Shown piece by piece: positions 1-40,894 of a stretch of 40,894 nucleotides of DNA; the stretch's first letter is position 1; every line of letters starts with the position of its first letter. Origin of the DNA: a virus. The notes beneath the pieces were generated by a model that worked only from the letters and a program-made list of their open reading frames with translations, was not told the origin of the DNA and did not search any database. Position numbers and translations under genes: made by a program. Location: the IMG/VR virus record IMGVR_UViG_3300046171_000181, positions 1 through 40,894 of that record. The stretch is one strand, 5' to 3'.

Positions 1-1
1 A

Positions 2-988
2 GAAGATAGATTAGAAGTAGCAGGGGGCGCTTTAAAAGTAAAAGCATCAGCAAATCACGTAGAACAAGCTTATATAAAATTTGGCAGGACTGACCAAGCT
101 AATGGTAATTTTGAGAATCATATAAAATCTATGACTGGGAGTGGTGCTTCACAAAACAAAATGACATTCTCACTATGTAATACATCAGCAACAGGGAGAG
201 TTGACCTTTTAACACTAGATGGTGGTAATAATAGATCTTATTTTGGAAGTGGAAACGTAGGTATCGGAACGTCAGCACCCAGTTATAAATTGCAAGTAAA
301 TGGAACTGCTTATATAAATGAAACTCTTTATGTAAATGGTGAAACTACTGTTGATGACGATTTAAAAGTTGCAGGTACAATACAAATTACAGGCACTGGG
401 GCTGTACCTTCATCTGGAGCAGGTATATATAGACCTGCTAGTGATACGTTAGGTTTCTTTACTTCAGCTACAGAAAGAATGCGTATTGCATCTAACGGTG
501 ATATTTTATTTGGAACAGCTTCAAAAGGTAATGATTTTTGTTATTGGGAATATGCTACTAACAATAGATTAATTTTAAATATAGGTAGTTCAGTAACAAG
601 TTCACAAGATATAATTAATTTTAGAAATCCAAATGGAATAGTTGGTGGTATCAATACTGATGGATTTACAACTAGTTTTAGTTCATCATCGGATTATAGA
701 TTAAAAGAGAATGTAGTAGAAATGACTGATGCTTTAGATAGAGTAAGCAATTTAAAACCTAGTAGATTTAATTTTATAGGAGAAGAAAAAACAGTAGATG
801 GATTTTTAGCACACGAAGTAAGTGATATAGTGCCAGAAGCAATATCTGGAACTAAAGATGCTGTAGATGAAAAAGGTAATCCTATATACCAAGGAATAGA
901 CCAAAGTAAATTAGTACCATTATTAGTTGGTGCGATACAAGAATTAAAAGCAGAAATAGAAAATTTAAAATCACAAATAAATAATTAA
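2..988 (+). CDS. Tail fibre/tailspike C-terminal part with S74 intramolecular chaperone domain (5' truncated)
   Basis: The frame is open from base 2 with no stop before the first ATG at 131, so the gene is cut by the window edge and about 328 residues are visible. The body has glycine- and asparagine-rich beta repeats, including a GNVGIGT motif typical of phage fibre shafts. The last ~99 residues begin with SDYRLKENV and contain VDGFLAHEVSDIVPEA and a terminal coiled coil. This matches the peptidase S74 chaperone of endosialidase family, which trimerises the fibre and then cleaves itself off at the conserved serine before DYRLKEN. The protein should sit on the outside of the tail and bind the host surface. 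Receptor specificity cannot be read from the sequence. The next gene starts 1 base after the stop. Confidence 0.9.
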   Translation, partial: EDRLEVAGGALKVKASANHVEQAYIKFGRTDQANGNFENHIKSMTGSGASQNKMTFSLCNTSATGRVDLLTLDGGNNRSYFGSGNVGIGTSAPSYKLQVNGTAYINETLYVNGETTVDDDLKVAGTIQITGTGAVPSSGAGIYRPASDTLGFFTSATERMRIASNGDILFGTASKGNDFCYWEYATNNRLILNIGSSVTSSQDIINFRNPNGIVGGINTDGFTTSFSSSSDYRLKENVVEMTDALDRVSNLKPSRFNFIGEEKTVDGFLAHEVSDIVPEAISGTKDAVDEKGNPIYQGIDQSKLVPLLVGAIQELKAEIENLKSQINN

Positions 989-989
989 A

Positions 990-1349
990 ATGGCAAACAC
1001 TTACAAATGGACCATTAATGCATTAGATGCAAAGGTCGCAGTAGAAGATGGCAACGAAAACGTTGTCTACACAGTACATTGGGGCTATAGCGCTACTGAT
1101 GAAACTGGAGAACACTCAGCAAGTTCTATTGGAACTCACGGAGTAGAATACGATGCGGATAGCTTCACCGCTTACGAAGATCTTACAGAAGAAATGGTAA
1201 TTGGCTGGTTAGAAGGCGGATTGGATGTTGAATCAATGAAAGCAGGATTAGATTCTCAAATTGAAAAATTAATCACTCCAACAGAAACAACTTATCATAC
1301 CCCTTTTGCACCGGTTATTGAACAACCAGTGGTTGAAGAAACAGAATAA
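990..1349 (+). CDS. Conserved phage protein of unknown function, 119 aa
   Basis: This compact acidic protein begins MANTYKWTINALDAKVAVED and has alternating hydrophobic/polar strands that suggest a small beta-rich domain (residues ~1-65). A helical segment follows, then a Pro/Glu-rich tail ending PVVEETE. Proteins with this N-terminus are familiar next to phage tail-fibre genes, but I know of no assigned function. It starts one base after the tail-fibre stop, so it is probably co-translated with it. A fibre-associated or assembly role is inferred from position only. Local GC content is slightly higher than in the neighbours. Confidence 0.75.
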   Translation: MANTYKWTINALDAKVAVEDGNENVVYTVHWGYSATDETGEHSASSIGTHGVEYDADSFTAYEDLTEEMVIGWLEGGLDVESMKAGLDSQIEKLITPTETTYHTPFAPVIEQPVVEETE

Positions 1350-1421
1350 GTTAGAAAACCAGTAAAATAAGTAATAATAATAAATAAGTAAATATAATTT
1401 AATAATTTAATTTTAAAAACC

Positions 1422-1685
1422 ATGAGTGAAAACAAAATTACCCAAGAACAATTAGAAGAGTTGCAAGGTTATGTAGGAAAACTAAATAACGCTGCAACAC
1501 AAATTGGAAACCTTGAATTACAAAAGCATCAGATTAATCATGTTGCTGCTGAGGTTCAATCTGATTTAAACAAATTCCAAACTAAACTTGAAGAAAAATA
1601 TGGAAAAGTTTCTATTAATATCCAAGACGGAACCTATAAACCAATCGAAGAAGAAGAAGTTGTAGAACCCGAAGTAGTAAAATAA
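1422..1685 (+). CDS. Small coiled-coil protein, 87 aa, unknown function
   Basis: Nearly the whole protein is predicted helix with heptad-like spacing of Leu/Ile/Val (EELQGYVGKLNNAATQIGNL and onward), followed by an acidic tail rich in Glu and Val. The start ATG follows a 72-base A/T-only leader (1350-1421) with no Shine-Dalgarno sequence. The next gene begins 4 bases after the stop. No family is recognised. The small helical architecture could fit a chaperone or assembly factor, but nothing in the sequence proves that. Confidence 0.65.
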   Translation: MSENKITQEQLEELQGYVGKLNNAATQIGNLELQKHQINHVAAEVQSDLNKFQTKLEEKYGKVSINIQDGTYKPIEEEEVVEPEVVK

Positions 1686-1689
1686 AATT

Positions 1690-1908
1690 ATGTCACTGGT
1701 AAGAAAAATTAGTATAGGTAGAGACTATAAAAATGACGCTATGCATTATGCTGTTGGCCAAGAAGTTTATGGCGGCCATACAATATGCGATATTATAGAA
1801 GAATCAGATAAATTTTCTATTTATATTAAAAAAAATAACGAAGTATTACCGTGGAAAGATTTTAATAAGAATATGGCTATAGCCGTTGAATATAACTTAG
1901 AATATTAA
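1690..1908 (+). CDS. Hypothetical protein, 72 aa
   Basis: The ORF begins MSLVRKISIGRDYKNDAMHY and contains a glycine turn (GQEVYGGHTICDI) followed by alternating charged and hydrophobic residues. This suggests a small beta-rich domain. Its stop codon overlaps the ATG of the next gene by one base (TAATG), which implies coupled translation. I recognise no family. The tight packing between genes on both sides is the main support that it is real. Confidence 0.6.
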   Translation: MSLVRKISIGRDYKNDAMHYAVGQEVYGGHTICDIIEESDKFSIYIKKNNEVLPWKDFNKNMAIAVEYNLEY

Positions 1909-2498
1909 TGCAAAGTTTATTTAACTTCATAGTTAAACCTAAAAACGAAAGATACGATAATAAAAAATATATTGATGGCAAGGAACTTTTGTTAAATACA
2001 GAAATTTCTGATTACCGATATGTTAGTCGTATTGGAATAGTGACAGCAATACCTAAATCACAAAAAACTGAAATACAAGTTGGTGATGAAGTTATTGTAC
2101 ATCACAATGTTTTTAGAAGATGGTATGATATTCGTGGAGAAGAAAAAAATAGCAGAAGCTATTATAAAGAAGACGAATACTTTGTAACATCAGATCAAAT
2201 ATTTTTATACAAACGAAACATGAATTGGCAAGCGCCAAAAGGTTTTTGTTTTATTAAACCAATTGTATCTAATAATATATTATTAAATGAAAATGAAGTT
2301 CCACTACGTGGAATTATAAAATATGTTGATAAAGAACTTAAAGATATTAATAAAGAAGATTTAATTGGTTTTACACCAAGCAGTGAATATGAATTTATTG
2401 TTGATGGTGAAAGAATGTACAGAGTGCCAACAAATTCAATATCTATTAAGTATGAACGTCAAGGAACAGAAACAGAATATAATCCGAGCTGGTTATGA
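1908..2498 (+). CDS. Putative GroES-like co-chaperonin fold protein, 196 aa
   Basis: Residues ~40-105 resemble the co-chaperonin beta-barrel: a GIVTAIP strand, then VGDEVIVHHNVF, then a Tyr/Asp-rich mobile-loop-like stretch, then a closing Asp-Gln-Ile-Phe-Leu-Tyr strand. This parallels the G-x-V-x-A-x-G / VGDxVLF / DILA order of GroES. A second half (~110-196) has a similar GIIKYVD plus strand pattern. Some phages encode such proteins to remodel host GroEL for capsid folding (T4 gp31 is the classic case). The placement before packaging and capsid genes fits. The match is by pattern only and no catalytic residues exist to confirm it. It starts on the previous gene's stop and overlaps the next gene by 47 bases. 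Confidence 0.5.
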   Translation: MQSLFNFIVKPKNERYDNKKYIDGKELLLNTEISDYRYVSRIGIVTAIPKSQKTEIQVGDEVIVHHNVFRRWYDIRGEEKNSRSYYKEDEYFVTSDQIFLYKRNMNWQAPKGFCFIKPIVSNNILLNENEVPLRGIIKYVDKELKDINKEDLIGFTPSSEYEFIVDGERMYRVPTNSISIKYERQGTETEYNPSWL

Positions 2499-2724
2499 GG
2501 CAGTCAAAGAACTTGTTAAAGTTGCAAAAGAACCGATTGTTGAAACTGATGATGATGTTTCAGCCGATAGACTCAAGAACGCTGCAGCCACTAAAAAGCT
2601 TGCAATATTCGATGCATTCGAGATTTTAAATAGAATAGAAGTTGAAAACGCATTACTTGAGGGTAAAAACATAGAAGAAAAACCAAGGTCGTTTAAAGGC
2701 TTTGCTGAAAGAAGATCTAAGTAA
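2452..2724 (+). CDS. Small helical protein just before terminase, candidate small terminase subunit (90 aa)
   Basis: The open frame extends further upstream, but I choose the ATG at 2452. It gives a 90-residue protein and only a 47-base overlap with the preceding gene, while the upstream ATG at 2365 overlaps far more. The product has an Ala/Val/Lys helix (EAVKELVKVAKEP), an Asp-rich turn, then SADRLKNAAATKKLAIFDAF and further helix. It lies immediately upstream of the large terminase and overlaps its ATG by one base. That is the usual slot for a small terminase or packaging regulator, so this role is inferred from position. A clear DNA-binding helix-turn-helix is not visible. Confidence 0.6.
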   Translation: MNVKEQKQNIIRAGYEAVKELVKVAKEPIVETDDDVSADRLKNAAATKKLAIFDAFEILNRIEVENALLEGKNIEEKPRSFKGFAERRSK

Positions 2725-4937
2725 TGTACGAGCAATCATTATATCGCATTATAGAGCCTATAAAAATTAATACGATTAAAAGGCTTAATAAAGCAAAAAA
2801 GTGGAAATATGGATACGATAAAGACCATGACGTGGTTGTTATTAGTCATACTGGGCAAATTGGTGAGATATATGATATACAAAATTTAAAAATAGCATTG
2901 CCCCCTACACCGAAAAGCTTAAATAAAGAAAATAATAAATGGAGTAAAATAGAATATCCAAAAGAACTTTCAAAGTTAAAAACGATATTTGATTGGAAAG
3001 ATTTACCAAGTGAATTTAAAAATAAGTGGAATGCATATATTGATACAGAATTTACCAAACGTGATGAAGGTTATTGGTTCTATAACAAAGATATTCCTAC
3101 TTATATTACTGGGTCTCATTATATGTACTTGCAGTGGACTAAAATCGACGTGGGTGCTCCAGACTTCAGAGAAGCAAATAGATTATTCTTTATATTCTGG
3201 GAAGCTTGCAAAGCAGATACAAGATGCTACGGAATGTGCTACCTCAAAAATAGACGGAGTGGCTTTTCATTCATGGCATCAGCAGAGACTGTTAACCAAG
3301 CTACCATCTCTTCAGACTCTAGGTTTGGGATATTATCCAAATCTGGTGCTGACGCAAAAAAAATGTTTACAGATAAGGTCGTTCCAATATCCGTTAATTA
3401 CCCATTCTTTTTTAAACCCATACAGGATGGAATGGATAGACCTAAGACTGAATTGGCTTATCGTGTACCCGCAAGTAAATTTACAAAAAAGAGCATACTC
3501 ACAAACCAAAGGACCGAGGAGCTCTCAGGGTTGGATACTACAATCGACTGGAAAAATACAGGGAACAACTCATACGACGGTGAAAAACTTTCCTTACTTA
3601 TCCACGATGAAGCAGGTAAATGGGAGAGGCCCGAGAACATACTCAACAACTGGCGTGTCACGAAAACCACGTTAAGATTAGGAAGTAGAGTTATTGGTAA
3701 ATGTATGATGGGTTCAACAAGTAACTCATTAGACAAAGGTGGTGAAAACTTTAAAAAACTATATAATGATTCAGATGTTACAAAAAGAAACCGCAATGGA
3801 CAGACTCGCTCAGGATTATATAGTTTGTTCATACCTATGGAATGGAACTTCGAGGGATTCATTGATTCTTTTGGACTACCTGTATTCAATACGCCAGAAA
3901 AACCAGTCGAAGATAACTATGGCCAATACATTGACATCGGGGTTATTGAACACTGGGAAAATGAAGTTGAAGGATTAAAAGGAGATCAAGACGGTTTAAA
4001 TGAATTTTATAGACAATTTCCAAGGACTGAAGAACATGCTTTCAGAGATGAAACTAAAAATAGCATATTTAATCTTGCTAAGATTTACGAACAGATTGAT
4101 TTTAATGAAGAAGCTAGATACTCTGCTCTTGTTACTCGTGGCAGTTTTCAGTGGGAAAACGGGATCAAAGATTCAAAAGTAGAATTTGTACCAAATTTAA
4201 ATGGTAGATTTAATATAAGCTGGGTTCCAACTAAAAATTTACAAAATAGAGTAATAATAAAAAATGGTAGCAAGTATCCAGGAAACGAACATATTGGTGC
4301 ATTTGGTTGCGATAGTTATGATATATCCGGAACTACAGATGGCAAAGGTTCTAAAGGGTCATTACATGGTCTTACTAAGTTCAGTATGGAAGAGGTGCCA
4401 GCAAATAGGTTTTTTCTGGAGTATATAGCTAGACCGCAAACAGCAGAAATGTTTTTTGAGGATATACTTATGGCATTACATTTTTATGGTATGCCAATAC
4501 TTGCAGAAAATAATAAACCAAGATTATTATACTATTTAAAAAGAAGAGGATATAGAGGTTATTCAATGAATAGACCTGATAAAGTTTGGAATAAATTATC
4601 AGCTGCTGAAAAAGAAATAGGTGGTATACCAAACTCTAGTGAAGATATAAGACAAGCGCATGCGGCTGCAATTGAAAGTTATATAAATTCTTACGTAGGT
4701 ATAAAACCTGATGGCGACCACGGTGATTTATATTTTAATGAAACATTAAATGATTGGGCTAAGTTTGATATAAACAAAAGAACAAAATTTGATGCGGCAA
4801 TAAGTTCTGGGTTAGCTATTATGGCATGTAATAAAAATTTATATACACCCAAACCTAATATACAATTAAAAAATAAAGTAAACTTTAGTTTTGCTAAATA
4901 CAATAATAAAGGCAATTTTTCAAAAATAATACAATAA
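2724..4937 (+). CDS. terL: Terminase large subunit (DNA packaging ATPase/nuclease)
   Basis: At 737 residues this is a full-length two-domain terminase. Around residue ~175 is KNRRSGFS, a deviant Walker A of the kind in lambda gpA (K-x-x-R-x-G-aromatic-S) rather than the classic GKS/T. A Walker B, LSLLIHDEAG, lies near residue ~291-297 with the catalytic Glu after Asp. The C-terminal half has GAFGCDSYD and later FDAAISSGLA, consistent with an RNase H-like nuclease carrying acidic metal ligands. The protein translocates DNA through the portal into the prohead and cuts concatemers. It is followed directly by the portal gene, whose ATG starts at the next base. Confidence in the family is high; the packaging strategy (cos or headful) cannot be told from this. 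Confidence 0.95.
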   Translation: MYEQSLYRIIEPIKINTIKRLNKAKKWKYGYDKDHDVVVISHTGQIGEIYDIQNLKIALPPTPKSLNKENNKWSKIEYPKELSKLKTIFDWKDLPSEFKNKWNAYIDTEFTKRDEGYWFYNKDIPTYITGSHYMYLQWTKIDVGAPDFREANRLFFIFWEACKADTRCYGMCYLKNRRSGFSFMASAETVNQATISSDSRFGILSKSGADAKKMFTDKVVPISVNYPFFFKPIQDGMDRPKTELAYRVPASKFTKKSILTNQRTEELSGLDTTIDWKNTGNNSYDGEKLSLLIHDEAGKWERPENILNNWRVTKTTLRLGSRVIGKCMMGSTSNSLDKGGENFKKLYNDSDVTKRNRNGQTRSGLYSLFIPMEWNFEGFIDSFGLPVFNTPEKPVEDNYGQYIDIGVIEHWENEVEGLKGDQDGLNEFYRQFPRTEEHAFRDETKNSIFNLAKIYEQIDFNEEARYSALVTRGSFQWENGIKDSKVEFVPNLNGRFNISWVPTKNLQNRVIIKNGSKYPGNEHIGAFGCDSYDISGTTDGKGSKGSLHGLTKFSMEEVPANRFFLEYIARPQTAEMFFEDILMALHFYGMPILAENNKPRLLYYLKRRGYRGYSMNRPDKVWNKLSAAEKEIGGIPNSSEDIRQAHAAAIESYINSYVGIKPDGDHGDLYFNETLNDWAKFDINKRTKFDAAISSGLAIMACNKNLYTPKPNIQLKNKVNFSFAKYNNKGNFSKIIQ

Positions 4938-7355
4938 ATGGCGAAAGTAATAACAAAAGGTATTTTTCCGAGTCAAGCTGTACCAGACGTAGAGAAGTCA
5001 TCTTACGAATATGGAATGCAGGTTGCAAAAGCTATTGAATCTGAATGGTTCAAGAAAGACTCTGGAAGTACGCGTTACTTTGCAAATAGAGATAATTTTC
5101 ACAGATTAAGACTATATGCAAGAGGTGAACAAAGTATACAAAAGTATAAGGATGAGTTGTCTATTAATGGTGATTTATCATATTTAAATTTAGATTGGAA
5201 GCCAGTACCCATTATACCTAAGTTTGTAGATATAGTTGTGAATGGTATTGGCGAAAGAACATATGATATAAAAGCATATTCAGTTGATGATATTTCTACA
5301 CAAAAAAGAACTAAATATGTAGAAAATATGATGAGCGATATGTATGCTAGAGATTTTAAAGCTAGAATACAACAAGCAGTTGGTGTAAATACTTTTAAAA
5401 CTGATCCTAAAAATTTACCAGAAAACGATCAAGAATTGTCATTGCACATGCAATTAAGTTACAAACAATCAACTGAAATTGCACAAGAACAAGCTTTAAC
5501 TAACGTATTTGATTTAAATAAATATCATTTATTAAAGAAAAGATTAGATTATGATATAACTGTTTTAGGTATTGCAGCTATTAAAAATAGTTTTAATACT
5601 GCTGAAGGTATTAAATTAGAATATGTAGATCCTTCGGATTTAGTTTATTCATATACTGAATCACCATATTTTGATGATATATATTATGTAGGTGAAGTGA
5701 GAAGAGTAAGTTTAATTGAACTTAAAAAACGTTATCCTGAACTTACAGAAGAAGATATAAAAGAAATAGAAGGTAAAGGCGGTAATTTAAAATTATATAA
5801 TAAATCATATACAACTTCAGACGCTGAAGATAAAAATTATGTATATGTATTATATTTTGAATATAAAACTTTTGAAAATCAAGTTTATAAAATAAAGCAA
5901 ACAGCATCAGGAGCGGAAAAAGCAATTGAAAAAACAGATCAATTTAACCCGCCAAAAGACGCAAGATCAAGATTTGAAAAAGTAAATAGATCAATTGAAG
6001 TATTGTATCAAGGTGCTAAAATTATTGGACATGAAAATATATTAGAATGGAAAAAATGTATTAATATGACACGTCCAAAATCTGATATAACTAAAGTTGC
6101 AATGAGTTATAATATTGTAGCACCAAGAATATATAAAGGTAAGCCTGAATCATTAGTCGGAAGAATGACGTCGTTCGCAGACATGATTCAAATAACGCAT
6201 CTTAAATTACAACAAGTACTCTCAAGAATGGTTCCCGACGGAGTATTCTTAGATGCGGATGGTATTGCTGAAGTGGATTTAGGTAATGGAACAAATTATA
6301 ATCCACAAGAAGCGTTGAATATGTATTTCCAAACAGGTTCTGTTATTGGTAGATCAATGACACAAGACGGTGAATTTAATAATGGAAGAGTACCTATTCA
6401 AGAATTAAGAGCAGGTGGAGGTAATGCGAAAATTGCAAGTTTAATTAATAGTTACAATTATTATTTACAAATGATGAGAGATGTAACAGGATTGAATGAA
6501 GCAAGAGATGGGAGTACACCGGATAAAAATGCACTAGTTGGTTTACAAAAATTAGCAGCGGCTAATAGTAACACAGCTACAAGGCATATATTACAAGCTA
6601 GTTTATATTTAACATTAAAAACAGCTGAAGCAGTTTCTTTAAGAATATCTGATGTTTTAGAATATAGTAATACTAAAAAATCATTTATACAGTCTTTAGG
6701 TAAATTTAATATAGGTACGCTTGAAGAATTATATGATCTTCATTTACATGATTTTGGTATATTTTTAGAATTAGCACCAGACGAAGAAGAAAAACAATTA
6801 CTTGAAAATAATATTCAAATGGCTCTTCAACAACAACAAATAAATTTAGAAGACGCTATTGATATAAGAGAAATTAAAAATCTTAAATTAGCTAATCAAT
6901 TATTGAAATTAAGAAGAAAGCAAAAGTTTAGTAACGATAGACAAATGCAAATGGAAAATATTCAAGCTCAATCACAATCTAACGCACAAGCATCTCAAGC
7001 AGCAGCGGCAGCTGATATACAAAAACAACAAGGTATTGCAGAAAGTAAAGTACAAATTGCACAAGCACAAAATCAATTTGATATTGCAAAATTAGAAAGA
7101 GAAGCTCAAATTAAAAAAGAATTAATGCAATTTGAATTTGAATTGAATATGCAGCTTAAAACAGCTGAAGCAGATGTAATTAAAAATAAAGAGAAGTATA
7201 AAGAAGATCGTAAAGACGAAAGAACAAAAATACAAGCTTCACAACAAAGTGAATTAATAGACCAGAGAAAATCTGGTAAGCCACCAAAAAACTTTGAATC
7301 TGCAGGGTTTGATACATTAGGTGGATTTGGTTTAGAACAATTTGAACCAAGATAA
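4938..7355 (+). CDS. Portal protein (805 aa)
   Basis: This long protein directly follows terminase and precedes a scaffold-like protein and the capsid protein, the canonical portal position. Residues ~80-400 mix helices and strands with a typical portal body. The segment around RDVTGLNEARDGSTPDKNA and GLQKLAAANSNTATRHI matches the conserved region of long portals in which a peptide with Asn/Ala-rich turns leads into the channel helix. Residues ~640-780 form a long Gln/Ala/Lys-rich coiled coil. Its length is close to that of crAss-like and other Bacteroidota phage portals (~800 aa) and longer than most siphovirus portals. The dodecameric ring would be the DNA gate and tail docking site. Confidence 0.9.
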   Translation: MAKVITKGIFPSQAVPDVEKSSYEYGMQVAKAIESEWFKKDSGSTRYFANRDNFHRLRLYARGEQSIQKYKDELSINGDLSYLNLDWKPVPIIPKFVDIVVNGIGERTYDIKAYSVDDISTQKRTKYVENMMSDMYARDFKARIQQAVGVNTFKTDPKNLPENDQELSLHMQLSYKQSTEIAQEQALTNVFDLNKYHLLKKRLDYDITVLGIAAIKNSFNTAEGIKLEYVDPSDLVYSYTESPYFDDIYYVGEVRRVSLIELKKRYPELTEEDIKEIEGKGGNLKLYNKSYTTSDAEDKNYVYVLYFEYKTFENQVYKIKQTASGAEKAIEKTDQFNPPKDARSRFEKVNRSIEVLYQGAKIIGHENILEWKKCINMTRPKSDITKVAMSYNIVAPRIYKGKPESLVGRMTSFADMIQITHLKLQQVLSRMVPDGVFLDADGIAEVDLGNGTNYNPQEALNMYFQTGSVIGRSMTQDGEFNNGRVPIQELRAGGGNAKIASLINSYNYYLQMMRDVTGLNEARDGSTPDKNALVGLQKLAAANSNTATRHILQASLYLTLKTAEAVSLRISDVLEYSNTKKSFIQSLGKFNIGTLEELYDLHLHDFGIFLELAPDEEEKQLLENNIQMALQQQQINLEDAIDIREIKNLKLANQLLKLRRKQKFSNDRQMQMENIQAQSQSNAQASQAAAAADIQKQQGIAESKVQIAQAQNQFDIAKLEREAQIKKELMQFEFELNMQLKTAEADVIKNKEKYKEDRKDERTKIQASQQSELIDQRKSGKPPKNFESAGFDTLGGFGLEQFEPR

Positions 7356-7384
7356 ATTTTTAAACAATTATATAATATTTTATT

Positions 7385-8641
7385 ATGGCAGAAGACATTA
7401 AAGTTTCAGCTGTAGACGAACAACCAAAGTCTATGGCCGAAAAAGAAGAAACGGTATTAGAAAATGCCGGTATATCCACTAAAGAAGATGGAATGTACAA
7501 ATTAGATTTAAACAAAATTAACGAACAAAAACAAGAAAAAGATGCCGTTTCAGAGCAAAGCACAGATGAGGTTCTTGTACGCAACGAATCCGAAACTAGC
7601 GGAAAAGTTCAAAAACAAGACGTCGAAGAAAAAACTGAAGAATCTACCGGAGAAGAAATCAGCAATGAGAATGTGCGGGATAAAGAAACGCCGATATTAG
7701 AAGAAATAACGGATGAGCAAGAAACCAGTAATGACGAGGCTGCAGTGGTTGCAGAACAAAAAGAAGAGCCGGTTGAACAAATTGAAGAAAAAGAAGTTAA
7801 AGAAGAATTAAATCTACCAGAAAATATCCAGGACTTAATTAAGTTTATGGAAGAAACGGGCGGTAGTTTAGAGGACTATACTCGATTAAACGCAGACTAT
7901 TCAAATGTTGATGATAACACATTGTTAACAGAATATTATAAGCAAACAAAACCTCATTTAAGTTATGATGAAATACAATTTCTTATGGAAGATGAATTTT
8001 CATTTGACGAAGAAATAGATGAGGAAAGAACAATAAAAAGAAAAAAATTAGCTCATAAAGAAGCGGTTGCAAATGCTAAAGACTTTTTGACAGGGCTCAA
8101 GGATCAATATTACAAAGAAGTCAAGTTGGGTTCCAAGTTAGCTCCTGAGCAGCAAAAAGCAATAGATTTTTTCAATCGTTATAATAATGAGCAAAAACAA
8201 GCTGAAGAGTTACTTCAGAAGCAGACATCACATTTTCAAAATGAAACTAATAAAGTTTTTAATAATGATTTTAAAGGTTTTAATTTCAAAGTTGGAGACA
8301 AAAAATTTAGATTCAATGTAAGTGATGCTAATAAAGTAAAAGAAACCCAAAGTGATTTATTAAATGTTTTTAATAAATATGTTAATGAAGATAAAATGCT
8401 CACTAACGCACAAGGATTTCATAAATCTTTATTTGCTGCTTCTAACCCTGATGCGCTAGCAAATCATTTTTATGAGCAAGGCAAAGCCGACGCAATAAAA
8501 CAAATGACTGCAGAAGCTAAGAACATTAATATGGATCCTAGAAAAACTGCAGACGGTTATATTGAAGCAGGCGGAGTTAAAGTTAGAACGATAAGTGGTG
8601 ATAGTAATTCAAAGCTAAAATTAAAACTGAAAAATTATTAA
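7385..8641 (+). CDS. Putative scaffolding protein, acidic, 418 aa
   Basis: The N-terminal ~140 residues are extremely Glu/Gln-rich and low complexity. The middle and C-terminal parts are helical with many Lys/Asn/Gln. The protein lies between portal and major capsid genes, where scaffolding proteins are encoded, and acidic helical composition is typical of scaffolds that guide capsid assembly and then leave. No protease motif was seen. The stretch 7440-7800 is richer in G/C than its neighbours, perhaps from the Glu/Gln/Thr composition. A minor structural protein is an alternative. Confidence 0.7.
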   Translation: MAEDIKVSAVDEQPKSMAEKEETVLENAGISTKEDGMYKLDLNKINEQKQEKDAVSEQSTDEVLVRNESETSGKVQKQDVEEKTEESTGEEISNENVRDKETPILEEITDEQETSNDEAAVVAEQKEEPVEQIEEKEVKEELNLPENIQDLIKFMEETGGSLEDYTRLNADYSNVDDNTLLTEYYKQTKPHLSYDEIQFLMEDEFSFDEEIDEERTIKRKKLAHKEAVANAKDFLTGLKDQYYKEVKLGSKLAPEQQKAIDFFNRYNNEQKQAEELLQKQTSHFQNETNKVFNNDFKGFNFKVGDKKFRFNVSDANKVKETQSDLLNVFNKYVNEDKMLTNAQGFHKSLFAASNPDALANHFYEQGKADAIKQMTAEAKNINMDPRKTADGYIEAGGVKVRTISGDSNSKLKLKLKNY

Positions 8642-8661
8642 AACTAAAAAATTAATTTAAA

Positions 8662-10083
8662 ATGGCAACAGCAACATTTTCATTGCCTACTGATCTTACT
8701 CCTTACGCGAGTAAATCAGTATTGGCATCAAACTATTTAAATTTCCACGGAGCAAGTGGTAGCAACTGGTCACAACAATATTTACCAGAGCTATATGCTG
8801 AAGAAGTGGAAAAATATGGAAATAGATCTGTATCTTCATTTTTAAGAATGGTCGGGGCAGAAATGCCTATGGCTTCTGATCAAGTTATTTGGTCTGAGCA
8901 AGGAAGACTACACTTAGCTTATGAAGGTGCGTCTATTACAAATGCAGGTGTTATTACTATCGCAAGTAGTGGTACTCACGCTGTAAGAGTTGGTCAAACA
9001 ATTGTATTATCTGATAATCAAACTGCTCCAACTATTATCAAATGTTATGTATCAGCTATCGCTGGTGACAACACTACTTTAACAGTAATTCCTTATACAG
9101 GAGCTGCTACAGTGGGTGCTGTCTCAGGATTTGATACAGCAGACGACAATGGATCAAATACATGTTCATTCTTTGTTTATGGTTCTGAATTTAAGAAAGG
9201 TCAACCTGCTATGGACGGTTCAGTTACTCCAGAATTTGAGTCTTTTACTAATAAACCAATTATTTTAAAAGATAAATTTCAAATCTCTGGTTCTGATGCT
9301 GCTCAAATCGGTTGGGTTGAAGTTTCTGGTGAAGGCGGACAAAATGGATACTTATGGTATTTAAAAGCTGAAGGTGATACAAGAGTAAGATTCGAAGATT
9401 ATTTAGAAACATCAATGATTGAAGCAGAAAAATCTACTTCAGCTGGTGGTGTTGATTCAATCCTAGGAGCTAACTCAGGAACTGAAGGTTTATTCTCTGC
9501 ATTAGAAAATAGAGGTATCGTAGCTACTAACGCTTTCGATGCGGCTAGTGATGTAATTGCTGACTTTGATTTAATCTTAAAAGAATTAGACAAACAAGGG
9601 TCTATTGAAGAAAATATGTTATTCTTAGATAGAAGCTCAAATCTAATTTTAGATGACGGTCTTGGTGCAGTAAATGCAAACTTTAGTGGAGGTACATCTT
9701 TTGGTGTATTTGAAAATTCACAAGATATGGCTTTAAATTTAGGTTTTTCTGGATTTAGAAGAGGATCTTATGACTTTTATAAAACTGACTGGAAATACTT
9801 AAACAACAAGTCTACAAGAGGATTATTTGCAGACATTAAAGGTGTTTTAGTACCAGCTGGAACTTCATCTGTTTACGATCAAGTATTAGGATCTAACATT
9901 AGAAGACCTTTCTTACACGTAAGATATAGAGCTTCTGAAGCAGATGACAGAAAAATGAAATCTTGGATTACTGGTTCAGTAGGCGGAGCATCTACATCAG
10001 GTGATGACTTAATGAATGTTCATTATTTATCAGAAAGATGTTTAGTTACTCAAGCTGCTAACAACTTTGTATTGTTCAAGTAA
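8662..10083 (+). CDS. Major capsid protein
   Basis: The 473-residue product starts with MATATFSLPTDLTPYASKS and has an N-terminal arm. A long helix (residues ~240-265, FEDYLETSMIEAEKS region) resembles the spine helix of HK97-fold capsids. The C-terminal part has MKSWITGSVGG and a closing stretch NVHYLSERCLVTQAANNFVL. Position after portal and scaffold, length, low-charge Gly/Ser/Thr-rich composition and the strong downstream terminator all fit the most expressed virion gene. The insertion-bearing HK97-like layout and size recall crAss-like capsid proteins, but this relationship is only an impression. Confidence 0.88.
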   Translation: MATATFSLPTDLTPYASKSVLASNYLNFHGASGSNWSQQYLPELYAEEVEKYGNRSVSSFLRMVGAEMPMASDQVIWSEQGRLHLAYEGASITNAGVITIASSGTHAVRVGQTIVLSDNQTAPTIIKCYVSAIAGDNTTLTVIPYTGAATVGAVSGFDTADDNGSNTCSFFVYGSEFKKGQPAMDGSVTPEFESFTNKPIILKDKFQISGSDAAQIGWVEVSGEGGQNGYLWYLKAEGDTRVRFEDYLETSMIEAEKSTSAGGVDSILGANSGTEGLFSALENRGIVATNAFDAASDVIADFDLILKELDKQGSIEENMLFLDRSSNLILDDGLGAVNANFSGGTSFGVFENSQDMALNLGFSGFRRGSYDFYKTDWKYLNNKSTRGLFADIKGVLVPAGTSSVYDQVLGSNIRRPFLHVRYRASEADDRKMKSWITGSVGGASTSGDDLMNVHYLSERCLVTQAANNFVLFK

Positions 10084-10091
10084 TATTTATT

Positions 10092-10123
10092 AAAGGATTG
10101 GGCGCTTCGGCGTCCAGCCCTTT
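10092..10123 (+). terminator. Intrinsic terminator/attenuator after the capsid gene
   Basis: A 14-base-pair stem, with one mismatch and two G-U pairs, closes on a TTCG tetraloop and is followed by TATTTTAAC and further T-rich sequence. It begins 9 bases after the capsid stop. A UUCG loop is among the most stable RNA loops. It should end or reduce transcription downstream, giving excess capsid transcript, or protect the mRNA 3' end. Confidence 0.85.
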
Positions 10124-10150
10124 ATTTTAACATTTTTATTTTATTATATC

Positions 10151-10954
10151 ATGGCAAAAAAACAAAAAGCAGTGGTGGCTGCTGAAGAACCTATAATGGT
10201 TGCTCCACAAAAAAAGAACAAGTAGTTAAAAATACTTGGGAAAGAAAAGACAGACAATATTATTTATTAGGTGATAAACAACCTATTGTATATATATTAA
10301 AGTCAAAAGGAATAATGTGGTACGACGAAGAAAAAGGGTATGAAAGAGAAATCAAATATACACTAAATCAAAAAACACCATTTGTAGATGAATTTAAAGG
10401 TGAAGTAAGACTTGACCATATTGTATTTAGAGACGGCGTTTTAAATGTACCAAAAGAAAAAACAGTTTTACAACAAATTCTTTCAAATTATCATCCAGAA
10501 AAAAATCATTCATATGCAGAGCTTGATACAGAGGCTGTAGCAGGCAGATGATTTAGATACAATAAGTTTAGAATTTGAAGCATTAACAGCAGCAATGGAA
10601 ATGGATATTGAACACGCTGAAGCAATCGTAAGAACTGAAGTTGGCAGTAAAGTTTCAAAAATGACATCTAAAGAGTTAAAAAGAGACTTGCTTATTATGG
10701 CTAAACAAAATCCAGCTTTATTTTTAGAACTAGCGAATGATGATAACATCAATGTTAGAAATTTAGGAATCAAAGCAGTTGAAAATGGATTAATTATACT
10801 TTCACAAGATCAAAGAACATTTAAGTGGGCAAGTAGCGATAGAAAGTTATTTACAGTACCATTTGATGAAAACCCGTATTCAGCATTAGCTGCATGGTTT
10901 AAAACTGATGAAGGTATTGAAATTTATCAAACAATTGAAAAAAGACTAAAATAA
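10151..10954 (+). CDS. Conserved structural-region protein, frame broken by two single-base indels (restores to ~267 aa)
   Basis: Three open pieces join into one protein. The first, 10151-10225, begins MAKKQKAVVAAEEPIMVAPQ. The second ends at 10551 and contains KDRQYYLLGDKQPIVYIL and IVFRDGVLNVPKEKTVLQQI. The third runs to 10954 through DLDTISLEFEALTAAMEMDI. The first break is at the A7 run at about 10209-10215; one extra A, or a -1 slip on A AAA AAG, restores frame. The second is at GCAGGCAG near 10545, where one G is extra. The net length is divisible by three. The function is unknown; a head-completion or connector-associated role is inferred from its place between capsid and connector genes. 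A C-terminal sequence (NPALFLELANDDNINVRNLG) suggests a helical, possibly DNA- or capsid-binding domain. Confidence 0.7.
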
Positions 10955-10962
10955 GTCAGTAG

Positions 10963-10990
10963 TGGTTGAGCCGCTACGGCGGCTTAATCA
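10963..10990 (+). terminator. Hairpin with UACG loop, terminator or mRNA processing stem
   Basis: A 12-base-pair inverted repeat (two G-U pairs) closes on TACG, an UNCG-class stable tetraloop. It sits 8 bases after the preceding stop and 17 bases before the next ATG. The downstream sequence is A/T-rich but has no pure T run, so it may be a weak terminator or an mRNA-stabilising stem. This is the second UNCG hairpin within 0.9 kb. Confidence 0.6.
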
Positions 10991-11007
10991 TTATATAAAT
11001 TAAAATT

Positions 11008-11754
11008 ATGGCAATATCAGTTGATACAGTATACAAAACAGTATTATCAATATTAAATAAAGAATCGAGAGGTTTTTTAACACCTGAAGAATTTAATAAA
11101 ATAGGTTCTCAAGTTCAACTTGATATACTAGACCAACATTTTTACGATTATAATCGAGCAGTTATAAAGCACAATGCTGGAAGAGCTGTAGAAGATTATG
11201 GAGATATACCAGAAAAAATTGAACAAAAAATAGATCCCTTTTTTGCACAATCTGATATTACTTTAACAAACGGTATTGGTACTTTACCTACTGATTTATA
11301 TAAAACTATAAATATTAGTATAACTAATAAAACTATTCAATTAGAAAAAGTAAATAAAAAAAGTTTATCTTATTTATTATCTTCTCCTTTAACAAAACCT
11401 ACAACATCATTTCCTGTATATTATCAGAGAGCTACAGATATTATAGTAGAACCGGCATTATCAGATGGTAGTTGGACATTAGGTAATTTACTTATTGAAT
11501 ATATAAAAACACCTGCTGATCCAGTGTGGGCATACGAAAAAAATGCTATTACGGGTGCATTAACATTTTCAACAAGTACAGGCGGAAATGTAATACCTAC
11601 AAGTGGTAAAGTAGATTTTACCTTACATGATTCAGATAAAGTCCAATTAATATTAGGTATATTAAAATATGCTGGATTAATAATAGCTGATACTACAATA
11701 GTGCAAGCTGCGGCTCAAGAAGAAAATAAGACAATACAACTAGAAAATTCATAA
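11008..11754 (+). CDS. Head-tail connector/ring protein, 248 aa
   Basis: The protein opens with VDTVYKTVLSILNKESRGF and a helix-rich N-terminal part, then moves to beta segments (TLTNGIGTLPTDLYKTINIS) and ends in helices with VQLILGILKYAGLII. The helix-strand-helix layout and place just downstream of the capsid module resemble the ring (adaptor) proteins of podovirus-like tails, including those of crAss-like phages. It should bind under the portal. The next gene starts 3 bases after the stop, so the two are likely co-translated and partners in the same ring complex. Confidence 0.65.
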   Translation: MAISVDTVYKTVLSILNKESRGFLTPEEFNKIGSQVQLDILDQHFYDYNRAVIKHNAGRAVEDYGDIPEKIEQKIDPFFAQSDITLTNGIGTLPTDLYKTINISITNKTIQLEKVNKKSLSYLLSSPLTKPTTSFPVYYQRATDIIVEPALSDGSWTLGNLLIEYIKTPADPVWAYEKNAITGALTFSTSTGGNVIPTSGKVDFTLHDSDKVQLILGILKYAGLIIADTTIVQAAAQEENKTIQLENS

Positions 11755-11757
11755 TAA

Positions 11758-12858
11758 ATGGCATTTATAACGGAAACAGCATATCAGTATTATAATACTA
11801 GTCAAAAGTTTACAGCAACAGCTAATCAAACAAATTTTACATTAACGTTTGATCCGTTACCAACAGCTAAAAGTAAATTTTTAATATTTATTAATAGTTC
11901 AGAAATTGATGACGATCTATATTCATATAATAATAGCACAGGTGTAATTACATTTAGTTCAGGAAGAACAGTAGGCGATATTGTAATAGTAAAACTTAAG
12001 GAACAAAAATTAGGTAGTTATAGATATATACCATTGGCTGATATTATAAATAATTATATAATTGCATATGTTGGAGATGGTAAATTAATAAATGCAACAA
12101 AAAGAAGTGATGTATTATTTCATGCTAAAAGAGGTATACAAGAATTTAGCTATGATATTTCAAGAATTGAAAAAATACAAGAAATAGAAGTTGGCACAAG
12201 TTTATCAGTGCCGATGCCACAGGACTATGTGCATTATGTTAGAATATCGCATGTTGATGAAGCTGGTATTGAACATATAATATATCCTGCTAGATATACA
12301 TCTAAACCATCACAATCAATATTACAAGATAGTGATTATAATTATTTATACGATAATGATGATAGTTTACTAACAGGCACGCCCGTTACAGATACAAGAT
12401 TTCAAGCATTTGATGTTAAAAATATAAACGGTGCAGTTTCAAATGAAGATGTTAGTTATGATGCAGATAGAAACAGCGAAAGAATTATAGAGTTTGGTAA
12501 AAGATTTGGATTAGAACCAGAAATTGCGCAAAAAAATGGTGTATTTATTATTGATGAAGCAAATGGAAGTATCGGTTTTAGTTCTGATTTAGCTGAAAAA
12601 GTAATTACAATAAAATATGTATCTGATGGCATGGGAACTGATGCTGAAATGAAAGTGCATAAATTTGCTGAGGATGCAATATATAAATATATAACTTATG
12701 GTATTGCAAGCGCAAAAGCAAACTTTCCAGAATATATAATAAATAGATTTAGAAGAGAAAGAAGAGCAGCAATGCGAAACGCGAAGTTAAGATTATCTAG
12801 TTTAAAAATAGGTGAGCTTACACAAGTTATGAGAGGAAAAGCTAAAACAATTAAATAA
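11758..12858 (+). CDS. Tail tube/ring protein with N-terminal T7-fibre-like beta domain, 366 aa
   Basis: Residues ~10-85 form a small beta domain (TANQTNFTLTFDPLP, then GVITFSSGRTVGDIVIVKL) that resembles the N-terminal attachment domains of T7-type fibres. Residues ~90-366 carry IPLADIINNYIIAYVGDGK, a motif-rich helical region and VPMPQDYVHYVRISHVD, typical of long conserved tail proteins in podovirus-like phages of Bacteroidota. The C-terminus is very basic (FRRERRAAMRNAKLRL). It is probably a connector or upper tail-ring protein to which the fibres or muzzle attach. The assignment rests on architecture and gene order, not a diagnostic motif. Confidence 0.65.
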   Translation: MAFITETAYQYYNTSQKFTATANQTNFTLTFDPLPTAKSKFLIFINSSEIDDDLYSYNNSTGVITFSSGRTVGDIVIVKLKEQKLGSYRYIPLADIINNYIIAYVGDGKLINATKRSDVLFHAKRGIQEFSYDISRIEKIQEIEVGTSLSVPMPQDYVHYVRISHVDEAGIEHIIYPARYTSKPSQSILQDSDYNYLYDNDDSLLTGTPVTDTRFQAFDVKNINGAVSNEDVSYDADRNSERIIEFGKRFGLEPEIAQKNGVFIIDEANGSIGFSSDLAEKVITIKYVSDGMGTDAEMKVHKFAEDAIYKYITYGIASAKANFPEYIINRFRRERRAAMRNAKLRLSSLKIGELTQVMRGKAKTIK

Positions 12859-12864
12859 TAATAC

Positions 12865-15800
12865 ATGCCAGAAATTAAAAACAATTTTCTTCAAGGTAAA
12901 ATGAATAAAGACCTTGATGATAGATTATTACCTAACGGCCAGTATAGAGATGCACAAAATATACAAATATCTAAATCTGAAAATTCTGATGTAGGTGCTG
13001 TTCAGAATATTAAAGGAAATAATTATGCGTATAATGCTACTCCTCTTAACTTAGCTTCTGGTGTTGAAACAATCGGCTATTATAAAGTTTCTTTAACTGG
13101 TGAAATATTTTGGTTTGTAACAAATTTTACAGGTAATGATACTGTAAGTTCTAAGGATATGTTATACGCCACAGAAAGCATAAATGGTATTGATACTGTT
13201 TGTGCTATATATTATTGGAATGCAAATCAACCAAATACTCCTCCGCAAGCTATAATCAATAGCTTTAGATTGAATTTTTCAAAAAATCATCCCATACTAC
13301 ATGTTAATTTAATTGATAATCTATTATTTTGGACAGATAATTATAATCAGCCAAGAAGAATAAATTTAAGACAAGCAACAGGACAGGCTATTGGCACCTT
13401 TTATATTGATGATAATTATTTAGAAGATAAAATTAGTGTTGCACAATATTCTCCCCCATCAGCACCTAAAGTTACTATGAGCGCCGAAAGTAGCTCTGAT
13501 GTAGATAGTTTACATATAAGAGATAAATTTGTAAAAATTTGCATATAGGTTTCAATATGAAAATAACGAATATTCGTTAATGTCTCCATTTACACAAACT
13601 TGTTTTCATCCTGGTAAAGGTAAAAAATTTTAATAATGCAACTTTTGTTGCGGACGACGCAGGCATGTTATCATCTGCAGATGAAAGTAATGCTGTAAAA
13701 GAAACAATAGTAGAGTCAATGCAGAATCTAGCTAATAGAATTGCTTTATTTATTGATTTACCTTGTAATATTGATAAATCAAATGTTGGCGCGTGTGATG
13801 CAAATGGAATACTAACTGGTACTAGTCACAATATAGATAATCCTAATCCTAATGGCTCAATATCTGATGGTGATATTTTATTAACTGCTAAAGGTGATGA
13901 ATATATTGTAAATGGTGGAAATAAAACAACAACATTAACTACAAGTACTAGTGTTTCACCATCAATTATTAACGATACAAGATTATATTTTTTTAATAAT
14001 GTAGCTGATTATGATGATAAAATGCAAATTAAAAAAATACAAATATTATATTCTGAATCAGATAGCGCTGCTTTAAAAGTTGTAGAAACTTTAAATTTTA
14101 ATGAAATTAAAAGTGATATAACACATAGAGTTGAGCCTATATCTAACAATATTGGTAAATTAATATATGGTTATAAATATATATATAATTCAATAAAACC
14201 TATACAAACTTTACCAGAATCTGAATTAATTAGAGTTTCAGATGTTATACCTGTAAAAGCTCATGCGCAAGAAGTAAGTGGGAATAGAGTTATTTATGGT
14301 AATTTTAAACAAAATAGATCATTAGATACCGCTGTTAATAAAAGTTCATTTTTAATAACAAATGGTGATCAAACAAAATTTAATGATCAATATTTATTAT
14401 CTTCAGTAAAATCAAATAGAGAATATTCTGTTGGCTTAGTTTTATCTGATAGATATGGAAGACAATCAACAGTATTTTTGCCAACAACTAGTACTACATT
14501 TGTAGATCCTAAAACAGGAACTGTTACAAATGGAGCAAGTTCTTGGACGCATTCCGCACTAAAAGTTACTTTTAATAATACAATAGGTGATCCTTATCAA
14601 GTAGATACAAATCCATTAGGTTGGTATTCCTATAAAGTTGTAATTAAGCAATCAGAGCAAGAATATTATAATGTATATGCTCCAACAATAGTTGATAATA
14701 TACCTTCAGGAAATGTAAGATCATGGCTAGTGTTACATGGAGACAATGTAAATAAAGTGCCTAGAGATGTTACTGACGTTAATACCGAAACAGGTACTCA
14801 AGGTTCACAGACTAGACTATTGCCTAAAATATTAGATTTAAACGGTACACAAACACAACAATCAGGAAATTCATTTGTTGATGTTATTTCAATTGGAAAT
14901 AAAGAAGAACAGGGGTTTGGTTCAAATAGTATTGATGATTTTTATTTAAATGAAAAAGGACCATTGTTAGCTGAATTACCAGATGGATACGGAAGAAACA
15001 ATATTCCTAATACTACTTTTAATAATTTAGTTGTATTAGAAACCGATCCTTTTAAATCTGCTTTAGATATTTATTATGAAACTTCAACAGCTGGTTTGGT
15101 TTCACATTTAAATGCTGCTATAACAGAAACATTAGGTGTTGTACCTGCAAGTATAACTTTATCAGCTTCGTCTTTTGCAGAAGCAACAGCAAGCGGTAAT
15201 ACTGTAGCTGCAATAACATCAACAGATACAAATAGTAATCCTGTAAATACACCAACTTATAGTATTATATCTATAACAGATGCAAATGGAACAAATAGAT
15301 CAGGCGCGTTTACAATAAGCGGAAGTAATTTATTAACCGGCGAAGCATTTGAATTTACAAATACAAATACAGATGATTATACTATAAGAATAAAAGTTAC
15401 AGACAACAGTGGAAATACTTTAACGCAAGATAAATCTATATCCGTTACAAATAGTAATCCAACAATAAATGTAGGTATTGCTTTAACTATACCAGCGTCT
15501 ACAATATCTGGAACAGCAATTAGAACAATAACAGGTACAAACGGAAGTGCTAAAACAAGTGCAAATACAAATAATTTAACATTTTCTATTACAAATGGTA
15601 ATAGTGCTGGTAAATTTAGTATAAATGCTTCTACAGGAGTACTAAGTACAGCTTCTAGTGTAACATCAGGTGATTCTTATACGTTAACAATTCAAGTATC
15701 AGATGTTGGGAATGCTACAGCGTCAGATACTTTAAGTATAACTATTGGCTCTGCATCAAGAACAGCTTTTTGGAGAAGCAATAGCGGTTACACATTTGCG

Positions 15801-16064
15801 TCTACCGCGGTAGACGCACCAACTCTTGTGCAAGTTTATTTTGAAAATACAAGTGGTAATCCTGCTGGTAATTTACCTGAAATAGGAGATACTGTATACG
15901 ATTCAGCAACAGGAATAGGTAAATTTGATAGCGGTGCCGCTACAAATGGAACAGGTGGATATTGGCATTCCATGTGTGGACCTTCATACTGCCAACAGGA
16001 AGAAGCATTATTTGTATTTAAAACAACCAATAGTGGTGTTGTTGTAGCAAAACAAACAGGTTAA
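12865..16064 (+). CDS. Large tail (muzzle/stabilisation-like) protein with cadherin-like insert, broken by two single-base insertions (restores to ~1,065 aa)
   Basis: Two open pieces, 12865-13548 and 13665-16064, join when one A is removed near 13531 and one A near 13623. The gap then reads on as FAYRFQYENNEYSLMSPFTQ, then HPGKGKNFNNATFV, with no stop. The N-terminus, with MNKDLDDRLLPNGQYRDAQN, is the signature of tail-hub/muzzle beta-propeller proteins in podovirus-like and crAss-like phages. Restored residues from about 770 onward (nt ~15140-15750) form two tandem Ig/cadherin-like repeats rich in Thr/Ser/Asn (ITLSASSFAEATASGNTVAA, and SINASTGVLSTASSVTSGDS). These repeats are likely surface-exposed and could bind carbohydrates or host. 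The end has CGPSYC. The next gene appears to continue the same tail structure. Confidence 0.75.
15797..15818. repeat. Perfect 22-bp palindrome inside the muzzle gene
   Basis: The two 11-base arms are exact inverted copies meeting at CCGCGG. The palindrome is much richer in G/C than the surrounding ~30% GC sequence and encodes FASTAVDAP in frame. As RNA it would form a stem with no room for a loop, or as DNA a cruciform or dimer-binding site. It is unexplained by any feature nearby. Confidence 0.75.
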
Positions 16065-16095
16065 AATAACAATAAAAAATGTAATAATTTATAAT

Positions 16096-17352
16096 ATGGC
16101 TTATACAATTGAAGTTCAATTCTTTAATACATTTATTTTAAGATCAGAAACTACAGATACTTTGTATGTAGAAGAAGCAAGAATAAAAGGTGGTTATAAT
16201 GAACCATTTGTAAGTATTGGGCCTAAAGCGCATTTAGTAGATGATACATATGCTGAAACAACAAGAGAAAATGCTTTAATATATTCTGGCATTTATAATT
16301 CTAGAACAGATATAAATAGGACAAATGTATTTAGTGCAGGCGAACCTATAACAAGAGCGGTAGATCCTGCAAATGGGAGTATACAAAGACTGCATGCTGA
16401 AGACACTAATTTAAATATATTACAAGAGGATAAAGTAAGCTACGCGTTAATTGATAAAGACGCATTATTTACAGCAGAAGGAGGGCAGCTAACAGCGTCA
16501 GGTGCAGCTGTTATTGGTCAAGTAATACCTTATTTAGGAAAATATGGTATTAGTAAAAATCCAGAAAGCTTTGCTTTTAAAGGTGGTAGAAAATATTTTG
16601 CTGATAAAAATAGAGGAGCAATACTTAGATTATCAAGAGATGGTATTACTGAAATATCAGCAAATGGTATGAGGGATTATTTTAGAGATAACCTTAAAAA
16701 CGTAACTAAGATAGTTGGTGGTTATGATGATCATTCTGAAGAGTATGTTGTTTCATTGCAAGGCCCTACAGATGAAATTACAGATGGTTATGATACTTTA
16801 GTTTTTGATGAAAGTGTTAGGGGCTGGGTAAGTTTTTATACATATAAACCAGATTTTGTTTTTAGTTTAAATAAAGATTTTTATAGTTTAAATAGCAATA
16901 ATTTATGGAAACATTATAGTGATGATGTTGATTATAATAATTTTTATTTAAATAATAATACATTTACACCTTCTCATATAACTTTTTTAGCTAATGCAGA
17001 ACCTTCTTTTGTTAAAAACTTTAATAGTATAAATTACGAGGGTGATAGTAATTGGTCTATGGAATCATCCATTACAGATTTAAATATACAATCTTATAAA
17101 ATATCTGGTTCAGATGATACAACTTTATCTGGAGATATAATACCACAATTTGTTAAAAAAGAAAATAAATATTATTCTCAATTAATGAACAAAGATACAA
17201 GTGATGGCGACGGGCAGATTACAGGAGACGGCGGATTACAGTTTAGTACATCGGGTTTAAAAGGATTTTTTACAACAGTAAAAATGGAAAATAGAGCCAC
17301 TACAGGTGTTGAATTATTTACTGTATCGCATAACATAACAAAATCAAGTTAA
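16096..17352 (+). CDS. Beta-rich tail protein (second tail/muzzle component), 418 aa
   Basis: The sequence begins MAYTIEVQFFNTFILRSETT and contains VSIGPKAHLVDDTYAETTRE, ALIYSGIYNSRTDINRTNVF and NPESFAFKGGRKYFADKNRG. These segments normally belong to the C-terminal half of long muzzle/hub proteins of related phages. Here they form a separate gene after the cadherin-bearing protein. One possibility is that an ancestral hub gene was split by insertion of the Ig-like module. The content is mostly beta strands with many Asn/Asp/Gly turns, as in a propeller or distal tail structure. No enzyme motif is visible. Confidence 0.65.
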   Translation: MAYTIEVQFFNTFILRSETTDTLYVEEARIKGGYNEPFVSIGPKAHLVDDTYAETTRENALIYSGIYNSRTDINRTNVFSAGEPITRAVDPANGSIQRLHAEDTNLNILQEDKVSYALIDKDALFTAEGGQLTASGAAVIGQVIPYLGKYGISKNPESFAFKGGRKYFADKNRGAILRLSRDGITEISANGMRDYFRDNLKNVTKIVGGYDDHSEEYVVSLQGPTDEITDGYDTLVFDESVRGWVSFYTYKPDFVFSLNKDFYSLNSNNLWKHYSDDVDYNNFYLNNNTFTPSHITFLANAEPSFVKNFNSINYEGDSNWSMESSITDLNIQSYKISGSDDTTLSGDIIPQFVKKENKYYSQLMNKDTSDGDGQITGDGGLQFSTSGLKGFFTTVKMENRATTGVELFTVSHNITKSS

Positions 17353-17751
17353 ATGAAATTAAATATTCGTAGACTCAATGATGAGGACTACAGCACATTA
17401 GTAAAATGGTGGGATGCATGGCCAAAATGGCAAGCACCTCCTAAAACTTTTTTACCAGACACTGGTTTTATAGTTGAAAAAAACAATATTGGTATAGTAG
17501 CAGGTTATGTATATATGACTAACTCTAAGGCTGCTTTACTTGAATGGATAGTATCTAATCCAGAATACAGAGAAAGCGACAGAAAAGACGCGATAACGCT
17601 TTTAATTCAAGCCGTAGAGCGTGTTTTAACTGATCAAGGTATAAAACACGTATTTACAATAGGTCGTCACAAAAGTTTAATAAACTTACACAAAAAATTA
17701 GGATGGTTAGTTGACGAAAAACCATCGTACGAAATAATAAAAAATTTATAA
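17353..17751 (+). CDS. GNAT-family N-acetyltransferase-like protein, 132 aa
   Basis: The length and order of elements fit the GNAT fold: an N-terminal MKLNIRRLNDEDYSTLVKWW, a central beta strand (GIVAGYVYMTNSKAALLEWI) followed by NPEYRESDRKDAITLLIQAV, then HVFTIGRHKSLINLHKKLGW near the acceptor side. The classic Q/R-x-x-G-x-G/A acetyl-CoA loop is not obvious, with a YRESDRKDA segment in its place. The gene starts directly after the preceding tail protein and ends 3 bases before the next virion gene. Such acetyltransferases occur inside tail gene clusters of marine phages; the substrate, possibly a virion or host protein, is unknown. Confidence 0.75.
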   Translation: MKLNIRRLNDEDYSTLVKWWDAWPKWQAPPKTFLPDTGFIVEKNNIGIVAGYVYMTNSKAALLEWIVSNPEYRESDRKDAITLLIQAVERVLTDQGIKHVFTIGRHKSLINLHKKLGWLVDEKPSYEIIKNL

Positions 17752-17754
17752 CAA

Positions 17755-18349
17755 ATGGCAATATTCAGTGCAATAGCTGCGGGCAAAGCAAGAAAGCAAC
17801 AGGGCAAAGCTCAGGATGCATTAAATAAACTTGTTAAAGATAGGCAGCCTATAATAAACCCTTATGAAAATGTAACTGATTTAAGCAACATGGTAAGTAA
17901 TCCATTTGCTAATTTACAAGTTGCAACTAAAGCAGCTGAAATGCAAGCTGAAGAAACTGATATATCTTTAGCAAATACATTAGATACATTAAGAGCTACA
18001 GGCGCTGGGCGCAAGTGGAGCAACAGCATTAGCGCAAGCAGCGCTAAGAGGTAAAATGAGTGTTAGTTCTACAATAGAACAACAAGAAGCACAAAATGCT
18101 AGATTAAGAGCACAAGGAGAACAGTTTGCTCAACAACAAAGAATAGCTCAAGCTGAAAGAATACAAGAAGCTGATATATTAGGTAAAACATTCCAATTTC
18201 AAGCTCGAGAACAAAGAAATGTTGCTGATTTGTCTAGGCAAGCTAATTTAGTACAACAATTTGGGCAACAAAGAGCTGATGCTTTAGGCGCAATGGGAGC
18301 TAATACAGTGAGCGCAGCTCAAGCCGCAGCCACTGCTTTTGGCGGATAA
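17755..18349 (+). CDS. Internal virion protein (T7 gp14-like position), frame broken by one single-base insertion (restores to ~197 aa)
   Basis: The pieces 17755-18054 and 18056-18349 join when one G of the GGG at ~18008 is removed. The restored junction reads through TGAGASGATALAQAALRGKM and on to the second piece, with no stop. The protein is Ala/Gln-rich and helical, with an N-terminal MAIFSAIAAGKARKQQGKA and a C-terminal ADALGAMGANTVSAAQAAAT. This composition is typical of small ejection (internal core) proteins that exit with the DNA. It precedes the other large internal proteins, matching T7-like gene order. Confidence 0.7.
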
Positions 18350-18377
18350 TAAAATTAAAAATTAAACAAATATAACT

Positions 18378-19789
18378 ATGGCATTACCAAGAGTAACACC
18401 CGGATCATATAACTACGGGGCATATGCAAATCCTACACCTATAAGATATAAGGGCGGGTTTGGAGAAGCGTTAGCTGGTGCGAGCAACAGCGGTCGCACA
18501 AGTTGCGCAAGCTAATAAATTAAAAAAACAACAGGATGCTGCTAAATTAAATAAAATAAAAGCAGATGCTTTAGATAGCCAATTAAAATATAAAAATGCT
18601 TTATATAAAGCTAATCCCAATCCAGGAGAGCAAACACAGCAATCATACAATGAATTGGCAAACATGTGGTACCAAAACGAAGTAGATTTTAAAACTGGCG
18701 TTTTAAATTTTGATGGTCATTCTGCGATGAAAAATAAACTAAACAATGCTTTATTAATTTCAGAAAGCGCTGCTAATTGGATAAAAGAAAAAGCTGAGGG
18801 TGAAATGCCTAGTATAACACAAATTAGAGAAAGCGATAAAGATTTCAAACTATGGTCAAGAGATAAAGCATTAGTTAATAGTAATTTTAATGTTTCTTAT
18901 GATGAAGATTTACAGCCATATATAGAATATTACGAAGTTGATTTTGATAAATACATGAATGGTTCTTATAAAAATATTGATGACATACCTATGAATAAAG
19001 TAAGCATGAAAATGTCTGATATATTTGATGATAAAAATTTATATCAACCCCAAACAAAATATTCCTGGGAACAAGATCAAGGATCAATAGATAAATATGC
19101 TGCAAATTTAACTAAAGATGGAAAAGCGTTTGCTACTGGTGCAAAAAATGGTTATAGATATTTAACAGATAATAATATTAACACTTGGAAACAAACATTA
19201 ACTAAAGATTTTAGCACAGGATATAATTAATACAAGAGGTAAACAAATTTATGAAGATATTCTAGTTGATGAAAATGGAGAAAGATATGGCTATGGCTCT
19301 TGGGAAGGTACGCCTGAACAGATAAACAAAGTAAAAGAAGCTTTTACTGATAAAATATTAGAAAAAGTTCCACGAGTTGGTGATAAAATATCAAGTACTG
19401 AAAGTAAAGAAGATACAGAAGAAAAAGATATTAATGAATTTACTGAAGAATTTTTGATGGATCCAGCGGGTATGTATAGTGATATAGTAATAAAAAGCGT
19501 TACTGAAGAAGGTTTTGGAGCTAGATATGATAGGCCAATTCCTTTTGGACCGCTAAGACCCGGAGAGCCAGATGATATATCAAAAATAGTTCTTAAATTA
19601 CCAGAAGAAAAAGATCAATCAATAGATTTAACCAATAGAGAAAAATTTGGACAATTTTTTACTGAAATAATAGATGCTACAAAATATTCTTCTGCACAAA
19701 AAACAAAATTGCAAAGTAAGAAAAATATAGATGAAGCATATGCTAAATTTCAAGATAATTATAGAAATCAATTTCTAATAGAAAATTAA
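18378..19789 (+). CDS. Internal virion protein, frame broken by two single-base insertions (restores to ~469 aa)
   Basis: Three pieces join. The first is 18378-18515, beginning MALPRVTPGSYNYGAYANPT. The second ends at 19230 and contains ATAVAQVAQANKLKKQQDAA. The third continues through INTRGKQIYEDILVDENGER to 19789. Removing the extra G near 18481 and one T of the TTTT near 19213 restores one frame, and the net length is divisible by three. The first half is Ala/Lys/Gln helical, as in core proteins. The second half is acidic, with PIPFGPLRPGEPDDISKIVL. It lies between a gp14-like protein and the giant protein, so a role in the ejectosome is inferred. Confidence 0.7.
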
Positions 19790-19791
19790 TT

Positions 19792-22700
19792 ATGATTAAA
19801 GTTTTATATAATAATAAGGAATACGATGTTCCTGAAAATGAAGTAGATAAATTTGTTTCTATTTCTCCCGGTGCTCAAATTATGAAAAATGGAGATCCGG
19901 GAAAGCAAACTCCCGCAGTTCAGGGTGCGACTGTGGAGGAAACTGCAGCACCCGATATGGATTCCACTTCGGATCCTGGTTCTTTGGTGCCACAAGAAGA
20001 TAAAATAAATTATGGTGAATCGTATAAATCATATGAAGAAAATAGAAATTCAAAAACAAGAATTGATTTTTTATTAAATTCAAAAGTAGACCCTTATGCA
20101 CCAGCATTAACAAGCAAAATTGCAAGATCAAAAATAAAATCTTCAATATTAGATGATGATTTTCAACCTGGTAGAGAAATAAATATTGATCAAGAAAAAT
20201 ATAGTTCAATAATACAAAAAGCAATAAACTCAGACAGTTATTTAAATGATTTATCTTCTGATATATTAAAATTTAATAAAGCTTTTACAGATAAAATTTT
20301 AAATGATGTTAAAAAAGAATTTGATTTAACTACTGAAGAAGGTGTAAAAAATGCTAACGAAGAATATGTAAAAAGAATAAATGCTTTTTTATCTAATAAA
20401 ATATCTAGTAATAAAACATTTGAAGACCGTATAAATAAATTTCAAAATGCTTTAGATGCAGAATTAGAAGAAAGAAATGTAAAGTATAATAGAGAAAGAT
20501 TAGGGTTAGATGAAAAAACATATTTTGGAGAATTTTTAAAATCTGGATTTAAAGATATAACTTTAGCAATCAAAAAAGGTGCTACTGCAAATATTGGAGA
20601 AAATATTATTAGATTAAAAAAAGAAAGAGAATCTATAGAAAATTCAAGAGACAACGCAGAGGTAAGCTACGGTGGAACTTTTTCACAAAAAGAAGGTTTT
20701 AAAATTGGCACAAAAAAAGGTTCAAAAGAAGAAGCGCTTGGATATTATGATCAAGAAATAACAGATGCTAAATCTAAATTTTTAGCTAATTTAAAAGGAA
20801 TAGAGCAAAGAGAAATAGATTTATCTTTTTATAAACAATTACCTAAAGATGTAGATTATTTTTCAAAAGATGGCTTAGGTTTAATAGCTAAACAAATACC
20901 TCAATTAGGTTTTGCGGCTTTTACGGGTGGTTTGGGAGTATATATGCAGGAATTTGGTAGTGCTTACTTTGAAAACGTTTATAATAGTTTAGGTGATAAA
21001 CCTGCAACTGCTGAAAATATTTTAAAAGCTGTTGAGGCAGGAAATGGAGAAAGAGGATTAGCAACAACACAAGCAGTCATATCAAGTTTGCTAGAGTCCT
21101 ATGGAGCATCACAAATAGTTAAAGGTGTTCTTGGTTCTGCAGGAGGCAAAGATATTGTTAGAAGTATTGTAAAAGATGGATTAAAAAAATATATAAAATC
21201 GGGAGGACTTAAAGAAGGGGGGAAAGGTATATTAAAAGGTGGTTTTACTGAATATTTAACAGAAGGTTTTCAAACAATAGTTTCACAATTAGGTGCAGGC
21301 GCGGCTCAGGATGATATATTTAAATATATTGATTTAAATAACGTTATAAAGAGCGCTCAGGACGGTGGTTTTGTTGGTGCTGTTTTGCCATTTGCTGGTA
21401 ATGTAACAAGAGCAACAGCTAGAGAAACTGTTCAAACTGTTAAAGAAATAAGTTCAAAATTTGACCCTAAACGTATAACACCTATATTATCAAATACTAA
21501 AAAAGAATTAGAAATAAAGGTTAAAAACAACGAAATAACTAGAGAAGAAGCTGATGAAACTATTCAAGCTATTAATAATATTGAGGATGCTAACTTGAAA
21601 ATACCTACGTATATTAAAAACGAAAGCAGAATTGAAGCTGTTGATTTGATTGTTGAAAAACAAAAAATATTAAATAATATAAAAAATCTTGATGAAAATT
21701 TTTTAGAGGCAGATACCAGTAGGCTAGAAGAAATAAATAATAGGCTTGTACAAATAAATAAAGAAGGCGATGTTAAAAAATCAACTGAATTTGCAAAATC
21801 TGCAGAGAGCATAGGATTAGAAACTTTAGCATTTCAAAACACACAAGATTTTAAAGCAGGTATTGAAGCAGATGGCATTAAATTAAATGATGAACAAAAA
21901 TCTGAATTAGGTGAAGTTGGAGGTTTTATATCAGGTAATAAAATATATATTAACGAACAAGTTGCTGCTGAAACAAGTAATTTAAACGTTGGTGGTCATG
22001 AAGTAATGCATGGCGTTATAGCTGAAAAATTAAAAACACTTAATCCTGAGCAATTACAACAATTACAAAATAATTTTTTAGAATTATTGCCAACTACTGA
22101 AAAACAATTATTGCAAGACGCGTTAAATAAAAGATATGATCCTTCTGAGCATGCTAAAGAATTTTTTAGTGTATTTTCTGATTTGAGTCAGGACGGTAGT
22201 ATAAAATACAAACAAGATTGGGCAACTAAGTTAAAAGATTGGTTAACTGAAATGATAAGAAGGTTTACGCCTTATAAAAAGATTGAATTTAATAATGCCC
22301 AAGATGTATTTAATTTCTCACGTCAATATACAAATAGTATAAACAAAGGTCGATTATCAAAAGGTTTAGCTAAAGGTATTGGTAAAGTTGGCCTAGCTGA
22401 AGTAGCACTTTCAAAACAAGCATCAGACAATGTACAAAATATCTACAATGAAAAAGGTGTTGACGGATCATTTGATATTATTGAAGCATTTAATCCTATA
22501 ATTAATAAGCTAGTAGATAAAAGAAGAGAAGCACCTAATTTTAATAAAGAAGATTTAACAAGTGAAATAAAATATTCTGATAGAGGTATACTTGGTTTAA
22601 TAAGAAGCTATAATCCTGATTCTGGTGTCCCATTAGCTGCATATGTAAATAAATTTTTACCTTCAAGAATGATTGAAGCGTCTAATAAAATATTAGGTGA

Positions 22701-25700
22701 AGAATTTACAGTTGATGTAACTGAAGCAAAAGGAGTTACAGCGCAAGAAACTGAAACTGTTACTGAAAAACCAGTAAGTAAAAAAATAAAACCAAGTTCA
22801 TTATTAAAAGATATTGAAGCTGCAAAATCTAAAATAATGAAAGGCCTTAAAAATGTTCCTAAAAAAGATTTAACATTTAAAAGGCTAAAAGATTTATCAC
22901 CAGAAACTACGGCTGAAATATTTGAAGTACCAGCTAAAAAAGTTACAGATCCAAAAGCCAACTTAAATAAAGGTGATTTAAACAATGCTGCAAGAAATAT
23001 AAATAAAAATGTAGATAAATTATTAAGATTATTACCTAAAGGTGCTGTTGTTGAAGCTGCAAGCGAAAGATTATTAGGTACATCCACAGGAGTTCCAAAA
23101 TCATTGCTAGATGTTTTTTATACAAAGCAAGAAAGATTAACCAGAGGGGCCGGTTTGAGTCCGTATAAGCTTAATTCAATTAATAGGCAGCAGTTTTTAG
23201 AAGGTTTAGGTATAGTTGATGGAAAACTAAGAGAAGGTTTATCGCCAAGATCGCCTGAAGCACAAAGAATAAAAGGTATAATGAATCTTACGGGTAAATT
23301 AATTACCAATGAAATTGTAAGAAGTGAAAGTGATTTATCATTAGAAGCTAAACAAGATTTAGCAGCGGGTAAAGCTGATGTAATGTTTAGTAAAGTTAAA
23401 AAGCTTAAAATAAATGAACAAGTTGCAAATGAATTTGGAGGAAAAATAAATAAAGATAATGTACAAGAAATAGGTAAAATTTTCAGAAGCTATGTAAAAA
23501 TGATTGATCAAGTACCTAATTCTGCATTTTTTATGACCCCAAGTAATTTAGCCCCCGGCGGGAATAGTATAAGAAGAATGCGAGATGGTATTTTTGTAAG
23601 TCAGGCATTAGATAATGCAACAATTCAAGCAAGAGATAAAGGCGAATTATTAGAAGTAATTGCTTTACAAAAAATAAAAGAAGAATTGGGATTACCTTTA
23701 ACCACTAAGGGTAAAAAAGTTGAAGAAGCATTTCCTTGGACAATGGTAATTAAAAGCCAAAAAACAAAAAATTTAAATAAGAATTTAAATATTAGGGAAA
23801 ATTTTAAAAGTAATTTTAAAGGTGCATTAGATATTTTATCAGATATGTACGCTATTGATCCTAAAGCTACTGGATTAGTTGTTTATAATCAAAATGCTAA
23901 TGGTGCTACAACAAGAAATATGGCTCAGCTAATTGGGTTAGAACAAGGTGCAATAAAAATATTAGAAGAACACATATTGCAACATGGTCAATTTGCAAAA
24001 TTAGTTGGTGTATATTCTAAAATTAAAGATGCTGATACTAAAACAGCAATGGCAAATTGGTTAGCTGATAACTATATACAAATTGCATTAAAAAGTGGTG
24101 AAGGAAAAAACAGAACAGATAGTCATTATAAAGTTGATTTAACGTATGATTTAAATGGTAAAAAGTACAAATCTAAATCAGAGCTACACCCGCTTTTAGA
24201 ACAAAAAATACAAGAAGCTATTAACGGAAAAATATCTTGGAAAGAAGTACCAAGTTCTAATATAAGATTATATAATGAAGTTGTTAAATTAAACCCTAAT
24301 GCTATAAAGCAAGAAGGTATAACTCATGCTGAAAAATATAATGTTGTTGTTCCTTCAAAATTATCATTTGATGCAAATGTATATGAAAAACAATCTGATT
24401 TAATATTTGAACAAATAAAAGATGAAATTACGCCAGTTCAGGCAAAAAATGCAATTGATACTTATATAAAAGAAAGATACCCTGATATTAGTAAAGCCAC
24501 ATTAAATGCAAATAAATTAGCACCTAAAAAAGAACAATTAAGTTTTTCTAAAAAGAAAAAGCCAAGTAATAAAGAAGTTATAGAAAATCTTGAAAAGATA
24601 GACAAAGCAAACATAGAAGCTAGCAAAGCAAGAACAGCTGAAGTTGATATAAATAAAGAATTTAATCAATATCTTGAAAGTGCAACAGGTATAGGTGCTG
24701 AAAAAGTATTTAATCAAGCTAAGGCAGAAGCAAGAGGATCAAAAGTTAGAAAATCTTTTGGTGATTATTTTATACCACCTGGAGCTGAAGACTTTGGTGG
24801 ATTAATGCATAAAACATTAGCTAAAGGCAAAAAGGGAGAAAAACAATTAGAGTTTTATAAAAAGTATTTATATGATCCATACAATGCAGCTATGGAAAGT
24901 ATAACAAGAGAAAAGTCAGCAATGATGAATGACTTCATGGCATTAAAAAAGCAATTTAGTAATGTGCCTAAAAGATTAAAAAAGTTTACTAAAGGTGGAG
25001 ATTATACGAACGATCAAGCTGTAAGAGTTTATGCATGGACAAAGCAAGGCATGGAAATACCTGGGCTATCTAAAAAAGATGTAAGAGAATTAGTTAATGA
25101 AGTTAAAAATGATAAAGAATTATTAGCTTTTGCTACAGAGCTAATTAATATAACTAAAGGTGACGGTTATCCAAAACCACAAGAAAGCTGGATGGGTGGT
25201 AATGTTGCTATAGATTTAATGTCATTATTAAACGGAGATAAAAGAAGTAAACATTTAGAAGCTTGGCAAAATAATGTTGATATATTATTTAGTAAAGAAA
25301 ACATGTTTAAATTAGAGGCTGCATACGGTAAGAACTGGGCTAAGAATGTAAAAGCTACATTGCAAAGAATGAAAAACGGCTCTAATAAAAAATGGGGTGG
25401 TGATAAAAATTTACAAGCCTGGAATGATTGGGTTAACGGATCTGTAGGAACAATTATGTTCTTAAATACTAGATCTGCCGCATTACAGATGATTTCAAAT
25501 GTAAACTATATAAACTATAAAGACAATAATCCATTAAGAGCTGCACAGGCGTTTGCAAATCAACCACAGTATTGGGCTGATTTTGTTGAAATATTTAATT
25601 CAGATTACTTACAGGAAAGAAGAGGTGGTAATAAAATAAATATTAATGAAAGCGAATTAGCATTAGCTGCAGAAAAAGGTGGTGTGCAGGGTACAATTAG

Positions 25701-26652
25701 TTATTTATTAAATAAAGGTTTTATACTTACTAAAATGGCTGATAGTTTTGCAATTGCTTCTGGTGGTGCAACGATGTATAGAAATAGGATTAAAACATAT
25801 ATAAAAGACGGTATGTCTGAAGCAGATGCTAAAAAACAAGCATTTTTAGATTTTAAAGCTATAACCGAAGAAACACAGCAATCTAGTAGACCAGATAGAA
25901 TATCTGAACAACAAGCTGGTAATTTAGGAAGATTTATGTTAGCATTTGCTAATACACCAATGCAGTATAATAGAATTATAAAAAGAAACGCCCAAGATCT
26001 TATTGATGGTAGAGGCGATCCTAAAGAAAAATTAAGTAAAATACTTTATTACAGTACAATACAAAACTTAATATTTAACGCTATGCAAAAAGCCGTATTT
26101 GCATTAGCATTTGCCGATGATGACGATGACGAAAAAATAGTTTCAAAAGCTAGTGATATAGGTAATGGTATGGCGGATTCACTATTAAGAGGTTCAGGTT
26201 TGACAGGTAATGCTATTGTAGCTGCAAAAAATGTAGCAATGGAAATAGCTAAACAATCTAAAAAACCTAACCCTGATTTCCAACAAGCAGCTTGGAAAAC
26301 ATTAACAGTATCTCCACCATTGTATGGTAAACTTACAAGATTAAGAGGAGCAGGTTATTCTATGAAATATGTTACACCCAAAAATGTATTTGAACCTAAA
26401 TTAGATAATCCAGCATTGTCAGCAGCAGCACAAACTGCATCAGCAACATTTAATTTTCCATTAGATAGAGCATTAAGAAAAGCACAAAATATAGAAGCTG
26501 CAATGAGTGATGAAGCAGAATGGTGGCAAAGCACGGCATTATTGATGGGATGGGGATCATGGGAATTAGGAATAGAAAATGAAAAAGATAAAAAAGAAAA
26601 ACAAGTAAAAAGAAGAAAAGGCAGAACAATAGTAAAAAGAAAAATAAAATAA
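19792..26652 (+). CDS. Giant internal virion/ejection protein, 2,286 aa, with zinc-peptidase motif and sigma-70-region-2-like segment
   Basis: This is the longest gene, and it is intact. The N-terminus MIKVLYNNKEYDVPENEVDK leads giant tail/ejection proteins of related phages. Residues 736-740 are HEVMH, an HExxH metallopeptidase motif, followed ~45-55 residues on by AKEFFSVFSDL, which may supply the third ligand. Residues ~930-965 contain LGLIRSYNPDSGVPLAAYVN and LPSRMIEAS, which align in pattern with sigma-70 region 2 (L-x-G-L-x-R-x-x-x-x-x-D-P-x-x-G-V-x-F-x-x-Y). Residues ~1975-2110 carry MADSFAIASGGATMYRNRIK, LGRFMLAFANTPMQYNRII and a hydrophobic stretch typical of the C-terminal conserved domain of large ejection proteins (T7 gp16-like position). 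The protein is probably injected and may help cross the envelope or act early. The remaining regions are not assigned. Confidence 0.8.
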   Translation: MIKVLYNNKEYDVPENEVDKFVSISPGAQIMKNGDPGKQTPAVQGATVEETAAPDMDSTSDPGSLVPQEDKINYGESYKSYEENRNSKTRIDFLLNSKVDPYAPALTSKIARSKIKSSILDDDFQPGREINIDQEKYSSIIQKAINSDSYLNDLSSDILKFNKAFTDKILNDVKKEFDLTTEEGVKNANEEYVKRINAFLSNKISSNKTFEDRINKFQNALDAELEERNVKYNRERLGLDEKTYFGEFLKSGFKDITLAIKKGATANIGENIIRLKKERESIENSRDNAEVSYGGTFSQKEGFKIGTKKGSKEEALGYYDQEITDAKSKFLANLKGIEQREIDLSFYKQLPKDVDYFSKDGLGLIAKQIPQLGFAAFTGGLGVYMQEFGSAYFENVYNSLGDKPATAENILKAVEAGNGERGLATTQAVISSLLESYGASQIVKGVLGSAGGKDIVRSIVKDGLKKYIKSGGLKEGGKGILKGGFTEYLTEGFQTIVSQLGAGAAQDDIFKYIDLNNVIKSAQDGGFVGAVLPFAGNVTRATARETVQTVKEISSKFDPKRITPILSNTKKELEIKVKNNEITREEADETIQAINNIEDANLKIPTYIKNESRIEAVDLIVEKQKILNNIKNLDENFLEADTSRLEEINNRLVQINKEGDVKKSTEFAKSAESIGLETLAFQNTQDFKAGIEADGIKLNDEQKSELGEVGGFISGNKIYINEQVAAETSNLNVGGHEVMHGVIAEKLKTLNPEQLQQLQNNFLELLPTTEKQLLQDALNKRYDPSEHAKEFFSVFSDLSQDGSIKYKQDWATKLKDWLTEMIRRFTPYKKIEFNNAQDVFNFSRQYTNSINKGRLSKGLAKGIGKVGLAEVALSKQASDNVQNIYNEKGVDGSFDIIEAFNPIINKLVDKRREAPNFNKEDLTSEIKYSDRGILGLIRSYNPDSGVPLAAYVNKFLPSRMIEASNKILGEEFTVDVTEAKGVTAQETETVTEKPVSKKIKPSSLLKDIEAAKSKIMKGLKNVPKKDLTFKRLKDLSPETTAEIFEVPAKKVTDPKANLNKGDLNNAARNINKNVDKLLRLLPKGAVVEAASERLLGTSTGVPKSLLDVFYTKQERLTRGAGLSPYKLNSINRQQFLEGLGIVDGKLREGLSPRSPEAQRIKGIMNLTGKLITNEIVRSESDLSLEAKQDLAAGKADVMFSKVKKLKINEQVANEFGGKINKDNVQEIGKIFRSYVKMIDQVPNSAFFMTPSNLAPGGNSIRRMRDGIFVSQALDNATIQARDKGELLEVIALQKIKEELGLPLTTKGKKVEEAFPWTMVIKSQKTKNLNKNLNIRENFKSNFKGALDILSDMYAIDPKATGLVVYNQNANGATTRNMAQLIGLEQGAIKILEEHILQHGQFAKLVGVYSKIKDADTKTAMANWLADNYIQIALKSGEGKNRTDSHYKVDLTYDLNGKKYKSKSELHPLLEQKIQEAINGKISWKEVPSSNIRLYNEVVKLNPNAIKQEGITHAEKYNVVVPSKLSFDANVYEKQSDLIFEQIKDEITPVQAKNAIDTYIKERYPDISKATLNANKLAPKKEQLSFSKKKKPSNKEVIENLEKIDKANIEASKARTAEVDINKEFNQYLESATGIGAEKVFNQAKAEARGSKVRKSFGDYFIPPGAEDFGGLMHKTLAKGKKGEKQLEFYKKYLYDPYNAAMESITREKSAMMNDFMALKKQFSNVPKRLKKFTKGGDYTNDQAVRVYAWTKQGMEIPGLSKKDVRELVNEVKNDKELLAFATELINITKGDGYPKPQESWMGGNVAIDLMSLLNGDKRSKHLEAWQNNVDILFSKENMFKLEAAYGKNWAKNVKATLQRMKNGSNKKWGGDKNLQAWNDWVNGSVGTIMFLNTRSAALQMISNVNYINYKDNNPLRAAQAFANQPQYWADFVEIFNSDYLQERRGGNKININESELALAAEKGGVQGTISYLLNKGFILTKMADSFAIASGGATMYRNRIKTYIKDGMSEADAKKQAFLDFKAITEETQQSSRPDRISEQQAGNLGRFMLAFANTPMQYNRIIKRNAQDLIDGRGDPKEKLSKILYYSTIQNLIFNAMQKAVFALAFADDDDDEKIVSKASDIGNGMADSLLRGSGLTGNAIVAAKNVAMEIAKQSKKPNPDFQQAAWKTLTVSPPLYGKLTRLRGAGYSMKYVTPKNVFEPKLDNPALSAAAQTASATFNFPLDRALRKAQNIEAAMSDEAEWWQSTALLMGWGSWELGIENEKDKKEKQVKRRKGRTIVKRKIK

Positions 26653-26654
26653 TT

Positions 26655-26786
26655 ATGGCAAAAGATGCATGTTATAAAAAAGTAAAAGCAAGGTATAAAG
26701 TATTTCCATCAGCATATGCTAGTGGCGCTATTGCAAAGTGTAGAAAAGTTGGCGCTAAAAATTGGGGTAACAAATCTAAAAAATAA
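26655..26786 (+). CDS. Small basic protein with conserved KARYKVFPSAYASG motif, 43 aa
   Basis: The ORF begins ATG at 26655, three bases after the giant gene stop, and encodes MAKDACYKKVKARYKVFPSA, then YASGAIAKCRKVGAKNWGNK. The YKVFPSAYASGAIAKCRK signature is familiar as a short, often repeated protein in aquatic phage and algal-virus genomes, with unknown function. Its high Lys/Arg content and two conserved Cys suggest nucleic-acid or zinc binding, but this is inference. It opens a run of five similar basic genes. Confidence 0.75.
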   Translation: MAKDACYKKVKARYKVFPSAYASGAIAKCRKVGAKNWGNKSKK

Positions 26787-26790
26787 TATT

Positions 26791-26976
26791 ATGAAAGGTG
26801 TTCCACATTTTAAAAAAGACGGTACTATATTTCACGGTGCCACACACAAAGATGCTAAAGGTAAATTAATGTCTGGTAAAACACACACTAAAAGAAGTGT
26901 ATATGTTTACCATATAAATGAATTACCTAAAAAATCTTTAATGAAAGCATATAAACAAGCTAAACTATTAAAATAA
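26791..26976 (+). CDS. Small basic protein MKGVPHFKKDGT family, 61 aa
   Basis: The ATG at 26791 is chosen over the upstream ATG at 26716. The longer reading runs through the preceding gene in another frame, while MKGVPHFKKDGTIFHGATHK from 26791 looks like a natural N-terminus. The protein has GKTHTKRSVYVYHINELPKK and no acidic patch, so it is strongly basic. The final base of the stop overlaps the next ATG. I recognise no function. The sequence style matches its four neighbours and suggests common descent or a shared job, perhaps binding packaged or newly injected DNA. Confidence 0.7.
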   Translation: MKGVPHFKKDGTIFHGATHKDAKGKLMSGKTHTKRSVYVYHINELPKKSLMKAYKQAKLLK

Positions 26977-27257
26977 TGGCTGAACCTAAAAAAGGTACAG
27001 GTAAAAAACCTAAAGGCAGTAGTAGACGTTTATATACAGACGAAAATCCGAAAGATACAGTTAGTATTAAATATGCTAGTGTAGCTGACGCTAATGCTAC
27101 ATGCAGAAAGGTTATGGGATCTAGTAAGTCTTTTGCTAGAAAAATACAGATATTAACTGTAATGGAACAAAGAGCTAGATATGGTAAAAAACCAAAGCAA
27201 TCTAAAATAGCTACGGCTTGTAAAAATAAAGTAAGAAAAAAACATGGCAAAAAATAG
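26976..27257 (+). CDS. Small basic protein, 93 aa
   Basis: The protein starts MAEPKKGTGKKPKGSSRRLY and continues with DENPKDTVSIKYASVADANA, then TCRKVMGSSKSFARKIQIL. The N- and C-terminal thirds are dense in Lys/Arg. The middle has a small helical core. It overlaps the previous stop by one base and the next gene's start by 14 bases. No family with known function was recognised. Confidence 0.7.
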   Translation: MAEPKKGTGKKPKGSSRRLYTDENPKDTVSIKYASVADANATCRKVMGSSKSFARKIQILTVMEQRARYGKKPKQSKIATACKNKVRKKHGKK

Positions 27258-27492
27258 ACCAACTTGGAAAGACTCTGATGCTCCTGATGCTGAAGGTAAA
27301 TTTAAAAGTTTATCTTGCGGAGCATTAGCTAAATGGATGGTAAAATCTAGAAAAGGTAATATACAAAAGATTGTTGGTAGTTTGAATCAACAATATGTAT
27401 TTAATAGAAAAAAGAACCCTAGCTATGCTAAGAAAATGGTATGTGCTAGAAATAAAGCTAAAAAGTTAATAAATGGCAGTAAGAAAAACTAA
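27244..27492 (+). CDS. Small basic Cys-containing protein, 82 aa
   Basis: It begins MAKNRPTWKDSDAPDAEGKF and contains LSCGALAKWMVKSRKGNIQK and MVCARNKAKKLINGSKKN. Basic residues are concentrated at the C-terminus. It overlaps the preceding gene by 14 bases and the following one by 20. The conserved trait of this gene run is a short basic protein with one or two Cys and aromatic residues. A structural nucleic-acid-binding role is possible but unproven. Confidence 0.7.
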   Translation: MAKNRPTWKDSDAPDAEGKFKSLSCGALAKWMVKSRKGNIQKIVGSLNQQYVFNRKKNPSYAKKMVCARNKAKKLINGSKKN

Positions 27493-27751
27493 AAAAGGCG
27501 CTTCACTTAAACGTTGGTTTAAAGAAAAGTGGATAGATGTCAGAACTGGTAAGCCTTGCGGTAGACGTGCAGGTGAAAAGCGTGGCACACCATATTGTAG
27601 ACCAAGTAAAAGAATATCATCTAAAACTCCAAAAACATCAGGTGAAATGTCAGCATCTGAAAAAAGAAAAAAGATTGCAGAAAAGAAAAGATTAGGCCAA
27701 CCAGCTGGTAAGCCTAGAAGAGTAAAAAATCTTAAAAGACGTAAAAAATAG
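27473..27751 (+). CDS. Small highly basic protein with CGRRAGEKRGTPYCRPS motif, 92 aa
   Basis: MAVRKTKKGASLKRWFKEKW is followed by IDVRTGKPCGRRAGEKRGTP and YCRPSKRISSKTPKTSGEM, then a Lys/Arg tail ending in NLKRRKK. This motif is one I know from many aquatic phage and large eukaryotic-virus genomes, with no experimental function. Over a third of residues are Lys or Arg. Bases 27637-27751 of this gene, and 74 bases beyond, are copied exactly into the insert at 28314-28502. The start overlaps the preceding gene by 20 bases. Confidence 0.75.
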   Translation: MAVRKTKKGASLKRWFKEKWIDVRTGKPCGRRAGEKRGTPYCRPSKRISSKTPKTSGEMSASEKRKKIAEKKRLGQPAGKPRRVKNLKRRKK

Positions 27752-27825
27752 GTAATTACATATATTATACAAACTTAACATCATGGCAAAAAAATTATCG
27801 GAAGACACAGAAGTACAACTTGACC
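27637..27825 (+). repeat. Source copy of a 189-base exact direct repeat
   Basis: All 189 bases reappear at 28314-28502, a shift of 677 bases. The segment covers the end of the basic-protein gene, the short intergenic gap and the first ~43 bases of the membrane-protein gene. The match stops abruptly after GACC. It is part of the duplicated structure discussed under the broken thioredoxin-like gene. Confidence 0.95.
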
Positions 27826-28064
27826 TTAAAACTATCGGAATGATTGTTGGAGGAGCAATTGCATTAGCTGCAACTTATTTTGCATTACAAGCTGATATAG
27901 AACTCGCTAAACAATTACCTGAGCCTCAAGTATCAAGAACTGAATTTGATTTAAAAGATGAATTAATTCGTTCTACAATAATTGATATAGACGAAAAGGT
28001 AGACAAAAATGCAGAAAAGCTTGACAAAATAGATGAAAAGCTTTATGAGCTAACAAAAAAATAA
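27783..28064 (+). CDS. Holin/spanin-like small membrane protein (TM plus coiled coil), 93 aa
   Basis: Residues ~16-38 (LKTIGMIVGGAIALAATYF region) form one transmembrane segment. The C-terminal half is a heptad-patterned coiled coil (DIDEKVDKNAEKLDKIDEKL). It lies just upstream of an exported thioredoxin-like gene, a similar protein and the endolysin, so a lysis role (holin, or a protein spanning the inner membrane) is inferred. A second member at 28850-29164 shares the same TM/coiled-coil layout. Single-TM holins or membrane anchors are alternatives. No signal-peptidase site is evident. Confidence 0.65.
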   Translation: MAKKLSEDTEVQLDLKTIGMIVGGAIALAATYFALQADIELAKQLPEPQVSRTEFDLKDELIRSTIIDIDEKVDKNAEKLDKIDEKLYELTKK

Positions 28065-28313
28065 ATATGAAAAATTTAATTACTTTAATTTTATTATTAT
28101 TTACATCAATTTCATTTTCACAAGAAATGACAGTATTATATATGAATTCATCATGGAATTCTAGAAATCATTATCAAGATGTAGATAAATTAAAAAGAGC
28201 AACAATTTTAAAAGTAAATTTTGAAGATCAACCAGTAAGTATAAGAAAAGCAATTAGATCAGTACCGGCAATTATAATATTAAAAAATGGTAGACCTGTT
28301 GCTACATGGCAAG

Positions 28314-28502
28314 ATCAGGTGAAATGTCAGCATCTGAAAAAAGAAAAAAGATTGCAGAAAAGAAAAGATTAGGCCAACCAGCTGGTAAGCCTAGAAGAGT
28401 AAAAAATCTTAAAAGACGTAAAAAATAGGTAATTACATATATTATACAAACTTAACATCATGGCAAAAAAATTATCGGAAGACACAGAAGTACAACTTGA
28501 CC
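28314..28502 (+). repeat. Exact second copy of 27637-27825
   Basis: All 189 bases match 27637-27825. This copy splits the thioredoxin-like gene and is followed at once by a degenerate copy of the gene's own first half. It carries a false start for the membrane-protein gene (ATGGCAAAAAAATTATCGG) but reads only a few codons before the sequence changes. Confidence 0.95.
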
Positions 28503-28750
28503 AATTATGAATTTAATTATTTAATTTATTATTATTACATCAATTTCCATTTTCACAAGAAATGACAGTATTTATATATGAAATTCATCATGGTATTCTA
28601 GAAATCATTATCAGATGTAGATAAATTAAAAAGGAGCAACAATTTTAAAAGTAAATTTTGAAGATCAACCAGTAAGTATAAGAAAAGCAATTAGATCAGT
28701 ACCGGCAATTATAATATTAAAAAATGGTAGACCTGTTGCTACATGGCAAG
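28503..28750 (+). repeat. Degenerate duplicate of 28065-28313
   Basis: The sequence follows 28065-28313 with many single-base insertions and deletions, mostly in A or T runs, in its first ~130 bases. The last ~120 bases are identical. It rejoins the undamaged gene at 28751. The gradient of errors is characteristic of poorly polished long-read consensus, or of a repeat resolved from few reads. Confidence 0.85.
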
Positions 28751-28849
28751 CGGATTTATCTATGCAATTAAAAGTACGCTATGAAGATGTACAAAATGTA
28801 ATTGATGGTGTAGTTGCTCCTAGATTAAGAAGAGTATCAACAAATTAAT

Positions 28850-29164
28850 ATGTCAGAACTCACAGAAAAATCAAAAGTATCGTTAGATATCAAAGCAGTA
28901 ATTGGGGCAGTATTTGGTATTGTATCAATTGCTGGTGTTTGGTTTACACTAACAGCTGAAATAGCACAATTACAATTAGATGTAATTAGAATGCAAGATG
29001 CTGTAGCACTTAATGAAGAATTTAGAATTAAATGGCCAAGAGGAGAAATGGGCGCTTTACCAGATGATGCTAAACAAGATTTAAGAATAATGTATTTGCA
29101 AGAAGATGTTGAAACATTAAAAGAAGTTGTTAAGAAGTTAGAAATAGACAACGCAAAAAAATAA
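28850..29164 (+). CDS. Holin/spanin-like small membrane protein, paralogue of 27783-28064, 104 aa
   Basis: Residues ~12-36 (IKAVIGAVFGIVSIAGVWF region) are a transmembrane segment, followed by coiled coil (EDVETLKEVVKKLEID near the end). The N-termini align as V-x-L-D-h-K-x-h-G-x-h-x-G with a shared A-E/D-I after the membrane segment, so this and the 27783 gene look like paralogues. It ends 6 bases before the endolysin start, a classic holin position, although a single TM plus coiled coil also fits an inner-membrane spanin. It starts 1 base after the preceding stop. Confidence 0.7.
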   Translation: MSELTEKSKVSLDIKAVIGAVFGIVSIAGVWFTLTAEIAQLQLDVIRMQDAVALNEEFRIKWPRGEMGALPDDAKQDLRIMYLQEDVETLKEVVKKLEIDNAKK

Positions 29165-29170
29165 AATTAA

Positions 29171-29635
29171 ATGAAAAACATAAGCGAGCATATCTCATAT
29201 AAAGAGGGTGTGTATAGCATTACTGCTTTGAGATTAGGTTTAAATAATGATCCAACAAAAACTCATTTAACTAATATGGAATTATTAGCTGAAAAGATTT
29301 TTGAACCATTAAGAAAGCATGTAGGCGGACCAATAAAAATAAATTCATTCTATCGCGGACCTGAATTAAATAAAGCAATCGGTGGGAGTTCTAATTCACA
29401 ACATTGTAAAGGCCAAGCAATTGATATTGATGATGTGTATGGTTATATGAGTAATGCTGATATGTATGAATATATAAAGAATAATTTATCGTTCGATCAG
29501 ATGATATGGGAATTTGGAAATTCTGACAACCCAGATTGGATTCATGTAAGTTATGTAAATGAAGAAGCTAATAGAAATAAATGCTTATTAGCATATAAAG
29601 ACGAAAATAATAAAACAGCTTATAAAGTAATATAA
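29171..29635 (+). CDS. Endolysin, peptidase M15 family (D-Ala-D-Ala carboxypeptidase-like), 154 aa
   Basis: The zinc site of the M15 family is visible: SQHCKGQAIDID, the S-x-H-x-x-G-x-A-x-D motif (His78, Asp85), followed by DWIHVSY (His125). Residues ~50-70, IKINSFYRGPELNKAIGG, form the usual upstream strand-turn. There is no signal peptide, so export would depend on a holin-like partner. It is expected to cut peptide stems of peptidoglycan. It sits last in the rightward block, just before the convergent terminator, and directly after two membrane proteins. Confidence 0.9.
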   Translation: MKNISEHISYKEGVYSITALRLGLNNDPTKTHLTNMELLAEKIFEPLRKHVGGPIKINSFYRGPELNKAIGGSSNSQHCKGQAIDIDDVYGYMSNADMYEYIKNNLSFDQMIWEFGNSDNPDWIHVSYVNEEANRNKCLLAYKDENNKTAYKVI

Positions 29636-29698
29636 TGAAACTATGAAAAATTGTAATTGTCCCTTTTGCATTTGTAAATAACAAATAGAAATAAAAAA

Positions 29699-29722
29699 AA
29701 GGGGCCTTAAAAAAAGCCCCTT
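29699..29722 (-). terminator. Intrinsic terminator for the leftward nrdA operon, at the convergence point
   Basis: The stem AAGGGGC/GCCCCTT encloses a 10-base loop. On the minus strand it is followed by a run of T residues (the A-run before GGGG on the plus strand). It begins 6 bases beyond the nrdA stop. On the plus strand the tail is only T/A-mixed, so it should mainly stop leftward transcripts while also separating the convergent blocks. Confidence 0.85.
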
Positions 29723-29727
29723 AATTA

Positions 29728-31452
29728 TTATCCGTCACACGCTAAACAATTTTCATCCATTGCTGAATCGGCAATATCTCCTCTCAGAACAGATTCTGTT
29801 CGCATATAATATAAAGTTTTAATACCTTTCTTCCAAGCTTCCATATGGACTTTATTAATCCATTTTGGTGTAGCTACAGCAGGAAAAGCTAAGTTTAATG
29901 AAACAGATTGGTCAATATATTGTTGACGTATACCTGCTTGATTAACTAACTCTAATTGATTTATTTCTTTAAAAGTTTTAAATACATCTTTAGCTGGTAT
30001 ATCATTATATTTACCTAGCGTTATATTATCTAATTCTTTTAATCCTTGTACTGAACCACCATCTTTTAAGATTTTGTTCCAGACTTTTTCCGTGTCGATT
30101 TTATGTCGTCTGAGTACCTTTTTAAGCGTAGGGTTCTTGCGAATAAATGTACCTTTTGCAGACTGCTCTGTGAATACGTTAGCAGCCCACGGCTCAATTC
30201 CGGGAGAAACGTTTCCAGACAACTTGCTATTACTGACAGTAGGTGCGATAGCACGAAGATGAGTGTTACGATACCCAGACCCACGACACCAAAGAGGCTC
30301 GCCAAAAGTCTCAGCAAGCGCCATGGAAGCTCTCTCAGATTCGATTTTAATTTGTGAAAATATCCTTCTTGTTTCATATTGTGATAATAATCCTTCAAAC
30401 GGTAATCCTTGTTCTTGTAAATATGTATGCCATCCAAGAACTCCTAATCCTAATGCTCTACCTTTTTCAGCAGATCTTACAGAATTATGAAAGCCAACTT
30501 TACCTTTTGATTTTTGTATAAACTCTTCTAACACGCCATCTAAAAACCATATACTATCATATATTAGATTAGTGTTTTTCCATTCATCATATTTGGCTAA
30601 ATTTAATGATGATAGACAGCAAACAAATGAATGAGATTCATCAGTGTGTAATGTTATCTCACTACATATGTTTGTCATGTGAACTTTTAACCCATGCTTT
30701 CTGTATGCATCTGGATTATTTTTGTTTGTATTTCCCTTAAATAAAATATAAGGCTCTCCAGTTGCTTTTCGCTTTTGTAATAGCTTTCCCCATAATCTTC
30801 TTGCATTCTTATCACCTGTATCAAGTTTTCGCATGAATTTATCGCCGACCACAGCACACTGGTGTAGGTTGAGCGACTGACGATTAATGTCTCCTTTAGG
30901 TTCACGTATTTCCAACCACTCTTCAAAGTCGGGGTGGTCAATATTAATGTTAACGCTTGCAGCTCCTCTTCGGACAGATCCTTGATTCGTGGCAAGTATA
31001 GTGCTATCGTAAATTTTACAAAACGGCACAGTTCCATCAGATGTTCCATTTCCAGTTATATTAGCTCCGGCGGGTCTAATCATATTTACTCCGATACCAA
31101 CTCCGCCGCCGTGTTTTGCAAGTAGCATCATCTCGAGATTTTTCATACCAATCTCATATATCGAATCGCCAACATCTATACCAAAGCATGATATAGGTAG
31201 ACCTCGATCTGTACCTGTATTAGACAGCACAGGAGACGCTAAACATAGCCAACCCTTCCATATATATTCAAAGAAAGTTTCAGTTAGTTCTGGGCGATTT
31301 AAACGCTTTGATACAGCTGTACAAACACGCATATAAGCATCTTTTGGTGTTTCACCATTAACTAAATAGCCACCAGATATTGTTTTCTTATATACGTCTG
31401 TATCGCCCCAGTTAGGATAATCAATTCCCTTTTTCCAATTGTTGTTCCACAT
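29728..31452 (-). CDS. nrdA: Class I ribonucleotide reductase, large (alpha) subunit
   Basis: The 574-residue protein has the catalytic core of class I alpha: Cys89 in GLPISCFG; the N-x-C-x-E triad NICSEI with Cys263, Asn261 and Glu265; a second redox Cys at 279; the Tyr548-Tyr549 pair in TLYYMRTES; and the C-terminal Cys569-x-x-Cys572. It makes deoxynucleotides from ribonucleotides with NrdB. It lacks the ATP-cone allosteric domain before the core, which is common in phage enzymes and suggests weaker feedback. It overlaps the upstream small gene by 32 bases. NrdB and two small genes lie upstream in the same leftward operon. Confidence 0.95.
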   Translation of the reverse strand: MWNNNWKKGIDYPNWGDTDVYKKTISGGYLVNGETPKDAYMRVCTAVSKRLNRPELTETFFEYIWKGWLCLASPVLSNTGTDRGLPISCFGIDVGDSIYEIGMKNLEMMLLAKHGGGVGIGVNMIRPAGANITGNGTSDGTVPFCKIYDSTILATNQGSVRRGAASVNINIDHPDFEEWLEIREPKGDINRQSLNLHQCAVVGDKFMRKLDTGDKNARRLWGKLLQKRKATGEPYILFKGNTNKNNPDAYRKHGLKVHMTNICSEITLHTDESHSFVCCLSSLNLAKYDEWKNTNLIYDSIWFLDGVLEEFIQKSKGKVGFHNSVRSAEKGRALGLGVLGWHTYLQEQGLPFEGLLSQYETRRIFSQIKIESERASMALAETFGEPLWCRGSGYRNTHLRAIAPTVSNSKLSGNVSPGIEPWAANVFTEQSAKGTFIRKNPTLKKVLRRHKIDTEKVWNKILKDGGSVQGLKELDNITLGKYNDIPAKDVFKTFKEINQLELVNQAGIRQQYIDQSVSLNLAFPAVATPKWINKVHMEAWKKGIKTLYYMRTESVLRGDIADSAMDENCLACDG

Positions 31453-31645
31453 CTCTTTTTTCTAAATTTTTAAGTTCTTCTACTAATTTACTCCACTCAT
31501 CTTCTCCAATATGTAATTGAAAGGCGGTGAGTGTTCCTTGAGCTAATGTTTTTAAAGCATCTAATTCTTTTAATGCTCTAGTTAAAGCGCCGCCTAATAT
31601 TTCATTTTGCTCTTGCAGTTTTTTAATATTTTTTTGTACTCCCAT
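31421..31645 (-). CDS. Small coiled-coil protein between nrdA and nrdB, 74 aa
   Basis: The sequence starts MGVQKNIKKLQEQNEILGGA and is helical with heptads (ALTRALKELDALKTLAQGTL). It overlaps nrdA by 32 bases, so it is translationally coupled to it. I recognise no family. The place inside the ribonucleotide reductase cluster hints at a regulator or a membrane-protein partner, but nothing specific can be claimed. Confidence 0.65.
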   Translation of the reverse strand: MGVQKNIKKLQEQNEILGGALTRALKELDALKTLAQGTLTAFQLHIGEDEWSKLVEELKNLEKRDVEQQLEKGN

Positions 31646-31646
31646 A

Positions 31647-31898
31647 TTATTTAATTAAATGTGATATCCAAGCAACTAAACCATTTATGTTTAATGCTAC
31701 TAAGTTCCATTGTTTACGCGCAGCAGTTTGCACCATTACACAAATGAAACCTACAATATATAACATTGGCTCAATTGTCCACTGCGCAGCCACAAGAAAA
31801 CCTGCACCCATATACCCAATACGAGTAGACATTTTTTCAAGTGGCGTCAGTCTTTTAGTTGTTGCTATTAGTTTTAGAATTTTTCTTTTCACTACCAT
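31647..31898 (-). CDS. Small membrane protein with two predicted TM helices, 83 aa
   Basis: Two hydrophobic segments are evident around GYMGAGFLVAAQWTIEPMLY and IVGFICVMVQTAA, then NLVALNINGLVAWISHLI. The N-terminus is basic. The start overlaps the end of nrdB by 7 bases. It lies between nrdB and the coiled-coil gene. It has no recognisable family. Such membrane proteins in early operons may modify the host envelope or exclude other phages, but that is speculation. Confidence 0.65.
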   Translation of the reverse strand: MVVKRKILKLIATTKRLTPLEKMSTRIGYMGAGFLVAAQWTIEPMLYIVGFICVMVQTAARKQWNLVALNINGLVAWISHLIK

Positions 31899-32878
31899 AT
31901 ATCTTCGAAGTCTTCACCTTCGTTTGCTTTCGAGTAATCAGTTGGTCTAACAGCAAAAAAGTCAGTATGAGTATGGCCCCCGGTAAGATGATCAAACCAA
32001 GCCATGTTATCAACTGCTTTTTGATCGTACCCTGTGAAGTCCCATTGTTTATATTTTTTATCTTTGTAGCCAAGCTCTGCAAGTTTGTCTCCAACTCTTT
32101 TTTTGATGAAGTGTACCAAGTCATATTTTTTTAAGTTTTCTATATCACCCATTTCAAATATCTTATTAATATAAGTCATTTCAGCATTATGCATTTCTAA
32201 CGCAGCCTCAAATATATGTGGTTCACATTCTTCTTTTAATCCAGGAATTTGTGAACACATATGCCTAAATAGTTGACATCCCATTTTACTATGTAGCGAT
32301 TCATCTCTTACGGACCATTTCATTTGCTGACCAATACCTTTAAGTAAATTCCTCATTTGAAAAGAATATAATACTGCAAATGCAGAATATAAAGATACAC
32401 CTTCAGCAAATGCAGAAAATGTTGCAAGACTTTTACCAATCCCTACAGGATCATTACCTTCATAAGCAACTAAGTTTTCAAATCTTTTTGCTGTAGCAGG
32501 TTCATGTAAGAAAGCTTCATAGTCTTCAAGACCTAAAGTTTCATTCAAATAACTATATGCAACTGCATGGATAGTCTCTTGACTACCAAACATCATTGCC
32601 ATCTGTTGTATCTCGTGTTTAGGAAACCACGACACAACTTTTTGCGTCCAGTAGTCTGATACTGCACATTCTGTTTGGGCGAAACCGAGTAATATGTTTC
32701 CGACCAGGTTCTTCTCTTTGTCATTTAGTTTTTCTTTCCAATCTTTAACGTCACCGCTCATTGGTATTTCAGTATGTAACCAAAACGCTTGAGCTTGTTT
32801 TAACCAGCCTTCAGTATAATACTCAGGGTATTCAAAAGGCTTGTAAGGTATTCTTTCTGTAAATAAAGGTACATTCAT
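31892..32878 (-). CDS. nrdB: Class I ribonucleotide reductase, small (beta) subunit
   Basis: The 328 residues contain the di-metal ligand set: Glu70 in GFAQTECAV, Glu101 and His104 in QETIHAVAY, Glu159 in AFAEGVSLY, and Glu193/His196 in RDESLH. Spacing from ligand 1 to 2 is 31 residues and from Glu159 to Glu193 is 34, as in E. coli NrdB. Tyr108 sits at the tyrosyl-radical position (7 after Glu101). The first ligand is Glu, not the Asp of classic class Ia/Ib enzymes. The beta dimer generates the radical for NrdA. It overlaps the next membrane gene by 7 bases and lies 1 base after the preceding small gene. Confidence 0.95.
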   Translation of the reverse strand: MNVPLFTERIPYKPFEYPEYYTEGWLKQAQAFWLHTEIPMSGDVKDWKEKLNDKEKNLVGNILLGFAQTECAVSDYWTQKVVSWFPKHEIQQMAMMFGSQETIHAVAYSYLNETLGLEDYEAFLHEPATAKRFENLVAYEGNDPVGIGKSLATFSAFAEGVSLYSAFAVLYSFQMRNLLKGIGQQMKWSVRDESLHSKMGCQLFRHMCSQIPGLKEECEPHIFEAALEMHNAEMTYINKIFEMGDIENLKKYDLVHFIKKRVGDKLAELGYKDKKYKQWDFTGYDQKAVDNMAWFDHLTGGHTHTDFFAVRPTDYSKANEGEDFEDIW

Positions 32879-32879
32879 A

Positions 32880-33041
32880 TTAATTTTCCCATTCTATTGC
32901 GAGGTCTACAAATGGTAGATAAATAACAGTTTGTGAATGTGTTGGTCCATGATAAGTTCTTACTCCAAATAATATACCTGGATATAATCCTAATGCCATT
33001 GACCAATTTTTATCTGCCTTGTCCTCTGTATTGTTTGACAT
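32880..33041 (-). CDS. Small conserved protein upstream of nrdB (GVRTY/YLPFVDLAI motif), 53 aa
   Basis: The ORF begins MSNNTEDKADKNWSMALGLY and runs through PGILFGVRTYHGPTHSQTVI, then YLPFVDLAIEWEN. Short proteins with this GILFGVRTY...YLPFVDLAI pattern occur near nrd and other metabolic genes in aquatic phages. The function is unknown. The stop lies 1 base before the nrdB ATG and the start overlaps the previous small gene by 32 bases, so coupled translation is expected. Alternating hydrophobic strands suggest a small beta structure. Confidence 0.75.
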   Translation of the reverse strand: MSNNTEDKADKNWSMALGLYPGILFGVRTYHGPTHSQTVIYLPFVDLAIEWEN

Positions 33042-33147
33042 AATTTTTACTTGTTTTTAAATTTGACGATTTAGATTTCGCATGAATTCCTTTACGTCTT
33101 ATTTTATGTTTTTTTCTATATTGAAATAAATTTGTTTTTTTAGCCAT
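33010..33147 (-). CDS. Small highly basic protein RKKHKIRRKGIHAKSKSS, 45 aa
   Basis: The sequence MAKKTNLFQYRKKHKIRRKG continues with IHAKSKSSNLKTSKNYVKQY and ends RGQGR. It resembles a very widespread tiny protein of aquatic phages (K-R/H-x-I-R-R-x-G-h-H-A-K-x-K-x-S). Its function is unknown. Over one third of residues are basic, which suggests RNA or DNA contact. It overlaps genes on both sides (8 and 32 bases). Confidence 0.75.
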   Translation of the reverse strand: MAKKTNLFQYRKKHKIRRKGIHAKSKSSNLKTSKNYVKQYRGQGR

Positions 33148-33313
33148 AGCATTTTACATTATATTTATTATGTATAAACTCTAAGTCTTGCCACCTTAAA
33201 TAACCACGTGTAGCTAACGACCATTTAATAAACGTATCTATTTTTCTTTCTTTATACTTTCGTCTAGCTAAGTGCTTGGCTGATTCTGTATTATTTCTAT
33301 TACGCGATCGCAT
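33140..33313 (-). CDS. Small basic protein, 57 aa, overlapping the endonuclease gene
   Basis: The ORF starts at an ATG inside the end of the endonuclease gene (complement of 33311-33313) and encodes MRSRNRNNTESAKHLARRKY, then KERKIDTFIKWSLATRGYLR and WQDLEFIHNKYNVKCYG. It overlaps the endonuclease by 46 bases and the next basic gene by 8, the same tight pattern as its neighbours. The amphipathic helix and Trp/Tyr-rich end look like a real small domain. No family is recognised. Confidence 0.65.
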   Translation of the reverse strand: MRSRNRNNTESAKHLARRKYKERKIDTFIKWSLATRGYLRWQDLEFIHNKYNVKCYG

Positions 33314-33741
33314 TCTTTTTGATTTTGTGGTTTAAATAATGTATAACTTGGAAACTGTTGCATAACTAATTTTTTAAATAATTTCCAACGCATTGGAAAA
33401 GATTCATTAGGTCTTCCTTTAGTTTCAATTATAAAGCTTTTACCAATAAAATCTGGTGTATACTTTATAGGTAAGATTCTTTTCTCACCTCTATTTTTAA
33501 ATAATCCTTTACTATTTGATTGTCGTTCCCAACATTCATTTTCAAAGTGAAAACCATTTAATAATACAAAGGTTTCACCTTCATAACTAGCTTTTATACC
33601 TGCTTTTTTCAAAGCACAATACATATATTTTTCTAAGCCAGATGCGAAAGTTATACCGTCGTATGTTACTTTTTTAGAAACTACAGGACCTCTTTTTCTT
33701 TTATATGTCCTTCTTTTTTTCATCTTTAACAAATGTTCCAT
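33268..33741 (-). CDS. PD-(D/E)XK endonuclease (phage endonuclease I/resolvase-like), 157 aa
   Basis: The core shows Glu37 (FASGLEKYMYCAL), YTPDFIG with Asp97, and IIETKG with Glu106 and Lys108, the E...D...E-x-K arrangement of the nuclease superfamily. T7 endonuclease I-like resolvases and related phage nucleases share the order SGLE - YTPDF - E-x-K. It probably cleaves branched DNA or host DNA in the replication/recombination module. A basic N-terminus (KKRRTYKRKRGP) would bind DNA. It overlaps the preceding MazG-fusion gene by one base (TAATG) and contains the start of the next small gene. Confidence 0.8.
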   Translation of the reverse strand: MEHLLKMKKRRTYKRKRGPVVSKKVTYDGITFASGLEKYMYCALKKAGIKASYEGETFVLLNGFHFENECWERQSNSKGLFKNRGEKRILPIKYTPDFIGKSFIIETKGRPNESFPMRWKLFKKLVMQQFPSYTLFKPQNQKECDRVIEIIQNQPST

Positions 33742-34496
33742 TAATCATTTTTCCTGTTCTGTTTGATATTTCTTGTATAGGCAGCATCAATACAATCTTC
33801 TATTGTTAGCTTTTCTAAGTGCGCTAAATTAGTTAATACTACAACAATATCTCCAATAGCATCTTTTATTTCAGCTTTATCATTTTTTAATAACGCTTTA
33901 GCTAACTCGCCAGCTTCTTCTTGAAGCTTAACATATTGTGTAGTACTGTTGCCTTTCTTGTACAAGCCTCTTTCTTTTGCCCATGTTCTTATATTATCAA
34001 ACGTCCACGTTCTAGTTTCAACTTGATCAACTAAGCTTTCAAAGCTATTCATATCGTTAAATGCTTCCCATAAAGCTTTATTGTACACATAACTCCTATC
34101 GCTATTGTACATTGATACGTGTGCATTGTTTGCAATCCAGCTAGCTAAATCTGGAGATAAATGAATTTTACCAAATTCAGTTTGCCAGTTTAAACCAACC
34201 TGATCGTGCAATCTACCTTTTAATTTTGTTAGAGGTACAGGGAATGTTGTGGTTTGTTCGGTTACGTTTATTTTCATTTTAAATAAATTTTTATAAAGTT
34301 TGTGATCTTTTCTATAGCCATAAGACTTTTGAAGTTCTATTTCTCTATCAGATATGTAATTGATATCTGAAGAAGATTCTAGAACCTCATATTCTCCAGG
34401 CTTATAACCCTGCGTTAGCGTAACCCTTCTATTAAGATCACGTGTAACGCCGATTTTTTTACCAGGAATGTGATATAAATAATAAGTTTCTGTCAT
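33741..34496 (-). CDS. mazG: MazG-type nucleotide pyrophosphohydrolase fused to an N-terminal GIY-YIG-like domain, 251 aa
   Basis: Residues ~190-240 match MazG: E193-E194-x-x-E197 (EEAGELAK), then Glu209-x-x-Asp212 (AEIKDAIGD), the metal site that hydrolyses nucleoside triphosphates. Residues ~5-70, YYLYHIPGKKIGVTRDLNRR and onward, resemble the GIY-YIG fold (Y-x-Y...G-x-K-I-G-x-T...R), although the expected catalytic Glu is not clear. The middle ~75-185 is unassigned. Phage MazG enzymes are thought to clean up altered nucleotides or lower ppGpp. The start overlaps thyA by ATGA, linking it to dTMP synthesis. Confidence 0.8.
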   Translation of the reverse strand: MTETYYLYHIPGKKIGVTRDLNRRVTLTQGYKPGEYEVLESSSDINYISDREIELQKSYGYRKDHKLYKNLFKMKINVTEQTTTFPVPLTKLKGRLHDQVGLNWQTEFGKIHLSPDLASWIANNAHVSMYNSDRSYVYNKALWEAFNDMNSFESLVDQVETRTWTFDNIRTWAKERGLYKKGNSTTQYVKLQEEAGELAKALLKNDKAEIKDAIGDIVVVLTNLAHLEKLTIEDCIDAAYTRNIKQNRKND

Positions 34497-35329
34497 TTTT
34501 TTCCAACATTTAAAGGAGCTTTTATTTCGCCCATGTGTTCATACCCGTGTAATATCATACTATCCAGTGATGGAATATTAATTTCATTTTGTGAATTAAT
34601 ACCAACACCAATAGTATCTAATTGTAATACTGGACAATGATATGTATCAGGGTCTCTATACATTAATGTAGTTGCTTGGTCAATATGATTATTATAAATA
34701 TGACAATCACCAAGCTGACCAATTAATTTACCAGGTTTTAAACCATGACCTTTAGCTAATAGTTCTAATAATAAACCATACATAGCTATATCATAAGGCA
34801 AACCTAAGAATACATCTACAGATCTTTGTTGCCACATTAAGTCTAGCTTGCCATTGTTTACATAACATTGAAAGCCATAATGACACGGTGGTAAAGCCAT
34901 ATCTTTCATATCAGCAGGATTCCAAGCTGATACAACCATTCTTCTTGAATTAGGATTATTATGCAGCTGTAAAGATAAATCATACATTTGATCAATACCA
35001 TTAAAGTCACGCCATTGCTTACCATATACTGGACCTAATGTTTCATCAGTTCTACCAGACCTTTCATAATCTGCTCTCCAGTATTTAACACCATTATCTT
35101 CCAAATATTTTAAATCAGTTCTGCCTTGCAATATCCACATAAGCTCGACTTTAGCAGCTTTGAAAGAAACTTTTTTTGTGTATAGCAAAGGAAAACCTAA
35201 TGCCATATCGTGTCTAATAGTATAGCCAAACTTTGATAGTGTACCGACTCCGGTTCTATCGTTCTTGTTTTTACCGCTATTAAGTATTTCAGATACTAAT
35301 ATCCTATATTGTTCATTTATATTTATCAT
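34493..35329 (-). CDS. thyA: Thymidylate synthase (ThyA family)
   Basis: All landmark residues are visible: the Arg pair R129-R130 in NPNSRRMVVSAWNPAD, catalytic Cys149 in LPPCHYGFQ, the QRSVDVFLGLPYDIAMY segment, and the C-terminal APLNVGKK tail. At 278 aa it is close to the usual ~264-residue length. It methylates dUMP to dTMP using methylene-tetrahydrofolate, supplying thymine for this AT-rich genome. It overlaps the preceding small gene by 17 bases and shares an ATGA junction with the MazG fusion. Confidence 0.96.
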   Translation of the reverse strand: MININEQYRILVSEILNSGKNKNDRTGVGTLSKFGYTIRHDMALGFPLLYTKKVSFKAAKVELMWILQGRTDLKYLEDNGVKYWRADYERSGRTDETLGPVYGKQWRDFNGIDQMYDLSLQLHNNPNSRRMVVSAWNPADMKDMALPPCHYGFQCYVNNGKLDLMWQQRSVDVFLGLPYDIAMYGLLLELLAKGHGLKPGKLIGQLGDCHIYNNHIDQATTLMYRDPDTYHCPVLQLDTIGVGINSQNEINIPSLDSMILHGYEHMGEIKAPLNVGKK

Positions 35330-35576
35330 AATAATATTTACACATTTTATATAATTCCGGCCATATTTGATTACGGTCGTAAATGTAAGGTGCGAAGTTA
35401 CATTTTTCTCCTCGTTTATATGGACCTAAATTAATACAAATTCGCCAATGATTTTCATCACCTTTTATACCATATGGTGATATTCTTATATTGTTTTTTG
35501 TACAAAATAATTTCCATTCTTGTTCTGCATTAGAAGGAATGTAAGATGGCATTGGTTTTGCTTTTCTTCTTGGCAT
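35313..35576 (-). CDS. Hypothetical protein between primase-helicase and thyA, 87 aa
   Basis: The protein begins MPRRKAKPMPSYIPSNAEQE and contains WKLFCTKNNIRISPYGIKGD, then Tyr/Lys-rich sequence ending YYYDKYK. Its stop lies inside the thyA start (17-base overlap) and it shares one base with the preceding gene. The basic N-terminus and Trp/Tyr content suggest DNA contact, but I recognise no domain. Confidence 0.7.
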   Translation of the reverse strand: MPRRKAKPMPSYIPSNAEQEWKLFCTKNNIRISPYGIKGDENHWRICINLGPYKRGEKCNFAPYIYDRNQIWPELYKMCKYYYDKYK

Positions 35577-37297
35577 TATTCCCAGGGCATTGCTTCTTCA
35601 ACTTCTAATACTTCGTGAGGTATAAAACAACCTGATCTTGGTTCCCATTTAAAATGAGCCTCAGCTCCATTCTCACCAAGATTCTGAAACTTAACTTTTA
35701 AAACTTTTGCTTTAACAGTTTTTTCTTCGTAATTTCTGTGTACTAATATGCCATGATAAGATGCATCGTACCATTCACCTCCGCCTTTGATGTTATACAT
35801 AGTTGGTTCTTCGATTTTACCATCCTGTGTTTTATACATTTTAGTTGGATGCGCTACAATAAAAACTAATACATCAAACTTTTTAGCAAAGGTTTCAATC
35901 TTTGTTAAGTATTCCATTGTATATCTGTTTACATCCTCAGTCTTTGCATCAACATCACGTATTTTATTAAATGGGTCTATGACTAAACATTTAATACCTT
36001 TACGCTTTACAAGCTCTGCACCTTTACGTAATACAGATTCAAGTGTATATCTTTCCATATCAATGAAAAAGAAATTATCGTTAACATGTTCAGCTACTTG
36101 TTTCCATTTATTTGTGCCAATATCTGATGATCTTGGCATATCTTGCCATACTTTTCTCATTAACTTATGGGCATGTAAGTATGTTGGTGCATTTTCAGGA
36201 GATGCAAATGCGGTTCGCCAGCCATAATTATTGTTATAGCCAACACACATTTGGTCTACAAAATCTGATTTACCTGATGAAGGAATACCAGTAACCGTAA
36301 TAAATTGACCAGTGTAAGTACTAAATATATTGTCAAAGTTATTAAGACCAACTTGAAAGCCTTTTTTGAAACCGTGTTTAACAAAGTCTGTAACTTCATG
36401 CTCTATATCTTTAAATGTTGTAACATTTTCTAATGGTACTGGTCTACATTCTTTAATTGTTTCAGCTAAGTCTTCTTTGCCATACTTAAGTAAATAATCA
36501 TTTGCATCTTTACAATCTACAAAGTTTACTAAGTAACATACTTCAGCACCTAACCTTCTAATCAATTCTTGTTGTAATGCAGCACCTGCATCATCTTGAT
36601 CAACAGCTAATATTATTTTTTCTTTTTCTGTAAAATAATCAATACAGTTATCAAGATAATCTAAATTATTATGATTCAATGTAGCACCATTAGGCACTGA
36701 TACTACGTTTTTAATACCAGCCTCATGGAATGCTAACACATCCATTTCACCTTCAACAATAACACATGTATTGTCGTTTACGATACTGTTTATATTATAA
36801 AAGACTTTCTCAGCACCTTTATATAATTTAAAGTTCTTTCGTCCGTCTCTATATTTAATATTAATGAGCTCATCACCCATAACATAATTGAACTGGATAG
36901 TATTCTCAACTTGTCCGGTCTGTGGCATATATTCTTTACCTTCAGTAATATTTAAATCATTTAAGGTTTCATATGATATACCACGATCTTTAAACCATTT
37001 ATAAACATTTTCACTTAGCTCTTTATTTTCAACGACGTGCGTAGCATCAGGTTTTTCATAAACTTTTGATGGCTCACCTTTACGTTGATATGTATGTAGC
37101 TGAAATGTTGAATCACAGTTATGACAAGTTCCTAATCCACGTTCCCAATCATAACTAGCACATTGTTGTTTACGATTTTCAGGTTTACGTGTATGCGAAC
37201 ACAGGGGACAAATCCCCTGCGTTGCACCAATCTTCAAATCATGCTGGTTAAACTGGTCGATTAAAAATCCGTTAATCTCCGTGTTGTTTACTTGCAT
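35576..37297 (-). CDS. Primase-helicase (T7 gp4-like: zinc ribbon, TOPRIM, RecA-type helicase)
   Basis: The 573-residue protein carries a zinc ribbon with Cys30, Cys33, Cys58 and Cys61 (CPLC and CHNC). It then has a TOPRIM domain with IVEGEMDV near residue ~179 and AVDQDDAG near ~230. A DnaB/RecA-type motor follows with Walker A GIPSSGKS near ~337 and Walker B CLVIDPFNK near ~436. It therefore primes and unwinds DNA at the replication fork in one polypeptide, like T7 gp4. It lies downstream of SSB and exonuclease genes in the same operon. Confidence 0.95.
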   Translation of the reverse strand: MQVNNTEINGFLIDQFNQHDLKIGATQGICPLCSHTRKPENRKQQCASYDWERGLGTCHNCDSTFQLHTYQRKGEPSKVYEKPDATHVVENKELSENVYKWFKDRGISYETLNDLNITEGKEYMPQTGQVENTIQFNYVMGDELINIKYRDGRKNFKLYKGAEKVFYNINSIVNDNTCVIVEGEMDVLAFHEAGIKNVVSVPNGATLNHNNLDYLDNCIDYFTEKEKIILAVDQDDAGAALQQELIRRLGAEVCYLVNFVDCKDANDYLLKYGKEDLAETIKECRPVPLENVTTFKDIEHEVTDFVKHGFKKGFQVGLNNFDNIFSTYTGQFITVTGIPSSGKSDFVDQMCVGYNNNYGWRTAFASPENAPTYLHAHKLMRKVWQDMPRSSDIGTNKWKQVAEHVNDNFFFIDMERYTLESVLRKGAELVKRKGIKCLVIDPFNKIRDVDAKTEDVNRYTMEYLTKIETFAKKFDVLVFIVAHPTKMYKTQDGKIEEPTMYNIKGGGEWYDASYHGILVHRNYEEKTVKAKVLKVKFQNLGENGAEAHFKWEPRSGCFIPHEVLEVEEAMPWE

Positions 37298-37308
37298 TAA
37301 TTAATTAT

Positions 37309-37623
37309 TTAAAATGGTAAATCATCTACTGGTTGTGGTTTTGGAGGCATAGCTGCTTGAGCAGGTTGATCATCTCTGGGAGCTACATCAACATTATCAC
37401 CATTGGTCCATACTACCTTTACATTACCAAGATAAACTTTTTCAATTTTAGCATCTCTTTCGTCTTTTGATTGTTGAACAATCACTGGACCCTGATTACC
37501 AAACTGATCTGTTTCATCGTTAATAGTAATTGTAATAGGTAAGTATTTTCCTTTCTTACCGTCAATAATTTTATCTTTCGGTATTTTTGTTAAGTCGATA
37601 CTTGTTGCTATTATACTTGCCAT
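37309..37623 (-). CDS. Single-stranded DNA-binding protein
   Basis: The 104-residue protein has an OB-fold-sized beta-rich core (~10-80, TIDL and VIVQQSKDERDA region). It also has a proline/glutamine-rich linker and the acidic tip DDLPF, the hallmark of SSB C-termini that bind partner enzymes. It should coat single-stranded DNA during replication. It lies between a small basic gene and the primase-helicase, with 11 bases to the latter. Its start and the previous stop overlap by one base. Confidence 0.85.
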   Translation of the reverse strand: MASIIATSIDLTKIPKDKIIDGKKGKYLPITITINDETDQFGNQGPVIVQQSKDERDAKIEKVYLGNVKVVWTNGDNVDVAPRDDQPAQAAMPPKPQPVDDLPF

Positions 37624-37802
37624 TATACGTATGCATTAATTTGTTGAAACATTCTTTGCAACTGATCTTTTGTAGCACCAGTTGTTCTTCTTAAATTATC
37701 TACAGCTTTCACATGATTTTGATTTGCGTAGAAATTTTCTGTACTAGTCTCTAATCCAGTAACTGTACATACTTTTGTTTTAATTTTTTTTCTTCTTGCC
37801 AT
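37623..37802 (-). CDS. Small basic protein, 59 aa
   Basis: The ORF starts MARRKKIKTKVCTVTGLETS and continues TENFYANQNHVKAVDNLRRT, ending with a helical stretch. It overlaps the SSB start by one base and lies 7 bases after the exonuclease stop. It has a VCTVTG segment resembling a short zinc- or metal-binding loop, though only one Cys is present. Function is unknown; position suggests a replication accessory protein. Confidence 0.7.
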   Translation of the reverse strand: MARRKKIKTKVCTVTGLETSTENFYANQNHVKAVDNLRRTTGATKDQLQRMFQQINAYV

Positions 37803-37809
37803 AATAAAA

Positions 37810-38541
37810 TTAAAGTGTTAAGTTAATAAAAAATTGTGAAGGGTCGAAGCCTTCTGTTTTGTAGAATAAATCGTAAGCTTCTACTGCTCTCTCTACCTTG
37901 TCTTTACCTGATGCATAAAAATCAGGTGAACAATCGATAACCGCAATTTGATGCGTTTCTTTGTCAATTACTATAAATACAAATTCATAACCAAATAGTT
38001 TAGAATAAATATATGCTTGACTGTCGTAATTAAAACGGTTAGCAGACCACTTGAAAGCGTTTATATCTTTGGTTGTTTTCAAATCTATTATAAGCTTCTC
38101 ATCATGGTTGACTATATCAGCTTTACCTTTCCATAAAGCACCCTCAAGTTCTGCTAAACCTGGCTTCTCATACTCAACATCAATGCCATTTATTAGTCCA
38201 CGACATACATCGTTTTCTAATATTTTATTTTTCATTAATTCTATTCGATCAACTTCGTGTTGTAATAAACAAAGTTCACCACCGGACATTTCTTTATAGT
38301 TTTTTGTATTTCTTGTACTACTTTCAATAACCTTATATTTTTTAAGCTTATCAGGTTCAAGTATTGCAGTATGAAAATATCCACCTACTAAAAATGCTGG
38401 ACTCGGTTTTGATTGTTGCCCCAAGGCTAAAGGATTAGTTAATAAAGTTTTTATATCACTATTACTAAGAAATTGTTTACCAAAATCTCCATAATAGTTT
38501 TCATCTAACTTTAACTTTTCTAATACCTTTTGTTTGTCCAT
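37810..38541 (-). CDS. PD-(D/E)XK exonuclease (RecE/RecB-like), 243 aa
   Basis: Characteristic motifs are G-x-x-x-H-type GGYFHTAI (His57), GKADIV (Asp142), LIIDLKTT (Asp153, Lys155) and Q175-x-Y177. This order is that of phage exonucleases of the exodeoxyribonuclease VIII/lambda-like PD-(D/E)XK group. It should resect DNA ends for the annealing protein encoded just upstream. The two genes are 1 base apart. Such pairs perform end-directed recombination and concatemer formation. Confidence 0.88.
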   Translation of the reverse strand: MDKQKVLEKLKLDENYYGDFGKQFLSNSDIKTLLTNPLALGQQSKPSPAFLVGGYFHTAILEPDKLKKYKVIESSTRNTKNYKEMSGGELCLLQHEVDRIELMKNKILENDVCRGLINGIDVEYEKPGLAELEGALWKGKADIVNHDEKLIIDLKTTKDINAFKWSANRFNYDSQAYIYSKLFGYEFVFIVIDKETHQIAVIDCSPDFYASGKDKVERAVEAYDLFYKTEGFDPSQFFINLTL

Positions 38542-38542
38542 A

Positions 38543-39088
38543 CTAAAGTGTTGTTAACTTCTTTTCTTGTTCTGAAGTTAATTGATACTTAGCTTTGATT
38601 GCATCAATTTTACCACCGGCTTTTATATAGTCTATTGCTTTTTGTACATCAGCTAAAGCTTGTTTAGGCTTTGCTTTGAAAGCTGAACTCTTTTTGCCGT
38701 GATCGTTTGTTGCATCACTGTCTTGAGTATCATCAATTAATAATAAATTACCTAACGCATATTTCTTTGCGTAACTCGATGCACTACCAAATTGTTGTGG
38801 AGTCTGCATACCTTTCTGGTTGAGATCCACACCAACTATCGCAACAGCCTCAAGTTCCATACCGTCTTGATCTAACAACTTTGCAGTTGTTTTGATTATA
38901 GGCATAGGACTAGTTTCAATTAATTCTTCATTAATCGTGACTGCGACTCCTAACTCTAAGAGAAAGGGTTTTATGCTTTCGAGAATGTCTTCGGCTGACC
39001 TAAAGTAATATTTGCCGAATGAATTAAATCTACTCTTTTTCGATTTAAATTTTGTTTGCAGGGTTGCTAGTTTTTGGTTTATGGTCAT
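38543..39088 (-). CDS. ERF-family single-strand annealing recombinase, 181 aa
   Basis: The ERF signature is visible: YYFRSAEDILESIKPFL near the N-terminus, a central beta region, and GSASSYAKKYALGNLLLIDD followed by TQDSDA. The C-terminus is a helical extension with many Lys/Ala. It anneals complementary single strands made by the exonuclease next door. A 54-base gap, containing a short hairpin, separates it from the sigma factor gene. Confidence 0.92.
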   Translation of the reverse strand: MTINQKLATLQTKFKSKKSRFNSFGKYYFRSAEDILESIKPFLLELGVAVTINEELIETSPMPIIKTTAKLLDQDGMELEAVAIVGVDLNQKGMQTPQQFGSASSYAKKYALGNLLLIDDTQDSDATNDHGKKSSAFKAKPKQALADVQKAIDYIKAGGKIDAIKAKYQLTSEQEKKLTTL

Positions 39089-39119
39089 ACTAATATAATT
39101 ACATAATTAAAATTAAACT

Positions 39120-39145
39120 TAAGCGGTATTTGCTACCGTAACTTA
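39120..39145. promoter_or_regulatory. Short hairpin between sigma factor and annealing-protein genes
   Basis: A CGGTA/TACCG stem with a five-base loop is flanked by weaker pairs, and it slightly overlaps the end of the sigma-factor gene. No T tract follows on the minus strand. It may attenuate, process or stabilise the mRNA where regulatory genes meet recombination genes. Confidence 0.35.
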
Positions 39146-39907
39146 TAGGTAATCAAGCACTTGCGTACTATCTACATTATCAATAAGCTGTTGTATAGCA
39201 TCCCGTTTTATCTGTGAAATGCGTACATGAGCAGTGCTTACATTGATACCTAATTTGTCTGCAATTTCATTTGCAGAATGCTTATCACAGTCTAATCCAA
39301 AGCTTAATCTTAATACATCATATTGTATTGGTGTACAATGTTGTTTCATCAACGATAATAAATATGTATTAAGTAAAGCAATATTATATGGTTCTGATTT
39401 ATCTATAATTTGATAAGCCATATTATCATCATCATTTGGTTGAGCGTCAATACTACTAAACACACTATTGAAAAACATTGAAACCATTTTTTCATCTTTA
39501 GGATTTCTACGTATTTCATTTAACTTATGCTCAGGAATACGTATGTCGCCTCTGTTCATATCCACGGCTCTTCGTATTGCACCCTTAATTCTTTTTGATA
39601 GAAATGACTTAATAGTTTTTTCTTGGTCTTCGGACTCAGCTAATAATGTTCTATCTAATTTGTTTACTGCAGCAGTTAATCCAGCGTTGCCTTCTTGAAA
39701 CAAATCAAGTATACTTAGTACACCTGACGCTTGATCTGATGTTGATTGTTTCATTGCAAGAGTAATAACTAATGGTAAAAAGTTTTTAATAATTTCATCA
39801 TTAGTTAATTTAGTGTAATCACCGTCTTTAGGTTTTTTTACTTTTTTAATTGTTGCTTCTACGTCATTTTTATATCTTACGTAGTTCTGAATATTAAATT
39901 TTCTCAT
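39143..39907 (-). CDS. Sigma-70-family RNA polymerase sigma factor, 254 aa
   Basis: Region 2-like sequence LSILDLFQEGNAGLTAAVNK (residues ~64-84) is followed by FLSKRIKGAIRRAVDMN, a -10-recognition-like helix, and DIRIPEH near the start of region 3. Region 4-like sequence (~196-240: YDVLRLSFGLDCDKHSANEI, then ADKLGINVSTAHVRISQIK) ends with a helix-turn-helix. It likely redirects host RNA polymerase to phage promoters, presumably the virion block. It overlaps the upstream HTH gene by ATGA. Confidence 0.88.
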   Translation of the reverse strand: MRKFNIQNYVRYKNDVEATIKKVKKPKDGDYTKLTNDEIIKNFLPLVITLAMKQSTSDQASGVLSILDLFQEGNAGLTAAVNKLDRTLLAESEDQEKTIKSFLSKRIKGAIRRAVDMNRGDIRIPEHKLNEIRRNPKDEKMVSMFFNSVFSSIDAQPNDDDNMAYQIIDKSEPYNIALLNTYLLSLMKQHCTPIQYDVLRLSFGLDCDKHSANEIADKLGINVSTAHVRISQIKRDAIQQLIDNVDSTQVLDYL

Positions 39908-40521
39908 AGTTCTTTATTCAATAATTCTTTTTCAAGTTTAAGTTGGTTGCCAATATTTCTGTAAATAGTTCGCGTAGAACAATCAAAATGTTCAGCAAGT
40001 TTTTTATATGTTATAGTTTGTTTGTCTTCATTAATGCTTAACATAGCGTCATAAATCATATCTTGTGTAACCATTTTACTTTTACCAATCAATTGTCCTA
40101 CAATTGAAAGTTTTTCAGATAATGTGAGTATTCTGTTTGGTTTAAATATAACTTTACGTATACGATTCCGAGGCGGACGTTCTGCGTCTGTTGTAAATAC
40201 ATCATTAACTAATTTATTAAAAGCACTACGAGACATTGTAAAAGTAACGAAATTATTTTTAATATTAGCTATATATTCAAAAACTTTTCTAAGTTGTTTT
40301 AAATTTAACTTAGTATTTAAGTGTTGAATAACTAAAAAATGCCATTTTAAACTTTTAAATGTAGTGATTTTTGCTTTACTTCTGAATAAAGCATAACACT
40401 CATATGTACCGTTTTCATAATAATCATATATATCAGTTGATTCGGTAGGCACATCCGTAATTGGAGTTCTCCCGTATATAATTCTATTATCATGTAAGTA
40501 TTTAAAATTTCTTTGTGACAT
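39904..40521 (-). CDS. Helix-turn-helix DNA-binding protein, candidate transcription regulator, 205 aa
   Basis: The C-terminal 36 residues (ITYKKLAEHFDCSTRTIYRN and onward) form a classic HTH. The N-terminal ~100 residues have mixed charge with aromatic residues and no recognised effector domain. Between them is RPPRNRIRKVIFKPNRIL, a basic linker. It lies at the head of the leftward operon and overlaps the sigma factor by ATGA, so the two may form a regulatory pair. Replication initiator is an alternative role. Confidence 0.75.
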   Translation of the reverse strand: MSQRNFKYLHDNRIIYGRTPITDVPTESTDIYDYYENGTYECYALFRSKAKITTFKSLKWHFLVIQHLNTKLNLKQLRKVFEYIANIKNNFVTFTMSRSAFNKLVNDVFTTDAERPPRNRIRKVIFKPNRILTLSEKLSIVGQLIGKSKMVTQDMIYDAMLSINEDKQTITYKKLAEHFDCSTRTIYRNIGNQLKLEKELLNKEL

Positions 40522-40586
40522 TAGCTGTCTACTAATTATTATTTAATAGCTTTCGTCGCCTTTGGCTTATAAGGTTTTTTATTTTT

Positions 40587-40727
40587 TTAATCTTGTCTCG
40601 TAATCCAAACAAATTTACTGAAATCTGATGCAGGATATTTTTCCTTGTTGTACTCATGTTGTGGTCCATTTAAAATTAATTCAACTTCAATTGCATTATA
40701 GCAATCTTTTTCGGCCAATTGGCCCAT
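40587..40727 (-). CDS. Small early-region ORF, 46 aa (MGQLAEKDCYNAIEVELILN)
   Basis: The ORF MGQLAEKDCYNAIEVELILN continues with GPQHEYNKEKYPASDFSKFV and ends WITRQD. Its composition looks natural rather than random, with a helix and a Tyr/Phe-rich end. It overlaps the 40676-40786 ORF in another frame by 52 bases. I prefer it as the real gene here, because its sequence is the more protein-like of the two. Confidence 0.6.
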   Translation of the reverse strand: MGQLAEKDCYNAIEVELILNGPQHEYNKEKYPASDFSKFVWITRQD

Positions 40728-40786
40728 CTATTTTCCATCTGCATATACGCATATTGATCTGCAGGTAGATTAGTTAGTTTAATCAT
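40676..40786 (-). CDS. Small early-region ORF, 36 aa
   Basis: It begins MIKLTNLPADQYAYMQMENR and continues WANWPKKIAIMQLKLN. The start overlaps the end of the preceding tiny ORF. The Tyr/Met/Trp-rich peptide is unusual, and whether it is translated is uncertain. It shares 52 bases with the next ORF in a different frame. Confidence 0.45.
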   Translation of the reverse strand: MIKLTNLPADQYAYMQMENRWANWPKKIAIMQLKLN

Positions 40787-40874
40787 CGTGACAATACACG
40801 ACAGTTATCGCTACTAACGCCATTAAAGTAATCATCCATAACGCGGAGCGGAGGTGTTTTATAAGGTATTTCAT
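40779..40874 (-). CDS. Small membrane peptide, 31 aa
   Basis: The ORF encodes MKYLIKHLRSALWMITLMAL then VAITVVYCHDD. A basic N-terminus and one hydrophobic segment are consistent with a transmembrane peptide. The start has an A-rich leader (AATAAAAATGAAATAC) like others in this genome. It is the first leftward ORF seen, and the window ends 20 bases upstream, so a promoter may lie beyond the edge. Confidence 0.5.
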   Translation of the reverse strand: MKYLIKHLRSALWMITLMALVAITVVYCHDD

Positions 40875-40894
40875 TTTTATTACATACTTTATGT

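Follow-up and report, generated by a model that had tools for sequence, protein, structure and literature searches.

A divergent homologue of sigma-70 region 2 beside a zincin-like domain in a giant late protein of a podovirus-like phage

The window, that is, the whole stretch of DNA that was analyzed, comprises the 40,894 bases of an IMG/VR virus record. An open reading frame (ORF) on its plus strand (positions 19792–26652) encodes a protein of 2286 amino acids (aa) with no internal stop codons. It is the last and largest gene of a rightward late module, where it lies after the terminase (TerL), portal, capsid and tail-region genes, which were assigned by PHROG family matches. Small genes and an M15 endolysin gene follow, and then a leftward early/replication module. 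The portal protein shared 53% identity with that of the uncultured podovirus ctfjg026, 47% with that of Maribacter phage Panino and approximately 42% with those of Flavobacterium elemoviruses, and was more distantly related to those of Cellulophaga phage phi38:1 (36%) and of phi13:2 (28%), indicating that the window derives from a podovirus-like phage of marine flavobacteria. The late module also includes a gene for a GNAT-like acetyltransferase (17353–17751), and ctfjg026 has a CDS annotated as ‘N-terminal acetyltransferase’ at the same place. Compared with a near-identical contig, IMGVR_UViG_3300046171_000176 (L002), the window carries single extra bases at positions 13533, 13622 and 18010. 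The first two coincide with the division into two ORFs (12865–13548 and 13665–16064) of what is one 1066-aa frame in L002, a split that is a probable result of assembly or sequencing errors. In addition, L002 aligned to positions 27603–28510 as two overlapping, repeated pieces, with divergence near 28313–28510; the two contigs apparently differ here by a local duplication or rearrangement.

The full-length giant protein had no match in Pfam or the PDB and only two non-significant matches among PHROG families, and a tblastn search of 50,697 phage records with it detected no homologue. Counterparts were recognized by genomic position: the same module is closed by a giant gene in phi38:1 (gp101, 1691 aa, annotated as ‘structural protein’), phi13:2 (gp127, 1990 aa), elemoB (gp93, 3694 aa, ‘structural protein’), Panino (CDS0069, 1829 aa) and ctfjg026 (3859 aa). 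Three public annotations in this group look misleading, namely ‘tRNA methyltransferase’ for the Panino giant (L008:35453–40942), ‘DUF3293’ for that of elemoB (L010:2798–13882) and ‘reticulocyte binding/rhoptry protein’ for that of ctfjg026 (L011:242–11821). The position of the gene in the late module and the annotation of positional counterparts as ‘structural protein’ suggest that the 2286-aa product is an ejected or polyvalent virion protein. That annotation is the sole hint that the family occurs in virions, and the literature searched contained neither a mass-spectrometry statement for the giants of the cultured relatives nor virion proteomics for the clade. The original prediction had noted that the gene lies where T7 gp16-like ejected proteins are encoded; Pfam and PHROG searches gave no match of useful significance to gp16 or to its lytic transglycosylase.

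Several parts of the giant protein could be delimited (all domain coordinates refer to the plus strand). A module of ~65 aa (aa 1–65; 19792–19986), with a YxxxGKxYxL-type start, forms the N-terminus of many giants and is retained in close relatives in spite of exchange of the residues that follow it; it is a candidate packaging or targeting signal. An N-terminal helical/Gly-rich region (aa 128–605; 20173–21606) is shared in part with elemoB gp93 (E = 4e-64) and, weakly and over a small part, with the Panino giant (E = 2e-7). Next come a zincin-like and a sigma-70 region-2 (sigma2)-like domain, described below. The latter is adjoined by a conserved domain with no assigned function (aa 1008–1250; 22813–23541), which gave marginal PDB profile matches to histone H2B, the best covering two stretches at 1.2e-5 and the rest at 3e-4 or weaker, that are possibly due to chance; PDB profile searches with the other domains of the giant protein returned nothing else useful. 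A second conserved domain with no assigned function (aa 1368–1570; 23893–24501) contains an invariant E–H pair and an R. The most conserved part is the C-terminal domain (aa 1619–2260; 24646–26571), for which profile searches revealed no known relative, and a search with it gave at least 548 confirmed matches in viral contigs. Full-length giants of about 1,900–3,500 aa were extracted from these matches, and domains were counted in the 95 giants that exceeded 1,700 aa. In the close relatives L003–L006, residues 1–65, ~868–980 and ~1619–2286 are conserved and residues 66–868, including the zincin-like domain, are replaced. Judged from the sequences, this replacement between recognizably conserved flanks is domain swapping inside one gene.

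The HEVMH motif (aa 736–740; 21997–22011), taken for a zinc-peptidase site in the original prediction, lies within a conserved domain (aa 672–862; 21805–22377) that is present in 87 of the 95 giants. The giant protein has just 10 His residues; 0.0033 HExxH motifs are expected by chance, and the motif appeared in 12 of 5000 shuffled sequences. An iterated HMM search with the domain converged on 75 ORFs, and among the cultured and uncultured relatives it was shared by elemoB gp93 (E = 2e-26) and the ctfjg026 giant (E = 5e-16). In an alignment of 66 homologues, E737, H740 and E790 (22159–22161) were invariant (66/66 each), and at position 736, 60 sequences had His, 4 had Glu and 2 had Gln; E790, which the original prediction had not named, is thus the candidate third zinc ligand. 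Zincin copies in which the first His was replaced and the other ligands were kept had Gln in L018 and L045, and Glu in L043, L046, L059, L075 and L078; some phages possibly carry these as inactive or altered enzymes. An AF2 model built from 66 sequences without templates (pLDDT 84.5, pTM 0.81) showed, in segment numbering, strands at 6–10, 40–43 and 46–50 and an N-terminal helix at 13–22, with HEVMH on the helix at 62–76 and E790 on a later one at 113–129. This predicted topology may correspond to that of the polyvalent MPTases, in which a three-stranded sheet and an N-terminal helix precede the HExxH helix (PMC5512222). A Foldseek search of the PDB with the model yielded no meaningful match, and the zincin assignment therefore rests on the conserved ligands and the predicted topology. 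Weak matches to Peptidase_M78 were obtained for 8 homologues (best 7e-4); the window domain itself matched no Pfam or NCBIfam family above the cut-off, the NCBIfam matches being noise. These data indicate that aa 672–862 form a zincin-like domain with intact ligands and a predicted peptidase site.

The original prediction had also pointed to a likeness to sigma-70 region 2 at about residues 930–965. The segment YNPDSGVPLAAY is part of a domain at aa ~872–988 (22405–22755), in which GLIRSYNPDSG begins at residue 935. The window segment alone matched no sigma model; the link to sigma factors runs via its homologues. When 177,635 distinct PDB sequences were searched, a profile of the 15 closest relatives only gave non-significant sigma matches (best E = 0.17), whereas with 41 homologues the top seven matches were sigma factors (best E = 0.0017), and with 52 homologues the best match was 8b3z, the SigE N-terminal domain (E = 3.2e-4), the five best and most of the 49 matches being sigma factors. 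Profile–profile comparison by hhalign gave a probability of 82% (E = 1.1e-5) against four E. coli sigmas and of 87% (E = 4.4e-6) against E. coli plus phage sigmas, with control domains at 0.1–0.3%. An AF2 model of residues 868–1004 had a pLDDT above 90 over the helical core, and in a Foldseek search of 350,542 PDB chains its top 34 matches were all sigma factors, with probabilities of up to 0.99; the E-values were modest (0.1–0.7), a level to be expected of a helical domain with 90 residues. Over 74 columns, the model superposed on the isolated SigE N-terminal domain at 2.5 A, with a TM of 0.67 by target length. In the Foldseek viral library, the top match was another giant uncharacterized protein (at least 1,475 aa), followed mostly by phage sigma factors.

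Single homologues also matched PHROG sigma families. phrog_351 was matched by 6 members (best 6.2e-11), and it matched within the 1,622-aa giant frame of L141 (E = 6e-14). PHROG 1025 matched the domain too and was discarded as evidence; we relied on phrog_351 because it was positive in 13 of 14 control genomes, as against 0 of 14 for PHROG 1025. In the reciprocal direction, a profile of E. coli sigmas was run against 1,108 phage ORFs, and more than half of the top 22 matches, each of them weak, fell on the sigma2-like domain. No cellular homologue was confirmed in 84,980 genomes searched with one peptide pattern, and tblastn of the domain of a close homologue against 50,697 phage records found none. 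Profiles and predicted fold together indicate that the region at aa ~900–985 is truly homologous to sigma-70 region 2. Neither structure model gave the outcome by which the original prediction would have failed: there was a predicted metallopeptidase site around residue 736 and a predicted sigma2-like fold at residues 900–1000.

To describe which residues of region 2 are kept, 52 family members were aligned and numbered according to E. coli RpoD. An aromatic residue at 419 (52/52), F/L427 (51/52), Y430 (45/52) and L435 (50/52) are kept and probably pack the core, and L412 is also retained among the core hydrophobics. P426, L415 and R438 are new, family-specific conserved residues. At the core-contact positions, Gln406 is found in 0/52 and Glu407 in 3/52 members, and 35/52 have an acidic residue at 403; the promoter-melting W433 and W434, and Q437, are lost from the family. 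In sigma-70 factors, the residues at these positions of region 2 take part in core-enzyme contact or promoter melting. The region 2.2 core-binding set (D403, Q406 and E407) and the region 2.3/2.4 residues for melting and –10 recognition are therefore not preserved as in a sigma-70 factor, and a profile search detected neither region 3 nor region 4 (Sigma70_r3/r4), the latter being responsible for –35 recognition, in the giant protein or in the domain after sigma2. The domain has in common with sigma-70 region 2 (the SigE, SigK and SigF N-terminal domains and PHROG 351) the predicted fold, the helix order, the hydrophobic core and an FDP-G-F/L-x-x-Y signature, but it differs in lacking Gln406/Glu407, the promoter-melting Trp residues and region 4, and in being embedded in a 2286-aa protein. 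Considering that Gln406 and the Trp pair are lost and that region 4 is absent, aa 872–988 are, by sequence, a divergent sigma2 homologue and not a sigma factor.

Among the 95 giants, at least 51 contained the sigma2-like domain and 45 contained both domains, in the order zincin to sigma2-like in all 45 and with a spacing of 24–192 residues. Several zincin-only giants have more divergent segments at the sigma2 position, such as FNPNTAKFSTFV in L040 (~aa 857); FDP/FNP-type segments of this kind, downstream of the zincin and not scored by the sigma2 profile, were seen in L040, L048, L051, L055, L057 and L060. The sigma2-like domain may be commoner still than our count suggests. No such domain was detectable in the giants of the cultured relatives.

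In addition to the giant protein, the phage encodes a free-standing sigma-factor-like protein of 254 aa with regions 2 and 4 (39143–39907, minus strand). It matched Sigma70_r4 (4.5e-4) and Sigma70_r2 (3.4e-3), both below the Pfam cut-off, and SigA in the PDB (1e-5). The protein is conserved in 24 of 49 related records, which are often partial, and a tblastn search of 50,697 named phage records returned no homologue. The free-standing phage sigma-like proteins retain D403 (13/13), Q406 (13/13) and, in part, E407 (9/13). Six cultured relatives were tested for a PF04542 gene and all lacked one, and there is a coincidence at the level of the clade: the cultured relatives without this gene also lack the sigma2-like domain in their giants, so that phi38:1, elemoB and Panino differ from the window phage in both respects. 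We considered whether the free-standing gene and the sigma2 domain go together, but claim no linkage because giants without a detected sigma2 (for example, L040 and L060) also come from phages that have the sigma-like gene.

The giant protein resembles the polyvalent phage proteins (Iyer et al. 2017, PMC5512222), which are huge multidomain late-gene proteins with shuffled domains, for which delivery into the host was proposed and in which the HExxH zincin is the commonest domain. Giant polyvalent virion proteins were treated as known in the original prediction, and zincin-bearing ones are indeed described in that survey; what is new is the presence of a sigma2 domain. The word ‘sigma’ does not occur in the survey, which describes no sigma domain, and we found no earlier case of a sigma region-2 domain in a giant phage protein in the open-access literature. 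Ejected giant proteins typically carry a zincin domain, and the N4 virion RNA polymerase is one of them (PMC5512222, PMC12633501). This polymerase, gp50, is likewise a giant protein with an HExxH zincin-like domain, and it is ejected and acts before phage gene expression (PMC12633501); the window giant has no polymerase domain and carries a sigma2-like domain instead. The sigma2-like domain could work only with a polymerase supplied by another party. Giant, virion-packaged, transcription-related proteins are also known from crAss-like phages of Bacteroidota (virion cargo/vRNAP gp47, gp49 and gp50; PMC10172136) and from P23-45 (gp96; PMC10770324), but their DxDxD polymerase signature is absent from the window giant. 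T4 Alt is an injected virion protein that acts on host RNA polymerase (PMC5512222); it is an ADP-ribosyltransferase, and its domain is unrelated to those of the window giant.

From its position, size and counterparts, we infer that the giant is a polyvalent protein that most likely travels inside the capsid and leaves it together with the DNA. It would consist of an N-terminal adaptor, the zincin-like metallopeptidase, the divergent sigma2 and a conserved C-terminal body, of which the last would probably serve packaging or channel formation. The conserved ligands and the known polyvalent zincins suggest that the zincin most likely cleaves either its own giant chain or a host protein, during packaging or once in the host. 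The sigma2-like domain, by its homology, would most likely dock at entry on the core RNA polymerase, at or close to the position that sigma2 occupies, and once docked it might retain the polymerase on the entering DNA, or block host sigma until the phage sigma-like protein is made. The host polymerase is a plausible target given that the phage has a sigma-like protein of its own. That the giant is an ejected polyvalent protein whose sigma2 engages host transcription at entry seems to us a little short of an even chance, and for a transcription-related role of the domain as such the balance tips slightly to the negative. A more specific proposal is tentative and on the doubtful side: as the DNA enters, a virion-delivered sigma2 fused to a zinc peptidase would dock on the RNA polymerase of the host, diverting or blocking it ahead of synthesis of the phage sigma-like protein.

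Contact with the host RNA polymerase is disfavored by the loss of Gln406 (0/52) and the near absence of Glu407 (3/52), as opposed to the retention of Gln406 in 13/13 free-standing sigma-like proteins. In the main rival reading, the sigma2-derived domain would no longer bind RNA polymerase and would be a helical docking module in the virion or ejection channel, or have another partner. The pattern of change, in which Gln406, Glu407 and the Trp pair are lost, the core hydrophobics are kept and P426, L415 and R438 are newly conserved, fits such a module, as does its location inside a giant late protein whose neighboring domains lack known function. However, retention of an acidic residue at 403 by 35/52 members and recurrence at one position in giants that have diverged widely suggest that a specific role has been preserved, and to our knowledge sigma2 domains do not otherwise serve as structural modules. 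We regard this reading as possible, if clearly below an even chance. The zincin, for its part, might act in virion maturation only, cleaving the giant or other head proteins at packaging, and not as a host effector. Cleavage of P1 DdrB precedes its encapsidation, and encapsidation of the N4 vRNAP requires the region that holds its zincin, but the N4 vRNAP is packaged uncleaved (PMC5512222). The lack of the first His in 6 of the 66 homologues also speaks against this option, since catalysis may not be essential in all of them; a role confined to maturation has not quite an even prospect.

Two further readings carry little weight. Chance resemblance of a short helical segment would accord with the failure of the window segment alone to match any sigma model and with a pairwise identity to sigma of only ~12–20%, but the sequence-profile, profile–profile and fold searches independently rank sigma first with controls at background, and the E. 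coli sigma profile placed many of the best remaining weak matches among the 1108 phage ORFs on this very domain. We therefore set chance aside as very improbable. Still fainter is the prospect that the giant is a virion RNA polymerase of the N4, crAss or P23-45 kind with a built-in sigma2. It would be a giant late zincin protein like the N4 vRNAP, and the phage, like the crAss-like phages, belongs to those of Bacteroidota, but the family has scattered acidic runs only and no conserved DxDxD two-barrel motif, and neither the giant protein nor the profiles of its other domains matched a polymerase in Pfam, PHROG or the PDB, T7-type polymerase domains included.

The hypothesis of polymerase binding lends itself to direct testing because the sigma2-like domain is small and confidently predicted, with clear sets of lost and kept residues. 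The architecture is widespread, with at least 548 viral contig matches to the C-terminal domain and the sigma2-like domain in at least 51 of the 95 long giants. Injection of whole polymerases is known from N4 (PMC12633501), crAss-like phages (PMC10172136) and P23-45 (PMC10770324). A sigma region-2 relative in a giant late protein would, if our proposal is true, represent a different route to host transcription before phage gene expression, in which pre-early takeover would be accomplished by an injected sigma fragment and not by an injected polymerase.
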